64,000 bases of DNA, taken from an uncultured Hungatella sp. (lineage in GTDB: Bacteria > Bacillota > Clostridia > Lachnospirales > Lachnospiraceae). Location of the stretch: assembly GCA_949879795.1 (NCBI GenBank), contig CATLBR010000017.1, positions 1-64,000 on the forward strand, in the 5' to 3' direction. The notes beneath the pieces are model-generated. The model was not told the origin of the DNA. It saw only the letters and a list, made by a program, of their open reading frames with translations, and ran no database searches. Both the position numbers and the translations under genes were made by a program. Of this stretch, positions 1-64,000 are shown piece after piece; position 1 is the stretch's first letter; each line of letters begins with the position of its first letter.

Positions 1-91
1 TTCAAGGCATAGTACCCGCTATGTCCAATGTTTATGTCCATTTTTCTCAAACTTCTTTTCCTGCACGATATTCATTTGTCAATTTTCGCTT

Positions 92-114
92 GGAATCTCA
101 TTCACTGAGATTCC
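92..114 (-). terminator. Hairpin at 3' end of the RpiR gene
   Basis: A perfect 9-bp inverted repeat (GGAATCTCA / TGAGATTCC) with a 5-base loop straddles the stop codon of the RpiR gene. No clear T run follows it on the minus strand, so it may be a weak terminator or an mRNA-stabilising hairpin. Bases 1-91 hold no gene that I can recognise. Confidence 0.4.
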
Positions 115-905
115 GAGAAGTTATGATGATTCAACACTGCCGCGATCTCGCTGAGCAGCACTTCGATAAACACAAAGAAGATAGCCTGGTCATCTAAGAA
201 CCCCATTTTTTTGCTGTAGGAGATCCGGGGCAGGCAGACGATGTGGTCGCATATTTTTTTTAAGGGCGTGGAGGTATTCATGGTAAACAGGATCACCTGC
301 GCGCCGTTTTTTTTCAATCTTTGGCTGATCTCTTTGTAGTCACAGGTGGTAGTGGTGATGGAGAATATCAGGCACAGATCGTTGGGGCCGAAGATCTCCA
401 TGTAGTCTTTCATGAGCACCTGGTCTGTCAAAAGGTGGTTGGCCACCCCCAGCTTGGACAGGCGGTAAGACAGCTGGGAGGCGGAAAATCCTGTGCGGTT
501 GCTTCCCATGATGGCTACTCTTGAGGCCTGGCAGATGAGGGCGGCGATGGATCGGAGTTCCCCCATATCAGTCTCAGCGGCCATCCGATTGAGATAGGAG
601 ACATATTGTTCCACGATGTCTGTCATGGAAGTCCTAAGGCCAGAGTCAGAGTCTTTGGCAGTGACGGAGCGGGTGTCTGACAAGGCGGCCCTGGACATGG
701 AAAATTTAAATTCCGCATATCCTTTGTAGCCTAGTTTCTGGCAAAGGCGGATGATAGCTGTGTTGGAGGATTTGGACTCTTGGGCCACCTGGGTTAAAGA
801 ATAGCGGATAATGGACATGGGATTTGCCAGGATATATTCCGCGATGATCTTTTCGGACTTGGTCAGGTCAGGCAGTTGTTTTTCTAATAGTTCCAGTGGA
901 TTCAT
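102..905 (-). CDS. RpiR/MurR-family transcriptional regulator
   Basis: This 267-residue protein has the RpiR layout. An N-terminal HTH covers about residues 1-77 (AEYILANPMSIIRYSLTQVA, then SNTAIIRLCQKLGYKGYAEF), and a C-terminal SIS sugar-phosphate-binding domain covers about 115-250 (VAIMGSNRTGFSA). Family members sense phosphosugars and control sugar-use genes. The start is supported by AAAGGAGA just upstream. It is divergent from the PTS/sulfatase operon, and two identical 14-bp palindromes lie in the shared intergenic region, so it most likely controls that operon and itself. The effector is unknown; a phosphorylated or desulfated aminosugar is a guess from context. Confidence 0.92.
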   Translation of the reverse strand: MNPLELLEKQLPDLTKSEKIIAEYILANPMSIIRYSLTQVAQESKSSNTAIIRLCQKLGYKGYAEFKFSMSRAALSDTRSVTAKDSDSGLRTSMTDIVEQYVSYLNRMAAETDMGELRSIAALICQASRVAIMGSNRTGFSASQLSYRLSKLGVANHLLTDQVLMKDYMEIFGPNDLCLIFSITTTTCDYKEISQRLKKNGAQVILFTMNTSTPLKKICDHIVCLPRISYSKKMGFLDDQAIFFVFIEVLLSEIAAVLNHHNFSESQ

Positions 906-1031
906 GGATGGTTTTCTCCTTTGCTGAGTATGGGCGTGACTGTTTAGGGGAACCTGATGGGCGCCAAAACAGATTCTTCACAAGATCTGAACCTCCTTTG
1001 CCCTTGATATGATATCATTTTATCAGAAAAA

Positions 1032-1045
1032 TGGATAATTATCCA
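1032..1045. promoter_or_regulatory. Palindromic operator, copy 1 (RpiR-proximal)
   Basis: TGGATAATTATCCA is a perfect 14-bp palindrome. An identical copy sits 165 bp away at 1197-1210, and related half-sites (TTGGATA near 1060, TTATCCAAAA near 1228) lie between and beside them. Its position in front of the divergent regulator suggests autoregulation. Binding by the RpiR protein is inferred, not shown. Confidence 0.7.
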
Positions 1046-1196
1046 GATGAATTTTGATTTTGGATAGAAATCGTTAAGACCAGGAGGATAAAAGGTTGAT
1101 TGTCCAGAATCATAACCATAGAAATTATGCAAAATATATAAAATAATGTATAATAAGAGCCAAAATCAAAGGAATATTTATGAAAGATGACGATAT

Positions 1197-1210
1197 TGGA
1201 TAATTATCCA
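1197..1210. promoter_or_regulatory. Palindromic operator, copy 2 (operon-proximal)
   Basis: This is the second exact copy of TGGATAATTATCCA. It ends 8 bp before the -35 box of the operon promoter, and another half-site (TTATCCAAAA) falls inside the promoter spacer. That placement fits control of PTS operon initiation by the divergent RpiR protein. Confidence 0.7.
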
Positions 1211-1218
1211 AAATTATA

Positions 1219-1247
1219 TTGAACTTTTATCCAAAATAAGGTATGAT
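1219..1247 (+). promoter_or_regulatory. Promoter of the PTS-sulfatase operon
   Basis: TTGAAC, a 17-base spacer and TATGAT form a sigma-A-type promoter about 80 bp upstream of the permease start. The spacer carries a half-copy of the operator, so a bound regulator would cover the polymerase site. Confidence 0.75.
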
Positions 1248-1327
1248 GTAGCCATAGGAACCGGATCCTCGCAACCTGTAAGTCTGATCAACACATATAC
1301 CTTATGGAAAAAGGAGTTCAAGAAATT

Positions 1328-2629
1328 ATGGAGAAATTTACAGAAAAATTAGGGAACGCCCTGCTTCCCCTGGCCCAGAAATTGTCGGAGAATCGCTATC
1401 TGAAATCCATCAGCAACGGGTTTTCCGCCTGCCTCCCTATTGTCATCGTGGGAGCCTTGTTTACGCTTTTGGCAAACTTAAATATCAGCTTTTATCAGTC
1501 CATGATCACGTCTGTCCATTTGAAGGAGATCTTTGGATTTGTCCCCAAGATCACCACGGACATGCTGGCCCTCTATGCGGTCTACAGTATTTCCCGGGCC
1601 ACTGCCGGCAATATTGACATGGATAAACAGGCAAACAGCATCGGTCTGTTGACATTGGCTGTATTTCTTGTTATGATTCCTTTGGGAGTAACAGGAACGA
1701 AAGATGAGGTCACCGTGTCGGTGGCCGCGGCCCTGTCCACTTCTTATCTGGGAGCGGCCGGTCTGTTTACAGCCATGATTTTCGGGCTTGTGATACCAGT
1801 GCTTTATAAGTTCTTTATTGACAAAAAACTGGTTATCCGGATGCCGGACAGTGTTCCGCCCCAGATTTCCATCTCATTCCAGGGAATCTTGCCGTCTTTC
1901 CTGATTTTGCTTATATTCGCTCTGATCCGTTTTGGATTTTCACTGACTTCCTTTGGCGACATCAACACCTGTATCTACACATTGTTAAAAGCTCCCCTGT
2001 CCGCTTTGGGGGCAAGTCCATTTACCATGATCGTACTGATTCTCATGTGCAGTGTCATGTGGTTCTTCGGACTTCACGGCGGCATGATCGTTATGCCTTT
2101 TATCAACATGCTGTACATGCCTCTGGCCATGGAGAACCTGACAGCCTACGGCGCGGGTACGGAACTTCCCAATATTATCGTGAAATCCGCGTGGGGCGGG
2201 TACGCCTCCTTAGGAGGTGCCGGCGGAACTCTGGGACTGTGTATTGTCATGTGTTTCATGGCCAGAAGCCAGCGGTACAAGGCTTTGGGCAAACTGGCGC
2301 TGCCGTCAGGACTCTGCGGTATCAATGAGCCCATTACCTTTGGTCTTCCCATGGTGCTGAACACCATTATGCTCATACCCCTTCTGCTGACACCTGTGAT
2401 CACTTTTACATTGTCCTATATAATGACTCTCATGGGCGTCATTCCGGTTATGAACGGTATGGAGATTCCTCTGGGAACGCCTGTGGTTCTGTCGGGAATG
2501 CTCTGCGGCGGTTGGAAGCTGGCTGTGTGGCAGGTGGTTTTGGTGCTGGTTCAGATAGGCTGCTATTTCCCCTTCTTTAAGGTCCTTGATAATCAGGCTC
2601 TGAAAGAAGAGCAGGAGCCCGTGGAGTAG
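1328..2629 (+). CDS. PTS sugar transporter EIIC (lactose/cellobiose type)
   Basis: This polytopic membrane permease subunit (433 residues from this start) belongs to the lactose/cellobiose EIIC family. It carries the WFFGLHGG segment and the conserved GINEPITFGLPMVLN motif of the sugar-binding region. An in-frame ATG at 1304 overlaps the AAGGAG at 1311-1316, so the ATG at 1328, 11 bases after that site, is the likelier start. EIIA and EIIB partners are not in the operon and must come from elsewhere. First gene of an operon with a sulfatase, a TSUP transporter and a sulfatase maturase, so the cargo is probably a sulfated mono- or disaccharide (inference). Confidence 0.9.
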   Translation: MEKFTEKLGNALLPLAQKLSENRYLKSISNGFSACLPIVIVGALFTLLANLNISFYQSMITSVHLKEIFGFVPKITTDMLALYAVYSISRATAGNIDMDKQANSIGLLTLAVFLVMIPLGVTGTKDEVTVSVAAALSTSYLGAAGLFTAMIFGLVIPVLYKFFIDKKLVIRMPDSVPPQISISFQGILPSFLILLIFALIRFGFSLTSFGDINTCIYTLLKAPLSALGASPFTMIVLILMCSVMWFFGLHGGMIVMPFINMLYMPLAMENLTAYGAGTELPNIIVKSAWGGYASLGGAGGTLGLCIVMCFMARSQRYKALGKLALPSGLCGINEPITFGLPMVLNTIMLIPLLLTPVITFTLSYIMTLMGVIPVMNGMEIPLGTPVVLSGMLCGGWKLAVWQVVLVLVQIGCYFPFFKVLDNQALKEEQEPVE

Positions 2630-2647
2630 AAGACAAGGAGAGAGATT

Positions 2648-4129
2648 ATGGAAAAGAGACCTAATATATTGTTGTTTGTGGCAGATCAGATGCGCTGTGA
2701 TTCCCTGGCTCACATGGGGAATCCTGCGGCAAAGACACCGAACCTGGATTCTATTCTGGAAGACGGGGTGTCCTTTGCCAACGCTTATTGTCAGAACCCG
2801 GTGTGCGTCCCTTCCCGGTGCAGCTTTCTCACCGGCAGGTATCCCCACACTACCGGACACAGAACCATGCATTTTCTTCAGGAGCCTCAGGAGCCCAATA
2901 TTCTGAGAACCATGAAAGAACAGGGGTATGAGGTGATCTGGATCGGACGCAATGACGTGATCCCGTCCAACAGGGCAAAGACTGAGTACTGTGACGAGTT
3001 TTACAGCGGCAGTGATTTTGAAAACCATCGGGATGACGCGGGACTTAAGTTCGCGCCGGGCCCCAAGGTTTCCTGTGAGGTTCCGGATTTTATGGAACAG
3101 GATGATCCCTATTCTTTCTATATGGGGAAGATGGACCAGGAGCAGGCCAAATCCACATTTGACTGGAACTGCGTGAAAAGCGCTCTGGATTATCTGGACA
3201 GGAAAAAGGAAAGGGATGACGGGAAACCATTTTTCTTATATGTTACATTAAGTTTCCCTCACCCGCCTTACGGATGTGAGGAGCCATGGTTTAGCAGCAT
3301 ATCAAGGGACAGCCTTCCCGCCAGGCGGACGGATGTGGAGAAACTTCAGGGGAAGCCCTCCATGCTTCAGGGCATCCGCTCCAAACAGAAGCTGACAGGC
3401 TGGACCGAGGAGCAGTTTAACGAGCTGCGGGCCGTGTATCTGGGCATGGTGGAGCGGTTTGACCACCAGTTCGGGCTGGTGAAGGATAAACTGAAAGAAC
3501 ACGGATTTTACGAGGATACCAGTATCTTTGTGTTCAGTGACCATGGGGATTACACAGGGGACTATGGGATCACGGAGAAGGTTCAGAACTGTTTTGAGGA
3601 CCCCATCTCCAATGTCCCGCTGTTGGTGAAACCGGCCTCCATGTTTCCTGTAAAGCCGGGGAAGAGCCAGGCTCTGGCAGAGCTTTTGGACCTTCCGGCC
3701 ACATGGGCGGACATGGCGGGATTTACCCTGGATTACACTCAGTTTGGCAAGTCTCTTCTGGATGCGGTGGCGGGAAATCCGGTTCATAAGGATGCGGTGT
3801 TCTGTGAGGGAGGACGAATCCACGGTGAGGTCCAGGCCATGGAAGGGGGCCACGGTCCCCAGTCTCCATACTGGCCAAGGCTGTCCACCCAGAGCATGGA
3901 AGGGCCGGAGCACACCAAGGCGGTGATGGAGCGGATGGGTCAGTACAAATATGTCATGCGGCTTTATGAGCAGGACGAGTTTTATGATCTGGAAAAAGAC
4001 CCCATGGAGCTTGACAACCGGGTCGGGGACGGGGCGTATCAGGAGCAGATTCAGGCCATGCGCATGAGGCTTCTGCGGTACTACATGGAGACTTGCGATA
4101 CGGTTCCAGGCAGAAAAGATCCCAGATAA
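2648..4129 (+). CDS. Cys-type sulfatase, probably cytoplasmic
   Basis: This 493-residue type I sulfatase opens with PNILLFVADQMRCDSLAHMG, the usual metal-binding N-terminal strand. It has CVPSR at residues 53-57, the CxPSR site whose Cys becomes formylglycine, and a later metal-binding segment FVFSDHGDYTGDYG. The Cys form needs the anaerobic maturase, which is encoded two genes downstream. There is no signal peptide, so it should act in the cytoplasm on a sugar brought in by the PTS. Most gut sulfatases on host glycans are exported, so this location is notable. The substrate cannot be read from the sequence. Confidence 0.92.
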   Translation: MEKRPNILLFVADQMRCDSLAHMGNPAAKTPNLDSILEDGVSFANAYCQNPVCVPSRCSFLTGRYPHTTGHRTMHFLQEPQEPNILRTMKEQGYEVIWIGRNDVIPSNRAKTEYCDEFYSGSDFENHRDDAGLKFAPGPKVSCEVPDFMEQDDPYSFYMGKMDQEQAKSTFDWNCVKSALDYLDRKKERDDGKPFFLYVTLSFPHPPYGCEEPWFSSISRDSLPARRTDVEKLQGKPSMLQGIRSKQKLTGWTEEQFNELRAVYLGMVERFDHQFGLVKDKLKEHGFYEDTSIFVFSDHGDYTGDYGITEKVQNCFEDPISNVPLLVKPASMFPVKPGKSQALAELLDLPATWADMAGFTLDYTQFGKSLLDAVAGNPVHKDAVFCEGGRIHGEVQAMEGGHGPQSPYWPRLSTQSMEGPEHTKAVMERMGQYKYVMRLYEQDEFYDLEKDPMELDNRVGDGAYQEQIQAMRMRLLRYYMETCDTVPGRKDPR

Positions 4130-4160
4130 AATTTAAGAGAATACGGAGGTAAAAAGTGTA

Positions 4161-4955
4161 ATGAATCTGTATCTGTACATGATTTTCGCCATGGTAAGTT
4201 TTCTGGCCTCAGTGGCAGGAGCCATATGCGGCATCGGCGGCGGGGTGTTGATCAAGCCGATTCTGGACACTTTCGGGGTCCTGAGCGTGGCCAGCATCAG
4301 CTTCCTCTCGGGATGCACGGTGCTATCCATGTCCTGCTACTCGGTGGTGAAGGCAAAGCTGGGGGGCTCTTCTCTGGTGGATATGAAGACGGGAACCCCT
4401 CTGGCCATCGGAGCCGCCCTGGGAGGCGTGGCGGGGAAAATGATGTTTCAGTACATTTCCGGCCTGGCAGCGGACAAGGACCAGGTGGGAGCGGTCCAGG
4501 CCTCCTGCCTGCTGGTCATTACATTGGGAACCCTCATCTACACTTTGAGAAAAGATAAAATCAGAACCCACCATGTCACCAATGTGCCTGCCTGTATCGC
4601 CATCGGCCTGGTGCTGGGAATCCTGTCCTCCTTCCTGGGCATCGGCGGAGGCCCCATCAATCTGGTGGTGCTGTTTTTCTTCTTCTCCATGGACACCAAG
4701 ACGGCAGCCCAGAATTCTCTGTACATTATCTTGTTTTCCCAGATCGCCAGCCTGGTGAACACTCTGATGACAAAAACGGTTCCGGAGTTCACCATAGGCC
4801 TTCTGGTCCTCATGGTGGCCTGCGGGATCCTGGGAGGCGCGGCGGGGAGAACCGTCAACAGACGGATGGACGGAGATATGGTGAACAAGCTGTTTATCGG
4901 ACTCATGGGGATTATCATGCTGATCTGCGTGTACAACATTGTTCAGTTTATGTGA
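4161..4955 (+). CDS. TSUP (TauE/SafE) family sulfite/sulfate exporter
   Basis: This 264-residue protein has about eight hydrophobic segments and the internal duplication of the TSUP family. GAICGIGGGVLIKP near the N-terminus is echoed by SSFLGIGGGPINL in the second half. Family members move sulfite, sulfoacetate, sulfate or other sulfur-containing anions. Here it sits between a cytoplasmic sulfatase and its maturase, so export of released sulfate is the simplest role (inference). GGAGG lies 11 bases upstream of the start, and its stop codon is embedded in the ribosome binding region of the next gene. Confidence 0.88.
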   Translation: MNLYLYMIFAMVSFLASVAGAICGIGGGVLIKPILDTFGVLSVASISFLSGCTVLSMSCYSVVKAKLGGSSLVDMKTGTPLAIGAALGGVAGKMMFQYISGLAADKDQVGAVQASCLLVITLGTLIYTLRKDKIRTHHVTNVPACIAIGLVLGILSSFLGIGGGPINLVVLFFFFSMDTKTAAQNSLYIILFSQIASLVNTLMTKTVPEFTIGLLVLMVACGILGGAAGRTVNRRMDGDMVNKLFIGLMGIIMLICVYNIVQFM

Positions 4956-4969
4956 GGAGGGGACGAATT

Positions 4970-6106
4970 ATGCCGCCTTTAAATATTTTGATAAAGCCAG
5001 CGTCAGGAAATTGTAACATGAGATGCCGCTATTGTTTTTATGCCGATGAGCAGGAGAACCGCAGCGTGTCCTCCCGGGGCATCATGTCGGGGGACACTAT
5101 GCATAGGATTATGGATCAGGCTGTGGAGTATGCGGATGGCTATTGTACAGTGGCCTTTCAGGGGGGGGAGCCGACTCTGGCGGGCCTGGGTTTCTATGAG
5201 GATCTGGCGGAGTATATGGCGGGCCTGGCAAACCCCAAGAAAATCCGGTTTCAGTACGCCATCCAGACCAACGGTCTGGGGATCGACGAGCAGTGGGCGA
5301 AGTTTTGGGCAAAAAACAACTATCTGGTAGGGGTTTCTCTGGACGGGCCGAAAGAAATCCATGACAAGTACCGGAAAGACGGGGCGGGAAAAGGAACTTA
5401 CAACCGGATCATGTCCGGGATACATGTCCTTGAAAAATACCATGTGGATTACAATATACTGACCGTGGTGACATCAGCCTCCGCCAGAAGCGGCCAGAAG
5501 ATCTACAACTTTTTTAAGAAAAACAAGATGGAGTACCAGCAGTACATCGAGTGTCTTGACCCTCTGGGAGAAACGCCGGGAGGCCAGGAATTTTCCCTGA
5601 CCCCCAAACATTACGAGGCGTTTTTAAAAAGCCTCTTCGATGCATGGTATCTGGATGTGAAGGCGGGCAGGGCGGTGTACAACCGGTATTTTGACAATCT
5701 GATGCTGATTCTGGACGGGCGCATGCCGGAGAGCTGCAACATGAGGGGAATCTGCGGGAGACAGTGGGTCATCGAGGCTGACGGCAGCACCTATCCCTGT
5801 GATTTCTACGCCCTGGACCAGTGGCTCATGGGAAATATCAGGGAGGACAGCTTTGAGGCTATGGATAAGAGGCGGGATGAGCTGGGGTTTGTCCGGTGGT
5901 CTGAGAAGATTCATGAGGGCTGTGGGCAGTGCAGGTGGCTTAATCTGTGCCGTGGCGGCTGTAGGAGAAACCGGGAACCGGTTACAGAGGACAGCACGGG
6001 AAAGAATTATTTCTGTGACGCCTATAAGGGATTTTTTGAGTATGCTTATCCGAGGCTGGAGGAAGTGTACCAGGGACTCAGGAGCGGGATGCTGAGGCTG
6101 AAGTGA
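4970..6106 (+). CDS. Anaerobic sulfatase-maturating enzyme (radical SAM/SPASM)
   Basis: This radical SAM enzyme oxidises the active-site Cys of sulfatases to formylglycine. From this start (378 residues) the SAM cluster motif is C15-N-M-R-C19-R-Y-C22, followed by AFQGGEPTLAG. The C-terminal SPASM region is Cys-rich (CGRQW, YPCDFYAL, CGQCRWLNLCRGGCRRNRE, FCDAYKGF) and would hold two auxiliary 4Fe-4S clusters. A GTG at 4952 would give a longer frame, but GAGGAGG at about 4955-4961 points to ATG 4970. Its substrate is almost certainly the operon's CVPSR sulfatase. Confidence 0.93.
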   Translation: MPPLNILIKPASGNCNMRCRYCFYADEQENRSVSSRGIMSGDTMHRIMDQAVEYADGYCTVAFQGGEPTLAGLGFYEDLAEYMAGLANPKKIRFQYAIQTNGLGIDEQWAKFWAKNNYLVGVSLDGPKEIHDKYRKDGAGKGTYNRIMSGIHVLEKYHVDYNILTVVTSASARSGQKIYNFFKKNKMEYQQYIECLDPLGETPGGQEFSLTPKHYEAFLKSLFDAWYLDVKAGRAVYNRYFDNLMLILDGRMPESCNMRGICGRQWVIEADGSTYPCDFYALDQWLMGNIREDSFEAMDKRRDELGFVRWSEKIHEGCGQCRWLNLCRGGCRRNREPVTEDSTGKNYFCDAYKGFFEYAYPRLEEVYQGLRSGMLRLK

Positions 6107-6125
6107 GGGAATTTTGAAAATGAAA

Positions 6126-6164
6126 AAGATGGGCGGGAAGCGGCTGCTTTTGCCCATCTTTTGC
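6126..6164. terminator. Bidirectional terminator
   Basis: AAGATGGGC (6126-6134) and GCCCATCTT (6152-6160) form a 9-bp stem, with A-rich and T-rich flanks on both sides. It lies between the converging maturase and aldo/keto reductase genes and can serve both strands. Confidence 0.75.
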
Positions 6165-6167
6165 TGT

Positions 6168-7205
6168 CTAAAAGTTATCTGCCGTCATCTCTTTTCCTGC
6201 CAGAACCTCTTCATAATCTTTCAGGTTCCTCGCCAGCAGTTCCGGTGTGTTCAGGCCGTAGGGACAGCGGCTCATACACTGGTTGCAGTGGAGGCAGTCT
6301 TTGATCTTCATCATCTTTTCCTGGCCTTTTGGGGACAGGTGGTTAGCCGACGGGGAGCGGCGCAGGAGCAGGGACATGCGGGCGCAGTTGTTGATCTCGA
6401 TCCCCGCGGGACAGGGCATGCAGTAGCCGCAGCCCCTGCAGAAGGTTCCCGCCAGCTGTCTGCGGTCTCTGTCGATCAGCTCTCTGATCTCGGGAGTCAT
6501 GGAGGCGGGATGTTCAATATAACTTAAAAATTCATCCAGCTCGGATTCTTTCTGAATTCCCCAGATGGGGAGCACGTTGTCATACTGGTCCGCGAACGCG
6601 TAGGCGGCTGCAGAGTTGGTGATGAGGCCGCCGGACAGGGACTTCATGGCGATAAAGCCCATGTTGTGCTCTTTGCAGGCATTTACAAGTTCAATGTCCT
6701 TGTCGTCGGCCAGGTAGCAGAAGGGGAACTGAAGAGTCTCGTAGAGGCCGCTCTCAATAGCCTCCATAGCCACGGACAGGCGATGGTTGGTGATGCCGAT
6801 GTGGCGTATCTTTCCCTGGGCTTTGGCCTCCAGCATGGCCTCGTAGAGACCGGTTCCGTCTCCTGGTTTGGGACAGAAGGCAGGGTTGTGGAACTGATAG
6901 ATGTCTACATAGTCGGTCTTTAACAGGCTAAGGCTGGTCTCCAGATCTTTCCAGAAGCCTTCCACGGTGGTGGACATGGTTTTGGTGGCTATGTAAATAT
7001 GGCCGCGAACATCGCTCAGGCCGGCTCCTATCTTCTCCTCGCTGTCCGAGTAGGCGCGGGCGGTGTCAAAAAAGGTGATGCCGCCTTCGTAGGCCTTCCG
7101 AAGGAGCGCGGCTCCCTCCTCTTTGGAAACTCTCTGAACCGGCAGGGCGCCGAAGCCGTTTTTGTTGACAATGATTCCGGTGGAGCCTAAGGTAACGGTA
7201 GTCAT
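6168..7205 (-). CDS. Aldo/keto reductase with C-terminal ferredoxin domain
   Basis: This 345-residue protein has an N-terminal aldo/keto reductase barrel (VTLGSTGIIVNKNGFGALPV; FFDTARAYSDSEEKIG; YVDIYQFHNP). A C-terminal extension carries two CxxCxxCxxxCP motifs (CRGCGYCMPCP and CLHCNQCMSRCP), each fit to hold a 4Fe-4S cluster. Such fusions are common in clostridia and are thought to move electrons between ferredoxin-like clusters and NAD(P)H-linked carbonyl reduction. The physiological substrate is unknown. It is transcribed alone and converges on the sulfatase operon. Confidence 0.9.
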   Translation of the reverse strand: MTTVTLGSTGIIVNKNGFGALPVQRVSKEEGAALLRKAYEGGITFFDTARAYSDSEEKIGAGLSDVRGHIYIATKTMSTTVEGFWKDLETSLSLLKTDYVDIYQFHNPAFCPKPGDGTGLYEAMLEAKAQGKIRHIGITNHRLSVAMEAIESGLYETLQFPFCYLADDKDIELVNACKEHNMGFIAMKSLSGGLITNSAAAYAFADQYDNVLPIWGIQKESELDEFLSYIEHPASMTPEIRELIDRDRRQLAGTFCRGCGYCMPCPAGIEINNCARMSLLLRRSPSANHLSPKGQEKMMKIKDCLHCNQCMSRCPYGLNTPELLARNLKDYEEVLAGKEMTADNF

Positions 7206-7295
7206 GTAGGTCCCTTCTTTCTGTAAATTATTTGATGCATCTATTCTATCATGGGAGAAAGAGAAAAGTCAACAGCCCACGCAGGCAGGGACTTC

Positions 7296-7324
7296 TTGTT
7301 ATTTGCGGCGGCAGATGGTATGAT
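7296..7324 (+). promoter_or_regulatory. Promoter of the lipoprotein gene
   Basis: TTGTTA, 17 bases, TATGAT. It lies about 30 bp before the chosen start of the downstream lipoprotein gene. Confidence 0.65.
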
Positions 7325-7356
7325 ATAGAGAAATGAGGTCAGAGGGGAGGAGCAGA

Positions 7357-9738
7357 ATGAAAAAGAACAGAAGGATGATCATGGTTTTGGCGGCGGCAGT
7401 CTTGAGCCAGGCGCTGAATCTTACAGCCTGCAGCAGGCTGGCAGGCATGTGGGACAAGACAGAACAGGAGTCTGAGACGGCTCAAAAACGGGAGGATAAA
7501 AAGGACAGGGACAAGAAAAAGAAAGATTCAAAAAAACGGGAGAAATCCGAGAAAGAAAAAAAATCAGAGAAAGAGAAAAACTCTCAAAAAGAGTTTGACA
7601 GTTATCTGGAAGTTCCCCGGCTGACCAGGGAAGAATATCCGGTTGTGGACGGTTCCACAGCCACCATCCCGTTGTCCACGGCTCTGTACCGGCTGGTGAC
7701 AGGGGCTTCCGCCCAGGAGGCCCAGGGGGCGGTGGAGCACACCAAGACCACCAACGCGTATATAAACCTGCTGTACGGGTCTGCCGACCTGGTGCTGGCC
7801 TATGAGCCGGCTCAGTCTGTGTATGATTATATGGAAAATAGCGACAGGGACCTGATTTTGAAGCCCATTGGGAAAGACGCCCTGGTGTTTATGGCCAATA
7901 AAGGGAATCCGGTCACATCCTTAAGCGGCAGTCAGCTGGTGGATATCTATACAGGAAGGTACAAAAGCTGGTCTCAGGTGGGAGGAGACGCCAAGGAGAT
8001 CGTGGCGTTTCAGCGCCCCCAGGGCTCCGGCAGCCAGACCCTTATGGAAAAACTGGTGATGGGCGGCGCTCCCATGGCCCAGGCTCCCCAGACTTACGTA
8101 GTAGGAGAGATGGGGGAGCTGATCGAGAGGGTGGCGGCTTACAACAACGACGAAAATGCCCTGGGATACTCGGTATATTTTTATGCTCAGAACATGTACC
8201 AGAAACCAGGCCTTACCTTTATGGCGGTGGATGGGGTGATGCCGGACAACGAGACCATCAAAAACGGCTCCTACCCTTATGTCAATGAGTTCTATGCGGC
8301 CATCAGGTCCGATGAGCCGGAGACTTCCCAGGCGTATCAGCTGTTTCAGTGGCTGACCACTGAGGAGGGCCAGGGCTTTGTGGAGTCTCTGGGATATGTG
8401 GGCGTGGAAGATACAGGGCGCGGGGCAGAGGAGGCCTGGCAGCCGGAAGAGATAAAACCGGGAACCGTGAAACTGGAAAAGGGCGTCAGGCTTTTGCTGG
8501 ATAAAAGATATTTGGACGGCACGGACGGAGTGGTGGTGCTGGGTCCGGATCTGTCCGTGGAGGAGACCATCACAGACAAAACCATAGATCCCACGGCCCA
8601 GGCGGTGTCGGGGGGAGAGCATGTGATCATGACCGATCTGGCCACGATGGATCAGGGGCTGTACGCCCTGGACGAGGGCAGATGGATCCTGGAGCCCCTG
8701 TACGATTTTGTGTCTTTTGAGGAAGACGGAGTCTACTACGGATACAGAGACGACCAGTTGTACTGGATGGTGTGGGATCAGAGCCGGCAGTGCTATACAG
8801 AGATGCCGGGGAGGTTCTTCCGGACAGGGGACTGCTGGTGGCGGGAAGTTGAAGACGAAAAGACCTTTCAGGTATTCGGGGGGCCGGATTTCCCCATGAC
8901 AGACGAGGCTCCCGTGAAAACCCTGGATTTCTCCGGCACGGATTTCAGCTATGGGTATGAGATGGATGAGTACTATATCGCCGAGTTTCAGGGCGGAAAC
9001 CAGCAGATCTATGACCAGAGAGGAGAACTGCTTTTTGACAAGGTCCAGGCGGTGGGAGAGCGGACGGGGGAGGTGATCTACGGCATCACTCCTGAGGCCG
9101 TGTACATAGGCACCTGGAACTACAGCGATTCCTATATTTACAATTTCAGAGAAGGGCGGATAGTCACAGAGCCCGGGGATCAGGTTCAGGGCTCCATGGT
9201 CAGCGGAGGCTGGGGATATTTCACTGTCACAAGGGGAGACAGCAAATTCGTCTGCAATGAGCAGGGCGATTGGGCTTATTCCAGCAACGGGCAGGTGTAC
9301 GACCGGTTTATAGGCGGAGAGTATTTTGGAAACTGGAAGGACGGCGTTTTGTACATAGAAAAAAAGGAGACAGAAGAGTACTATGAAATCCCCCGCCCCG
9401 AGGACACAGGCGGACTCGAGATAAGAGGCAGCCTGTTCTATCTCAACGGCGGTCAGGGGGGACAGAAACCGGCCATATACAGCGGCAGCAGATGTCTCGT
9501 GGAGGGAGAATATGTGTCATTCAGCCAGCATGAAGATTATTGCATCATCTACGGCCCCGAGAACGAGATTGTGGTGGATTACCAGGGAAATACCCTCTAT
9601 GAGGCCGAAAAAAAAGAACACTTTATGGGAATCTATGGCGGATGTTTTTTGATCAACAGGGGCAACTATATCTGTGTCACCGACCGGGAGGGAAATTGCG
9701 GTTTTCAGACTCTTTCAGGCTATATGTCAGACGACTGA
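7357..9738 (+). CDS. Large lipoprotein: phosphate-binding-like domain plus WG-repeat-like C-terminus
   Basis: GGGGAGGAG before ATG 7357 gives a 793-residue protein starting MKKNRRMIMV; an ATG at 7333 is in frame but lacks a good site. A lipobox (LTAC, Cys25) predicts membrane anchoring. A highly charged linker rich in Lys and Glu (about residues 35-75) leads into a PstS-like substrate-binding domain (DGSTATIPLSTALYRLVTGA; FQRPQGSGSQTLMEKL; LGYSVYFYAQNMY) up to about residue 355. The last 400 residues are aromatic- and Gly-rich repeats (for example EGRWILEPLYDFVSFEEDG) resembling WG/propeller repeats. No ABC transporter genes are adjacent, so sensing or surface binding is as likely as transport. 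Confidence 0.75.
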   Translation: MKKNRRMIMVLAAAVLSQALNLTACSRLAGMWDKTEQESETAQKREDKKDRDKKKKDSKKREKSEKEKKSEKEKNSQKEFDSYLEVPRLTREEYPVVDGSTATIPLSTALYRLVTGASAQEAQGAVEHTKTTNAYINLLYGSADLVLAYEPAQSVYDYMENSDRDLILKPIGKDALVFMANKGNPVTSLSGSQLVDIYTGRYKSWSQVGGDAKEIVAFQRPQGSGSQTLMEKLVMGGAPMAQAPQTYVVGEMGELIERVAAYNNDENALGYSVYFYAQNMYQKPGLTFMAVDGVMPDNETIKNGSYPYVNEFYAAIRSDEPETSQAYQLFQWLTTEEGQGFVESLGYVGVEDTGRGAEEAWQPEEIKPGTVKLEKGVRLLLDKRYLDGTDGVVVLGPDLSVEETITDKTIDPTAQAVSGGEHVIMTDLATMDQGLYALDEGRWILEPLYDFVSFEEDGVYYGYRDDQLYWMVWDQSRQCYTEMPGRFFRTGDCWWREVEDEKTFQVFGGPDFPMTDEAPVKTLDFSGTDFSYGYEMDEYYIAEFQGGNQQIYDQRGELLFDKVQAVGERTGEVIYGITPEAVYIGTWNYSDSYIYNFREGRIVTEPGDQVQGSMVSGGWGYFTVTRGDSKFVCNEQGDWAYSSNGQVYDRFIGGEYFGNWKDGVLYIEKKETEEYYEIPRPEDTGGLEIRGSLFYLNGGQGGQKPAIYSGSRCLVEGEYVSFSQHEDYCIIYGPENEIVVDYQGNTLYEAEKKEHFMGIYGGCFLINRGNYICVTDREGNCGFQTLSGYMSDD

Positions 9739-9768
9739 CCTGGGTTTGATCCTGCAAAAAAGAGGTCC

Positions 9769-10656
9769 TCACTCATGGTCTCCCTCCCGATACTGTCTGG
9801 GGGTAACGCCGTACATGGCTTTAAAACTTCTGTTAAAATAGGACAGATTGTCAAACCCTGTTTCCTGGGCCACGGTGAGCACCGGGCTTGAGGAGGAGAG
9901 CAGAAGCCTGGCGGCCACGGTCAGGCGGTATTCCCGCAGGTAGGAGACAAAGGAGGAGCCGAAACAGTTTTTGAAAAATTTCATAAAATGGGACTGGCTG
10001 AAGCCGCAGGCTTCGGCCATTTCTTTTATGGTGAGATTTTCCGCATAGTGGGTCTCAATATATTTTAGGATCAGTTTTGCTTTGTCCAGGGCTCTGCTTT
10101 TTACGGGGATATGTGCTGTCCCTACAGACACGGAGTGGGAGAACAGTATGTAAAAAAACTGGAAGAGCTGGGCCTTGACAGAGAGCTGGTAAGCCGTTGG
10201 CTTCCTGCTGCACAGCTCATCGGCCTGATCCAGACAGGCGGCGGCCTTTTCATAATCCTCCCACTCCTGGGTCAGACAGACGGGAATCTCCACCTGACGC
10301 TGGAGAAGGGGGAGAAAATATTCATTGACACACAGGTCTTCCTGCCGGGGAAACAGCATGTCCAGGCGGAAAATGATATTCTCATATTCCATGGAGCAGC
10401 CTTTTTTCTGCTCGATGGAGTGGAGCTGCCCCGGAAGGATCACCAGGATACCGCCGGCGCTCATCTCATAGGTGATGAAGTCCGCAGTGATGATCCCCTG
10501 TCCCTTTTTGATGTATACGATCTCCGTCTCATCGTGCCAGTGGAGGGGCACTCTGGAAAAGTCCAGAGGGATGGAACAGGGATAGGTGGTGTAGGGAAAT
10601 GTAAGGGCTCCGTGGGATTTTTTTTCCTGATAATTTTCGTATTCAGTGATGCTCAT
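9769..10656 (-). CDS. AraC-family regulator with cupin sensor
   Basis: This 295-residue regulator has an N-terminal cupin-like sensing domain (PLHWHDETEIVYIKKGQG) and a C-terminal double HTH of AraC type (LTIKEMAEACGFSQSHFMKFFKNCFG; VAQETGFDNLSYFNRSFKAMYGVTPRQYR). Family members activate sugar-use genes. Its target is not evident: it converges on the lipoprotein gene and is divergent from the DeoR-kinase pair 430 bp away. Confidence 0.9.
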   Translation of the reverse strand: MSITEYENYQEKKSHGALTFPYTTYPCSIPLDFSRVPLHWHDETEIVYIKKGQGIITADFITYEMSAGGILVILPGQLHSIEQKKGCSMEYENIIFRLDMLFPRQEDLCVNEYFLPLLQRQVEIPVCLTQEWEDYEKAAACLDQADELCSRKPTAYQLSVKAQLFQFFYILFSHSVSVGTAHIPVKSRALDKAKLILKYIETHYAENLTIKEMAEACGFSQSHFMKFFKNCFGSSFVSYLREYRLTVAARLLLSSSSPVLTVAQETGFDNLSYFNRSFKAMYGVTPRQYREGDHE

Positions 10657-10873
10657 AGATACCTCATGATATTATGTGTTTTTCGGTGGGGGGTGCAGGG
10701 GTCTGGCAGAAAACCCTTCTGTTTCCGTCGGGATATTGCAGGTGCCGCAAAAGCGGCGGGAATGAGAATGTGCCCCAACGGGTATAGTTTACCATGTTTT
10801 GCCAGGAACTGACAAGTGCATGTATGCATTTTTAGATGCAGCCAGGAAGGCGGGTCAGACTGATAAATTTATG

Positions 10874-10902
10874 TTGACATTTAGGTATTGGTATGATATA
10901 AC
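10874..10902 (+). promoter_or_regulatory. Promoter of the DeoR-kinase operon
   Basis: TTGACA, 17-base spacer, TATAAC. It lies in the 430-bp gap between the AraC and DeoR genes, leaving a leader of roughly 180 bases before the DeoR start. Confidence 0.7.
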
Positions 10903-10906
10903 AAAT

Positions 10907-10955
10907 ATAAACAAGAATAAACAATTGTAAAAAAGCACAAACAAGAAAACAAAAG
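10907..10955 (+). promoter_or_regulatory. Direct repeats, possible DeoR operator
   Basis: AAACAAGAA occurs at 10909-10917 and again at 10939-10947, exactly 30 bp apart (about three helical turns) and just downstream of the promoter -10 box. A/C-rich direct repeats of this kind resemble known DeoR-family operators, so autoregulation by the downstream gene is plausible. Confidence 0.45.
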
Positions 10956-11088
10956 CTGAAAATCCGCCGCCCGATAGGGGGCATGCATTCAGGTATTCCA
11001 AATGTGCCCTGCGTATATTTATCCATGGTGGTGCAGCTGTCTGCGGGCACATGAAGGTCTGCCGAGAAAGGAAAGAGAGGTGATATTT

Positions 11089-11871
11089 ATGTTTATGGAA
11101 GAGCGGCAGAAGGACATCGTGACGAGGGTAAATGAGACGGGAAGAATTCTGGTGTCTGAGATCCAGTCCCTCTATCAGGTATCTGCAGATTGCGCCAGGC
11201 GGGATCTGCGTCTGCTGGAGGGAAGAGGGCTGCTGCAGAGAACCCACGGAGGCGCCATCGCGGCTGCGGCAAAGGGAGCGCAGCCGGAAAAGATGTACAA
11301 TCCCAGGGATCTGCCCAAGGTGAGGAGTGATTATCTGGCAGTTGCGAAAAGGGCCATATCGTACATCAAGAGACAGGATATCATTTACATCACTACATCC
11401 GGCGTGGGATATTACATGGCTCTGAATCTGCCGGAGGATTTGGAGGTGACAGTTCTGACCAATTCCGTGACTACGGCAGACGCGCTGAGAACCCGGGAAA
11501 ATGTTTCCGTCATTCTCCTGGGAGGGGAGATGTCCCACAGGGGTCACTGCCATGATTTTTATACGGTGCAGATGGTGAACAATATTCGGATTGACAAGGC
11601 GTTTCTATCCCACACGGCCCTGTCTCTGGAGTTCGGAGCCTCCATACACAGCAGCTCGGGGGTAGATTTCGGCAAGGCTGTTATGAAAAAGAGCAGCATA
11701 AATATCGGTCTGTATCCATCAGAAAAGATCGGCAGGGATTCTATTCACTGTGTGTGCAGGGCTGAAGATTACGATCTGATCATAACGGATGAAAATGTCT
11801 CCGAAGATTTTCTTGCCCAGGCCAGAGAGGCCGGCATCGCATGTGATGTGGTAAAACTGCAGGAGGAGTGA
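11089..11871 (+). CDS. DeoR/GlpR-family transcriptional regulator
   Basis: This 260-residue regulator has an N-terminal DeoR HTH (MEERQKDIVTRVNETGRILV, then ISADCARRDLRLLE-like recognition helix and RTHGGA) and a C-terminal phosphosugar-sensing domain (ITTSGVGYYMALNL; VTVLTNSVTTADAL; VILLGGEMSHRGH). A longer frame from 11002 lacks a ribosome site, whereas GAGAGG precedes ATG 11089. The gene is followed after one base by a P-loop kinase gene, so the two are co-transcribed and probably act on the same metabolite. Confidence 0.9.
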   Translation: MFMEERQKDIVTRVNETGRILVSEIQSLYQVSADCARRDLRLLEGRGLLQRTHGGAIAAAAKGAQPEKMYNPRDLPKVRSDYLAVAKRAISYIKRQDIIYITTSGVGYYMALNLPEDLEVTVLTNSVTTADALRTRENVSVILLGGEMSHRGHCHDFYTVQMVNNIRIDKAFLSHTALSLEFGASIHSSSGVDFGKAVMKKSSINIGLYPSEKIGRDSIHCVCRAEDYDLIITDENVSEDFLAQAREAGIACDVVKLQEE

Positions 11872-11872
11872 T

Positions 11873-12493
11873 ATGTACTGTATTATTATAACCGGTATCC
11901 CCGCTTCGGGGAAGAGCGTTATGGCAGAATTTTTGTCTGAAAAGCTGGATCTGCCTGTCTTTTCCAAAGACAAGATCAAAGAACTGCTGTACGACGACGT
12001 AGGATTTCGGTCCAGGGAAGAAAAAGTCAGACTGGGGATTGCCGCCATGAATATCATGTATCACGCGGCAGAACAGTTGATGAGGCGGGGCAGGCCCTTT
12101 ATATTGGAGAATAATTTTGAACACATATCCAGACAGGGTCTGGAGGAGCTTCTTCAGCGGTATTCCTATATCCCTGTCGTGGTGAGTCTCACAGGAGACA
12201 GGCAGGAGCTGTACCTGCGCTTTCTGAAAAGAGACGGCACCCCCGAGAGGCACCGGGGCCACATAACAAACCGGTATCCGGAACAGGACCCTCCAGAAGA
12301 CATTTCCCCGATTCCCTACGAAGCCTTTGCCGCAGGAATCGCCGCCAGAGGGATGGACACTTTCACCGTAGACGGCCCCCACATAACCCTGGACACCACC
12401 GATTTCACAAAAATCGACTACGAAGAACTCCTGCGAAACCTCAGAACTCTCCAGGCCCAAATCCTCAATAATCCCTGCCCGCCTCCAAAATGA
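11873..12493 (+). CDS. P-loop kinase (AAA_33 type)
   Basis: This 206-residue protein has a Walker A motif, GIPASGKS (residues 8-15), and resembles small-molecule or polynucleotide kinases of the AAA_33 / chloramphenicol-phosphotransferase-like group. The mid-region ILENNFEH would supply acceptor-side contacts. The substrate is unknown. Tight coupling to a DeoR regulator, which normally senses a sugar phosphate, makes sugar or nucleoside phosphorylation a reasonable guess. A zeta-toxin-like role is possible but no antitoxin is seen. Confidence 0.7.
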   Translation: MYCIIITGIPASGKSVMAEFLSEKLDLPVFSKDKIKELLYDDVGFRSREEKVRLGIAAMNIMYHAAEQLMRRGRPFILENNFEHISRQGLEELLQRYSYIPVVVSLTGDRQELYLRFLKRDGTPERHRGHITNRYPEQDPPEDISPIPYEAFAAGIAARGMDTFTVDGPHITLDTTDFTKIDYEELLRNLRTLQAQILNNPCPPPK

Positions 12494-12572
12494 TAGAATA
12501 GTATCATCTTTTGCCATGATAAGACAAGAAAAAAAGACAATAAAGTGGGTATAATATCCACGTAACCAATGA

Positions 12573-12698
12573 GCAGTGCGAAAAAATATAAAGAAAAGTC
12601 TGCGTCGTGCTCGCACGTAAGCAGAATTTTATTTATATTTTTTCATAGGGCGAAAGCCCGTGAGCGAGATGGAGCGAAGCGGAATCGAGCGGCACTGC
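12573..12698. repeat. Folded intergenic element with nested hairpins
   Basis: GCAGTGC (12573-12579) and GCACTGC (12692-12698) form an outer inverted repeat. Inside is a long hairpin, 12581-12643: a perfect 12-bp A/T stem (AAAAAATATAAA / TTTATATTTTTT), then AAAA/TTTT, TCTGC/GCAGA and CGTG/CACG stacks. A GGGC-GAAA-GCCC tetraloop hairpin follows at 12648-12659. It resembles a MITE or REP-like extragenic repeat, or a structured leader of glgP. It contains a GTG in frame with glgP, which is not the likely start. No second copy is in the window. Confidence 0.6.
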
Positions 12699-12767
12699 GG
12701 ATACGCTCCCGCCAGTCCCCCAACACCCCATGCTTTTTCACTTCCCCCCACAGAAAAGGAGTATCCC

Positions 12768-15041
12768 ATGAACACAATAACCCAATACACAAAAAAATTA
12801 TATAACAAAGACATCTCATCCTGCACCAACCAAGAGCTGTACCACGCCCTTCTGACCCTGTCCCAGGAAGCCGCCAAATCAAAAGAGAGCGCTCAGGGAA
12901 AAAAGAAAGTATACTACATCTCTGCGGAGTTCCTCATCGGAAAGCTCTTATCCAACAACCTGATCAACTTAGGTCTCTACGACCAGGTGAAGTCAGAATT
13001 GGAAGCAGCAGGAAAACACCTGACAGACATTGAAGAGATCGAGCCGGAGCCCTCTCTTGGCAACGGCGGGTTAGGCCGTCTGGCCGCCTGCTTCCTGGAT
13101 TCCATCGCCACCCTTGGCTTCAACGGAGACGGAATCGGCTTAAACTACCATCTGGGTCTGTTCAAGCAGGAATTTGAGAACAACCTTCAGAAAGAGACTG
13201 TGAACCCCTGGATCGAATCTCACAGCTGGCTGACCCGCCGGGAAGTCAGCTATCCGGTGACCTTCGGCAATCTCACAGTCCGCTCCTGCCTCTACGACAT
13301 CGCGGTCACCGGCTACCGCAGCCGAACCAACCAGCTGCACCTCTTCGACATTGACTCTGTAGATGAAGGGATCGTCACCGAAGGCATCTCCTTCGACAAA
13401 GAAGACATCGAGAAGAACCTGACTTTATTCTTATACCCTGACGACAGCGACGAGAAGGGGCATCTGCTCCGCATATTCCAGCAGTACTTCATGGTCAGCA
13501 ACGGAGCCCAGTACATTCTTGACGAGTGTGTAAAGAAGGGATGCAATCTTCACGACCTGCCGGACTATGCAGTGATTCAGATCAACGACACCCACCCAAC
13601 CATGGTGATACCGGAGCTGATCCGCCTGCTGACAGAAAAAGGGATCGATATGGACGAGGCCATCCACATCGTGTCAAAGACCTGCGCCTACACCAATCAC
13701 ACCATTCTGGCGGAGGCTCTTGAGAAATGGCCGATCCGCTATCTGAAAAAAGTGGTTCCCCAACTGGTGCCTATCATCGAGATCCTGGACGACAAAGTGA
13801 GAAGAAAATTTGAGGACACCAGCCTTGCCATAATTGACAAAAACGACTATGTCCACATGGCCCACATGGATATCCACTATGGATTCAGCGTCAACGGAGT
13901 GGCTTATCTTCACACGGAGATATTGAAGAAGGACGAACTTCACAAGTTCTACCAGATCTATCCGGAGAAATTTAACAACAAGACCAACGGCATAACCTTC
14001 CGCCGGTGGCTTCTCCACTGCAACCATCTCCTGGCCGACTGGATCACTTCCAGGATCGGAAACGGCTACAAGCTGGACGCGGCCGAACTGGAAAAACTGG
14101 GAGAACTGATCGACGACGAGAAGGCTCTGAGAGAAGTCCAGGCCATCAAGCACGCCAACAAAAAACTTTTAAAAGACTATCTCCTGCGCACCCAGGGCAT
14201 CGAGATCGACGACCACTCTATTTTTGATATCCAGGTAAAGCGGCTTCACGAGTACAAGAGACAGCAGATGAATGCCCTGTATGTGATCCACAAATATCTG
14301 GAGATCAAGAAGGGGAAAAAACCGGGCCGCCCGATCACGATCATGTTCGGAGCCAAAGCCGCGCCGGCCTATGTCATCGCCAAAGACATCATTCACCTGA
14401 TTCTCTGCCTGGAGCAGCTGGTGAACAGTGATCCGGATGTAAGTCCGTACCTGAAAGTAGTGATGGTAGAAAATTACAATGTAACTCTGGCGGAGAAGCT
14501 GATTCCTGCCTGCGATATCTCCGAGCAGATCTCCCTTGCATCCAAGGAGGCCAGCGGAACAGGAAACATGAAGTTTATGTTAAACGGCGCAGTGACTCTG
14601 GGGACTATGGACGGTGCCAATGTTGAGATCGCGGAGCTGGTGGGCAAAGACAATATCTATATCTTCGGCGAGCACAGCGAGGCCGTCATCGAACACTACA
14701 AGAAAGAAGACTACTGCTCCAGAGATTACTATGAGAAGAATGAAGACATCAAGGAGGCTGTGGACTTCATCACAGGTCCCCAGCTGATGGAGATTGGCCA
14801 GAAAGAGAACCTGGAGAGGCTTTCCAAGGAGCTTTTGAACAAGGACTGGTTCATGACCCTTCTGGATTTCGAAGACTATGTGAAGGTGAAAGAACAGGCC
14901 TATAAGGATTTTGAGGACAGGGATTCCTGGATGAGAAAGATGTTGGTGAATATCAGCAAAGCAGGCTTCTTCTCCTCCGACAGGACTATCGCCCAGTACA
15001 ACGAGGACATCTGGAAACTGGATAAGCAGGTGAATTCCTGA
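12768..15041 (+). CDS. glgP: Glycogen/maltodextrin phosphorylase
   Basis: This GT35 enzyme releases glucose-1-phosphate from alpha-1,4-glucans with PLP. The PLP-lysine segment [15 protein letters not shown] is present, as are [16 protein letters not shown] and the [12 protein letters not shown] block. The length is 757 residues from ATG 12768, which has AAAAGGAG upstream. An in-frame GTG at 12660 would add 36 low-complexity residues encoded by the intergenic repeat and is rejected. The gene stands alone with a hairpin behind it, so it is not part of a glgBCAP operon here. Confidence 0.95.
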
Positions 15042-15071
15042 TTTACGGGGAAAGGTTTGGCAATAAAAAAG

Positions 15072-15115
15072 AGGGTGTTGCAAAATCATCAACATAGATG
15101 ATAGAGCAATACCCT
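15072..15115 (+). terminator. Hairpin downstream of glgP
   Basis: AGGGTGTTGC (15072-15081) pairs with GCAATACCCT (15106-15115), and ATCATC pairs with GATGAT inside it. It probably ends glgP transcription, although the following T run is weak (TTGCTCTGTTT). The outer sequence resembles insertion-sequence termini, so a transposon remnant is an alternative. Confidence 0.5.
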
Positions 15116-15181
15116 TTGCTCTGTTTATGCCCCAAAATCCTGCTGGCTCCTATCCAGACGTTCCTCCCGCACGGGATCGGT

Positions 15182-15985
15182 TCATTCCCCGCTCTTTTCC
15201 AGTCCCAGAAGGTACTGCACTCCGTGGAGAAGTCCGTCCTCATGAATGGAGTCCGTGACATAATCCGCGGCCGCCTTTACCTGGTCGTTGCCATTGCCCA
15301 TGGCGATACCCACGCCTGCGTAGCGGATCATGGGGATATCGTTGTATCCGTCCCCGACGGCGGCTATCTGGTCTCTGGAATATCCGTACCGCTGGGCCAC
15401 TTTCTGGATCCCCAGGCTTTTGCTTCCGCCTTTTGGGGTGATGTCGAAGGCTCCCCCATCGTGCCATCGGGTGATGTCGCACAGAGGCAGGCGGGAGGCG
15501 AGAAGTTTCTGATTCCTGTCGTCCGTGTATGGAATCATCTGATATACCGGATGTTCTAGTCCCCGCTCCATATAAGGTTCCACCGGGGGTATGGCTGTTC
15601 CGATCTGCGCCTGGAGCCTCTCAAGCTCCGGGGTGATACGGTTTACATACATGGCATCCCGCTCCATGAACATCAGGGCGCATTCCAGCTCCCTGCTCAG
15701 ATCCAGCATGATTCTGATCTGGGAAGCGGGGATGGGATTCTCGTACAGGACAGAATACCCGGCATCCAGACAGAGACTGCCGTTTAAAAGGACATGACCG
15801 TCAAAGACAAGGCGGCCCAGAAGATTTTCTTCCTGGATCTCCAAAAGGTGCCGGCCGGTGGCCGTGAAACAGCGGATTCCCGCTTTCCGGGCCAGGTCCA
15901 GAGCTTCGTATGTGCAGGGGCGGATGCCCTGCTCGGTAAAGTCTCTCAACGTCCCGTCTATGTCGAAAAAAACAGCTTTTATCAT
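15182..15985 (-). CDS. Cof-type HAD hydrolase
   Basis: This 267-residue HAD-superfamily phosphatase has the nucleophile motif VFFDIDGTL (D8, D10), a C2-type cap, and the C-terminal GGSKSLGIQKVAQRYGYSRDQIAAVGDGYNDIPMI. Cof-type members dephosphorylate sugar phosphates, nucleotides or PLP. AAGGAG upstream of ATG 15985 fixes the start; a much longer open frame upstream is antisense to the WYL gene and is not coding. The substrate is unknown. Confidence 0.9.
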   Translation of the reverse strand: MIKAVFFDIDGTLRDFTEQGIRPCTYEALDLARKAGIRCFTATGRHLLEIQEENLLGRLVFDGHVLLNGSLCLDAGYSVLYENPIPASQIRIMLDLSRELECALMFMERDAMYVNRITPELERLQAQIGTAIPPVEPYMERGLEHPVYQMIPYTDDRNQKLLASRLPLCDITRWHDGGAFDITPKGGSKSLGIQKVAQRYGYSRDQIAAVGDGYNDIPMIRYAGVGIAMGNGNDQVKAAADYVTDSIHEDGLLHGVQYLLGLEKSGE

Positions 15986-16005
15986 AACATTTCTCCTTAT
16001 CTCGT

Positions 16006-17031
16006 TTAGTGGCTGGCTATATGGGTTTGGGGCTGTCCGAGTGCAGCCTGATTTTTTACCCTCTCCCGTATCTGCAGGACGAATGATTCTGGTTCCAGAA
16101 CTTTTATCACAGGTCCGAAAGACAAAATCTGAATCAGAAGTTCGGTCTCCCACCGCTTGTCGTAGTAGATGGTGCAGCGATATCTTCCCGTGTCTTCCAG
16201 CCTCTCCACCTTCTTCTGGTAACAGGAAAAGTGGAGCATGGCCCGCTCTAAGGCGTTGCGCTCCGTGGTGATCTCCAGAACTACAGGTTCCCTGCACAGC
16301 GCGCGGTTCAGAAACGCATCCACATCTACAGGTTCGGGAGAGAATTTCCCGGTTTCCTCTGCAGACAGGATCCTTGCCACATTCAGCACATCCATACGCC
16401 TTCTGCCGCTTGTTCCCGCTGACATGGCATAGAGACGGAATTTGCCGTCCCTCTGCCCGTATTCCAGCCGGCATGGAAGGCAGGTGCAGGCGAGGATGCG
16501 TTTCTTTCCTGTCATGTAGGACAGAGACAGAAGCTGCCGGGTGTACAGGGCATTCAGGATCACATACATATGTTTCCTGTACATCGCCGAGGAAAAGGGG
16601 TCGTGGTCGCCGTACTGGTCAAAGAGGCAGAAGTCCGACACGCGGAAAAGAGGTTTGGTGTCCTCCAGCCATCGGTTCAGCTCCGTGAGCTGGCAGTCAG
16701 TGAAGAACAGGCAAAAGCGGGGGTCAGACACCAACGCCTTTAGCCAGGATTTTTGAAGATTTGTGAGAGGCTGGGGAAAAACAGGGTGTTTCAGGCGGCA
16801 GCCGTAGAATCCGGGGCGCCGAGAGTCTGATTCTAAAAAGGGCCAGCGCCCGGAAACCAGCTGAGGAACGATGGAGAGACCGCTTTCTCCATAGCCGTAT
16901 TCACCGGCCAGCTTTTCCAAGCGGGAACGGGTCACAGGGTGGCTGCCCGCTTCCTGAAGTATCCGGGCAACCACCTGATAGTAACATGTATAAAGCTCGG
17001 AGAACAGAAAAAAGTCATGGTTTTTCATCAT
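16006..17031 (-). CDS. WYL-domain protein (distal gene of pair)
   Basis: This 341-residue protein has a central WYL-type ligand-binding region (LLSLSYMTGKKRILACTCLPCRLEYGQRDGKFRLYAMSAG) and a C-terminal WCX-like segment (VVLEITTERNALERAMLHFS; WETELLIQILSFGPVIKVLEPESF). The N-terminal 130 residues are poorly conserved and show no obvious HTH. WYL domains bind nucleic acids or nucleotides and occur in regulators of CRISPR, phage-defence and RNA-repair loci. It overlaps the preceding WYL gene by 17 bases, so the two are translationally coupled and may act as a heteromer. Confidence 0.8.
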   Translation of the reverse strand: MMKNHDFFLFSELYTCYYQVVARILQEAGSHPVTRSRLEKLAGEYGYGESGLSIVPQLVSGRWPFLESDSRRPGFYGCRLKHPVFPQPLTNLQKSWLKALVSDPRFCLFFTDCQLTELNRWLEDTKPLFRVSDFCLFDQYGDHDPFSSAMYRKHMYVILNALYTRQLLSLSYMTGKKRILACTCLPCRLEYGQRDGKFRLYAMSAGTSGRRRMDVLNVARILSAEETGKFSPEPVDVDAFLNRALCREPVVLEITTERNALERAMLHFSCYQKKVERLEDTGRYRCTIYYDKRWETELLIQILSFGPVIKVLEPESFVLQIRERVKNQAALGQPQTHIASH

Positions 17032-18274
17032 CTGAGTAGTCTCCTGAGGGCAGATAATATGCTTTCATCATATCCATATCATTCCAGAAGCGCTGCTCTA
17101 CGGCAGGATTGGAACAGCAAAAGGAGCGGATTCTGCCTGTAAAAGATTTTATCCAGGGAAGAAGCTCGGCGGCATCGAGACAGACCCGGCAGTACTGGTA
17201 CACTCCTGGCTCCAGACGTTTTAACACGCCCCCTCTGCCCTCCCGGTCAAGCCTGGCGAGGATGTGGGTTTCTTCCTTCTCGTCAAGACAGATCTGGGCA
17301 GACACGGTTTCCGCGGCCCGGGTATCTCCCAGAGATACTCCCCACATGCGGGGAAATATGTCCTGATAATGTTTCATATGATTTTCGTAGTCCGGGTCAG
17401 GTTCCAGAACCACTGCGTTCTGTATGGTGTCAAGGCGGAAAGTAGACAGACGGTGAGAACCCTGCTGCCCGGCACATACGTATCTTCGTCCTGTCTGGGT
17501 GCTGATGAGGATTTTCAGAGGGGTGACGGTTACGTCCCTGGCGCGTCGGCCTCTGGTACTTTTTACCGTCATAAGGACTCCGGCCTGTCCTTCCATGGCT
17601 GTCAGGAGGGCGAGAAGGACCTCATCCTCCAGGGTGTGAACCAGATAATCACTGCGGAAACGAAAATATTCATTTTTTCTGTCCCAGAAGTCCAGGACAG
17701 TGCTTCCGATGAAGCCAAAGGGAGCAGCGCCCTGAAAGAAGCCGACAGCCCGGGCCAGAGGCTCAAGAAGCTGGTCCGGCGGCATGGAACGGCATCCGGC
17801 CGTGCCGTAGAGGTGCTGCCGTCCTTCTTTCCTGCGGACCACAAGTCCTTCTCTCTCACAGGCCGCCAGCTTCCTGCGGATGGTTTGAGTGTCTATGAGA
17901 CAGCAGTACTGTTCCTGAAGCTGGTCGGCTATGGTCTCCACACTGCGGAATCTGCCGTCGGCCAGAAGATCCGGAAGAAAAAAACGGAGAATTATATCGT
18001 TGTCCGTGAAGGTTTTTGACTTCCATGCCTGATACAGAGGATTCACAGCCATGCGGCTGGAGTCCATTGTGAGGAAAACCGATTTTTTTCGGCCGTTTTG
18101 GTCTGCCTGCATGTATCCGGAGAACCAGCTTTCCATGCGGCGGCGCTGGTTATCGTAGGTCCTGCCGCTCTTTTCTCGAAACTCCTCCCTGGTCTTAAAG
18201 CCGTAGATGTAGAAATCCCGGACATAGGACCGTATCTTGTCAAACTGTCTGATCAGTTCTTTGTACTCTGACAT
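17015..18274 (-). CDS. WYL-domain transcriptional regulator (proximal gene of pair)
   Basis: This is a 419-residue protein from ATG 18274 (MSEYKELIRQFDKIRSYVRD); a longer frame to 18430 runs into the promoter region. The N-terminal part contains a winged-helix-like stretch (SVETIADQLQEQYCCLIDTQ, then TIRRKLAACEREGLVVRRKE). A WYL core follows (VTPLKILISTQTGRRYVCAG, then GSHRLSTFRLDTIQNAVV) with a C-terminal WCX-like domain. It is transcribed away from the structured RNA locus and slipin gene with which it shares an intergenic region. Regulation of that RNA/slipin unit is the simplest hypothesis. Confidence 0.85.
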   Translation of the reverse strand: MSEYKELIRQFDKIRSYVRDFYIYGFKTREEFREKSGRTYDNQRRRMESWFSGYMQADQNGRKKSVFLTMDSSRMAVNPLYQAWKSKTFTDNDIILRFFLPDLLADGRFRSVETIADQLQEQYCCLIDTQTIRRKLAACEREGLVVRRKEGRQHLYGTAGCRSMPPDQLLEPLARAVGFFQGAAPFGFIGSTVLDFWDRKNEYFRFRSDYLVHTLEDEVLLALLTAMEGQAGVLMTVKSTRGRRARDVTVTPLKILISTQTGRRYVCAGQQGSHRLSTFRLDTIQNAVVLEPDPDYENHMKHYQDIFPRMWGVSLGDTRAAETVSAQICLDEKEETHILARLDREGRGGVLKRLEPGVYQYCRVCLDAAELLPWIKSFTGRIRSFCCSNPAVEQRFWNDMDMMKAYYLPSGDYSDDEKP

Positions 18275-18323
18275 GGCGATTATCCTGATATACTGTGAAA
18301 GCCCGCTACCGGGCCCATGGCGG

Positions 18324-18353
18324 TTGTCCTGAAAAGTCTCAAATGAGTATAAC
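18324..18353 (+). promoter_or_regulatory. Candidate promoter of the structured RNA/slipin unit
   Basis: TTGTCC, 18-base spacer, TATAAC, pointing toward the RNA. Transcription would begin near 18360, at the first base of a hairpin. A GCCCG-CTAC-CGGGC inverted repeat at 18301-18314 lies just upstream and could be a regulator site. Confidence 0.55.
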
Positions 18354-18360
18354 ACATGCA

Positions 18361-18641
18361 GCGAAAGACCGCAAGGTTCGCAGTGTTTTTGAAATGATAT
18401 TTCCAAAACTTCATGGTAGTATAAAGGCACCGAAAGGTTATGATTCCGGCTTACAGTTCAGGCGTAAAGGCAAAACGGTGCCGCTGCACTGCAGTACGGT
18501 ATGCCGCCGGAAGCGTATGGAGGACGTTCAGTCAGGGACTGAAAGCGGTCATCCCACATTGATTATCGTGGGTTCGAATCCCACCGGTGAAAAACCGTTG
18601 CTTAGGTGGATAAAGCGATCAACAGACACCTGTCACGTGTC
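18361..18641 (+). ncRNA. Y-RNA-like structured RNA with permuted tRNA mimic (YrlA type)
   Basis: The core at 18559-18622 folds as a tRNA opened at the anticodon and closed at the acceptor: TTGAT | variable TATC | T stem GTGGG, loop TTCGAAT, CCCAC | CGGT-GAAAA-ACCG in place of the acceptor | TT (positions 8-9) | D stem GCTT, loop AGGTGGATA, AAGC | G26 | ATCAA pairing with TTGAT. The U8-A14, G15-C48, G18-T55 and G19-C56 partners are all present. Known YrlA Y RNAs have this closed-acceptor tRNA mimicry. Flanking hairpins are GCGAA/TTCGC (18361-18381), GGCACCG/CGGTGCC (18426-18482), TTCAGTC/GACTGAA (18527-18543) and GACAC/GTGTC (18625-18641). The fold is seen in the sequence; the Y RNA identity is inferred, and the exact ends are unknown. 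Confidence 0.78.
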
Positions 18642-18959
18642 CATCATCAAGGAGGAGGATCAGGAATCTGCCAGCACCCTTTTCTTTCTCACGGAAAGGA
18701 GAGGGCGCGGCAGGGAGCCTGCCAGCACCACCAGAGGGGGAGAGCCGAACCATATCCCATGGCTCGGGCAAGAGGCGGCAGAAGAGGCAACTGTTCTGTC
18801 GGATTCGGAGGCCGGGCAGCCGGGTAGAGGCAGGCTCTCTTTCCGGGAAAAGCCCGGAGCCGGGTCTGCGAAGGCAGCCGCGCCGGGAAGGTCCGCAGGG
18901 TTTTCTGCGGCAGATTCCGGGTCCGATTTGTGACAAAAAGACAACTATGGAGGGAGAAT
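18642..18959 (+). other. GC-rich non-coding stretch upstream of the slipin
   Basis: I see no credible gene here. It holds further inverted repeats: GGCAGG/CCTGCC (18709-18723), CCGGG/CCCGG near 18843-18857 and CCGCAG/CTGCGG (18893-18910). CTGCCAGCACC is directly repeated near 18668 and 18719. No T-run terminator separates it from the upstream RNA, so it may be the 3' part of that RNA or the slipin leader. GGAGGGAG at 18949-18956 is the slipin ribosome site. Confidence 0.5.
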
Positions 18960-20054
18960 ATGAAATATCAGATCAACCAGAATCAGTGCGGCTTTCTGAT
19001 GAAGGACGGCCGTTTTGTAAAGACGATCTACAGCGGGACTTACCATTTTCTAAAAACCTTTGGATATGAGGTGATTGTGGAGGATATGGAGGGGCTGGTG
19101 GGATTTAACAAAGTGCCAAAGGAGATACTGCTGAAAGAGGATGAGACATTTGCCGCCAAAGTGCTCCATGTGGTGATTCCCCAGGGATTTATAGGGATTT
19201 TGAAGAAAAGCGGAGTGATTCAGAAGGTTTTGACAGAGACGGAGTATCTGTACTGGAACGTGTGGAACCGGTATGATGTGGAGCTTTTGGATATGACGGA
19301 TCCGGAGACGGCGGCAGACGTGGGAAAGGCCTGCCTGGCCCAGATCCCTCTGAAATATTATAAAAAGATTGAGATTCAGCCGGGAGAGCTGGGGATTCTG
19401 TACTATGACAACCAGGTGGCAAGGGAGCTGGGGACAGGCACCTACTATTACTGGACTTACTCTAAAGACGTGCTGTGCAGGGTTGTGGACTTGAAAAGCC
19501 GCCCTCTGGAGATCAGCGGACAGGAGATTCTCACGGCAGACCGGATCGGGGTGCGGATCAATCTCATGTGTACATACAAGGTGGTAGAGCCCAGGGTCAT
19601 GATCGAGACCATCAAAAACCTGGAAAATCAGGTTTACTCCTGTGTTCAGCTGGTGATCCGGGAATACATCGGAAAATACCGTCTGGATGAACTGCTGGAG
19701 CAGAAGGAGGACATATCTCAGTTTATCTTCCGGAGACTGAAGGAGGTGGAGGGGGATTACTGTATCCGGTTTCAGAGCGCGGGGATCAAGGATATCATTC
19801 TTCCGGGGGAGATCCGGGATATTATGAACACGGTGTTGGTGGCGGAGAGAAGAGCTCAGGCCAACGTCATCACCAGGAGAGAAGAAGTCGCCTCCACACG
19901 GTCGCTGCTGAACACGGCGAAGCTGATGGACGAAAACAAGACTTTGTACAAGCTGAAGGAGATGGAATGCCTGGAGAGGATCTGCGCTCAGGTGGGCAGC
20001 ATCCAGGTAGGCGGCGGCGCGCTGCTGGAGCAGCTTCAGGCTTTGGTGAGGTGA
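18960..20054 (+). CDS. Slipin/SPFH (band 7) family protein
   Basis: This 364-residue protein starts MKYQINQNQCGFLM, with GGAGGGAG before the ATG. Its first 150 residues contain two repeated short units (VVIPQGFIGILKKSGVIQ and IEIQPGELGILYYDNQVA). A band-7/SPFH domain follows (LKSRPLEISGQEILTADRIG, VRINLMCTYKVVEPRVMIET, VIREYIGKYRLDELLE) and then a helical tail (AERRAQANVITRREEVASTRSLLNTAKLM). No clear membrane anchor is visible. Slipins of this build are found with Ro60 (TROVE), Y RNA and RtcB genes in bacterial RNA-repair loci. Here it directly follows a Y-RNA-like sequence and faces WYL regulators. Confidence 0.85.
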   Translation: MKYQINQNQCGFLMKDGRFVKTIYSGTYHFLKTFGYEVIVEDMEGLVGFNKVPKEILLKEDETFAAKVLHVVIPQGFIGILKKSGVIQKVLTETEYLYWNVWNRYDVELLDMTDPETAADVGKACLAQIPLKYYKKIEIQPGELGILYYDNQVARELGTGTYYYWTYSKDVLCRVVDLKSRPLEISGQEILTADRIGVRINLMCTYKVVEPRVMIETIKNLENQVYSCVQLVIREYIGKYRLDELLEQKEDISQFIFRRLKEVEGDYCIRFQSAGIKDIILPGEIRDIMNTVLVAERRAQANVITRREEVASTRSLLNTAKLMDENKTLYKLKEMECLERICAQVGSIQVGGGALLEQLQALVR

Positions 20055-20063
20055 TAATTCTCT

Positions 20064-20091
20064 TTGCAAAATATGAAGGGCATGGTATACT
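20064..20091 (+). promoter_or_regulatory. Promoter upstream of the kinase gene
   Basis: TTGCAA, 16-base spacer, TATACT. It starts 10 bp after the slipin stop, so the kinase gene can be expressed independently of the slipin unit. Confidence 0.55.
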
Positions 20092-20187
20092 CTCGGGAGA
20101 GCGTATGCCGTGCCCTTTTCGGGTTACGCCGGAAGACGGGTCATCAGGTCATACTGCAAATATTGTATAAGAAGGATTGCAAAAACC

Positions 20188-21075
20188 ATGGAAAACAGAG
20201 AGATATCCCAAAAACCCGGCAGCTCAAGACAGAAGAAAGTGGCTGTGGTCAACGATTTGTCCGGCTTTGGACGGTGCGCCCTGACGGTGGCCATACCCGT
20301 CATATCCAGGCTGAAGATTCAGTGCTGCCCCGTTCCCACGGCTGTTCTGTCCAACCACACCGCCTATCCCAGCTGTTTTTTTGACGACTACACAGACCGA
20401 ATGGAGCCTTACATCCTGCAGTGGAAGAAGCTGGGGCTGACCTTTGACGGAATCGGCACCGGATTTCTGGGGTCAGGGAGACAGATGGGGATTGTCAGAT
20501 CATTTATCAGAGATTTCGGCAGGCAGGAGACGGTTGTCCTGGTGGACCCTATCATGGGGGACAACGGAAAGACCTACGCCACCTACACCGAAGCCATGTG
20601 CAGGGAGATGAAGGATCTGGTGAGCTATGCTCACATAGTCACCCCCAACGTGACGGAATGCTGTATTCTCACGGATACCCCTTATCACGAGGGTTCCTGG
20701 AAGGAGAAAGAACTTCTCACCATGGCCCGGAAACTGACCGGTATGGGGCCGAAGAAAGTGGTGATCACCGGCGTCCCCTCAGGCGGCCTTCTGGGAAACT
20801 TTTGCCTTGAAGAGGAGGAAAGCAGAGGAGAACTTCGGGACACATGGGCCTTCAGGCGGGTAAAGAAGGTGGGAGAGACACGATGCGGGACCGGTGATAT
20901 TTTCGCTGCCATTATTCTGGCGGATGCCGTCAACGGTGTTCCCCTGGACAAGTCCGTAAAAAGGGCGGCTGAATTTATAAAAGATTGTATTCTGGAATCC
21001 ATAAAGATGCAGGTCCCTCTGACAGACGGCGTGTGTTTTGAGGAGATTCTGGACCGGTTGAAGCCTTTGCGCTAA
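20188..21075 (+). CDS. Pyridoxamine/pyridoxal kinase-like protein
   Basis: This 295-residue ribokinase-fold enzyme has KKVAVVNDLSGFGRCALTVA at its N-terminal strand, PTAVLSNHTAYPS, VTPNVTECCILT and the C-terminal catalytic GTGDIFAAI. It best fits the PdxY/PdxK-like pyridoxamine kinase group of Firmicutes, which phosphorylates B6 vitamers to give PLP. ATG 20188 is preferred, with AAGGA 11 bases upstream; a frame from 20110 overlaps the promoter leader. The 3' end overlaps the converging membrane-protein gene by four bases. Confidence 0.85.
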   Translation: MENREISQKPGSSRQKKVAVVNDLSGFGRCALTVAIPVISRLKIQCCPVPTAVLSNHTAYPSCFFDDYTDRMEPYILQWKKLGLTFDGIGTGFLGSGRQMGIVRSFIRDFGRQETVVLVDPIMGDNGKTYATYTEAMCREMKDLVSYAHIVTPNVTECCILTDTPYHEGSWKEKELLTMARKLTGMGPKKVVITGVPSGGLLGNFCLEEEESRGELRDTWAFRRVKKVGETRCGTGDIFAAIILADAVNGVPLDKSVKRAAEFIKDCILESIKMQVPLTDGVCFEEILDRLKPLR

Positions 21076-21638
21076 AGGGCGCCGGCGATCTCTTCGCTGT
21101 TGGCATACATCCTCTGTATGAGGATGGTGGTGGTGAGAATAAAATATATCTCCAGTGCGCTGCTGATGATGCCCGCCAAAACTAGGAGAAAAGCGCACAC
21201 GGTGATGATCACCGCCATGGACCGGCGGTAGGGGCGCAGCAGTGATGAGGCCGCCTGGGAGAGGGAGGAGAGGCGGAGGAGAATCAGGCACAGGCACAGC
21301 GTGAGAAGAACCGAGGCGCTGAAAGCGGACACCACATGGAGGAAGGCCTGGAGGGGGACCGAGTCGGGAAGGTAAGGGGTGGAGACGGCGAACACCAGCA
21401 GGGCAAAGGCAGTGTAGAGAAGGCAGGTCTCCGCCGCATGGCGGGGGATGCAGGAGATGAGTTTTCTCAGGACGAGGAGATAATAAAGGCCGATGAGGAC
21501 TCCCAGGAAGAAAAAACCGGCGCGCCGCCCGGGGAGGCTGCCGATGACCGACAGGTTGGAGGTAAACCAGTCGGAGCCTCCGGCAAAGATAATCGTATAG
21601 AGAGGAATGACACCGTAGGCGATAAAAGCTGACAACAT
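21072..21638 (-). CDS. Six-helix membrane protein (DUF998-like)
   Basis: This 188-residue hydrophobic protein has about six predicted membrane helices. It opens MLSAFIAYGVIPLYTIIFAG, followed by WFTSNLSVIGSLPGRRAGFF, a sequence typical of the DUF998/Frag1-like group, whose function is unknown. It is transcribed against the kinase gene and away from the AEC transporter gene. Assignment to DUF998 is by resemblance only. Confidence 0.65.
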   Translation of the reverse strand: MLSAFIAYGVIPLYTIIFAGGSDWFTSNLSVIGSLPGRRAGFFFLGVLIGLYYLLVLRKLISCIPRHAAETCLLYTAFALLVFAVSTPYLPDSVPLQAFLHVVSAFSASVLLTLCLCLILLRLSSLSQAASSLLRPYRRSMAVIITVCAFLLVLAGIISSALEIYFILTTTILIQRMYANSEEIAGAL

Positions 21639-21754
21639 GGCTGTGAATTCTCCTTTATGGAATATTGGGATATGGCGGCGGCTGTTGAAGATAGTATTGC
21701 CAAAAGAGGTTAAAATCCCCCTTACAGTTTTTGCCTGAAGGGGTAATAAATGTC

Positions 21755-21783
21755 TTGCAGCCGCTGAGAACAGGATATATAAT
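21755..21783 (+). promoter_or_regulatory. Promoter of the AEC transporter gene
   Basis: TTGCAG, 17-base spacer, TATAAT, 35 bp upstream of the AEC transporter start. Confidence 0.7.
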
Positions 21784-21817
21784 AGCGGTTGATACGAAAA
21801 AGGCGAGAGGGAAAAAT

Positions 21818-22738
21818 ATGAATTTTCAGGGAATGATAGATTTGCAGCTGATGATGTTTCTGGAGATCGGCATGGGATGGTTTTTGAGAAAGAAAAATCT
21901 GATCACGGAGGAGGGGAAAAAGGTGCTGACGGACCTGGTTATAGACCTGATTCTCCCCTGCAATATCATTCAGTCGTTTATGATAAAGCTGGACAAAGAG
22001 ATTCTTGTGAGAGGCTTTCAGATTCTCTTGATATCCGTTGTCCTGCAAATGTTTTGTACATTGGTCAGCGCTACCTGCTACAACAAGGTGGAAAAGGGAA
22101 AACGCACGGTGCTTCAGTATGCCACCGTCTGTTCCAACGCAGGGTTTTTAGGCAATCCTGTGGCGGAGGGACTGTTCGGGTCTATCGGACTTCTGTACGC
22201 GTCCGTCTACCTGATCCCCCAGAGAATCGTCATGTGGTCCGCAGGGGTGTCCTATTTTACAGAGAGTCCCAGCAAAAAAGAGGTGGCGAAGAAAGTGCTG
22301 ACCCACCCGTGCATCATCGCGGTGGAGATCGGCATTGTGCTCATGGCGCTGCAGGTGGAACTGCCTTCTTTTCTCACCAGGACCCTGGGCAGCATAAGCG
22401 GCAGCACCACACCTGTAACCATGCTGCTCATCGGTTCCATCATGGCTGGTGCGGATCTGAGAACCATGGTCACAAAGATTACCCTAATGTTCTCGGCGGT
22501 TCGTCTGGTGCTGATCCCCCTGGCAGTGTTTGCCGGATGTCTTGTGTTCCGTGTGGATGCCACGGTGGCAGGGGTTGCCGTGATTCTTGCCGCCATGCCT
22601 GCGGGGAGCACCACGGCTATTCTGGCGGCCCGGTACCACAAAGACGAAGAATTTGCCAGCAAATGCGTGGTTTTGACCACGGTGCTGTCCATGATTGCCA
22701 TCCCCGTCTGGAGCACGGTGTTGATGGCCTGCCTGTAG
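21818..22738 (+). CDS. AEC family transporter
   Basis: This 306-residue protein has about ten membrane helices and the auxin-efflux-carrier (AEC) fold: FLRKKNLITEEGKKVLTDLVIDLILPCNII in the first repeat, and CSNAGFLGNPVAEGLFG, typical of the family. Bacterial AEC proteins carry malate, malonate or related organic acids. The start with GAGAGGG upstream is at 21818; the longer frame from 21731 covers the promoter. No metabolic genes adjoin it, so the substrate is open. Confidence 0.85.
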   Translation: MNFQGMIDLQLMMFLEIGMGWFLRKKNLITEEGKKVLTDLVIDLILPCNIIQSFMIKLDKEILVRGFQILLISVVLQMFCTLVSATCYNKVEKGKRTVLQYATVCSNAGFLGNPVAEGLFGSIGLLYASVYLIPQRIVMWSAGVSYFTESPSKKEVAKKVLTHPCIIAVEIGIVLMALQVELPSFLTRTLGSISGSTTPVTMLLIGSIMAGADLRTMVTKITLMFSAVRLVLIPLAVFAGCLVFRVDATVAGVAVILAAMPAGSTTAILAARYHKDEEFASKCVVLTTVLSMIAIPVWSTVLMACL

Positions 22739-22775
22739 TGTTACCGTTCACAGGTATCCTGTGAACGGTAACACT
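22737..22775 (+). terminator. 18-bp perfect hairpin after the AEC gene
   Basis: AGTGTTACCGTTCACAGG and its exact complement are separated by only TAT. The stem starts inside the stop codon. No T run follows, so it may be a terminator of unusual form, an mRNA-stabilising hairpin or a palindromic repeat. Confidence 0.5.
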
Positions 22776-22829
22776 GCAGTTCTACATTTATCAAACAGAA
22801 AAAAACGGGTAGAATCTTTACAGATAAAA

Positions 22830-22838
22830 TGATATAAT
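22830..22838 (+). promoter_or_regulatory. Extended -10 promoter of lgt
   Basis: TG-A-TATAAT is an extended -10 element about 55 bp upstream of the lgt start. The -35 region is poor, as expected for extended -10 promoters. Confidence 0.55.
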
Positions 22839-22893
22839 ATCTCAGTATACGTTCCATCAAAAAAGATTTGCCAAAAAGAATCGGAGAAACAGA

Positions 22894-23703
22894 ATGAAAA
22901 ATGATTTATTTTCTATAGGAGGATTCACTGTCCACGGCTATGGGCTGATGATTGCTGCCGGTTTTCTGTCCGCGTACTTTGTATCGGAGTACCGGGCCAG
23001 GAAAAGGGGGATGGACCCGGACCATATTCTGGGGATCGCCATATGGGGGATTGTGAGTGGGCTTATAAGCGCGAAACTTTTGTACTATATCACCACCATA
23101 GACCAGATTCTGGAGAATCCGAAGATGCTTTTGGATATATCCAACGGGTTTGTGGTCTACGGTGGGATCATAGGGGGGATCGGAGGGGGATATGTATACT
23201 GCAGAAAGTACAAGCTGAGCTTTCTCAAGTACGCGGACCTGGTTATGCCGACAGTGGCCCTGGCCCAGGGGTTTGGGAGACTGGGATGTTTTCTGGCCGG
23301 CTGCTGCTACGGAAGAGAGACGGACAGCGGTTTTGCCGTCGTGTTTCATAATTCCGCTTACGCCCCCAACAATATTCCGCTCATACCCACACAGCTCATA
23401 TCAAGCGCCTTTAATTTCTTTCACTTTTTTCTGCTGGTGTGGCTGTCGGGAAGACTGAAGCGGGACGGACAGACTGCTGCCGCCTATCTGATTATCTACA
23501 GCATGGGGAGATTTGTCATCGAGTTTTTCAGAGGAGATCTTATACGGGGAACCGTGGGCACGCTGACCACTTCCCAATTTATATCGCTGTTTGCCGCCGC
23601 GGCGGGAGTGATTCTGCTGCTTATCAGCAGAAAGATGTTTGAGAGCGGGGATACCGGTAACCAGGACTTTGGCAGGGGAGAAAAAGGAGAACGTGATGAA
23701 TAA
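22894..23703 (+). CDS. lgt: Prolipoprotein diacylglyceryl transferase
   Basis: This 269-residue polytopic membrane enzyme transfers diacylglycerol from phosphatidylglycerol to the lipobox Cys of prolipoproteins. It has the family signatures [12 protein letters not shown] near the start, [16 protein letters not shown], and [16 protein letters not shown] in the catalytic loop. The 3' end overlaps the histidine kinase gene by eight bases, coupling the two translationally. Such coupling of a housekeeping lipoprotein enzyme to a sensor kinase is unusual. Confidence 0.95.
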
Positions 23704-26245
23704 AACCAGGAGATTTCTATTTGTAAGCGCACTGTTTCTTGCAGGGCTTTGTATCACCTGCTTTTTCTGGCTGGGGAGATTTATGACCGGGAAAAGCGGG
23801 GACGCCATCAATGAGATCGGCGAGATCTACATGTCGGAGATGAGCAGGCAGCTACAGCAGAAGTTTGATGCCATAGTGAATCTGCGTCTCTCCCAGGTGG
23901 AGGGCATCATAAAACGTACTCCCCCTGAGACGGCTGTTTACAGCGAGGAGATGATAGAGGAACTTGCGTTCAGCGGCAGCATCCGAGAATTCACTTTCCT
24001 GGGACTGTACACGGAAGACGGGGAATGTGAACCTGTCTACGGCGGTATGGTGAAAGCCATCGATGAAGAGGAACTGAGGGAAGTTCTGCGCGACACGAGA
24101 AAAGGGATTACCAGCGGCATCGATGAGAAGGGAGAAAAGCTGGTGATGTTTGTGGTGGACGCTGCTTATCCCATGAAGAACGGACAGGAGAGCGTTGCCC
24201 TGGTGGCAGGTCTGGGTATGGACTATCTCACCAAAGCGCTGGTTCTGGATGAGGCCAATTCTCTGGCCTACTACCACATCATAAGAAAGGACGGCACCTT
24301 TGTCATCCGGAGCGGCGAAGGTTTTCATGACGATTATTTTACACGTATCAGGGAGATGTTTTCAGAGTACAACGGAAAGACTCCCGAGGCTTTTGCCCAG
24401 GAACTGAGAGACGCCATGAACGGGGATAAAGATTATTCTGCTATGACCATTGTGGATGACGTGCATCAGCATGTGTATTGTTCTCATCTTCCGGGTTCTG
24501 AGTGGTATCTGGTGTCCATCATGCCCTATGGGGTTTTGGATGACGCTATCAACCGCCTGGGATGGCTGCGCCAGTATACCATGCTGGGGGTGTGCAGCGT
24601 GATTCTGGCAGCGGTTCTGGTTATCTTCGTACTGTACTACAGGCTTTCGCAGAATCAGATGAGGGCTCTGGATCAGGCCGAGAAGGCCGCGGCTCACGCC
24701 AACAGAGCAAAAAGTGAGTTCCTCTCCAATATGAGCCACGATATCCGAACCCCCATGAACGGCATCGTGGGTATGACGGCTATCGCCATGGCCAATATCA
24801 ACGATACGGCGAGGGTGAAGGACTGCCTGGCGAAGATCACACTCTCCAGCAAGCATCTTCTGGGACTTGTAAACGATATTCTGGACATGTCCAAGATCGA
24901 GAGCGGAAAGCTGACTCTGAACAGGCATCAGCTGTCTCTGCGAGAGATTATGGACAGTATTGTCAATATTGTCCAGCCGCAGATTAAGGCAAAAGGGCAG
25001 CATTTTGATATATTTATCCAGAATGTGGGTGACGAGGAGGTATACTGTGACAGCGTGCGCCTGAATCAGATACTCATCAACCTTTTGTCCAACGCCATCA
25101 AGTTCACCCCTGAGGGTGGGACCATCAATATATATTTAAGACAGGAGCCGTCGCCGGAAGGTGACGGGTACGTGAGATGCTGTTTCCGAGTTAAGGACAG
25201 CGGCATCGGCATGACGCAGGAGTTTCAGAGGACGATTTTTGACACATTTACGCGGGAGAAGAATATTGTGGTGGACAAGACTGAGGGAAGCGGACTTGGG
25301 ATGGCCATCACAAAGCGTATTGTAGAGGCCATGAACGGCACCATAGAAGTCGAGAGCGCGCCGGGGGAGGGCAGCGAATTCCGGGTCACCGTGGATTTTG
25401 AGAAGGCGTCTGTCAGGGAGGAGGATATGATCCTTCCCCCGTGGAAGATGCTGGTGGTGGACAACAACGAGGATCTGTGCCAGGGGGCGGTCCACTCGCT
25501 GAAAGAGATCGGCATAGACGCCGAGTGGTGCCTGAACGGAAGAACGGCGGTGGAGATGGTGGAGAAGTGCTGTAATGAAGGAAACAGCTATCAGATAGTC
25601 CTTCTGGACTGGAAGATGCCGGGGATGGACGGCCTTCAGACTACCAGGGAGATCAAAAAGAGAGTGGGGGACGATGTTCCTATCTTTATCATATCCGCTT
25701 ACGACTGGAGCGACATCGAGGAGGAGGCCAGAAGCGCGGGAATCCATGGCTTTATCTCCAAACCGCTGTTTAAATCCAACCTGTACTTAAGCCTGAGCAG
25801 CTGTATGCTTCAGAAGCCGGAGGAGCCGTCGGAGAAGCAGCAGAAAAATAAAATTGATTTTAAGGGCAGACGAATCCTTGTGGCAGAAGACAACGACTTA
25901 AACTGGGAGATCGCGGAAGAACTGTTATCCGAGGCTCAGCTGGATTTGGAGCGGGCTGAGAACGGCAAGATATGCGTGGAGAAATTCAAGGCATCCCAGC
26001 CGGGATATTATGCCGCGATTGTCATGGATATCCGTATGCCGGTGATGACGGGGTATGACGCGGCGGTTTCCATCAGGGCTCTGGACAGGGAGGATGCAAA
26101 ACTTCCCATTATCGCCATGACGGCGGACGCGTTCGCAGACGATATCCAGAGATGTCTGGACTGCGGGATGAACGAGCATATTTCAAAGCCCATTGATGTG
26201 GACAGGGTTCTGGAGATATTGAAGAAATACATAATCGCCCGGTAA
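23696..26245 (+). CDS. Hybrid sensor histidine kinase with two receiver domains
   Basis: This 849-residue protein has a membrane segment at about 6-28, an extracellular sensor (about 30-290, Cache-like by layout) and a second segment at about 296-316. A HisKA domain follows with phospho-acceptor H348 in [13 protein letters not shown], then an HATPase domain ([30 protein letters not shown]). Two receiver domains carry phospho-acceptors D638 ([11 protein letters not shown]) and D778 ([14 protein letters not shown]). In the first receiver the acidic pair reads VVDNNED, so one Asp is replaced by Asn and metal binding may be weakened. AAGGAGA precedes ATG 23696. No HPt or output regulator is adjacent. 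Confidence 0.92.
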
Positions 26246-26269
26246 GCCTGGGGACGGAGGAACAGGACT

Positions 26270-27022
26270 ATGGAGATACAGGATATTTTGAGACAGGTGA
26301 AAGCGGGAACCATGTCTGTGGAGGAGGCAGAGGGCTTTCTGAATATGGGCAATTATGAAGAGATGGGGTACGCCAAGCTGGATACCAGCCGCAAGGAGCG
26401 CACAGGGTTCGCGGAGGTAGTGTTCTGCAGCGGGAAGGCGGACAGTCATCTGCTGTCCATCTATGAACGAATTTTTGAGAAGGAGGGGGAGGTGTTTGGA
26501 ACCAGGGCTTCGATGGAACAGTATGAGCTGGTGAAGTCCAGGTTTCCCCAGACAGTCTATGACCCTATTTCCAGGATACTGAAGATAGAAAAAGAGGGAA
26601 AGTTGAGGACAGGCAGCGTGGCCGTCTGCACGGCGGGGACGGCAGATATCCCTGTGGCTGAGGAGGCGGCCCAGACAGCCGAGTTTTTCGGAACATATGT
26701 GGAGCGCATCTACGATGTGGGTGTCAGCGGCATCCACAGGCTTCTGTCCCGGCTGGAGGTGATCCAGAAGGCCAACTGCGTGGTGGCGGTGGCAGGTATG
26801 GAGGGGGCGCTGGCCAGCGTCATCGGCGGCCTGGTGAGCCGCCCTGTCATAGCGGTTCCCACTTCTGTGGGGTACGGAGCCAATCTTCACGGCCTCTCGG
26901 CGCTGCTCACCATGATCAACTCCTGTGCCAACGGTATTGCCGTGGTAAATATTGACAACGGCTACGGGGCAGGATATCTGGCCACCCAGATCAACCGCCT
27001 GGCGCAGCAGGGAGGACAGTGA
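26270..27022 (+). CDS. larB: LarB, nickel-pincer cofactor biosynthesis carboxylase
   Basis: LarB carboxylates and hydrolyses nicotinic acid adenine dinucleotide to start synthesis of the nickel-pincer nucleotide cofactor. This 250-residue protein has the N-terminal helical part (LRQVKAGTMSVEEAEGFL) and the AIR-carboxylase-like core (VAVCTAGTADIPVAEEAAQT; VVAVAGMEGALASVIGGL; VPTSVGYGANLHGLSALLTM). GGAGG lies upstream. It is followed directly by larE and larC; the stop codon of larB overlaps the larE start. Confidence 0.94.
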   Translation: MEIQDILRQVKAGTMSVEEAEGFLNMGNYEEMGYAKLDTSRKERTGFAEVVFCSGKADSHLLSIYERIFEKEGEVFGTRASMEQYELVKSRFPQTVYDPISRILKIEKEGKLRTGSVAVCTAGTADIPVAEEAAQTAEFFGTYVERIYDVGVSGIHRLLSRLEVIQKANCVVAVAGMEGALASVIGGLVSRPVIAVPTSVGYGANLHGLSALLTMINSCANGIAVVNIDNGYGAGYLATQINRLAQQGGQ

Positions 27023-27852
27023 TGGGGGACTACAGGAGGAAGTGTGAGCGCCTCCATGAGCTGATGGAGGAGTATGCCTGTGAGGATGTGGCGGTAGCCT
27101 TTTCGGGGGGGGTGGATTCCGGTCTTCTTCTGAAACTGGCGGTGCTTCACGCCGGTGGGAGGGGGAAACAGGTCTTTGCCATAACGGCGGCCACGGATCT
27201 CCACCCGGTGACAGATGAGAGGATTGCCGAAAAGGTAGCCCTGGAGACAGGGGCGCGGCATGAGATTTTGAGAATCCGGGAGCTGGAGCAGGGTGATATA
27301 TCCTGCAATCCTGTAGACAGATGTTACCGGTGTAAAAAGTATCTGTTTCAAGCGATTAAGGAGACGGCGAAAAAGACAGGGGTTTCGGTAGTTCTGGAAG
27401 GGACCAATGTGGACGACCTCTCCCAGTACCGTCCGGGTCTTCGGGCCATCCAGGAGCTGGGGATAAAGAGCCCTCTCAAGGAGGCAGGCTTTACCAAGGC
27501 TCAGGTGCGCGCCCTGGCGAAAGAGTATGGTATTTCGGTGGCGGACCGTCCGTCGTCGCCGTGTCTGGCCACCAGGTTTCCCTATGGAGCCAGGCTGACT
27601 GCGGAAAAGCTGAGGCAGGTAGAGCTGGGGGAGGAGTATCTGAGAGACCTGGGGCTCTACAATGTCCGTCTCAGAGTCCACGACGATATCGCTCGGATCG
27701 AGGCTGACAGGGAGGCTCTGGGGACGGTAGTGGGACACAGGGAAGAAGTAGTCTCATATCTAAAGAGTCTGGGATACAGATATATAACGCTGGATCTGGA
27801 AGGTTTCCGGTCAGGCAGTATGGACGAGGGGTTGGAGAAGTCGGACAGATAG
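27022..27852 (+). CDS. larE: LarE, sacrificial sulfur transferase
   Basis: LarE adenylates the LarB product and donates sulfur, in well-studied forms from its own Cys. The 276-residue protein has the PP-loop VAFSGGVDSGLLLKLAV, the DRCYRCKKYLF segment and RPSSPCLATRFPYG. The Cys of that last motif corresponds to the sacrificial Cys region of Lactobacillus LarE. A GTG at 27019 is an alternative start; GGAGGA at 27011-27016 fits either. The tight overlap with larB supports one operon. Confidence 0.93.
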   Translation: MGDYRRKCERLHELMEEYACEDVAVAFSGGVDSGLLLKLAVLHAGGRGKQVFAITAATDLHPVTDERIAEKVALETGARHEILRIRELEQGDISCNPVDRCYRCKKYLFQAIKETAKKTGVSVVLEGTNVDDLSQYRPGLRAIQELGIKSPLKEAGFTKAQVRALAKEYGISVADRPSSPCLATRFPYGARLTAEKLRQVELGEEYLRDLGLYNVRLRVHDDIARIEADREALGTVVGHREEVVSYLKSLGYRYITLDLEGFRSGSMDEGLEKSDR

Positions 27853-27879
27853 ACAATAGAAAAGAGAGGATTTGGAGAG

Positions 27880-29367
27880 ATGGGTTCTGGAGATAAGCTG
27901 TATTTGGAATGTTATTCTGGGATAAGCGGGGATATGGCCGTGGCTGCTTTGCTTGACCTGGGCGCTGACGAAAAAGTGATGACGGATGTTCTGGAGAGCC
28001 TTCCGGTGTCAGGCTTCAGGGTTGAGGTGAAGCGGGTGATAAAATCAGGGATTGATGCCTGCGATTTTAATGTGATTCTGGATGCGGAGCACGAGAACCA
28101 TGACCACGATATGGAGTATCTTCATGGACATGAGCACGGCCACAGCCATGACGGTCACGAGGAGGATCACGGGCATGAGCACGGCCACGATCACGACGGC
28201 GGTCACGGTCACGGGCATGAGCACGGTCACGATCACGACGGCGGTCACGGCCACGGGCATGAGTACGGTCACGATCACGACGATGGTCACGTCCACGGTC
28301 ACGATTACGACGGTGGTCACATCCACGGCCACCATCACGATCAGAGCCATGACCACACTCACGAGGATATGGCCCACGGCCACACACATACCCACCATCA
28401 CCATGAGCACAGAGGGATGGCCGAGATACGGCAGATCATCGGCGGGGGAAAGATGACCGAGGGAGCCCGGAAGCTGGCCCTGAGAATATTTGAGATACTG
28501 GCGGAGGCCGAGTCAAAGGCTCATAATGTGCAGGTGGACCAAGTGCATTTCCATGAAGTGGGAGCGGTGGATTCTATCGTGGATATCGTGGCTGTGGCTG
28601 TGTGCCTGGATAATCTGAAAGTGGAGGAAGTGGTGGTTCCGTTTTTGTGCGAGGGCACGGGAACCGTACGATGTCAGCACGGAATTCTCCCGGTGCCTGT
28701 CCCCGCTGTGGCCAATATCATGAAAAGCTACAGCCTGCCTGTGCGGATCGTGGACGCTGAGGGAGAGTTTGTGACTCCCACAGGGGCTGCCATCGTGGCG
28801 GCGGTGAAAACTTCCGAGACACTTCCCAAAGGTTTTTCCGTGGTGAAGGTTGGAATCGGGGCGGGAAAAAGGAATTATGAACGGCCGGGAATTCTAAGAG
28901 CCATGGTGGTGCGGGACGTGCAGCCGGAGAAGGACATTATCTGGAAACTGGAGACCAACATCGACGACTGCAGCGGGGAAGCCCTGGGATACGTGATGGA
29001 GAGGCTTTTTGAGGCAGGTGCCAGGGATGTCCACTATACGCCGGTTTTCATGAAGAAAAACAGGCCTGCCTGGCAGCTGAACGTGATCTGCGCCGGCGAG
29101 GATATAGAAAAATTGGAGCGAATTATCTTCAGAGAGACCACAACCATCGGCATCCGCCGGGTGGAGATGGAGCGGACGGTATTGAAGAGGGAGGAGCGGA
29201 TGGTTTCTACGGCCCTTGGGGAGGCGCGGGTGAAGGTGTGCCAGGCGGAGGGAGTGGTCAGATTCTATCCCGAGTATGACAGTGTATCCAGGCTGGCGAG
29301 AGAGAGCGGGACCCCTTTTGCCCAGGTGTACCAGATGGTACAGAGGCAGTGTACGGACCAGATGTAG
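27880..29367 (+). CDS. larC: LarC, nickel-inserting cyclometallase, with long His-rich insert
   Basis: LarC inserts nickel into the dithiolated pyridinium precursor using CTP. The 495-residue protein starts LYLECYSGISGDMAVAALLD and has the block VDQVHFHEVGAVDSIVDIVA. A C-terminal LarC2-like domain follows (KLETNIDDCSGEALGYVMERLFEAGARDVH). It is one continuous frame, unlike species where larC1/larC2 are joined by frameshift. An insert at about residues 73-180 is made of His/Asp/Gly repeats, presumably a nickel store. A rho-independent terminator follows. No larA-type racemase is in the window. Confidence 0.93.
   Translation: MGSGDKLYLECYSGISGDMAVAALLDLGADEKVMTDVLESLPVSGFRVEVKRVIKSGIDACDFNVILDAEHENHDHDMEYLHGHEHGHSHDGHEEDHGHEHGHDHDGGHGHGHEHGHDHDGGHGHGHEYGHDHDDGHVHGHDYDGGHIHGHHHDQSHDHTHEDMAHGHTHTHHHHEHRGMAEIRQIIGGGKMTEGARKLALRIFEILAEAESKAHNVQVDQVHFHEVGAVDSIVDIVAVAVCLDNLKVEEVVVPFLCEGTGTVRCQHGILPVPVPAVANIMKSYSLPVRIVDAEGEFVTPTGAAIVAAVKTSETLPKGFSVVKVGIGAGKRNYERPGILRAMVVRDVQPEKDIIWKLETNIDDCSGEALGYVMERLFEAGARDVHYTPVFMKKNRPAWQLNVICAGEDIEKLERIIFRETTTIGIRRVEMERTVLKREERMVSTALGEARVKVCQAEGVVRFYPEYDSVSRLARESGTPFAQVYQMVQRQCTDQM
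28171..28296 (+). repeat. 42-bp tandem repeats inside larC
   Basis: Three near-identical 42-bp units begin at 28171, 28213 and 28255, each opening GGGCATGAG(C/T)ACGG and encoding about 14 His/Asp/Gly-rich residues, followed by degenerate copies. Being a multiple of three, the unit can expand or contract without breaking the frame. Confidence 0.85.
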
Positions 29368-29393
29368 AAAATTCAGCGGGAAACGATTCATGA

Positions 29394-29417
29394 GCCGGCA
29401 GGAAATGCCGGCTTTTT
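29394..29417 (+). terminator. Rho-independent terminator after larC
   Basis: GCCGGCA-GGAAA-TGCCGGC followed by TTTTTC, 27 bp after the larC stop. Confidence 0.9.
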
Positions 29418-29688
29418 CTTAGTATGACAGCATGCTGTCTGACCTGTTAGAAAACAGAAAATTTGTGGGAATAAGAAAAGCCAGCAAGCCAGTCAACGGT
29501 CAAGATGAACGGTGCTTCCAGCGCCGCCGTCTTTGCCGATGGGCGGGAGTGCACACTTTTTTATGTAAAGTATTCAGAAAAGTGCGGCAATAATATAAAA
29601 TAGAGAATATATATAGATTTAAAGTAAAATATTCAGATTAATTATGATAAAAATGTGATAAAAAATCTTAGGAATTAGATATGTATTC
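29418..29688. other. Non-coding gap before the Mrp operon
   Basis: No gene is visible. A 14-bp palindrome, GACAGCATGCTGTC, lies at 29426-29439 and could be a regulator site. A GC-richer patch (about 29500-29560) sits between AT-rich flanks, and I cannot assign it to a known riboswitch. Confidence 0.4.
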
Positions 29689-29717
29689 TTGTATTTATTT
29701 AAAAACAGCAGTATAAT
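29689..29717 (+). promoter_or_regulatory. Promoter of the Mrp antiporter operon
   Basis: TTGTAT, 17-base spacer, TATAAT, about 60 bp before the first gene of the operon. Confidence 0.75.
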
Positions 29718-29779
29718 ACAGTTCGCGGTAAGATGTTTATACTTTTTTTATATTTTTATAAATAGAAAGGGGGAAGTCT

Positions 29780-30256
29780 ATGTATCTATTGTTTCTGGCA
29801 GTATGGCTGATCCTCAACGGCAAGGTGACACTGGAAATCTTCGTCTTCGGAGTTGTTATATCGGCAGTGCTGTTCTGGTTTATGTGCAGATTTTTAGATT
29901 ACAATTTCCGCAAGGAGATCCTTCTGTTCCATCTGGCACCTCTGTTTGTCAGATATTTCTGGGTTTTGGTGAAGGAGATCGTGAAGGCCAATGTGAGCGT
30001 CTTTAAGATCATCTACTCCCCGGAGCTGCAGCCGGAACCTGCATTCGTGTATTTCGACACCAATTTCCGGACAGGGACGGCAAAGATGCTGCTGGCCAAT
30101 TCCATCACTCTGACACCGGGAACCATCACCGTGTCGGTGGAGGGAGACAGGTTTTGCGTCCACTGTCTTGACCAGGAGCTGGCGGACGGAGTTGAGGATT
30201 CTGTGTTTGTGGAATTGCTGAAGGAAATGGAGGCGGAGGAAGAAAAATGGAGTTGA
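29780..30256 (+). CDS. mrpE: Mrp antiporter subunit E
   Basis: This 158-residue MrpE/MnhE-type protein has two N-terminal membrane segments (LFLAVWLILNGKVTLEIFVF; VISAVLFWFMCRFLDYN) and the conserved soluble tail with ANSITLTPGTITV and CVHCLDQ. It belongs to the membrane module that exchanges Na+ (or K+) for protons. AGAAAGGGGG precedes the start. It opens a ten-gene run with overlapping or near-touching ends, so the complex is made from one message. Confidence 0.92.
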   Translation: MYLLFLAVWLILNGKVTLEIFVFGVVISAVLFWFMCRFLDYNFRKEILLFHLAPLFVRYFWVLVKEIVKANVSVFKIIYSPELQPEPAFVYFDTNFRTGTAKMLLANSITLTPGTITVSVEGDRFCVHCLDQELADGVEDSVFVELLKEMEAEEEKWS

Positions 30257-30621
30257 TACAGCAGGCATATGATGTTCTGATGACAACCGGGGTGCTGATA
30301 CTGGCGGCGCTCATCATCTTGAGTATCATCCGTTCCATACTGGGGCCGGGAATCTCGGACCGCATTATAGCAGTCAATATGATCGGCACCATGGTCATCA
30401 TGATCACTGCTATTTTTTCTGTGTGGATGGACGAAAATTATCTGGCGGACGTGTGCCTGATCTACGCCATGATCAGCTTTCTGGGCGTGGTGGTGCTGTG
30501 CAAGGTTTACACGGGAGTGTACCTCCAGAGGAAACACATGAAGGCTGACCTGGGAGCTATCGAGGACAATTTGAGCAAACAGGGAGTGGAGATGTCGGAG
30601 GAGAAGGAGGTGCAGCCATGA
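30247..30621 (+). CDS. mrpF: Mrp antiporter subunit F
   Basis: This 124-residue MrpF/MnhF-type protein has three membrane helices and conserved LGPGISDRIIAVNMIGTMVI. The charged tail (about 35 residues) is longer than in most MrpF proteins. It overlaps mrpE by ten bases and has GGAGGA inside the end of mrpE. Confidence 0.9.
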   Translation: MELIQQAYDVLMTTGVLILAALIILSIIRSILGPGISDRIIAVNMIGTMVIMITAIFSVWMDENYLADVCLIYAMISFLGVVVLCKVYTGVYLQRKHMKADLGAIEDNLSKQGVEMSEEKEVQP

Positions 30622-31031
30622 CAGGAGCATGGATTCGCTTTGCGGCCGCAGCCGCCTGCATGATTCTGGGCCTGGTATTTATGATATCGGCGGTGTTCGG
30701 AGTCAACCGGTTCCGCCACGCGCTGAACCGTATGCACGCGGCGGCCCTGGGGGACACCTTGGGGATTTTGTTTGTGATTTTGAGCCTGATCATTATGAGA
30801 GGTTTTTCAATGGATTCTTTAAAGCTGTCCATGGTGATCGTGTTTTTCTGGATCGCCTCACCGGTGTCCGGCCATATGATAAGCCGTCTGGAGGCCATGA
30901 CCGACGAGAGGCTCGGGGAGATCTCCATACTTGAGAAGAACAACGGTATCCGGGTGACCATGGAGGATGCCCCCAGCAAGATCAAGGAGACTCCGGATAA
31001 GAAAAAGAAAAGAGGGGGAAAGGGCAGATGA
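30618..31031 (+). CDS. mrpG: Mrp antiporter subunit G
   Basis: This 137-residue MrpG/MnhG-type protein has three helices and the conserved VFGVNRFRHALNRMHAAALGDTLGILF segment. It ends in a Lys/Glu/Pro-rich tail (DAPSKIKETPDKKKKRGGKG). GAAGGAGGTG lies upstream; it overlaps mrpF by four bases. Confidence 0.9.
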   Translation: MTGAWIRFAAAAACMILGLVFMISAVFGVNRFRHALNRMHAAALGDTLGILFVILSLIIMRGFSMDSLKLSMVIVFFWIASPVSGHMISRLEAMTDERLGEISILEKNNGIRVTMEDAPSKIKETPDKKKKRGGKGR

Positions 31032-31294
31032 GACTGTTTGAGTGTATTCTTTTGCTTTGTCTGATCGTGTGTGCGGTGTCGGTAGCATTTACCAGAGATC
31101 TGCTGACCTCAATCATCATATTTATGTCCTACAGCCTGCTGATGTGCCTGATCTGGATGATTCTCCAGTCGCCGGATCTGGCCATCACGGAGGCGGCGGT
31201 GGGAGCCGGCGTCACCAGTATTCTGTTTTTCCTGACTTTGAAAAAGATCAGGGCCATCAGAAAGGAGGAGCAGAATGAGCAGGAGGAGGGATAA
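31028..31294 (+). CDS. MbhD-like subunit (DUF4040)
   Basis: This 88-residue protein has three helices, with TSIIIFMSYSLLMCLIWMIL and APDLAITEA-like sequence (QSPDLAITEAAVGAGVTSIL). It corresponds to the MbhD-type domain that in classical Mrp systems is part of the C-terminus of MrpA. Here it is a separate gene, as in archaeal membrane-bound hydrogenase (Mbh) operons. It overlaps the next gene by 20 bases. Confidence 0.85.
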   Translation: MRLFECILLLCLIVCAVSVAFTRDLLTSIIIFMSYSLLMCLIWMILQSPDLAITEAAVGAGVTSILFFLTLKKIRAIRKEEQNEQEEG

Positions 31295-32273
31295 CTATGA
31301 GACCAGCCGCTGGCTGAGATTTAAAAAATGGGTGGACGGGGAGACGGATCCCTTAAGCTCAGGCATGGACGCTATCCCTGTGGTTACAGAGGGACAGATG
31401 AGAGAGAGAAGGAAGAACCTGGCCCTGAGGAAGGCTTACGACGAAGAGCTGACCCGTCTGTCCGCGGAGCATGCCGACAAGACGGAGATCATGAAAGCCA
31501 GAGGAATCCGGAACTTTCAGAAGTTTTATAAGGTCATGTCGGTGATTCTCTGCCTTGCCATCATATCCGTGCTTCTGTGGACCATCGCAGCCCTGCCTGT
31601 CACGGGAGGCGCAGACAATCCCGCCAACAACGAGGTGGCTGCCAGGTATATCGAGAAAGGCCTGCAGGAGACGGGAGCGGTAAATATTGTCACAGGGATG
31701 ATTCTGGATTACCGCGCGTTCGATACCTTCGGGGAGTCATGTGTGTTGTTTATCGCGTCCTGCTGCGTTCTGGTACTTCTCAGACTGGACGCGGACAGCA
31801 AGAACGACAACATAAAAAAGATGATAGCGGAGAGTGACGACCGCCATTTCGAGCCGAAAGATGATATCATTCTCCAGAAATGCGCCTGTGTTCTGGTGCC
31901 CGTCATCATGATTTTTGGGATATACATTGTACTTAACGGCCATCTGTCCCCGGGGGGAGGCTTTTCTGGCGGTGCTGTTCTGGGCTCCGGACTGATCCTG
32001 TATCTGAATGCCTACGGGTATAAGAAGATGAGTCGTCTGTTTACAGAGAAGGTGTATCGGAGAACCACTCTGTGCGCCCTGACTTTTTACTGCCTGGCGA
32101 AAAGCTATTCTTTCTTTACAGGGGCCAACCACCTGGAAAGCGGGATTCCTACCGGAACTCCAGGGGCGATCTTGAGCAGCGGCCTGATCCTGCCGCTGAA
32201 CATCTGCGTGGGCCTGGTGGTGGCATGTACCATGTATGCGTTTTATACCCTGTTCCGGAAGGGGGGCATGTGA
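31275..32273 (+). CDS. mrpB: MrpB subunit fused to MbhE-like domain
   Basis: This 332-residue protein has a charged soluble N-terminal extension of about 85 residues (SRRRDNYETSRWLRFKKWVD). An MbhE-like unit follows (ALPVTGGADNPANNEVAARY; YRAFDTFGESCVLFIA), then an MrpB unit (NGHLSPGGGFSGGAVLGSGL; SGIPTGTPGAILSSGLILPL). In Thermococcales Mbh operons these are separate genes; in classical Mrp, MbhE is part of MrpA. The N-terminal extension has no match I recognise and may contact a cytoplasmic partner. Confidence 0.85.
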   Translation: MSRRRDNYETSRWLRFKKWVDGETDPLSSGMDAIPVVTEGQMRERRKNLALRKAYDEELTRLSAEHADKTEIMKARGIRNFQKFYKVMSVILCLAIISVLLWTIAALPVTGGADNPANNEVAARYIEKGLQETGAVNIVTGMILDYRAFDTFGESCVLFIASCCVLVLLRLDADSKNDNIKKMIAESDDRHFEPKDDIILQKCACVLVPVIMIFGIYIVLNGHLSPGGGFSGGAVLGSGLILYLNAYGYKKMSRLFTEKVYRRTTLCALTFYCLAKSYSFFTGANHLESGIPTGTPGAILSSGLILPLNICVGLVVACTMYAFYTLFRKGGM

Positions 32274-32274
32274 T

Positions 32275-32652
32275 ATGATACAGCATCTGTCGTTAAATAT
32301 AGAAGAGACAGTGGCGGTGATCTTGTTTGGCGTGGGATTTACCATCCTTTTGCTCCACCGGAATCTGATTAAAAAAATTATGGGAATGAATATCATGGAT
32401 ACTGCAACCTATCTTTTTCTAGCCTCAAAAGGTTACATCACGGGACGGGCAGTGCCTATTGTGGTGGACGGAGTCCAGGAGGTGAGCGCCTACATCAACC
32501 CGGTGCCCAGCGGCCTTGTGCTTACCGGCATCGTGGTAAGCGTCAGCACCACGGCTCTCATGCTGTCCCTGACCATCCGGCTTTATGAGCGGTATCATTC
32601 TCTGGATCTGGATGAGATCCTGATATTGGCAAAAGAGGAGGAACAGACATGA
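32275..32652 (+). CDS. mrpC: Mrp antiporter subunit C (NuoK-like)
   Basis: This 125-residue MrpC/NuoK-type subunit has three helices (VAVILFGVGFTILLLHRNLI; MGMNIMDTATYLFL; VLTGIVVSVSTTALMLSLTI). Conserved YINPVPSGLVLTGIVVS marks the family. The start at 32275 sits directly after the mrpB stop; an in-frame extension to 32236 would overlap mrpB and is rejected. Confidence 0.9.
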   Translation: MIQHLSLNIEETVAVILFGVGFTILLLHRNLIKKIMGMNIMDTATYLFLASKGYITGRAVPIVVDGVQEVSAYINPVPSGLVLTGIVVSVSTTALMLSLTIRLYERYHSLDLDEILILAKEEEQT

Positions 32653-34148
32653 GTTTTGTACAGAATTTCCCCTTTTTCTCCATTATACTTGCCATGTTTT
32701 CCGGCATCATATCATCGGTTCTGTCAGGAAAGAAGGCACGGAACTTAAGCCTTGTGATGATTGCGGTCACCACGGCTCTGTCTGCAGGGACTCTGCTCTT
32801 CTGTCTGAGGACAGGGGAAAGCTATCCCTACATGATGGGACATTTTCCCGCGCCCTGGGGGAACGAGATCCGTGCAGGGATTTTGGAGGGGGTCACTGCC
32901 GTGTTCTTCGGCGTGGTCATGTTCCTGGCAGTCTTGGGAGGCTTGGACCACACCGCCGAGGATGTGGAGGAGAATAAATTAAACCTGTTTTACATCATGA
33001 TCGATCTGATGCTCAGCTCCCTTCTGGCTCTGGTGTACACCAACGATTTGTTCACGGCCTATGTGTTCGTGGAAATCAACACCATCGCGGGCTGCGGGCT
33101 GATCATGATCCGCCAGAAAGGCAGGAGTATGTCTGCCGCCATCCGGTACATGATCATGAGCCAGCTGGGCTCCGGCCTCTTTCTCATAGGCCTGAGCATT
33201 TTGTATGATATTACGGGACATCTGCTGATGAGTCCTGCCAAGGAGTCGGTGGCGGCTTTGGCGGCATCGGGTGCATACCGGATCCCCATGCTGGTGATCA
33301 TGGCGGTTGTAGGTGTGGGACTGGCTATCAAAAGCGGTCTGTATCCGTTCCACTACTGGATCCCGGACACCTACGGCTACGCCACCCCCACGGCCAGCGC
33401 CGTGCTTTCCGGCTTGGTCTCAAAGGGATATATCTTTTTGCTCATCAAGATTTTTTACCGCGTGCTTGGGTACGACAACTTAGTGTCCAGCCAGATGGTC
33501 AATGTGCTGTACGTGTTCGGCATCACAGGCATGGTCATGGGCTCTCTTCATGCCATTCACGAGACGGACACCAGAAGAATGACCGCCTACTCTTCCGTGG
33601 CTCAGATCGGTTACATCTACATGGGCATCGGACTGGGAACCCAATACGGCATGGTGGCGGCAGTTTTCCACATCTTCACCCACTCCGCCACAAAGGCGCT
33701 TTTGTTTATCAGCGCGGTAGGGCTCTATGAGGCGTCCGGTGATAAAAAAGACTATGTAAGCCTGCGGGGCGCGGGTTACAGGAATCCTCTGGCGGGAATC
33801 GGCTTTACTGTGGGATCCCTGTCTATGGTAGGTTTTCCTATGCTGTCAGGTTTTATCTCAAAGCTGCTGTTTGCCACGTCAGCTCTTGAGAGTCCTCACA
33901 AAATGCTGCCGACCTTGATTGTTCTGGCTGTCAGCACCACATTGAACGCAGTCTACTTCCTGCGGCTTGTGATTACCCTGTACTCCCGGCGCCGTCCCGA
34001 GGACGCTCCTATACCGGAGGTCAAGGTGCGGAGCTCCTGGCATCTGCGGCTGGCGATTCTCTGCTTTATCGCGGTGAATCTGGTGTTGGGAATGTGGTCC
34101 CAGCCTATCGTTCAGGCCATTGCGGACGGTCTGGCCATGTTCGGGTAA
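32649..34148 (+). CDS. mrpD: Mrp antiporter subunit D (proton-channel type), copy 1
   Basis: This 499-residue protein of about 14 helices is homologous to NuoL/M/N and MrpD. Conserved channel sequence includes YVFVEINTIAGCGLIMIRQKG with the key TM5 Glu, and GLYPFHYWIPDTYGYATPTASAVLSGLVSK with the TM7/8 Lys region. It also has HIFTHSATKALLFISAVGLY. It is the first of four such antiporter-like subunits in this operon. Confidence 0.9.
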   Translation: MSFVQNFPFFSIILAMFSGIISSVLSGKKARNLSLVMIAVTTALSAGTLLFCLRTGESYPYMMGHFPAPWGNEIRAGILEGVTAVFFGVVMFLAVLGGLDHTAEDVEENKLNLFYIMIDLMLSSLLALVYTNDLFTAYVFVEINTIAGCGLIMIRQKGRSMSAAIRYMIMSQLGSGLFLIGLSILYDITGHLLMSPAKESVAALAASGAYRIPMLVIMAVVGVGLAIKSGLYPFHYWIPDTYGYATPTASAVLSGLVSKGYIFLLIKIFYRVLGYDNLVSSQMVNVLYVFGITGMVMGSLHAIHETDTRRMTAYSSVAQIGYIYMGIGLGTQYGMVAAVFHIFTHSATKALLFISAVGLYEASGDKKDYVSLRGAGYRNPLAGIGFTVGSLSMVGFPMLSGFISKLLFATSALESPHKMLPTLIVLAVSTTLNAVYFLRLVITLYSRRRPEDAPIPEVKVRSSWHLRLAILCFIAVNLVLGMWSQPIVQAIADGLAMFG

Positions 34149-34196
34149 CCACAATCTAAATCTTGTAAAATAGCAACCAATATTAGGAGAAAACTT

Positions 34197-35690
34197 ATGG
34201 AAGGAAATATGATATTGCTGCTGCCCATGGTCTGTCCTGTAGCGGCGGGGATCGTGGTGCTGGCAGGAAAAATGTTTCGGAAAGATCGGAAATATCTTAC
34301 AGGCGTGTCCGTGATGGTTCTTGTGCTGGAGTTTGCCCTGACTTTGTGGGCAGTGATGTCGGGCGGCAGTCTGACAATGCTGAGACTGACAGAGCGGCTG
34401 ACTCTGGGATTGGGTGTGGATGAGGTGAGCCGCCTGTTTGCCGTGCTGACTGCGTCAGTGTGGCTGCTGGTGGGAATCTACTCTGTGGCCTACATGTCCC
34501 ACGAGGAAGAAGAACACCGGTTTTTCGGGTATTATCTGATTGTCGTGGGTGTTCTCATGGGCCTGAATTTTTCGGCAAACCTGATCACCCTGTATGTGTT
34601 TTATGAACTGATGACTTTGACTTCACTGCCTCTGGTGCTTCACGAGCGCAGCAAAGAAGCGGTGCGGGCAGGTCTCAAATATCTGTTTTATTCTGTGGCG
34701 GGAGCGTTTCTGGCGCTGTTTGGGATCTTTTTCCTGGCGGGTGTGTCGGAGAGCCTGACATTTACGGCAGGAGGAGTGCTGAATGACGGAGCCCTGGCAG
34801 GGAAAGAAGGACTTCTGCTGATCTCGGCGTTCTGCATGATTGTAGGCTTTGGGGCCAAGGCGGGCATGTTCCCTCTTCACGGCTGGCTGCCTACTGCTCA
34901 TCCAGTGGCTCCTGCCTGCGCCAGCGCGGTGCTGTCGGGACTGATCACCAAAGCAGGTGTTCTGGCTATCATCCGGGTGGTATACTATGTCATCGGCGCC
35001 GACAGGCTTCGGGGGACATGGGTGCAGAACGGGTGGATCCTTCTGACGCTGCTGACTGTATTTATGGGATCCATGCTGGCCTACAGAGAACCGGTGATGA
35101 AAAAGCGCCTGGCCTACTCCACCGTGAGCCAGGTCAGCTATGTGCTGTTCGGACTGAGCATGTTGAACCAGACGGCCTTTGTGGGAGCCCTCTCCCATGT
35201 AGTGTTTCACTCCGTCATCAAACACGCTCTGTTTCTGACGGCGGGAGCCGTCATCGTGACTACAGGCTGGACCAGGGTGGAGCAGATGAGAGGCCTGGGG
35301 CAGGTGATGCCAAAGACATTGGCCTGCTATACCATAGCGGCTCTTGCCCTCATAGGAATTCCGCCTGCAAGCGGGTTTGTCAGCAAGTGGTATCTGGCCT
35401 CAGGGGCTCTCTCCTCAGGGACAGGTGTGTGGTCCTGGGCAGGACCGGCGGTTCTGCTGGTCAGCGCCCTTCTCACCGCAGGCTATCTGCTGCCTCTGAC
35501 CATTCAGGGATATTTCCCGGGGCATGATTTTAAGGGGGAGGAGATCCAGAAGAGAAAACTGGCGGGAAAGGAACCGTCCCTGTGGATGCTGGCCCCGATC
35601 GGGGTGTTGGCTGCCGCGGCTCTTCTGTTCGGCTGTTTCCCCGGAAGCCTGATATCTATGCTGCAGTCCATAGCGGCGTCGGTACTTTGA
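34197..35690 (+). CDS. Antiporter-like subunit (NuoM/MrpD type), copy 2
   Basis: This is a 497-residue second NuoL/M/N-family subunit. It has YVFYELMTLTSLPLVLHERSKEA with the conserved Glu, then GMFPLHGWLPTAHPVAPACASAVLSGLITK and HVVFHSVIKHALFLTAGAVI. It is preceded by a 48-base gap, the largest so far in the operon, with AGGAGA before the start. It probably adds another ion-translocating unit. Confidence 0.9.
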   Translation: MEGNMILLLPMVCPVAAGIVVLAGKMFRKDRKYLTGVSVMVLVLEFALTLWAVMSGGSLTMLRLTERLTLGLGVDEVSRLFAVLTASVWLLVGIYSVAYMSHEEEEHRFFGYYLIVVGVLMGLNFSANLITLYVFYELMTLTSLPLVLHERSKEAVRAGLKYLFYSVAGAFLALFGIFFLAGVSESLTFTAGGVLNDGALAGKEGLLLISAFCMIVGFGAKAGMFPLHGWLPTAHPVAPACASAVLSGLITKAGVLAIIRVVYYVIGADRLRGTWVQNGWILLTLLTVFMGSMLAYREPVMKKRLAYSTVSQVSYVLFGLSMLNQTAFVGALSHVVFHSVIKHALFLTAGAVIVTTGWTRVEQMRGLGQVMPKTLACYTIAALALIGIPPASGFVSKWYLASGALSSGTGVWSWAGPAVLLVSALLTAGYLLPLTIQGYFPGHDFKGEEIQKRKLAGKEPSLWMLAPIGVLAAAALLFGCFPGSLISMLQSIAASVL

Positions 35691-35703
35691 CGGAGGGATG
35701 AAT

Positions 35704-37272
35704 ATGAGTGAGATCATATTGGCTCTGCCGGTGTTTTTCCCCATCCTCAGCGGTATTTTCATGTTGTTTTACCGTTGGGGGAAAGAGGAGTGGAGCCGGA
35801 AAAGAGAGCTTTTCATAGAGGGCCTGGTGGTGGCCAACAGCCTTCTGATTGTTGCTGCCATCGCTGGAGGCGCAGACGGGGACCGGCGGATCGTGCTGTT
35901 TCGTCTGTACTCGGCTCTGACAATCATGTTCAAGCTGGACCCCATGGGCAGTGTGTTTGCCGGCCTGGTGGCGTTTCTGTGGCCGTTGGCGACTCTGTAC
36001 GCATTTGAATACATGAAGCATGAGGAGCGGAAAAATACATTTTTTGCCTTCTATACCATGACTTACGGCATCACTATGGGAATTGCCTTGGCAGGTAACC
36101 TTGTAACCTTGTATCTGTTTTACGAGATGCTGACACTGGTTACACTGCCCCTTGTCCTGTTTCCCCTCACCACGGAGGCGGTGCGGGCAGGACGGGCGTA
36201 CCTGTACTATTCCATAGGGGGAGCAGCCTTTGCCTTTATAGGACTGGTGTTTGTCCTGGGATTTTCTGCCATTGGGACCACGGAGTTTATAGCAGGGGGA
36301 ATGCTGGATGTGGGCAGAGCCCTTGAGAGCAAGAATGTGCTGCTGTTTGTGTATGTGCTGGCGTTCTTTGGCTTTGGTGTGAAGGCGGCTCTGTTTCCCT
36401 GTTATCGATGGCTTCCCAAAGCGGCGGTGGCGCCCACACCTGTGACTGCCCTGCTCCACGCGGTGGCGGTTGTAAAGTCAGGCGCTTTTGCCATTCTGCG
36501 CCTCACCTATTTCAGTTTCGGCACCGAGTTCCTGAGAGGAACCTGGGCTCAGTGGGTGGTCATGGGCGCGGCTCTGGTGACTATCGCCTTTGGGTCTACC
36601 ATGGCGGTGCGGGAGGTTCACTGGAAACGGCGTCTGGCCTACTCCACAGTGAGCAACTTGTCCTATATCCTCTTTGGGGCCGCGATGATGACCCCTCTGG
36701 GTCTGGCGGCGGCTCTGAGCCATCTGGTGGCCCATGCGTTCATGAAGATATGTGCCTTTTTCTGCGCCGGTGCGGTGATGCATCAGTCGGGAAAAACCTA
36801 TATCTACCAGCTGAACGGCATGGGGAAAAAGATGCCCGTGACCTTTGGGTGTCTTCTGGTGTCCAGCCTGTCCCTCATGGGTATCCCCCTGTTCGCAGGC
36901 TTTGTCAGCAAATGGAATCTGGCACAGGCGGCCTTTGACAGCGGAAGCGGTCTGGGGCTGGTGGGGGTGGCTGTGATTCTGTACTCGGCGCTGATGACCG
37001 GCATCTATATGATGACTGTCATAGTGCGGGCCTATTTCCCGAGTCTCGCGGGGCAGACAGAGGCGGCAGAGGAAGCTGCTCTCCCGGGCGGTGTGGATAA
37101 GGACGATCAGGAAGCGGCGGCAGAGGTGGTGACGGCAGAAGACGGGCTGACGGACCCCGGCTGGAAGATGACTGTGCCCCTTGTGATTTTCGCGGCGGCC
37201 ATCCTGGTCATCGGTCTCCACTCGGCCCCGCTGATAAGCTTTTTGACAATGATAGGAGGTGAGGCAGGATGA
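35704..37272 (+). CDS. Antiporter-like subunit (NuoM/MrpD type), copy 3
   Basis: This is a 522-residue NuoL/M/N-family subunit, related to copy 2 (YLFYEMLTLVTLPLVLFPLT; ALFPCYRWLPKAAVAPTPVTALLHAVAVVKSG; HLVAHAFMKICAFFCAGAVM). GGAGGG abuts ATG 35698, so ATG 35704, six bases later, is chosen. Before its last helix there is an acidic, Ala-rich insert of about 45 residues absent from the other copies. Confidence 0.9.
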   Translation: MSEIILALPVFFPILSGIFMLFYRWGKEEWSRKRELFIEGLVVANSLLIVAAIAGGADGDRRIVLFRLYSALTIMFKLDPMGSVFAGLVAFLWPLATLYAFEYMKHEERKNTFFAFYTMTYGITMGIALAGNLVTLYLFYEMLTLVTLPLVLFPLTTEAVRAGRAYLYYSIGGAAFAFIGLVFVLGFSAIGTTEFIAGGMLDVGRALESKNVLLFVYVLAFFGFGVKAALFPCYRWLPKAAVAPTPVTALLHAVAVVKSGAFAILRLTYFSFGTEFLRGTWAQWVVMGAALVTIAFGSTMAVREVHWKRRLAYSTVSNLSYILFGAAMMTPLGLAAALSHLVAHAFMKICAFFCAGAVMHQSGKTYIYQLNGMGKKMPVTFGCLLVSSLSLMGIPLFAGFVSKWNLAQAAFDSGSGLGLVGVAVILYSALMTGIYMMTVIVRAYFPSLAGQTEAAEEAALPGGVDKDDQEAAAEVVTAEDGLTDPGWKMTVPLVIFAAAILVIGLHSAPLISFLTMIGGEAG

Positions 37273-39419
37273 TAGAAACAATGGAATGGCTGATTCCAGG
37301 TGTCTGCGGGATGGGGCTGCATCTGAAACTAGACGGTTTCCGCCTGGTGTATTCGGTGATCGCCGTGGTGATGTGGGGCGTCAGCGGAGCGTTTTCAAAG
37401 CAGTATATGGCCCACTACCAGAAAAAGTCCAGATATTACCTGTTCTTCTGGGCTACCTTCGCGGCTACGGTGGGTGTGTTTTTGTCCGCTGATCTGTACA
37501 CTACCTTTATCTTTTTTGAGATCATGTCATTCACCTCCTACGTGTGGGTGGCATTTGACGAGAAGCCCGAGAGCTTGAGGGCGGCGGAGACTTATCTGGC
37601 CGTGGCGGTGATCGGCGGTATGGTGATGCTCATGGGGCTGTTTTTGCTCCACGATGTCCTGGGTACTCTCGACATGGAACAGATCGGCGTGGAAGCCGGG
37701 CGCGTTCTGGCTGGGGAGAGCACTCTGGAAAGCGGGGCGGCAGTCCATGTGGCGGGAGGTTTCCCCTCTGCCAAAGCACAGCTCTACACGGCTGGTCTTT
37801 TGATGCTTTTCGGCTTCGGGGCCAAGGCGGGATGTTTCCCTCTTCACATATGGCTTCCAAAAGCCCACCCGGTGGCTCCTGCCCCGGCCAGCGCACTCTT
37901 GTCGGGAATCCTGACCAAGGCAGGAGTTTTCGGGATCATCATCCTGTCCTGCACCATGTTTACAAGTGACGGACTGTGGGGATTTCTCATCGCCTGCCTG
38001 GGTCTGGTGACCATGTTTCTGGGCGCGCTTCTGGCGGTATTTTCCGTGAATTTAAAAAGAACCCTGGCATGTTCGTCAGTGTCCCAGATCGGTTTTATCT
38101 TGACCGGAATCGGGATGTCCTGCCTCCTGTCCTGGGCAGGAGAAGGGAATCTTCTGGCGGTGCGGGGTGCTTTTCTCCACATGGTGAACCACTCTCTCAT
38201 CAAACTGGTGCTGTTTCTCTGTGCAGGCGCAGTGTTCATGAACCTGCATCAGCTGGATCTCAACGATATCCGGGGATTTGGGCGGAAGAAACCGGCTCTG
38301 CGCTTCTGCTTCCTCATGGGGGGGCTGGGAATCGGCGGCATTCCTCTGTGGAACGGATATGTGAGCAAGACGCTTCTCCATGAGAGCATTGTAGAGTACG
38401 CACATTTTCTGGCAGAGGAAGGGCAGGCTCTGGCCGCCGGCGCCCGGGGGATACCCGAGTCTCTCCTGTCCGTGCTTACGAGCCACGGATTCTGGAAAGG
38501 CGCCGAGTGGGTGTTTTTGTTCACCGGCGGCATGACGGTGGCTTACATGCTGAAACTGTTTGTGGCACTGTTCGTGGACCGTCATCCTGAGAGACAGGAG
38601 GAATTTGATCAGATGTCGTCCGGTTATATGACTCCCTTAAGCAGGGCGGTTTTGACGGGGGCGGCGGTGATTCTTCCTGTTCTGGGCATGGTTCCGTTTT
38701 TGACCATGGACAGGATTGCTGACCTGGGGCAGGGATTTTTCGGAGGCAGCGGCCATGCTCACAAAGTTAATTACTTTGCCTTTGCCAACCTGAAAGGGGG
38801 CCTTATCTCCATCGCCATCGGGGCGGCTCTCTATCTGGTGGTGATCCACGGATTTCTCATGGAGCGGGAGACAGGAGCGGCGGGAGAGAAGGAGAAAGGC
38901 CGTGGGTCAGGGCTTAGGTATGTGAACCGGTGGCCCTCCTGGCTGGATCTGGAAAATCTGGTCTACCGGCCTGTTCTCCAGACGGCGCTGCCGGGGATCT
39001 GCGGGGCAGTGTTCGGATTTCTGGACCAGTATCTTATCTCCACGGCGCTCACCATATTTTTCTCGGTGTCCTCGGTTGTATGCCGGTCCATGGACCATCT
39101 GACAGACGGCGTGGTGGTTCTTGCACGGAAGACCGTGTGCCGTCAGCTGCCGGAGCCCAAGAACCATCCGGAGACCAACTGGCTGGCCCATGTGCTGGGA
39201 CATTTTGTGGACAGATGGGCACGGCTTAAAATCCTGCTCTTTGGAAAGAAGGAGACAGGAAGAGTCAGAGTATCCGCCGTGCACCACTTTATCCAGCGGG
39301 AGAAACGGATCAAGCATATGGGAAATCTGGTGGAACAGAGCTTTTCTTTCGGTCTGATGCTGTTCTGCATCGGATTGTGTATCACGCTGGGATATCTGCT
39401 GTTTGTATTTTACAAATAA
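37269..39419 (+). CDS. NuoL/MrpA-N-like antiporter subunit, copy 4
   Basis: This is a 716-residue protein, longest of the four. Its NuoL-type core has YTTFIFFEIMSFTSYVWVAFDEKP, then GCFPLHIWLPKAHPVAPAPASALLSGILTK and HMVNHSLIKLVLFLCAGAVF. The last 200 residues include an extended amphipathic/soluble stretch and a final helix (FSFGLMLFCIGLCITLGYLL). It lacks the MbhD/MbhE portion of MrpA, which is encoded upstream. AGGAGGTG precedes the start, and a strong terminator ends the operon. Confidence 0.9.
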   Translation: MIETMEWLIPGVCGMGLHLKLDGFRLVYSVIAVVMWGVSGAFSKQYMAHYQKKSRYYLFFWATFAATVGVFLSADLYTTFIFFEIMSFTSYVWVAFDEKPESLRAAETYLAVAVIGGMVMLMGLFLLHDVLGTLDMEQIGVEAGRVLAGESTLESGAAVHVAGGFPSAKAQLYTAGLLMLFGFGAKAGCFPLHIWLPKAHPVAPAPASALLSGILTKAGVFGIIILSCTMFTSDGLWGFLIACLGLVTMFLGALLAVFSVNLKRTLACSSVSQIGFILTGIGMSCLLSWAGEGNLLAVRGAFLHMVNHSLIKLVLFLCAGAVFMNLHQLDLNDIRGFGRKKPALRFCFLMGGLGIGGIPLWNGYVSKTLLHESIVEYAHFLAEEGQALAAGARGIPESLLSVLTSHGFWKGAEWVFLFTGGMTVAYMLKLFVALFVDRHPERQEEFDQMSSGYMTPLSRAVLTGAAVILPVLGMVPFLTMDRIADLGQGFFGGSGHAHKVNYFAFANLKGGLISIAIGAALYLVVIHGFLMERETGAAGEKEKGRGSGLRYVNRWPSWLDLENLVYRPVLQTALPGICGAVFGFLDQYLISTALTIFFSVSSVVCRSMDHLTDGVVVLARKTVCRQLPEPKNHPETNWLAHVLGHFVDRWARLKILLFGKKETGRVRVSAVHHFIQREKRIKHMGNLVEQSFSFGLMLFCIGLCITLGYLLFVFYK

Positions 39420-39427
39420 AAAGAGGG

Positions 39428-39475
39428 CTGCCCCTTTACGGATGGATGATGATCCGCAGAGGGGCAGTCTTATTT
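39428..39475. terminator. Terminator of the Mrp operon, likely bidirectional
   Basis: A nearly perfect 16-bp stem (CTGCCCCTTTACGGAT / ATCCGCAGAGGGGCAG, one wobble and one mismatch) is followed by TCTTATTTT, with AAAAAGAG upstream for the converging nitroreductase. Confidence 0.85.
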
Positions 39476-39492
39476 TATCACCGGATGATCTT

Positions 39493-40011
39493 CTATTGGG
39501 CGAATACAATTTTGCCGTTCTTGACCACTTCTTTCGGCTCCGCAGGGGCTGGATAGCCCAGGGCCGCGATGCCGTAGGCCGTATGGTTGTCGGGTATCCC
39601 CCAGCCTCTCAGCATCTGACGGACCTGGGGGTCGTCGCAGGCGTCGCGGAGCTGATTGATCCACACGGAACCGATGCCGAAGGAGTGGGCGGCGAGAAAC
39701 ATGTTCTCAAGGGCGCAGGCGTTGTCGTCCACGCCGAAGCGAGCGTCCTGCAGGTTAGAGGTGATGACGATCACCTGAGGTTCATACATGTTGTAATTGT
39801 CTCTTCCGAGAGCCTTTCCTATGGCCGCGGCCAGCTCCTGGATCTTCTCGCGGCTGCACACCACCGTAAACTGCCAGGTTTGACGGTTCATGGCGCTGGG
39901 GGCGTACTGGGCGGCCTTGAGGATCTGGTCCAGCTCCTCTCTGGGAATCTCCCGGTTCTGGAAAGCACGTGTGCTGCGCCGGGTCAGCAGATTTTCCATA
40001 ACGGCATTCAT
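39493..40011 (-). CDS. Nitroreductase family protein
   Basis: This 172-residue FMN-dependent nitroreductase-family protein has ENLLTRRSTRAFQNREIPRE with the FMN-binding RRSxR, AAQYAPSAMNRQTWQFTVV, and GIGSVWINQLRDA. Family members reduce nitro groups, quinones or other acceptors with NAD(P)H. AGGAGGAG upstream of 40011 fixes the start, so an extended frame to 40101 is rejected. Single gene. Confidence 0.9.
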   Translation of the reverse strand: MNAVMENLLTRRSTRAFQNREIPREELDQILKAAQYAPSAMNRQTWQFTVVCSREKIQELAAAIGKALGRDNYNMYEPQVIVITSNLQDARFGVDDNACALENMFLAAHSFGIGSVWINQLRDACDDPQVRQMLRGWGIPDNHTAYGIAALGYPAPAEPKEVVKNGKIVFAQ

Positions 40012-40207
40012 GGCGTCTCCTCCTTTTGGATTTAGATTGATAATTCCATTGTAACGGTTTTTAGGGAAAATGCAAGGGGAATAGATGAAGGCCTTGTTCA
40101 CGGGTCAATGTGATTTAGTATAGGTATTTACAGGCCCCCTGACAGGAGATGGCTTTCAGGGGGAAAAGCAGAATTCGCTTAACTAAGTGACATTGGTAAC
40201 TATGCGA

Positions 40208-40236
40208 TTGTCTTGCCGTGAGAAATGTGGTAAACT
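40208..40236 (+). promoter_or_regulatory. Promoter of the aminotransferase gene
   Basis: TTGTCT, 17-base spacer, TAAACT, about 30 bp before the start codon. Confidence 0.6.
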
Positions 40237-40266
40237 GTGTTAAATGAAAGAGGGAGGAATGTGATC

Positions 40267-41475
40267 ATGGTCAATAAGGTTTATAAAAAAATGCTTCAGG
40301 ACAAATCTGTCATACGGGAGCTGAGCGAGTACGCCACGGCGAGAGGGCAGGAGATCGGCTATGACAATGTGTTCGACTACAGCCTGGGCAACCCCAGCGT
40401 GCCCTGTCCCCGAGATTACACCGACGGCATGATAGAACTTCTCAAGGAGGAGGACCCGGTGGCGGTCCACGGCTACAGTCCGTCCCTGGGAATCGAGAGC
40501 GTCAGAAGAGCGGTGGCGGACAGCTTAAACCGCCGCTTCGGCATGGACTATGAGGCGAAGCATATTTTTATGGCGTCAGGGGCCGCAGGCGCTCTGGCTC
40601 ACGCTTTTCGCTGTGTCACCTCTCCGGGGGATCAGATCCTGACCTTTGCTCCCTATTTTCCTGAATACGGCCCTTATGTAAATTTGTCGGGGGCGGTTCT
40701 GAAAGTGGTTCCTGCGGACACGGAGAGTTTTCAGATCAATTTTCAGGCGCTTGAAGAGATGATGAACGAGAGAGTCATGGCGGTGCTGATCAACACCCCA
40801 AACAATCCGTCGGGAGTTGTCTACAGCACAAAGACCGTGGAGAAGCTGGCGGATTTCCTGGAGAGAAAGCAGGAAGAATATGGACATGATATCTTTCTGA
40901 TCAGCGACGAGCCCTACAGGGAGATCGTCTTCCAGGGGGAGGATTCACCCTATGTGTCCGGATTTTACGACAATTCTATCTCCTGTTATTCCTATTCCAA
41001 GAGTCTGAGCCTGCCGGGAGAGCGCATCGGCTATGTGGCAGTGAACCCCAGGTGCAGGGATGCCGATGTGCTGGCGGTGATGTGCGGCCAGATCAGCCGG
41101 GGAATCGGCCACAACTGTCCGCCCTCCAGCGTGCAGCTGGCGGTGGCAAAGGTCCTGGGCCAGACCAGCGACCTGTCCGTGTATGAGACCAATATGAATC
41201 TTCTGTATGACGCCCTGACGGGAATGGGATTTAAAGTGGTGAAACCGGGAGGAACCTTCTACATCTTCCCCAAAGCCCTGGAGGAGGATGCCTGCGCTTT
41301 CTGCATGAAAGCGAAGAAGTACGATCTGATCCTGGTGCCCTCCGACAACTTTGGCGTACCCGGACATTTCCGCATGGCCTACTGTATCGACACGGAGAAA
41401 GTGAAGCGGTCCATCCCGGTGTTTGAGAAGTTTGTGAGGGAGGAATATCCGGAGCGGCAGAGCCCCCAAAGCTGA
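40267..41475 (+). CDS. PLP-dependent aminotransferase, class I
   Basis: This 402-residue fold-type I aminotransferase has GYSPSLGIESVRRAVADSL, INTPNNPSGVVYS, LISDEPYREIVF and the PLP-lysine K245 in SYSKSLSLPGERIGYVA. It resembles aspartate/aromatic aminotransferases of the AAT-I family; the exact amino donor cannot be set from sequence. AGGGAGGA eight bases before ATG 40267 decides the start over a GTG further upstream. It is followed by a scarred region with mobile-element debris. Confidence 0.9.
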   Translation: MVNKVYKKMLQDKSVIRELSEYATARGQEIGYDNVFDYSLGNPSVPCPRDYTDGMIELLKEEDPVAVHGYSPSLGIESVRRAVADSLNRRFGMDYEAKHIFMASGAAGALAHAFRCVTSPGDQILTFAPYFPEYGPYVNLSGAVLKVVPADTESFQINFQALEEMMNERVMAVLINTPNNPSGVVYSTKTVEKLADFLERKQEEYGHDIFLISDEPYREIVFQGEDSPYVSGFYDNSISCYSYSKSLSLPGERIGYVAVNPRCRDADVLAVMCGQISRGIGHNCPPSSVQLAVAKVLGQTSDLSVYETNMNLLYDALTGMGFKVVKPGGTFYIFPKALEEDACAFCMKAKKYDLILVPSDNFGVPGHFRMAYCIDTEKVKRSIPVFEKFVREEYPERQSPQS

Positions 41476-41800
41476 AAATACCCGGGCGGCAGATAAAAAA
41501 GAGAATAAAAAAGGGGTGTCGGGAAATAACGATTTATGCCCCTGAAATGTAAGAAGGAGACAGTCCCTTAGAAATTCAGGTTTTTTCAAAACTGCTATCT
41601 TTTTTTTAAAAAAGTAGTGGTTTCATGTATCTGGGGCTAGCCGTCGCGCTAGCGACTTGGTACAATACATTGTTCTCTCTGCTTACTGTGGTTTTTCTCT
41701 TGCTCATACAGTTTTCTCCTTTTCCTCTGGTTTTTGTTTATAACTTTGCCCGCCTTTGGATTACCGCCGGGATGGCTCTGGTACAGCGCTTCGCCTTCCG
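41476..41800. other. Non-coding junction with mobile-element debris
   Basis: I see no intact gene. The stretch has a homopolymer-rich part (CTTTTTTTTAAAAAAG near 41600) and an inverted repeat GTCGC-GCTA-GCGAC near 41643. Its base composition is poorer in GC than its neighbours. It leads into fragments of DNA methyltransferases, so it is probably the left boundary of a decayed insertion. Confidence 0.45.
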
Positions 41801-41969
41801 CTCTCCTTTGTGGCTTCATCAAGAGGGATTTCCAGAGAAATTTATTTTTCCGGTAACAGACAATAAAGCCTTGGAACTGCTGGGAAACAGTGTGGCTGTT
41901 CCTGTTCTAAAGAAGATCGCAGGACAGATTGCGGCAACCGGAATATTTGAAAACGGATTCCTGCGTTGA
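41800..41969 (+). pseudogene. C-terminal fragment of a C5-cytosine DNA methyltransferase
   Basis: The frame encodes EGFPEKFIFPVTDNKALELL, then GNSVAVPVLKKIAGQI, which are motifs IX-X of cytosine-C5 methyltransferases. Catalytic motifs I, IV and VI are absent. Upstream sequence in the same frame (from 41625) does not look like a methyltransferase. It is a remnant, probably inactive. Confidence 0.8.
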
Positions 41970-42391
41970 CCTTATCATGGCCGATCCGCCCTATCTGATT
42001 AAAGATACCTATGCCGGAGGACATAGCAGCCTTGCCAGGACAATCCAGCCGGTCAATGATGCCTTAAGGGAAAATGCCCTTGTATCTGGTATAGATCCTC
42101 TGATTCTCCCTGAAACGGTTCGGGTTATGAAACGAATCAACTGTTATATCTGGTGCAATAAGGCCCAGGTTCCCGGATACCTGGATTTCTTTGTGGGAGA
42201 GACGGGCTGCTCCTTTGATGTGATTGTGTGGTGGGATTGAAAACAGTTCCCGTCCTGGTGACCTGGTTCTTGATCCGTTTTTAGGTTCCGGCACTACGGC
42301 GGTGGCCTGCATGGAGCTTGGGAGAAAGTATCTGGGATATGAGATAAACCAAAAGTATTTTGATTTGGCTGAAAAAGGATTTTCTTGTTGA
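41929..42391 (+). pseudogene. Broken adenine/N4-cytosine DNA methyltransferase
   Basis: One frame (to the stop at 42238-42240) encodes CVDLIMADPPYLIKDTYAGG with the catalytic DPPY, then a middle part ending FDVIVWWD. A second frame, shifted and starting at 42239, encodes ENSSRPGDLVLDPFLGSGTT, with the SAM-binding FxGxGTT, through to a stop at 42389-42391. The order DPPY then FxGxG is that of beta-class enzymes. The two parts are joined by a deletion or frameshift at about 42237, so the gene is dead. It overlaps the end of the C5-methyltransferase remnant. Confidence 0.85.
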
Positions 42392-42416
42392 CTTCACCCT
42401 GCCAAAATGCTATGAT
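42388..42416 (+). promoter_or_regulatory. Strong promoter of a small RNA
   Basis: TTGACT, 17-base spacer, TATGAT. It starts at the stop codon of the methyltransferase remnant, and no credible protein start follows within the next 100 bases. Confidence 0.7.
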
Positions 42417-42422
42417 GAACTT

Positions 42423-42533
42423 GTAATAGAAAAGGGTGGCGATAAAGCTGCCGCCCACGCTTACTTAACGATTACTTATGCAATCGTCTTTAGGCCCATC
42501 AGACGCCGGCAAGCAAGCTGATGGGTCTTTTTC
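42423..42533 (+). ncRNA. Candidate small RNA with three hairpins
   Basis: Between a near-consensus promoter and a rho-independent terminator lie about 110 bases with three stems: GGGTGGC/GCCGCCC (42434-42456, one G-T pair), ACGATT/AATCGT (42468-42487), and the terminator stem CCCATCAG/CTGATGGG (42495-42525) followed by TCTTTTTCT. I cannot name a family. It lies in a mobile-element scar, so it may be a regulatory or antisense RNA of that element. Confidence 0.6.
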
Positions 42534-42573
42534 TGTCTGTCCCTTGTGCCTCTTTATGTAAGGTTTACTCTTT

Positions 42574-43002
42574 TCAGCCAATGTTGCCAGACCTACTAAG
42601 ATACTTACGATGCGGCTCATGATGTCTAAAATACCCACAGACCCGATCCTCCTTTCTCTGGTGTTTGCACACCTGCGGCACAGACCTAAGCTGTCCTAAG
42701 TCCGTCCCGAAGGTGCGTATTTCCCAAATAGGGAGTGCTGCCCGCTTTCTCTGATGTAAAACTATTATAAGGGATTTAGGGAGAGAATGGAATACCTGAA
42801 AATATGAAATTTGCCGAAAAAGAGAAAGGGGCTGCTGGCCGCCTGTCAGCGGGGGCAGCTGGTACAGCTTGCGCTCGATCTGTCTGCGCTCCAGGGCAAT
42901 CTGCTTTAATGCCTTCTCATCATCAGTCACAGATTCGATGCGCTCCAGAATGCTTAATCGGTCAAACAGGATGCCGTTGTATTCCTTTTCATTGATCGGC
43001 AT
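42574..43002 (-). CDS. Small hypothetical protein, perhaps truncated
   Basis: AAGGAGGTG precedes the start on the minus strand. The first 50 residues (INEKEYNGILFDRLSILERI; DDEKALKQIALERRQIERKL) look like a genuine charged helical protein of the sort carried by integrative elements. Beyond about residue 50 the frame (142 residues in all) reads like non-coding sequence, rich in His, Arg and Ser without pattern, which suggests a frameshift or truncation. Function unknown. Confidence 0.45.
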   Translation of the reverse strand: MPINEKEYNGILFDRLSILERIESVTDDEKALKQIALERRQIERKLYQLPPLTGGQQPLSLFRQISYFQVFHSLPKSLIIVLHQRKRAALPIWEIRTFGTDLGQLRSVPQVCKHQRKEDRVCGYFRHHEPHRKYLSRSGNIG

Positions 43003-43040
43003 ACATGACGCACCTCCTTGTTCAAAGTGTAATTCAGTGA

Positions 43041-43069
43041 TTGTCTATATGTTATGTTTATACTATAAT
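43041..43069 (+). promoter_or_regulatory. Promoter of the CapA-DUF5722-macro unit
   Basis: TTGTCT, 17-base spacer, TATAAT, 50 bp before the CapA start. Confidence 0.75.
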
Positions 43070-43118
43070 GGAAGAGATATTCGGTGTAAAGGATATAAAT
43101 CGTTTGGAGGGAGAGAAA

Positions 43119-44303
43119 ATGAGAGTACACAGGATTGCGGCGATTGCGGCGGCCCTTGTGCTGTCCGGGACGAGTCTTCTGGGGATGACGGCATCGGCAA
43201 GCCAGGGGACGGCACCGGAGGGCCAGGAGACCGGGGCGGCAGGCCAGGAGACGGCACCGGAGAGCCAGGAGGTCCCATCGGAAGGCCAGGAAACCGCTGC
43301 GGGCGGAACAGGGGAGCAGGTCTATAAAAAAGAACCCAAATCCCCGGACAAGGTGACCCTGTCTTTTGTGGGGGATATCAGCTTTGCAGAAGGCTACAAC
43401 AACATGGTATATTACCACAACAACGGGGACGACATCACAAAATGTATCGCGCCGGAGGTGATCGCCAGGATGGACGCCGCGGACATTATGATGATCAACA
43501 ACGAGTTTACCTACAGCAACAGAGGGAAACCTCTCTCGGGAAAGACATTCACCTTCCGGGCAAAGCCGGAGACGGTGGCGAACCTGACCACACTGTCGGC
43601 GGATATCGTGTCCCTGGCAAACAACCATGTCTACGACTACGGGGAGACGGCCCTGCTGGACACCATGGATACCTTGAGGCAGCAGGGGATTCCCTACGTG
43701 GGGGCGGGGCGCAACCTGGATGAGGCCAAGGAGATCGTCTATTTTCAGGCTGGAGACATGAAGATCGCCTATGTCAGCGCCACCCAGGTGGAGCGGTCTT
43801 ATGTCTTCACGAAAGAGGCTACGGCCACAAGCGCGGGGGTCTTGAGGACCTTCGACCCGACGGCGTTTCTGGAGGTCATAAGGAAGGCGAAAGAAAACAG
43901 TGACTTTGTGGTGGTCTATGTCCACTGGGGCACGGAGGGACTCAACCGGTTCGAGGCTGACCAGCAGAATCTGGGACACCAGTATATCGATGCAGGCGCG
44001 GACTTGGTGATCGGCGATCACACCCACTGCCTTCAGGGGGTAGAGTACTATAAAGGCGTTCCCATTTTTTACAGCCTGGGGAATTTCTGGTTCAACAGCA
44101 GGACTCTGGATACGGGTATAGTGGAGGCGGATGTCTCCATGGATGGAATCTTGGAATTCCGGTTTGTGCCCTGCCTCCAGTCGGGGTGCCGCACCACTCT
44201 GGTCGCAGACCAGGCAAAGAGGCAGCAGGTCTTCGGACTTCTTCAGAGCATCTCTGCCAATGCGGTGGTGGATGAGAACGGAGTCATCAGAGAAGCAAAA
44301 TAG
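43119..44303 (+). CDS. CapA-family secreted metallophosphatase-like protein
   Basis: This 394-residue protein has a signal peptide (VHRIAAIAAALVLSGTSLLG) and a low-complexity linker of repeated GQE/SQE units (about residues 28-65). The CapA/PGA_cap domain has VTLSFVGDISFAEGYN, MMINNEFTYSNRG, VSLANNHVYDYGE, VVYVHWGTEG, and VIGDHTHCLQGVEYYKGVPI with metal-ligand His residues. CapA proteins take part in poly-gamma-glutamate or other capsule handling, but no capB/capC is near. TTGGAGGGAGAG fixes ATG 43119. It is followed by DUF5722 in the same transcript. Confidence 0.88.
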   Translation: MRVHRIAAIAAALVLSGTSLLGMTASASQGTAPEGQETGAAGQETAPESQEVPSEGQETAAGGTGEQVYKKEPKSPDKVTLSFVGDISFAEGYNNMVYYHNNGDDITKCIAPEVIARMDAADIMMINNEFTYSNRGKPLSGKTFTFRAKPETVANLTTLSADIVSLANNHVYDYGETALLDTMDTLRQQGIPYVGAGRNLDEAKEIVYFQAGDMKIAYVSATQVERSYVFTKEATATSAGVLRTFDPTAFLEVIRKAKENSDFVVVYVHWGTEGLNRFEADQQNLGHQYIDAGADLVIGDHTHCLQGVEYYKGVPIFYSLGNFWFNSRTLDTGIVEADVSMDGILEFRFVPCLQSGCRTTLVADQAKRQQVFGLLQSISANAVVDENGVIREAK

Positions 44304-44326
44304 TACAAAATAAGGAGGATTTAATT

Positions 44327-45445
44327 ATGAAAAAGAGTTGGAAAAAAGCAATCGGGGCTTTCACTGCATCCGCGCTGGCGTTGTCCGTGAGCATGACATC
44401 ATTTGCGTTCTATCAGGAGCCTCAGAGCAAGAAAGGAATTTTGATTTCAGGGCAGGATTCGGAGCACCTGAACGATATCAGCAATCTGGGATGTAAGCAG
44501 GTGGTGTGCAATCTGGCATCCTATCAGAATGTCAACAGTTTTGACCCTCTGGCCAGCAAGTGCAAGGCAGAAGGCATCACCCTGACCATGATCCTTCTCA
44601 ACGGATTCGGGGCGTCGGATTCCCGTCTTCTTCCGGTTGACAGCCCGGTGGAAGGCGTGGGAAATTACGCGTTCAACACGGCCACGGCTGAGGGGGAGGC
44701 GGCAGTGCGCAATTACGCCAGAAACGTGGCGTCCCACTATGCCTACAGCGTCTCCAACTGGGTCATCGGAAACGAGGTCAACGATGCCGCCGCCTGGGAT
44801 TACAGTGGGGTAACGGATATAGACGAACATGCCGCGCAGTACGCGAAAGCGTTCCGCATTTTTTATGAGGAGATCAAGAAGGCAAATCCGGACGCAAGAG
44901 TGTTTATTCCTTTTGACATGCGCTGGAACGCCAGGGGGGCCGACCCGGCTTTGTATACGGTGAAGGAGTATCTGCCCAAGCTCAACGAGCTTTTGAAGGA
45001 TACGGATTACGGCATTGCCTGGCATGCGTACCCTGTACATTTCTTTACAAAACCGGAATTTTTGGACGACGACGGGATCTCCTTTGACCTGGACACGCCC
45101 AACATCAATCTGAAGAACATGAATGTGCTCACGGACTATATGCAGAACGCGGACATGCTCTCGCCTGGCGGACAGGTCCGCCATTTGCTTCTGACAGAGC
45201 AGGGCTTTACCTCGGCCTGTGAGAACGGGGAGGAGCGGCAGGCGGAGGCCATCCGGGCGGCCTACGAGATCGTTCAGGCCAATCCGTATATCGAAGGCTT
45301 TTATCTCTGCCGTCAGGTGGATGCCGCGTCCCAGGAGGCGGTGGGCGGTGCCTTTGGCCTCTGGACCAGAGATCCGGGAGCCGGACGGGATGAGATCCCT
45401 CTGGCCAAGAAGAAGGCCTGGAGCGTGTATCAGTCCCTGAATTGA
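44327..45445 (+). CDS. DUF5722 secreted glycoside-hydrolase-like protein
   Basis: This 372-residue protein has a signal peptide (MKKSWKKAIGAFTASALALS, ending near SFA). It looks like a TIM-barrel glycosidase-like fold: NLASYQNVNSFDPLASKCKA, WVIGNEVNDAAAWDYSG with a candidate acid/base Glu, YGIAWHAYPVHFF, and LLLTEQGFTSACENG with a candidate nucleophile Glu. It matches the DUF5722 pattern as I recall it; the activity is uncharacterised. AAGGAGG precedes the start, 23 bases after the CapA stop. Confidence 0.75.
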   Translation: MKKSWKKAIGAFTASALALSVSMTSFAFYQEPQSKKGILISGQDSEHLNDISNLGCKQVVCNLASYQNVNSFDPLASKCKAEGITLTMILLNGFGASDSRLLPVDSPVEGVGNYAFNTATAEGEAAVRNYARNVASHYAYSVSNWVIGNEVNDAAAWDYSGVTDIDEHAAQYAKAFRIFYEEIKKANPDARVFIPFDMRWNARGADPALYTVKEYLPKLNELLKDTDYGIAWHAYPVHFFTKPEFLDDDGISFDLDTPNINLKNMNVLTDYMQNADMLSPGGQVRHLLLTEQGFTSACENGEERQAEAIRAAYEIVQANPYIEGFYLCRQVDAASQEAVGGAFGLWTRDPGAGRDEIPLAKKKAWSVYQSLN

Positions 45446-45470
45446 GCAGGAAGCGGGAGGCGGTAACACA

Positions 45471-46688
45471 ATGCCATTTTTACTTGTAAGGGACGATATC
45501 ACAAAGGTGCGCGTCGATGCCGTTGTCAACCCGGCCAACCCCTGCCTCAAGGAGGGACAGGGGACGAGCCGCGCCGTCTTTCAGGCGGCGGGGAGGGAAC
45601 TTCTGCAGAAGGCCTGTGAAAAAGCGGGCAGGTGTGACATGGGAAAAGCGGTGATCACCGAGGGCTTTGGACTTCCGGCAAAATATGTGATCCATGCTGT
45701 GGGCCCGATGTGGCAGGGCGGCGGGCAGGGGGAAGATGGAATCCTCTACAGCGCATACATGGAATCCATGAAACTGGCCAGAAAATGGCGTCTGGAGTCC
45801 ATGGCGTTTCCCCTGCTCTCGTCGGGCAGCTACGGATATCCCAAAGAGCGGGCTCTGGCCATAGCTGTTTCGGCCATCAGCGATTTTCTCATGGAAAATG
45901 AGATGATGATCTACCTGGTGGTGTACGATGCCAGGTCCCTTGCGGTGAGCTGGAAACTGTTCGCATCCATAGAGGAGTACATAGACGAGCATTATATCCA
46001 GGAAAAAAATCATATCCGGGAAAGCGGGGAAGGGGAAGAGAGATTTGACAACCGGTCAGGGAGGATTTTTGAGGAAAAAAGCCAGATACCGCCGGCGTCC
46101 AAACCTGACAGGGCCAGGTTCCCCAGGTCTCTGTTTGGCAGAAAGCGCCGTGAGGAAACGTCGGCTCCGCTTCCCGCCGCCCTGCCGCCCTCAGAGAGAC
46201 AGACGCCGCTGTTTCCGCCGGCCGGCCAGGCCAGGCCCCTGCTGCCTCGGTCTTCTCCGCCGCCGCAGGCGGCCGTCAGGCCGTCCGCGGCATTTTCCCA
46301 GGCCAGGCCTGAGGAGAAGACAAGGATGCTGGAAGATATCATGCTCCACATGGGAGAGACATTCTCCCAGATGCTGCTCCGGCTGATCGATGAGCGGGGG
46401 CTGCCGGATCCGGAGGTCTATCACAAGGCCAACATAGATCGGAAACTGTTCTCAAAGATAAGGACGAACATCCATTACTCTCCCAACAAGAAGACGGTTT
46501 TGTCCTTTGCCATAGCCCTGGAGCTTTCCCTTGACGAGACAAAGGATCTGCTGAGGACCGCCGGCTATTCACTGTCCGACAGTTCCCGGTTCGACGTGAT
46601 CATCAGCTTTTTTCTGGAACACGGTATCTACGATATCTTTGAGATCAACGAGATGCTGTTCTACTATGAGCAGCCGCTTTTAGGCTGA
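45471..46688 (+). CDS. Macro-domain protein with C-terminal HTH-like domain
   Basis: This 405-residue protein starts with a macro domain (about 1-175): DAVVNPANPCLKEGQGTSRA, YVIHAVGPMW and PLLSSGSYGYP, the ADP-ribose-binding loops. Macro domains bind or remove ADP-ribose. A Pro/Arg-rich linker (about 190-285) joins a C-terminal alpha-helical domain (YHKANIDRKLFSKIRTNIHY; LSFAIALELSLDETKDLLRT) resembling an XRE-like HTH. GGGAGG precedes the start. The fusion suggests an ADP-ribose-responsive regulator or a defence effector. No ADP-ribosyltransferase partner is adjacent. Confidence 0.8.
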   Translation: MPFLLVRDDITKVRVDAVVNPANPCLKEGQGTSRAVFQAAGRELLQKACEKAGRCDMGKAVITEGFGLPAKYVIHAVGPMWQGGGQGEDGILYSAYMESMKLARKWRLESMAFPLLSSGSYGYPKERALAIAVSAISDFLMENEMMIYLVVYDARSLAVSWKLFASIEEYIDEHYIQEKNHIRESGEGEERFDNRSGRIFEEKSQIPPASKPDRARFPRSLFGRKRREETSAPLPAALPPSERQTPLFPPAGQARPLLPRSSPPPQAAVRPSAAFSQARPEEKTRMLEDIMLHMGETFSQMLLRLIDERGLPDPEVYHKANIDRKLFSKIRTNIHYSPNKKTVLSFAIALELSLDETKDLLRTAGYSLSDSSRFDVIISFFLEHGIYDIFEINEMLFYYEQPLLG

Positions 46689-46717
46689 GTTAGGGGCGGT
46701 AAACAGACAAAAAGTCG

Positions 46718-46747
46718 TGGACAATACACCGCCCTCCGTTGTATGAT
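46718..46747 (+). promoter_or_regulatory. Promoter of the GH1-MATE unit
   Basis: TGGACA, 18-base spacer, TATGAT, about 60 bp upstream of the glycosidase start. Confidence 0.5.
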
Positions 46748-46795
46748 AGTACATACAGAAATATGCGCTCCTGCAGGGGCGTATAAATTACATAA

Positions 46796-48226
<1,431 letters not shown>

Positions 48227-48229
48227 TCC

Positions 48230-49591
48230 ATGAAAGAACGAATTTCATTTACAAAAAATATAGATATGATTCAGGGGCCGATTTTTCGGTCCCTGGTGCT
48301 GTTTGCCCTTCCTATTTTAGGCTCCAATATCTTCCAGCAGTTTTACAACACCATGGACACCATGATCGTGGGAAATTATCTGGGGGACGTGTCCCTGGCT
48401 GCCATCGGTGTCTGCACACCTATCTATGACCTGATGGTGGGATTTGCCCTGGGGATAGGCAACGGCCTTGCCATCGTCACGGCCAGAAGTTTCGGCTCCG
48501 GGGACGTGAGCCAGCTAAAAAAATCGGTGGCCAGTTCCATGGTTATCGGTCTGTTTTCTTCTCTGGTGATCACGGCTATAGCCCAGCTGTGTCTGTACCC
48601 TCTGCTGAAGGTGCTGAACACGCCGCAGGAGATCATCGATGAGGCATACGGCTACATTTCCACGGTGACGCTGTTTGTGGCGGTCATGTTTGCCTACAAC
48701 CTGTGCGCGGGACTTTTGAGGGCCGTGGGCAACAGTTTCATGCCGCTGGTGTTTCTGGTGGTCTCCTCCTGCATCAATATCTTTCTGGATATCCTTTTTA
48801 TCACCAGATTCCACATGGGGGTGAAAGGAGCGGCTGTGGCTACGGTTATATCCCAGGGTCTGTCGGTGGTTCTGTGCGTCGTCTACATTTTTAAAAAGAG
48901 CAGGATTCTTGTGCCGGAGAGAGAGCATTTCAAGGCGGACAGGGAGATGTATGGGGAACTTCTGGGCCAGGGCTTCTCCATGGGCTTCATGAGCAGTATC
49001 GTGTCTGCAGGCTCCGTGATTCTCCAGTACGGCATCAACGGCCTGGGGTATCTGATTATAGCGGCTCACACATCCGCCAGAAAGCTGTATATGTTCAGCA
49101 TGATGCCCGTGTCTGCCATGGGGATGGCGTTCAGCACCTTTGTGTCCCAGAATAAAGGTGCTGATCAGGGCGGAAGGATCCGCAGGGCCATGAAGTGTGT
49201 GTATATCTATGACCTGATTGTGACCGCGGCGATCACGGCGGTGATGTGGGTGTGCGCTCCCGCCCTGGTGAGATGGATCTCCGGTTCCGGTCAGGCGGCG
49301 GTTCTGGAAAACGGAGCAAGATATCTGCGGTTTGTGGCTCCCTTCTATGTGGTGCTGGGAATTCTTCTGGACACCCGGTTTGCCCTACAGGGGCTGGGAC
49401 AGAAGCTGCTGCCCCTGGTGTCCAGCGTCATCGAGTTTTTCGGCAAGATATTGTTTGTGATCGTATTCATTCCCAGATTCGCCTACACGGCGGTGATCTT
49501 CTGCGAGCCGGTGATCTGGTGCGTCATGACGGCACAGCTGGTATATACGTTTTACACCAATGAATATATTCGGTCGTTCAAGGGGCGCTGA
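48230..49591 (+). CDS. MATE family efflux transporter
   Basis: This 453-residue protein has 12 helices and MATE signatures: ALPILGSNIFQQFYNTMDTM, VGNYLGDVSLAAIGVC in repeat one, and TFVSQNKGADQGGRIRRAMK in repeat two. Such pumps extrude drugs or metabolites by Na+ or proton antiport. It starts three bases after the GH1 stop and is co-transcribed with it, so export of an aglycone released by the glycosidase is an attractive idea (inference). Confidence 0.92.
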   Translation: MKERISFTKNIDMIQGPIFRSLVLFALPILGSNIFQQFYNTMDTMIVGNYLGDVSLAAIGVCTPIYDLMVGFALGIGNGLAIVTARSFGSGDVSQLKKSVASSMVIGLFSSLVITAIAQLCLYPLLKVLNTPQEIIDEAYGYISTVTLFVAVMFAYNLCAGLLRAVGNSFMPLVFLVVSSCINIFLDILFITRFHMGVKGAAVATVISQGLSVVLCVVYIFKKSRILVPEREHFKADREMYGELLGQGFSMGFMSSIVSAGSVILQYGINGLGYLIIAAHTSARKLYMFSMMPVSAMGMAFSTFVSQNKGADQGGRIRRAMKCVYIYDLIVTAAITAVMWVCAPALVRWISGSGQAAVLENGARYLRFVAPFYVVLGILLDTRFALQGLGQKLLPLVSSVIEFFGKILFVIVFIPRFAYTAVIFCEPVIWCVMTAQLVYTFYTNEYIRSFKGR

Positions 49592-49692
49592 CAGCCTGTC
49601 TGCCCTCCGGCTATCTTTAGATGTTTCCGGATTGGGTCGATATACAATAAAAGACTAAGTGTCAGACAAAGATGACAGATGGAGGATGCAGA

Positions 49693-50703
49693 ATGAATCT
49701 GGAACAGACAGGGCAGCTTCGATACAATATCGCCACATCTTCTGATAACACACTGATTCCCCAGATCGCCATTTCTCTTACGGCTATGGCCAGGAATCTC
49801 AAAGACGCACATATAGACTACTATCTTCTCCACAGCCAGGTGACCACAGAAAATTTAAACATGCTCTCCGCTCTGTGCGGCGGATTGGGAAACATTTCGT
49901 TTCACCCCATTCTGGTGCCGGAGCCGGAGGCTTATGACCCCCTGGTAGAGGCAGGAGGATGGCTGAGAGAAACTTACTATCCACTTTGTGCCCATCAGCT
50001 GCTGCCGGACACCATGGACCGGGTACTGTATCTGGATGCAGGCGACACTCTGGTGACAGGGGACATCGCGCCGTATTATATGGAGGATTTTGAAGACGCT
50101 TTCCTGATCGTCACCGGTCAGAAATACAAGGTGGTAAACGGAGTATGGCTGATACCGGAACCTGAAGATCTGGAGAATCGGAAAGATTATCTTCCGGGCA
50201 TCCTGGAGGGACTGTTTAATTCAGGTTCCTATATGATAAACCTGGCAAAGATGCGTAAGGCAGGTATCGGCCTGCCCTACTATTACCGCTGTACGGAGCA
50301 GCTGCGCAAGGCAGCCCCCGTATTTACGGAGAAAAATCTGTGCGGGGAGGGAGACGTGTATTTTGGCGACCAGGGACTTCTCTCCGCGGCCTTTATCGGC
50401 CGATTGAAATATTACGGATATCCCCGGATACGGGATATGTGGTACAATCCATACAATTTTTGTCTTGGATACTATGATTATTTTGACAGGAAACCGGATT
50501 ACCAGCCTTCTGTCCTCCACTTTGCGGGGGTTCCCTTCAAACCGTGGAAAGCCGATTATCCGGTCTTTCCGGAGCGTTTTAAGAGAAGGGGCGGCATCGC
50601 CAGGCAGCTGAGCGAGCTGAAGCCTCTGCAGCTGGAATACTATTTCCTGTGGCTGGAATATCTGTTTTTGACAGATAAAGTTTTGAGTATGCTGGGGATT
50701 TAA
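49693..50703 (+). CDS. Glycosyltransferase family 8 protein
   Basis: This 336-residue GT8-type enzyme has YNIATSSDNTLIPQIAISLT at the N-terminus and a DxxD metal/nucleotide-sugar motif in VLYLDAGDTLVTGDI. A later FNSGSYMINLAKMR and GDQGLLSAAF match the family. It transfers a hexose (donor unknown), likely to a cell-surface glycan. An ATG at 49672 is in frame, but GGAGG at 49681-49685 favours 49693. Followed after 17 bases by a patatin-like gene. Confidence 0.85.
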   Translation: MNLEQTGQLRYNIATSSDNTLIPQIAISLTAMARNLKDAHIDYYLLHSQVTTENLNMLSALCGGLGNISFHPILVPEPEAYDPLVEAGGWLRETYYPLCAHQLLPDTMDRVLYLDAGDTLVTGDIAPYYMEDFEDAFLIVTGQKYKVVNGVWLIPEPEDLENRKDYLPGILEGLFNSGSYMINLAKMRKAGIGLPYYYRCTEQLRKAAPVFTEKNLCGEGDVYFGDQGLLSAAFIGRLKYYGYPRIRDMWYNPYNFCLGYYDYFDRKPDYQPSVLHFAGVPFKPWKADYPVFPERFKRRGGIARQLSELKPLQLEYYFLWLEYLFLTDKVLSMLGI

Positions 50704-50720
50704 ATGGAGGAATGGAAGAG

Positions 50721-51605
50721 ATGGAACAGCACTATAGGGAAAATATGAATACAGAAGAGAAAGTAGGACTGGTGCTGGAAGGCGGCGGCATGAGGGGAAT
50801 CTACACAGCAGGTGTTTTGGATGTGTTTATGGAGCACGGATTGTCTTTTGACGGGGTGATCGGGGTGTCGGCGGGGGCCATCCACGGCTGTTCCTTCGTG
50901 TCGGGGCAGGTGGGACGGAGTATCCGCTACTATAAAAAGTATTGCAGAGACAGCCGTTTCATGAGTTTTCGGAATGTGTTAAAGACGGGAGACATAGTGG
51001 ACGAGCAGTTTTGTTATCATGAGCTGCCGGACATCCTGGACCCTTTTGACCATCAGGCTTTCCAGAGATCCAGCACCAAATTTTATGTGACCTGCAGCAA
51101 CCTGGAGACAGGGAAGGCAGAATACCTGCACCTCACCGACATGAGAGCACAGATCGATCTGCTGCGGGCGTCGGCATCCCTGCCCTACGTGTCCAGGGTC
51201 GTGGAGTGCGGCGGCAGGAAACTGCTGGACGGGGGATGCACAGACAGTATCCCGGTGAACGCTTTTATGAAAATGGGTTATGAGCGGAATGTGGTAGTTC
51301 TGACCCGGAGCAGAGAGTACGTGAAAGAACCGGAGCACTCCACTCTGGCCAGGCTGTATTACCGGCAGTATCCCCGGTTCGCCGCGGCCATGAAAAACCG
51401 TCACAAGGTTTACAACAATTCCAGGAAACTGATCCGCCGCCTGCAGGAGGAGGGAAAGGCGTTTGTCATCAGCCCCGCTCAGGGGCCGGATATCGGCCGT
51501 GTCTGCCATGATCCGGACAAGATTCAGGAAGTGTATGATCAGGGGCGGGGAGACGCCATAAGGCAGCTGGGGAATCTGGAAATATTTCTGGAAAATTCTA
51601 GATAA
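50721..51605 (+). CDS. Patatin-like phospholipase
   Basis: This 294-residue RssA/YjjU-type serine lipid hydrolase has the oxyanion segment LEGGGMRGIYTAGVLDVF, nucleophile S50 in GVSAGA and the dyad Asp in LDGGCTDSIPV. It has no signal peptide, so it acts at the cytoplasmic face of the membrane. GGAGG at 50706-50710 fits ATG 50721 better than ATG 50712. It ends before a bidirectional terminator. Confidence 0.9.
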   Translation: MEQHYRENMNTEEKVGLVLEGGGMRGIYTAGVLDVFMEHGLSFDGVIGVSAGAIHGCSFVSGQVGRSIRYYKKYCRDSRFMSFRNVLKTGDIVDEQFCYHELPDILDPFDHQAFQRSSTKFYVTCSNLETGKAEYLHLTDMRAQIDLLRASASLPYVSRVVECGGRKLLDGGCTDSIPVNAFMKMGYERNVVVLTRSREYVKEPEHSTLARLYYRQYPRFAAAMKNRHKVYNNSRKLIRRLQEEGKAFVISPAQGPDIGRVCHDPDKIQEVYDQGRGDAIRQLGNLEIFLENSR

Positions 51606-51674
51606 TGATCCGGGGGCCTGCCCTTCACAGAGAGGGTATTATGGCCGGTTCTTCCCGGAAACAGTGAAAAGTCA

Positions 51675-51712
51675 AATCCGCCGGACAGGTGACCTGTCAG
51701 GCGGATTGTTTT
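51675..51712. terminator. Bidirectional terminator
   Basis: AATCCGCC-G-GACAGG and CCTGTC-A-GGCGGATT pair around a TGA loop (one mismatch in a 15-bp stem), followed by GTTTTAT on the plus strand. It separates the patatin gene from the converging DUF362 gene. Confidence 0.9.
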
Positions 51713-51726
51713 ATCGGCTCTGTTGT

Positions 51727-52590
51727 CTACAGATTGATCAGCTCATACTCTCTGCTGCCGAATCCCAATTGGGCCGCTGCCTCCACGGTGTGGACGCCGT
51801 TTCTGGACTGAATCCTCTCGATGAGATCAGCTTTTCCGGGATCGTCGGAGGCGTACACCAGATCCAGGCAGGCCTGGTCCAGAGCGATGGGATCCAGAGA
51901 GGCCAGGATTCCGATATCGCCGATCTTCGGGTCCTCGGCCACGGCGCAGCAGTCACAGTCTACGGACATGTTACACATCACGTTGATGAAGGCCATCTTT
52001 CCGCCGAAATAGGCGACGATGGACTTTGCCGCGTCCGCCATGGACTCCAGGAAAGAGTCGTGGTCAGAAGTCCATATATCGTCAGGAACGCCGGCTCCGT
52101 GGATGTAGGCCTTTCCGTAAGAAGAAGCGATCCCGATGGAGATGTTCTTCAGGGCGCCGCCGAATCCGCCCATGGGATGCCCTTTAAAATGGGACAGTAC
52201 CAGCATGGAGTCGTATCGGGACAGATGGTCGCCCACATAGTTCTTCTGAATCTGTTTTCCTCCCTCTATGGGAAGCTCCAGATCTTTCTCCTCATCCATG
52301 ATATCTACCTTGGCGATGTCGGTCCAGCCGTGGAGCTTCATGGTCTCCCAGTGAGCCTTGGTGGTGTTGCGCTTTCCGCTGTAGGCGGTGTTGCACTCCA
52401 CGATGGTTCCGTGGACATAGTCAATAACAGGTTTCAGAAATGCCGGACGGATAAAGTTCTGGTTTCCCACTTCTCCGGAGTGCAGCTTCACGGCCACGTT
52501 CCCGGGCAGTTCCACGCCAAGAGCCTTGTACATCTGAATCATCATGTCACTGGTAATGTCCTTTGAAAAATAAACTTTTGACTTTCCCAT
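51727..52590 (-). CDS. DUF362 domain protein
   Basis: This 287-residue DUF362 protein has KLHSGEVGNQNFIRPAFLKP, LSHFKGHPMGGFGGALKNIS and SLDPIALDQACLDLVYAS. A Cys-rich segment, CNMSVDCDCCAVAEDPKIGD, could bind a metal or Fe-S cluster, as DUF362 proteins are often fused to ferredoxin domains. The function is not established. The gene is single and converges on the patatin gene. Confidence 0.85.
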   Translation of the reverse strand: MGKSKVYFSKDITSDMMIQMYKALGVELPGNVAVKLHSGEVGNQNFIRPAFLKPVIDYVHGTIVECNTAYSGKRNTTKAHWETMKLHGWTDIAKVDIMDEEKDLELPIEGGKQIQKNYVGDHLSRYDSMLVLSHFKGHPMGGFGGALKNISIGIASSYGKAYIHGAGVPDDIWTSDHDSFLESMADAAKSIVAYFGGKMAFINVMCNMSVDCDCCAVAEDPKIGDIGILASLDPIALDQACLDLVYASDDPGKADLIERIQSRNGVHTVEAAAQLGFGSREYELINL

Positions 52591-52683
52591 ATGTCTCTTC
52601 TCCTGTTCTTATATTTTCCCTGCACAGGCAGGAAATGCTGTATGTCCATTATAAAGCCTGAAGTTCACTTTAAGCAAGGAAAA

Positions 52684-52709
52684 CTTTCACGACACCGGTG
52701 TGGTGAAAG
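52684..52709 (-). terminator. Terminator of the deacetylase gene
   Basis: CTTTCAC-GA-CACCGGTG-TG-GTGAAAG folds into a stem with a self-complementary core. On the minus strand it is followed by TTTTCC, just past the deacetylase stop. Confidence 0.7.
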
Positions 52710-52717
52710 TGAACATG

Positions 52718-53533
52718 TCAGTACACCAGTTCATCCAGCGCCCCGAACCGGTATCCCATCTCCTCCCACTTAGTCAGCAGTTCGTCCAGGATCTCCCCGT
52801 TGGTTTTGGAAGTGCTGTGGAGGAGGACTACCGCCCCTGGATGGATCCTGCCCAGAAGTTTTTTGAAGGCCTCGTCTTTGGAGGGCTGCTTATCCTCATA
52901 CCAGTCCACATAGGCCAGGCTCCAGAAAAAGGTGCTGTAGCCCAGATCCCTGGCCATCTTAAGATTGGATTCGCTGTACTTGCCCTGGGGAGGACGGTAA
53001 AATTTTTTCATGGGCTGGCCTGTCACCTGCTTATACAGATCCTCCAGACTTTTGAGCTCCGCCGAAAAGGATTCCTGGGTGGAGATTTTGGACATGTCCG
53101 GATGGTGGTATGTGTGGTTTCCCACATTGTGACCCTCGGCGATCATCCGCTTCACCAGTTCCGGGCTGGTCTCCAGATAATTTCCCACAAGGAAAAATGT
53201 GGCAGGCGCGCCGTGTTTTTTTAAAGCATCCAGGATAGCGGCGGTGTAACCGTTTTCATATCCTGCGTCGAAGGTCAGATAGATGACTTTTTCTTCCGTC
53301 TGGTCTGCGTAGTAGGCATTGAACTGTTTTAGGTATTCTGCCGATGCGTTGGCTACCGGCGGTTTCCCTTCCTGCTGGAAACTTAAGCCCCAGTTGCCCT
53401 CCGCCGACGCCGACACAGCCACAAAAGGATACTTCTCCCCGATCCTGGCGGCACTGTCTCCAAGGCAAAAACAGAGAGCGGCCAGGAAGACCAGCTCCAC
53501 GGCTTTTTTTATGTAAAAAGATGCGGTTTTCAT
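52718..53533 (-). CDS. PdaA-like polysaccharide deacetylase
   Basis: This 271-residue NodB-type deacetylase has an N-terminal signal/anchor (FYIKKAVELVFLAALCFCLG). Catalytic motifs are LTFDAGYENGYT (metal/base Asp), HNVGNHTYHHPDMSK (zinc His), RPPQGKYSESN and VLLHSTSKTNGEILDELL. It resembles the delta-lactam-forming PdaA group that modifies spore-cortex peptidoglycan, which would fit a spore-former. Single gene with its own terminator. Confidence 0.88.
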   Translation of the reverse strand: MKTASFYIKKAVELVFLAALCFCLGDSAARIGEKYPFVAVSASAEGNWGLSFQQEGKPPVANASAEYLKQFNAYYADQTEEKVIYLTFDAGYENGYTAAILDALKKHGAPATFFLVGNYLETSPELVKRMIAEGHNVGNHTYHHPDMSKISTQESFSAELKSLEDLYKQVTGQPMKKFYRPPQGKYSESNLKMARDLGYSTFFWSLAYVDWYEDKQPSKDEAFKKLLGRIHPGAVVLLHSTSKTNGEILDELLTKWEEMGYRFGALDELVY

Positions 53534-53577
53534 GAAAAACTCCCAAAATCATTTTGTAAATCTATATGAGATTCTAC

Positions 53578-53605
53578 TTGCAAAAATGACGGGATGTGAT
53601 AAACT
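53578..53605 (+). promoter_or_regulatory. Promoter of the second MATE gene
   Basis: TTGCAA, 16-base spacer, TAAACT, about 80 bp before the MATE start. Confidence 0.5.
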
Positions 53606-53684
53606 AAGAAACTTGAAATAAAAACAATGGTATGCCGGAGAGAGGAAGCTCTTGTGGGGCCCTGTCCCGGCGGGGAAGGAAGAT

Positions 53685-55124
53685 ATGACAGACAAGACTA
53701 TGAAAGATATGACAGCCGGTTCTCCCATGAAACTGATTCTGGGATTTCTTATTCCCATGCTGTTCGGGCTTCTGTTTCAGCAGCTGTACAACATGATGGA
53801 CACCATCATCGTGGGGAAGTATCTGGGAGTGAACGCGCTGGCCTCGGTAGGCTCCACAGGTTCCATAAACTTTATGATCGTAGGCTTCTGTATGGGTACC
53901 TGCAGCGGTTTTGCCATTCCCGTGGCTCAGAAATTCGGCGAGAAAAACGAGACCATGATGAGAAAATACGTGGCCAACGGGGGCTGGCTTGCTGCCGGCT
54001 TTGCCCTGGTTATGACCGGGGCCGTGTGCCTCCTGTGCAGGCAGATTTTGATGTGGATGAGAACGCCGGGAGACATTATTGACGGGGCTTACGCATATAT
54101 ATTTGTGATTTTCCTGGGGATACCGGCCACCTACCTCTATAATATGTTGTCCGGTATCATCCGGTCTATGGGGGACAGCACCACTCCCCTTTACTTCCTG
54201 CTGCTCTCGTCGCTGATGAACGTGGCTCTGGATCTGTTTACTATTGTGGTGCTTCACATGGGAGTGGCAGGCGCCGCGTGGGCCACCGTCATCTCTCAGG
54301 GGGTGTCGGGAGTCCTGTGTCTTCTCTACATGAAGAAGAAATTTACTGTGCTGAAGATGAAAAAGGATGAGTGGAAGCCGGATAAAAACGCCATGAAAAT
54401 TCTCTGCGGCATGGGGATTCCCATGGGACTCCAGTACTCTATCACCGCCATAGGCAGCGTGGTGATTCAGACGGCGGTGAACACACTGGGCTCTGTTGCA
54501 GTTGCCTCGGTGACCGCGGGGGGCAAGGTCAGCATGTTCTTCTGCTGTCCGTTTGAGGCTATGGGAGCCACCATGGCCACCTACGGGGGACAGAACGTGG
54601 GGGCCAGAAAACTGGACCGCATCGGCCAGGGAATGAGGGCCTGTGTGATTCTGGGCGCCGTCTACGCGGCGGCGGCATTCGGGGTGCTGTACTGTTTTGG
54701 CGACACCGTGGCTCTTCTGTTTGTAGATCCCAGGGAGGTGGAGATTCTCGAAAATGCCAGAAGGTTTCTTCTGGTCAATTCTTCCATGTATTTTCCTCTG
54801 GCTCTGGTGAACATCGTCAGGTTCATGATCCAGGGGCTGGGCTATTCCAGGCTTGCCATTGTGGCGGGGGTGTGCGAGATGGCAGCCAGATCGCTGGTAG
54901 GCTTCTGCCTGGTGCCGGTGTTCGGCTACGCGGGGGCATGTCTGGCCAACCCTGCGGCCTGGATTGCGGCGGACCTCTTTCTGATCCCGGCATATCTCCA
55001 TGTGATGAAGAGCCTGAGGCAGACCATGCCGGGGGCGGAAGACAGGGGAGAGACGGCGGGAGAGACAGGAGAGAAAAAGTCCCTGCGCGGAAAGAAGAGG
55101 AGACCTCTCCATGTACTGGGGTGA
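53685..55124 (+). CDS. MATE family efflux transporter
   Basis: This 479-residue, 12-helix MATE protein has FLIPMLFGLLFQQLYNMMDT, VGKYLGVNALASVGST and FEAMGATMATYGGQNVGARK. It ends in a basic tail (EKKSLRGKKRRPLHVLG). GGGGAAGGAAG precedes ATG 53685; the longer frame from 53652 lacks a site. The gene overlaps the downstream radical SAM gene by 14 bases, an unusual pairing that links expression of the two. Confidence 0.92.
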   Translation: MTDKTMKDMTAGSPMKLILGFLIPMLFGLLFQQLYNMMDTIIVGKYLGVNALASVGSTGSINFMIVGFCMGTCSGFAIPVAQKFGEKNETMMRKYVANGGWLAAGFALVMTGAVCLLCRQILMWMRTPGDIIDGAYAYIFVIFLGIPATYLYNMLSGIIRSMGDSTTPLYFLLLSSLMNVALDLFTIVVLHMGVAGAAWATVISQGVSGVLCLLYMKKKFTVLKMKKDEWKPDKNAMKILCGMGIPMGLQYSITAIGSVVIQTAVNTLGSVAVASVTAGGKVSMFFCCPFEAMGATMATYGGQNVGARKLDRIGQGMRACVILGAVYAAAAFGVLYCFGDTVALLFVDPREVEILENARRFLLVNSSMYFPLALVNIVRFMIQGLGYSRLAIVAGVCEMAARSLVGFCLVPVFGYAGACLANPAAWIAADLFLIPAYLHVMKSLRQTMPGAEDRGETAGETGEKKSLRGKKRRPLHVLG

Positions 55125-56064
55125 TAAGCCATACCACAGCCTGGATTACGAGCTGAAACGCCTGTTCGGAAGAAAGGTTTACAAGCTGGCCCTGGACGGC
55201 GGCATGACATGTCCCAACAGAGACGGCAGCCTGGGGACCGAGGGATGTATTTTCTGCAGCAGCGGCGGTTCCGGAGACTTTGCCGTGCCCAGGGGAGAAT
55301 ATGAGGACGTGTGGCAGCAGATCGAGGCTGCCAGGAAGAAGGTGGAGGGAAAGATCGGGGAGGACGGTCTGTTTGTGGCCTATTTTCAGTCTTACACCAA
55401 CACTTACGCCCCTGCAGCCTATCTGGAACCGCTGTTTGACCGAGCCATGGATCATCCCCGGATTGCCGCTCTCTCCGTGGGGACCAGGCCCGACTGTGTG
55501 CCTGAGGAGATCGTTGGGCTTCTGGGGAAGCTGAACAGGAGAAAGCCTGTGTGGGTGGAACTGGGACTTCAGACCATCCACGAAAAAACTGCCGAGACCA
55601 TCGGGCGGGGGTACAGACTGGATGTGTTTGAGGACGCTTTCAGGCGGCTTTCGGAGGCGGGGCTGACGGTGGTTGTCCACGTGATCCTGGGTCTTCCGGG
55701 GGAGACAAAAAATATGATGCTTGAGACCGTGGACTATCTGGGGCGGCTGCCTGTTCACGGCATAAAGCTGCAGCTCCTTCATATATTGGAAGGAACCAGG
55801 CTGGCCTCCATGTACAGGGAGGAGCCCTTTTGGATCATGTCTCTGGATGAATATACAGATCTGATTGTAGAGTGCATCGGCCGTCTGCCCCCGTCCGTGG
55901 TGATACACCGGATCAGCGGGGATGGCCCGAAAAAGCTCCTCATAGAGCCTGGATGGAGTAAAAATAAACGTCTGGTACTAAACACAATCATGAGAAAACT
56001 TCGTGAAAATGGCGTATATCAGGGGAAATTCCGGGAAATATCCGTGCAAAACGGCGTTTTTTGA
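55111..56064 (+). CDS. TIGR01212-type radical SAM protein (YtqA-like)
   Basis: This 317-residue radical SAM protein starts MYWGDKPYHSLDYELKRLFG and has a cluster motif with unusual spacing, CPNRDGSLGTEGCIFC. LFVAYFQSYTNTYAPAAYLE, VELGLQTIHEKTAETIGRGY and HVILGLPGETKNMMLETVDY follow, as in the YtqA/YhcC group. YhcC-type proteins are poorly characterised. The start overlaps the MATE gene. The C-terminus (GVYQGKFREISVQNGVF) is near the usual length. Confidence 0.9.
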   Translation: MYWGDKPYHSLDYELKRLFGRKVYKLALDGGMTCPNRDGSLGTEGCIFCSSGGSGDFAVPRGEYEDVWQQIEAARKKVEGKIGEDGLFVAYFQSYTNTYAPAAYLEPLFDRAMDHPRIAALSVGTRPDCVPEEIVGLLGKLNRRKPVWVELGLQTIHEKTAETIGRGYRLDVFEDAFRRLSEAGLTVVVHVILGLPGETKNMMLETVDYLGRLPVHGIKLQLLHILEGTRLASMYREEPFWIMSLDEYTDLIVECIGRLPPSVVIHRISGDGPKKLLIEPGWSKNKRLVLNTIMRKLRENGVYQGKFREISVQNGVF

Positions 56065-56073
56065 CAGGGTCTG

Positions 56074-56102
56074 TTGACAAATGAGAAAAACAGGGGTATA
56101 CT
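56074..56102 (+). promoter_or_regulatory. Promoter of the DUF6465 gene
   Basis: TTGACA, 17-base spacer, TATACT, close to consensus. It suggests strong expression of the small basic protein downstream. Confidence 0.8.
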
Positions 56103-56192
56103 TCAAGCGTTGCAAATTTGACAAAACACAAAGACGAGAAGACTGGGTAGAGATATATTGAAAATCAAAACAGTATTGAAGGAGGATGAAAC

Positions 56193-56618
56193 ATGACTAA
56201 TAGTAAGAAAGCGTCAGAGACCAATGAGACTGCAGTGAAGGAAGAGACCATGAAAGAGGCAGCATCCAAGAAGGCTTCAGCCAAAAAGGCTGCTCCCAAA
56301 AAGACCGAGGCGGCTGAGGTGAAAGCGGAGGAGACAAAGACGGCGGAGGAGCCGGCTCCCAAGAAAGCTCCCGCGAAGAAAACTGCGGCGAAGAAGGCGG
56401 CAGCGAAGACGGCCGAGCCGGAGGTGACGGTGACTATTCAGTTCCAGGGTAAGGATATCGCGGCGGCCCAGGTGGCAGAGAAGGCAAAGGAGGCGTTTGC
56501 CCAGCTGAACCCGGAGGTTGAGGTCAAGACGATGGACATCTACGTGAAGCCGGAGGAAGGCGTAGCCTACTATGCGGTCAACGGCGAAGGTTCAGGTGAC
56601 TACAAGGTTGAACTGTAA
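56193..56618 (+). CDS. DUF6465 protein with histone-H1-like N-terminus
   Basis: This 141-residue protein has a first half (about 1-75) that is Lys/Ala/Glu/Pro-rich with repeated KKAAPKK and AAKKAA units, like bacterial histone-H1-like tails. The second half (VTVTIQFQGKDIAAAQVAEK, then MDIYVKPEEGVAYYAVNGEG) matches DUF6465, a small domain common in Lachnospiraceae. It has its own strong promoter, GAAGGAGG and a terminator, so it is probably abundant. DNA or RNA binding is a guess from charge. Confidence 0.8.
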   Translation: MTNSKKASETNETAVKEETMKEAASKKASAKKAAPKKTEAAEVKAEETKTAEEPAPKKAPAKKTAAKKAAAKTAEPEVTVTIQFQGKDIAAAQVAEKAKEAFAQLNPEVEVKTMDIYVKPEEGVAYYAVNGEGSGDYKVEL

Positions 56619-56641
56619 TCAGGCAGCCAGGCGAAGACATG

Positions 56642-56675
56642 TGCTCTGAGATAAATGAATCTCGGGGCATTTTTT
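56642..56675 (+). terminator. Terminator of the DUF6465 gene
   Basis: TGCTCTGAGAT / ATCTCGGGGCA (11 bp with two G-T pairs) around AAATGA, followed by TTTTTT. Confidence 0.88.
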
Positions 56676-56697
56676 ACGTTATTTGAGAGAAATTCCT

Positions 56698-56726
56698 TTG
56701 CCGCCGGGCAGGGGGTCTGGTATAAT
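56698..56726 (+). promoter_or_regulatory. Promoter of the HerA-like ATPase gene
   Basis: TTGCCG, 17-base spacer, TATAAT, followed by TTTTTTT. About 70 bp before the start. Confidence 0.7.
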
Positions 56727-56794
56727 TTTTTTATCAGAACCAAACAGAGCGTGGGGGAGAGCCCGGCACGTTATTATTAAGGAGGAAAATAATT

Positions 56795-58393
56795 ATGTAC
56801 ACCAACGGAATGATATGGATGGCAGAGGACAGCGGAGAGCGATTTTTCATTCATCCCAGGATGGCCAACCGCCACGGTCTCATCGCCGGGGCCACGGGCA
56901 CGGGAAAGACGGTGACCTTAAAGGTAATGGCAGAGTCCTTCAGCGACGCGGGAGTGCCGGTTTTTCTGGCGGACGTGAAGGGGGATCTGGCAGGTATGTG
57001 CCGCCCGGGACAGAACACGGAAGATATGGAAAGGCGGATACAGGAGATGGGCCTTACGGAGGCAGGTTTTCAGTATCATGCCTATCCCGTATGTTTCTGG
57101 GATATTTTTGCCGAGAAGGGACTGCCTCTGCGCACTACCATCACGGAGATGGGTCCTGCCCTGCTGTCCCGCCTGATGGATTTGACAGATACTCAGACAG
57201 ATGTCCTCACTATCGTGTTCCGGATCGCTGACGATGAGGGGCTGCTGCTTCTGGACACAAAAGATTTGAGAGCCATGCTGAACTATGTCTCGGAGAACAA
57301 CAAGGAGTTCGCCCCTATGTATGGAAGCCTCCCGAGACAGAGTATCAACAGCATTCTGAGAAATCTGGCCTCCCTGGAGGAGCAGGGGGCAGAGCAGTTT
57401 TTCGGAGAGCCGGCGCTGGACATTCACGACTGGTTCCGAACGGATTTTCAGGGGAGAGGCATGATCAATATCCTCCACAGCGAGAGCCTGATTAACAGCC
57501 CCAAGATGTACTCCACCTTCATGCTTTGGATGCTGTCGGAGCTGTTTGAGGTCATGCCGGAAGCAGGGGACTGCGACAAACCCAAGATGGTGTTCTTTTT
57601 TGACGAGGCCCACCTGCTGTTCGACGATGCGCCCAAGGCCCTGATGCAGAAGTTTGAGCAGGTGGTGAAGCTGGTGCGCTCCAAGGGCATCGGGATCTAT
57701 TTTATCACCCAGAGCCCCAGAGATATTCCCGACGGGATCTTAAGCCAGCTGGGCAACAAGATACAACATGCACTCCACGCCTACACTCCGGCGGAGCAGA
57801 GGGCGGTTAAAGCGGCGGCAGATTCCTTCCGGGTGAATCCGGATTTTGACACAAAAGAGATTCTGGGCCGGCTGGGAATCGGAGAGGCCCTTGTGTCCTT
57901 CATGGAGGAGGACGGCGTTCCCGCCATAGTGAGAAAGGCGAGGATCCTTCCGCCCCAGAGCCAGATGGGACCTATAAGCGGCGGTGACAGGGAGTCGGAG
58001 ATCAAAAACCAGGTGCTCTATTCCAAGTACGGCGTCATGATCGACAGGGACTCGGCATACGAGTTTTTCCAGAGAAAAGCCGTACAGCAGGCCCGGGAAG
58101 AGCTGGAGAAAAAAGAACTGGAAGAGCAGAGAAAGGCCCAGGAGAAAGAAGCCAGGGAAGCGGCCAAAGAGGCGGAGCGCCAGGCAAAAGAAGAGGCCAG
58201 GGAGAAAGAGGCGGCTCAGAAAGCCAGGAAGAGGGCGGTGACCAACGTGGCCAAATCCGCCGGAGGGACCCTGGGCAGGGAAGTGGGCAACGAGATCGGC
58301 AAGAATATCGGCGGCAGTTTCGGAAAGAGGCTGGGCGGAAATATCGGAGCCAGCCTGGGGAGAGGACTCCTGGGGACATTGTTTGGGAAGTAG
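56795..58393 (+). CDS. HerA-like ATPase (DUF853)
   Basis: This 532-residue FtsK/HerA-superfamily ATPase has Walker A in GLIAGATGTGKTVTLKVMAE, FLADVKGDLAGM, and Walker B in PKMVFFFDEAHLLFDDAPKA. GIGIYFITQSPRDIPDGILS, with a sensor-like Gln, follows. An Ala/Glu/Lys coiled coil (about 430-480) and a Gly-rich C-terminus (GREVGNEIGKNIGGSFGKRL) complete the DUF853 pattern. HerA proteins pump DNA, and some act in repair or defence with NurA or SIR2 partners. No nuclease partner is adjacent. AAGGAGG precedes the start. Confidence 0.9.
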   Translation: MYTNGMIWMAEDSGERFFIHPRMANRHGLIAGATGTGKTVTLKVMAESFSDAGVPVFLADVKGDLAGMCRPGQNTEDMERRIQEMGLTEAGFQYHAYPVCFWDIFAEKGLPLRTTITEMGPALLSRLMDLTDTQTDVLTIVFRIADDEGLLLLDTKDLRAMLNYVSENNKEFAPMYGSLPRQSINSILRNLASLEEQGAEQFFGEPALDIHDWFRTDFQGRGMINILHSESLINSPKMYSTFMLWMLSELFEVMPEAGDCDKPKMVFFFDEAHLLFDDAPKALMQKFEQVVKLVRSKGIGIYFITQSPRDIPDGILSQLGNKIQHALHAYTPAEQRAVKAAADSFRVNPDFDTKEILGRLGIGEALVSFMEEDGVPAIVRKARILPPQSQMGPISGGDRESEIKNQVLYSKYGVMIDRDSAYEFFQRKAVQQAREELEKKELEEQRKAQEKEAREAAKEAERQAKEEAREKEAAQKARKRAVTNVAKSAGGTLGREVGNEIGKNIGGSFGKRLGGNIGASLGRGLLGTLFGK

Positions 58394-58411
58394 GAATCAG
58401 AAGAGATACAA

Positions 58412-58465
58412 AAAGGGGCAGCCCCCGCAGACAGCCATAGAGCTGTGCTTTGGGGCCGCCCCTTT
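58412..58465. terminator. Large bidirectional terminator
   Basis: AAAGGGGC (58412-58419) pairs with GCCCCTTT (58458-58465), with further inner stems (CCCC/GGGG and ACAGC/GCTGT). It separates the HerA-like gene from the converging DUF1576 gene. Confidence 0.75.
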
Positions 58466-58472
58466 GGCGGCT

Positions 58473-59927
58473 TCAACTTTTCTTTCCTCCCGAAATATTT
58501 CCTATGAGGGTAAGCATGTCCTGCATGTTGATAGTCTGGTCCTTCATCTCCTCCCGGACGTTGGGGACGTAGTGTTCCAGAACCGGAAGAAGGAGCAGGG
58601 CGGTGATGCCTGTGGTAAAACCTCCGTTATACAGAATCAGGCCTCCGTGGAGAGCGCTGGTGGAGCTGCATATGGTGGCACACAGGAAACCGGCGGCGAT
58701 CCCTGCCCGGATGCCGTAGCGGCCTACGATAGGGCAGAGGCCCAGGGCGAAGGCCACGCTGGTGATATATCCCTGTGTGGACAGAGACCAGGGAACTTCC
58801 AGCCCGTTGATCCGGCAGACACAGTGGACCACCACGGACAGAAGCTGGTATCCCAGGATGATAGGCCACACATTTCTGGGATGCTGGCCCATGGCGGTGA
58901 AAGTCAGGGCCGCCAGCATGATTCCCATAGTGGGTCCTGTGTATCCAGCTCCCTCGGTGAAATGGATGGACAGGTTTAAGTACAGGAGGAACAAGGTGCC
59001 GTGGCAGGCGATGTTGATGAGACACAGGGGCATACCGTACTTGTCCGCGAAGTCGCTGGAATAGCCGGTGTCCTTTACCAGATGGCTCAGACCCTTGAAA
59101 CTTCTGTTGTTTAAAGCCCAGCCGGCCAGAAGGCAGACCAGGAAGACGGCAAGAAAAAACAGGTTGGCAAACTTGCCGTAGGAGTAGTTAAACCGGGCAT
59201 AGATGAGATTGTCCCGGGTCACATGGCCGTGGTTGTGAAATCCCATGGTGCGGTAGAAGAAATTGAACAGGAGAAATCCCAGCAGTCCGCAGACCAGACC
59301 GCCGTTGTACAGGGTGTAGCCTTTATGCCAGGCGTGGGCGCCGGGCAGGAGGGCAGGGATGAGAAAGCCCAGCATCAGACTGAACAGGGCGGTGAGAATG
59401 AGGCCGGCCGCGGTCAGGTGGACCTCTCCCAGCACATAGGTGCCCTGAGTGTAGCGGAAAAGCAGCTCGCTGACAAAGGGACCGAAGCTGGTGGCAAACA
59501 TGCACACATGGAGATTTCTCTTGTAATCCAGTTTTTTCACTTTGAGATACAGGAGGGTAGCGAGAAAGGAAGGCCACATGTTAAGGAAATTCAGCCCGTA
59601 GAAACAGTGAGCCACCACCAAAAAATATCCTGCCATGGTGTTGGCCCGGGACTCTCCTTTCAGAAATGTCATAAACAGAAAGCAGGCCAGGCCGCAGGCC
59701 CCTGCATTCAGAAGAGTGCTGGAGAGTCCGCCCAGGGCGAAATAGTCGGTGACCAGAGGGCAGGGAGAGATGAGGATCAGATACCAGCCGTAGAATACCT
59801 GTCCCCACTCGCCGGTATAGACGGCGGCAATGGGGGCAGCCAGCAGAAATGCCAGGGAAAATCCCAGGGCTATGCCGTTGATGACGCGGCTGTTGAGGGT
59901 TGTATGTACAGTCGTATTATTTTTCAT
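58473..59927 (-). CDS. DUF1576 family membrane protein
   Basis: This 484-residue polytopic protein has about a dozen helices. FYGWYLILISPCPLVTDYFA, GGLSSTLLNAGACGLACFLF and FNMWPSFLATLLY-like sequence (LNMWPSFLATLLYLKVKKLD) fit DUF1576, whose transport role is unproven. GGAGGT just upstream of ATG 59927 decides the start over a longer frame to 59984. The gene is divergent from the rRNA methyltransferase. Confidence 0.85.
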   Translation of the reverse strand: MKNNTTVHTTLNSRVINGIALGFSLAFLLAAPIAAVYTGEWGQVFYGWYLILISPCPLVTDYFALGGLSSTLLNAGACGLACFLFMTFLKGESRANTMAGYFLVVAHCFYGLNFLNMWPSFLATLLYLKVKKLDYKRNLHVCMFATSFGPFVSELLFRYTQGTYVLGEVHLTAAGLILTALFSLMLGFLIPALLPGAHAWHKGYTLYNGGLVCGLLGFLLFNFFYRTMGFHNHGHVTRDNLIYARFNYSYGKFANLFFLAVFLVCLLAGWALNNRSFKGLSHLVKDTGYSSDFADKYGMPLCLINIACHGTLFLLYLNLSIHFTEGAGYTGPTMGIMLAALTFTAMGQHPRNVWPIILGYQLLSVVVHCVCRINGLEVPWSLSTQGYITSVAFALGLCPIVGRYGIRAGIAAGFLCATICSSTSALHGGLILYNGGFTTGITALLLLPVLEHYVPNVREEMKDQTINMQDMLTLIGNISGGKKS

Positions 59928-60021
59928 AAGTACCTCCGCAAATATATTCGTCAACAGTTTACCAGTCTTTTGAAAATATCTCAACTATATTTTGAAACTA
60001 TATTTTCCGCCCCTCTTTCGG

Positions 60022-60050
60022 TTGACGGAAGTGGTGGAATTTGGTACTCT
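60022..60050 (+). promoter_or_regulatory. Promoter of the rRNA methyltransferase gene
   Basis: TTGACG, 17-base spacer, TACTCT, about 33 bp before the start codon. Confidence 0.65.
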
Positions 60051-60082
60051 AACCAGAGAATGATTGACAGAGGTGGGAGAAC

Positions 60083-61525
60083 ATGGAAGAGCGGATGGGA
60101 GGACCGAAGCTGCCGGAGGGATTTCTTGTGAGAATGAGAGGACTTCTGGGGGAAGAGTACGAGGAATTTCTGAACGGTTATGGCAGGGAGAATGCCCAGG
60201 GGCTGAGGCTGAATCCCCTGAAGGTGTCCGGGGGCTGGGAGAGCCAGAGGCTGACGGAGGAATTCGGGCTGAGAAAGGTGCCGTGGGCCCGGGAGGGATA
60301 CTATTTTGACAGAGAGATGAGGCCGGGAAAGCATCCCTTTCACGACGCGGGAGTTTTCTATATCCAGGAACCCAGCGCCATGGCGGCGGTGGAGCTTCTG
60401 GATCCTGTGCCGGGGGAGCTGGTTCTGGATCTGTGTGCGGCGCCGGGAGGAAAGACTACTCAGATTGCGGGACATCTTCTGGGGGAGGGACTTCTGGTGA
60501 GCAACGAGATCCATCCTGCCAGGGCCAGGATCCTGTCCCAGAATGTGGAACGGATGGGGGTGGCCAACGCTGTGGTGACAAACCAGGAGCCAGACAGCCT
60601 GGCCCGGCGCTTTGGTGGCTTTTTCGACAAAATTCTGGTGGATGCCCCCTGTTCGGGGGAGGGGATGTTTCGGAAGGATCAGGAGGCCAGGGAGCAGTGG
60701 AACCCTGAAAATGTGGCCATGTGCGCCAGAAGGCAGGCGGAGGTTCTGGACCAGGCGGCCAAGATGCTTAAGCCAGGCGGAAGGCTGGTGTACTCCACCT
60801 GCACTTTCGCCCCGGAGGAAAATGAGGGGACCGTCAGCGGTTTTCTCAGGAGAAATCCGGAGTTTTCCGTGGAGAGAACAAAAGGGGTGAAAGGACTGGA
60901 CAGAGGGAGGCCTGAGTGGACGGAGGGAGGACATGAGGAGCTGAAATATACCTTTCGGATCTGGCCTCACAGGGCAGAGGGAGAAGGGCACTATCTGGCG
61001 GTTCTCAGGAAGACAGGGGAGAGGGACACTTTATTTTCCGCTGCAGGGAGAAAGCAGAAGATGCCTTCTTATATAAAGGACAGACAGGTGATAAAGCTGT
61101 GGAGGGCATTCGCGGAGGACACATTTACCCGGGAGGGCCTTGAAATATTTGACAGTGACGCACAAAATCATCTGGTGCTTTTTGGGGAACAGCTTTATCG
61201 GATCCCGGGGGGGATGCCGGATTATCAGGGGCTTCGGGTGCTGCGGGCGGGGCTGCATCTGGGGACCGTGAAAAAAAACCGGTTTGAGCCGTCCCACGGG
61301 CTGGCCCTGTATCTGAAAAAAGAGCAGGTGAAACGGTGGGAGTCCAGAGATGCTGCAGATCCTGACATGGGAGCCTATCTGAGGGGGGAGACGCTGAGAA
61401 CCGAAGAACGACGGGGGGGCGGATGGGTTCTGATGCTTGCGGAGGACTATTCCGTGGGTTGGGCCAAACAGGTAGGAGAGATTTTAAAGAACCATTATCC
61501 CAGAGGGCTGCGCAGGCTATCATAA
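60083..61525 (+). CDS. RsmF/NOL1-type rRNA m5C methyltransferase
   Basis: This 480-residue SAM-dependent RNA cytosine-C5 methyltransferase has EPSAMAAVELLDPVPGELVL, then DLCAAPGGKTTQ (SAM site), VDAPCSGEGMFRK and YSTCTFAPEENEG, which carry the two catalytic Cys. The N-terminal RsmF-type RNA-binding part (GLRLNPLK) and a C-terminal PUA-like extension (ADPDMGAYLRGETL, WVLMLAEDYSVGWAKQ) are present. It likely modifies 16S rRNA. GAGGTGGGAG precedes the start. Confidence 0.92.
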   Translation: MEERMGGPKLPEGFLVRMRGLLGEEYEEFLNGYGRENAQGLRLNPLKVSGGWESQRLTEEFGLRKVPWAREGYYFDREMRPGKHPFHDAGVFYIQEPSAMAAVELLDPVPGELVLDLCAAPGGKTTQIAGHLLGEGLLVSNEIHPARARILSQNVERMGVANAVVTNQEPDSLARRFGGFFDKILVDAPCSGEGMFRKDQEAREQWNPENVAMCARRQAEVLDQAAKMLKPGGRLVYSTCTFAPEENEGTVSGFLRRNPEFSVERTKGVKGLDRGRPEWTEGGHEELKYTFRIWPHRAEGEGHYLAVLRKTGERDTLFSAAGRKQKMPSYIKDRQVIKLWRAFAEDTFTREGLEIFDSDAQNHLVLFGEQLYRIPGGMPDYQGLRVLRAGLHLGTVKKNRFEPSHGLALYLKKEQVKRWESRDAADPDMGAYLRGETLRTEERRGGGWVLMLAEDYSVGWAKQVGEILKNHYPRGLRRLS

Positions 61526-61537
61526 GCGCCTAGACCA

Positions 61538-61566
61538 TTGACAAGAGGCGGGGTAATGTATAAAAT
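61538..61566 (+). promoter_or_regulatory. Promoter of the J-domain/TPR gene
   Basis: TTGACA, 17-base spacer, TAAAAT, about 33 bp before the start codon. Confidence 0.75.
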
Positions 61567-61598
61567 GGTGATACCAGGGTCAAAAGGAGTTGGAGAAG

Positions 61599-64000
61599 AT
61601 GGAAAAACAGATGATGTTTCATATATTGGGGATTGAAGAGACCAGGGACGAGCAGGTGATCAGGGACGCCTACAGGGCGCTGCTGAGAAGTGTGAACCCG
61701 GAGGATGACCCGGAGGGGTTTAAGAGGCTGAGGGAAGCCTATGAAGGGGCTCTGAATCTGGCCAGGAGGCCGGAGGAGGAGGAAGAGGAAAAAGAAAAGA
61801 CAGAGATCGATCTGTGGGTGGACCGGGTGGATGAGATATACCGGGACATTACAGCCAGGTGCGATGAAGAGGCCTGGGAAGAGGTGTTTGATGACCCCTT
61901 ATGTGAAGGGCTGGACACTTCGTTGCAGGTTCGGGAGGCATTTCTGGTGTACCTTATGGATCATATCTACCTCCCTTACAAGATATGGAAGCTGATCGAC
62001 GGGAAATTTCAGATCGTTGAGGAACAGGAGAATCTGCTTCAGAAGTTCCCCAGGGATTTTATGGACTATATTATTTACTACATAGGCCACGACTCGTTTA
62101 TCGACTATGAGCTGTTTCAGGTGAGAGACAGGGAGAAGGCGGACGCGGACGCCTATATCCGCGGTTATCTGGACACAAAACGTCAGATCGATCAGGAGCC
62201 TGGGGAAGGACGGCAGGAGAAGCTGGAGAAGCTGGACGAACTGGCGGTATTCGGCGTCTATCATCCCTATGAGGACGCGGAACGGCTGAGGATTCTGGCA
62301 TCCTTTGGCGAGTCGTGGAGAGAAGACAGAGAGGAATGTGAAGATGCCGGGGAAGAAGAACCGGGAGAACTCTGTCAGGAGGTTTCCAGGGCCCAAGAAC
62401 TGGCAGATGAGCTTTTGGAGAACTATGAGAAGGATTCCTATATTCTTCTGTACTGCGGAGAGGCCAGGTGGGCGGCTGGAAGAAGAAACGAGGCATATGA
62501 TCTTTGGCGGAGGATTCTGGACAGCAATCCTGACCATTACACGGCCAAGTACGGGGCGGCCAGATACCTGATCTGGCAGAAGGACTATGAGCAGGCCAAG
62601 GAGCTGATGATGGATCTTCTGAACGTGGACGGAAGGGATCAGGCCGTTCTGGAGGATATGAGGAAGACCAATGAGGCCCTGATCGCCCTGTATAAAGAGT
62701 CGGTGAGCGACCAGACAAAGGATGAGAAACAGAGGAACAAGGACACGGTGGAGCTTGGCTGGTGTCTGTTCCAGAACGAATATATGGATGAGGCCATAGA
62801 CCTGATGAAGGACTTTGTGCCCGTGGAAGACGAGAGGTATTCTTACGAGAATCTGTACGGAAGGCTTTTGTACAAGGCAGAGCGGTATGAAGAGGCGCTG
62901 CCTCATTTGAAACAGTGGCTTCTTCTGATTCAGGAGACTCCCGACGACGGGAGCGACGAGAATACAAAGCGCAGATCCAGGGAGCCCCGGGCCTGCCATA
63001 TTTTGAGCGGCTGCTGCTATGAGATGAAGCAGCAGGACGAGGCCCTTAGGTATGTGGAGATGGCTATAAACACGGCTCAGGACCGCCAGGACCGTCAGGC
63101 CTGTATGCAGTACAAGGCATATATTTTGTGTGAAAGCGGCCGCTACAAAGAAAGCATCGATGTATGTGACCAGATTCTCGGCGAGGACGAAGGGTATTTT
63201 CCTGCGATCCTTCAGCGGCAGGAGGCCGCCTATGAGCTGAAGAACGGCCAGCAGGTGGTAGATGACTATTACAGAGCTATCCGAATCTATGCCGGTTACT
63301 ATAAGCCATACATGCTGGCTGCGGAGGCGTTTTTCTACAGCAACCAGTTTTCCGACGCTATGGGAGTTCTGGACAGGGCCAGGGAGAACCAGGTGGAATT
63401 CAGCCCCAACATGAAACTCTATGAGGTGAAGATATTGAGAAACCTGGCCGAGAAGCGTGAGGACAGGGAGAAGCCTTTTGCTATCGCCCAGGAGCTTCTG
63501 GAGCTCATCAGCCACAAGGAAGACCATCCGGACGTGGAGATGGATATCGAGGATCTGTCGGAGGTGGAGTACGAGATCGCTCTGCTTCACTGGGACAACG
63601 ACAACCTGTACAGTGCCTTGGATCACCTGGAGACGGCCATCGGCCAGAATCCGGAGCGGATGCAGTACCGCATGATCAGGGGTCACATATACCTGGACAA
63701 GAAAGAGTACAAGAAGGCTTTGGCAGAGTACCGGGAAGCAGAGTCCGTGTACGGCAACGCCCCTGCCCTTCACTACAACTGCGGCCTGTGCCATGAGGCG
63801 CTGGGCATGAAGAATCTGGCCATGGAAGAGTACGACAAGGCTCTTAAGTCCCAGGAGGCGTACAGGGACGCCAACGAGAAGCTGGCGGATTACTATAAGG
63901 AAAAGTACACCAGCACCTACAACCTGGCAGATTATCAAAAGGCTATGGTCTATCTGCAGAGACAGCTGAATTACAAGGAAAACTGTTATTACCTGGTGGA
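61599..64000 (+). CDS. J-domain-like protein with TPR repeats (3' end outside the window)
   Basis: The open frame starts at ATG 61599 (AAGGAG nine bases upstream) and runs past the window end, giving at least 800 residues. The first 50 residues resemble a DnaJ J domain ([40 protein letters not shown]). The HPD tripeptide that activates DnaK is replaced by NPEDDPE. After an acidic linker and an all-helical part, the rest is TPR-like helical pairs ([60 protein letters not shown]). It probably scaffolds proteins rather than stimulating DnaK. Function unknown. Confidence 0.85.

Follow-up and report, generated by a model that had tools for sequence, protein, structure and literature searches.

An unchargeable, permuted tRNA mimic with an apparently switchable anticodon arm lies upstream of slipin genes and is a candidate bait for tRNA-attacking enzymes

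What is a tRNA-like structure with no free end doing upstream of a slipin gene? The question is raised by a locus in the window, the whole stretch of 64,000 nucleotides that was analysed, from an uncultured Hungatella sp. The original prediction, made from sequence alone, had placed a circularly permuted tRNA mimic resembling the core of YrlA-type Y RNAs at 18559–18622. The features of the locus are listed here, with the alignment A7 described below.

16006–17031, − strand: second regulator, which has a WCX domain and partners the WYL protein (Pfam WCX, E 1.7e-5); its homologue adjoins the first WYL gene in many relatives
17015–18274, − strand: WYL-type regulator, divergent from the RNA (Pfam WYL, E 4.6e-4; its 20.6 bits fall slightly short of the 21.8 cut-off)
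18377–18398, + strand: conserved promoter/operator-like element TTCGCAGTGTTTTTGAAATGAT; the pattern TTCGCA..TTTTT.. is found in 43/65 loci
18477–18505, + strand: 5′ domain of the RNA, GGTGCC...GGTATGCC; the same element stands upstream of slipin in relatives
18527–18543, + strand: upstream hairpin with a 7-nt loop, TTCAG-TCAGGGA-CTGAA; U33 lost in the window
18559–18563, + strand: central stem (anticodon-stem position), 5′ strand TTGAT, pairing with 18618–18622; two-sided changes in 5/5 pairs in A7
18564–18567, + strand: variable stretch TATC
18568–18584, + strand: T arm with loop TTCGAAT; TTCNA loop in 39/39 A7 rows, 100% of cells paired
18585–18597, + strand: closed acceptor hairpin CGGT-GAAAA-ACCG; two-sided changes in 4/4 pairs and 100% paired in A7
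18598–18599, + strand: TT between the closed acceptor and the D arm
18600–18616, + strand: D arm GCTT-AGGTGGATA-AAGC with GG in the loop; GG in 38/39 A7 rows, two-sided changes in 3/4 pairs
18617, + strand: G26
18618–18622, + strand: central stem, 3′ strand ATCAA, partner of 18559–18563
18625–18641, + strand: anticodon-arm mimic GACAC-CTGTCAC-GTGTC; loop identical to the tRNA-Asp (GUC) loops of related genomes
18960–20054, + strand: slipin (SPFH/Band 7; Pfam Band_7, E 4.6e-26, 92.4 bits, cut-off 23.6)

The permuted tRNA body with its closed acceptor at 18559–18622 was confirmed, and every element that had been named for it, including the variable stretch and G26, lies where it had been placed. 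Because the acceptor is closed by a hairpin, there is no free end to bear CCA or be charged, and the RNA lacks the open acceptor stem by which a transfer RNA is recognised. ARAGORN called no tRNA and no tag peptide in the window, and Rfam at its curated cut-offs returned nothing in the window and did not report the RNA in any of 12 relatives. The minimum free energy does not stand out from that of shuffled sequences (z −0.72 and z −0.56), so folding the single sequence neither proves nor disproves the structure. The evidence for the RNA is comparative.

A search of public genomes with the window's slipin protein yielded 18 loci. A T-loop module stands 323–543 nt upstream of the slipin match in 17 of them, and the remaining contig ends 98 nt upstream. 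Of 56 distinct regions, each taken as the 1000 nt before slipin, 48 contain a T arm, compared with 9 of 496 control pieces of 1000 nt in which real tRNA genes were left; a T arm followed within 0–2 nt by a hairpin of at least 4 bp was found in 47/56 slipin regions and 7/496 control pieces. Close slipin homologues were present in 21/397 genomes of the family, 11/392 of the order, 10/391 of the class and 7/378 of the phylum, the window's own genome being included each time.

Compensatory change in relatives, the test that the original prediction had set for itself, was then run, and the RNA passed it in two alignments. Alignment A1 holds 18 sequences including the window and was made with MAFFT, independently of any structure model. 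It has 95.6% paired cells, two-sided changes in 10/23 pairs and a covariation score of 0.206, compared with 0.131 after shuffling; none of 500 shuffles reached its paired-cell percentage, its count of two-sided pairs or its covariation score, and the count of further pair types was not above shuffles (437/500 reached it). A covariance model, R1, was built from A1, and the 39 sequences of A7 were aligned to it, giving 97.2% standard-pair cells, two-sided changes in 20/23 pairs and a score of 0.647 against 0.166 shuffled. Being fitted to R1, A7 leans towards the structure, so that A1 is the cautious result. Its predecessor A6 (45 rows) contained three rows of real tRNA genes, recognised by eye (L055 at 7665 and two in L057), and A7 was therefore made with a stricter threshold, which also cost three genuine but weaker rows (L121, L136 and L123).

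Searching the family with R1 gave 50 matches in 48/299 genomes, an overcount because 20 of the matches (27.0–28.9 bits) were counted without inspection of their loci. The other 30 comprise the window itself, 18 genuine permuted mimics (L023–L039 and L043, with L023 and L018 on one contig in G277) and 11 overlaps with real tRNAs. These last, L040–L042 and L044–L051 (27.5–30.9 bits), each coincide with at least one real tRNA gene and were not kept as mimics; L043 (30.3 bits) is genuine and was retained. Within the window's genus, two of 11 R1 matches (L151 and L152) proved to be tRNA clusters, and a real match was found in 9/26 genomes, many of them incomplete. A viral-contig hit (L142) matches an 18-base piece exactly amid phage-like genes, has no R1 match and was treated as chance.

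The hairpin at 18625–18641 is a second part of the RNA, beyond what had originally been called. It has the features of a tRNA anticodon arm, namely a 5-bp stem, a 7-nt loop, U33, a purine at position 37 and a loop found in real tRNAs. Close relatives copy other tRNAs in this loop: L010 and L011 carry CTTCCAA, exactly the real Gly UCC loop, and L009 carries CTTAAAA, exactly the real Leu UAA loop, on a stem changed to AACAC/GTGTT. Further exact real loops, found elsewhere, are those of Tyr (L054, on a 4-bp stem, and L064), Leu (L118), Lys (L127) and Asn (L153, read by eye). Two of these, L127 with its Lys loop and L153 with its Asn loop, each amount to a complete tRNA in permuted order, having T arm, closed acceptor, D arm and anticodon arm. 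A slipin tree, most of whose other forks are unresolved, contains the sister pairs L010/L012 (support 99/98) and L011/L017 (95/92). Each pair has one Gly and one Asp loop, and in both base 38 changes together with the anticodon. Since L012 and L017, the partners of Gly-loop L010 and L011, are both Asp, the switch from Asp to Gly appears to have happened twice, unless recombination exchanged the loops.

Exact real loops are commoner than chance would give. In a test designed after the pattern had been noticed, and using 23 real anticodon loops from 52 tRNAs as reference, real loops occurred on 11 of the 239 distinct hairpins with a 5-bp stem and a 7-nt loop in the regions, versus 17 of 2459 in the flanks (binomial P 1.2e-6), a control that is conservative because real tRNA genes were left in it. 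One hundred dinucleotide shuffles gave a mean of 0.35 and a maximum of 3, versus the 11 observed. With 4-bp stems the counts were 15/585 in regions and 27/7536 in flanks (P 6e-9), and 100 dinucleotide shuffles gave at most 3. The hairpins are not all independent, as one homologous arm accounts, in variant forms, for three of the 11; counting these once left 9/237 (P 4.9e-5), and additionally dropping one probable chance hit left 8/236 (P 2.7e-4). That hit is AAGAC-TTTTGAT-GTCTT in L116, a hairpin with other loops in L112, L115 and L118. At the position 3′ of the core, 12 of the 39 A7 rows have an exact real loop, 23 combine U33 with a purine at 37, and eight have no 7-nt loop. By eye, tetraloop-like hairpins stand there instead in L094, L104 and L109 (loci that coincide with L113, L123 and L128), and within the window's own clade U33 has been lost in L005 and L007, which carry G33.

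Several other arrangements were seen. Two mimics stand in tandem, as read by eye, at L102/L121, L105/L124, L106/L125 and L108/L127. In L116 and L155 the loop that closes the acceptor hairpin reads CTGTCAC or CTGTCAA and is itself an Asp-type anticodon loop or differs from one by a single base. L060 and L133 have an anticodon-like hairpin with the loop CTGTCAA upstream of the mimic rather than downstream, on differing stems. In L054, L055, L057, L060, L064, L133 and L135 the permuted mimic has another T-arm-like hairpin after it, in some cases flanked by TGG and CCA (partly by eye).

Upstream of the tRNA body, the hairpin at 18527–18543 is possibly a decayed Pro-type anticodon arm, to judge from its counterpart in L008, whose loop TTTGGGA is identical to real tRNA-Pro loops. 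ARAGORN calls of tRNA-Pro upstream of slipin in L007 and L008 are false, being made of this upstream hairpin and the T arm. The 5′ element, GGTGCC...GGTATNCC in relatives, was found upstream of slipin in 39/57 regions (one genome counted twice). The pattern TTCGCA..TTTTT.. stands on the slipin strand, no more than 3.5 kb upstream of the gene, in 38/57 slipin loci, mostly about 330–660 nt away where no RtcB intervenes and about 1.8–2.1 kb away where RtcB lies between; it resembles a promoter or operator common to these loci.

By gene order, the RNA belongs to a module of WYL regulator, RtcB and slipin. A WYL homologue occurs in 16/19 loci of the window's clade and 30/38 slipin loci outside it. 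RtcB is encoded in 24 of those 38 outside loci, lying between WYL and the RNA in some and downstream of slipin in others, with several contigs truncated; within the clade it is present in 2/19 loci and missing from 17, two of these on truncated contigs, and in the window's genome it is on another contig. Pfam confirmed the identity of RtcB in L052, L054 and L066. For the two regulators Pfam recognised WYL and WCX only, and NCBIfam returned nothing. Within the genus the module is patchy (9/26 genomes, many incomplete), as accessory stress or defence genes are. It probably serves RNA repair. Slipin-type genes have been linked to rtc genes elsewhere: in Anabaena, a passage in PMC10272220 describes loss of TrcR as derepressing both rtcB and a slipin gene, and in P. 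aeruginosa PaFlo8, a passage in PMC13086221 describes an SPFH gene in an rtc locus with RtcA, RtcB and RtcR.

Related mimics also occur in other settings. In the family relatives L061, L063 and L066, YrlA-type mimics lie near RtcB homologues and adjoin 690-aa proteins; the one in L061 has no Pfam match, and the one in L063 matches NCBIfam RING_SCO0854 below the cut-off. Near these mimics are repeated stretches resembling ACAGCTA...CTTACTTCT (by eye), and L061 and L063 also have the operator-like element TTCGCA..TTTTT... At L067:6072–6168 a permuted mimic stands directly upstream of a DUF2828/DUF7788 protein, which we take to be possibly Ro60-like and which could be another Y RNA partner.

The slipin itself has no apparent transmembrane segment, as judged by eye and from an AlphaFold2 model (mean pLDDT 75, pTM 0.57, C-terminal helix poor). 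The model places tandem N-terminal beta units (window 18960–19500) ahead of the SPFH domain. Three N-terminal segments are alike in sequence: the A/C similarity beats all 500 shuffles, while A/B is matched by 0.2% of shuffles and B/C by 1%. Best fold matches are to prohibitin and stomatin, with prohibitin aligned over residues 122–295. Among the fold matches listed, a vault protein is the one that also spans residues 2–295, nearly all of the slipin, at a large rmsd, and it is outscored by ordinary stomatin, prohibitin and HflK folds; the modelled resemblance to vault proteins is a lead, not membership.

What, then, is the RNA? Chance folding, or a decayed tRNA gene, would fit the unremarkable folding energy, but on the comparative data is already refuted: covariation in A1 and A7, recurrence upstream of slipin and two-sided changes in the closed acceptors leave it a negligible probability. 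The likeness to YrlA stood in part. Permuted tRNA mimicry and a YrlA-like topology, including a tRNA-like domain with a closed acceptor, are present, and the YrlA model RF02553 matches 18563–18617 at a permissive threshold (28.7 bits, E 5e-4 for 701 bases). This score is well under the curated cut-off of 69, which was likewise unreached in five more distant relatives (34.7 and 32.6 bits in two, none listed for the other three). The match spans model positions 26–82 only. The Ro60-binding end stem, in which the 5′ end pairs with the 3′ end and by which Y RNAs are defined, was not recognised; the full model aligns in L121. No Ro60/Rsr (TROVE) gene, usually adjacent to YrlA, was found in the available 65% of the window's incomplete genome, where absence is unproven, or in any of 18 RNA-bearing relatives; 25 of 27 further slipin genomes were also without one, and in the other two it lies far from the slipin locus. 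Among the 26 genomes of the genus, G003 alone gave a TROVE match, a weak one, and G003 lacks an R1 match. With no partner in 43/45 relatives, and in a WYL/RtcB/slipin setting, a standard YrlA Y RNA acting with Ro60, as the shared core topology and weak Rfam match might suggest, is highly improbable.

Two further explanations keep the RNA but give it other work. It could be a ribonucleoprotein scaffold, Y-RNA-like without Ro60, whose tRNA-like body docks a tRNA binder, for example RtcB or PNPase, as another domain docks a slipin ring, tethering the enzyme to the cage; the anticodon arm would then be a mere docking surface. A precedent exists in YrlA, whose basal stem, according to a passage in PMC8394870, binds Rsr and whose tRNA-like domain binds PNPase. 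The slipin is an SPFH protein of the ring-forming kind without an apparent transmembrane segment, and the 5′ domain recurs in 39/57 regions. A scaffold, however, leaves the exact loops of different real tRNAs unexplained, and Ro60 is missing from 43 of the 45 relatives checked; we regard it as a serious but rather doubtful candidate. Alternatively, the mimic may be a cis-acting leader of the slipin mRNA, where its binding or cutting would alter translation or stability and so control slipin, in the manner of the thrS operator. It lies on the slipin strand, about 250–550 nt upstream in loci with a T arm; no terminator-like + strand site was found between RNA and slipin in the window; and 29/56 loci have GGATACC within the final 400 nt ahead of slipin, where mononucleotide shuffling predicts 0.023 per locus. 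Yet GGATACC is absent from that interval in the window, a 687-aa gene separates RNA and slipin in L060, the 12 kb covered for each of the related mimics L061, L063, L066 and L067 contain no slipin, and the YrlA precedent is a separate RNA. We regard control in cis as an unlikely account.

We favour, tentatively and at a probability of about 0.4, a bait: the RNA of the WYL/RtcB/slipin module would act as a decoy or a sensor, directed at enzymes that cleave or bind the anticodon loops of tRNAs and tied to repair by RtcB. Comparison among relatives shows a conserved fold, a shared gene neighbourhood and exact anticodon loops, which appear to switch; that the RNA is transcribed and serves as bait, we infer. 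Baiting or sensing is the simplest function that would account for the importance of loop identity, its switching among close relatives and the link to RtcB. The structured RNA would consist of the 5′ domain, a permuted, unchargeable tRNA body and an anticodon arm copying a real tRNA loop, in the window that of Asp. On attack by an enzyme the body would offer a tRNA-like surface and the arm would be cut in place of a tRNA; RtcB, from the same module or from elsewhere in the genome, could reseal the cut ends. The slipin ring may hold the RNA or the repair complex, WYL regulators would switch the operon on, and the identity of the anticodon would change as the threat changes. For YrlA, a passage in PMC7790460 raises competitive inhibition of a nuclease as one possible role; the paper also reports that Salmonella YrlA is not cut by the RecA-dependent tRNA nuclease, which counts against the bait reading. 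So, on the loci compared, do the restriction of exact loops to 12/39 A7 rows, the tetraloops and lost U33 of some relatives, and the absence of RtcB from 17/19 loci of the window's clade. A more elaborate form of the bait, which we consider quite improbable, is an RNA-repair particle built like a vault or cage. In it a soluble SPFH protein, bearing beta repeats of vault type, would house a Ro60-free, Y-RNA-like mimic whose swappable arm baits anticodon nucleases and is resealed by RtcB; toxins that cut tRNAs, or nucleases triggered by phage, would drive the anticodon identity to evolve as in an arms race.

Throughout its class the RNA joins tRNA mimicry with RtcB and slipin, and L153 and L155, both judged by eye, extend the linkage to the phylum outside that class. 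Exact, switchable anticodon loops make a bait role for tRNA-cutting enzymes testable. No description of this RNA was found in the open-licence literature, and related remarks may exist elsewhere. Work by Chen in 2014 reportedly collected bacterial Y RNAs near Ro60, so Ro60-free tRNA mimics would have been missed.

Among known systems, the thrS operator binds its synthetase by imitating an anticodon arm. Such tRNA-mimicking mRNA operators share with the RNA described here an anticodon-arm mimic, in what here too may be an mRNA leader; the arm in the window differs in being joined to a full permuted tRNA body, and its anticodon varies among close relatives. The rtc locus of P. aeruginosa PaFlo8 likewise embeds a slipin/SPFH gene among RNA-repair genes, whereas the passage that describes it mentions no tRNA-mimic RNA (PMC13086221). 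tmRNA and other tRNA-like RNAs share a T arm (weak RF00023 match), but the acceptor of the window's RNA is closed and no tag peptide is called. YrlA (RF02553; rsr-yrlBA-rtcBA operons) has the same permuted core of T arm, closed acceptor and D arm, open at the anticodon position, and linkage to RtcB is common to both. The RNA in the window differs in that no Ro60 gene was found with it, its Rfam score falls far under the cut-off and the Ro60-binding stem is not recognised; it adds to the shared core a 5′ domain, an anticodon arm and adjoining slipin and WYL genes.
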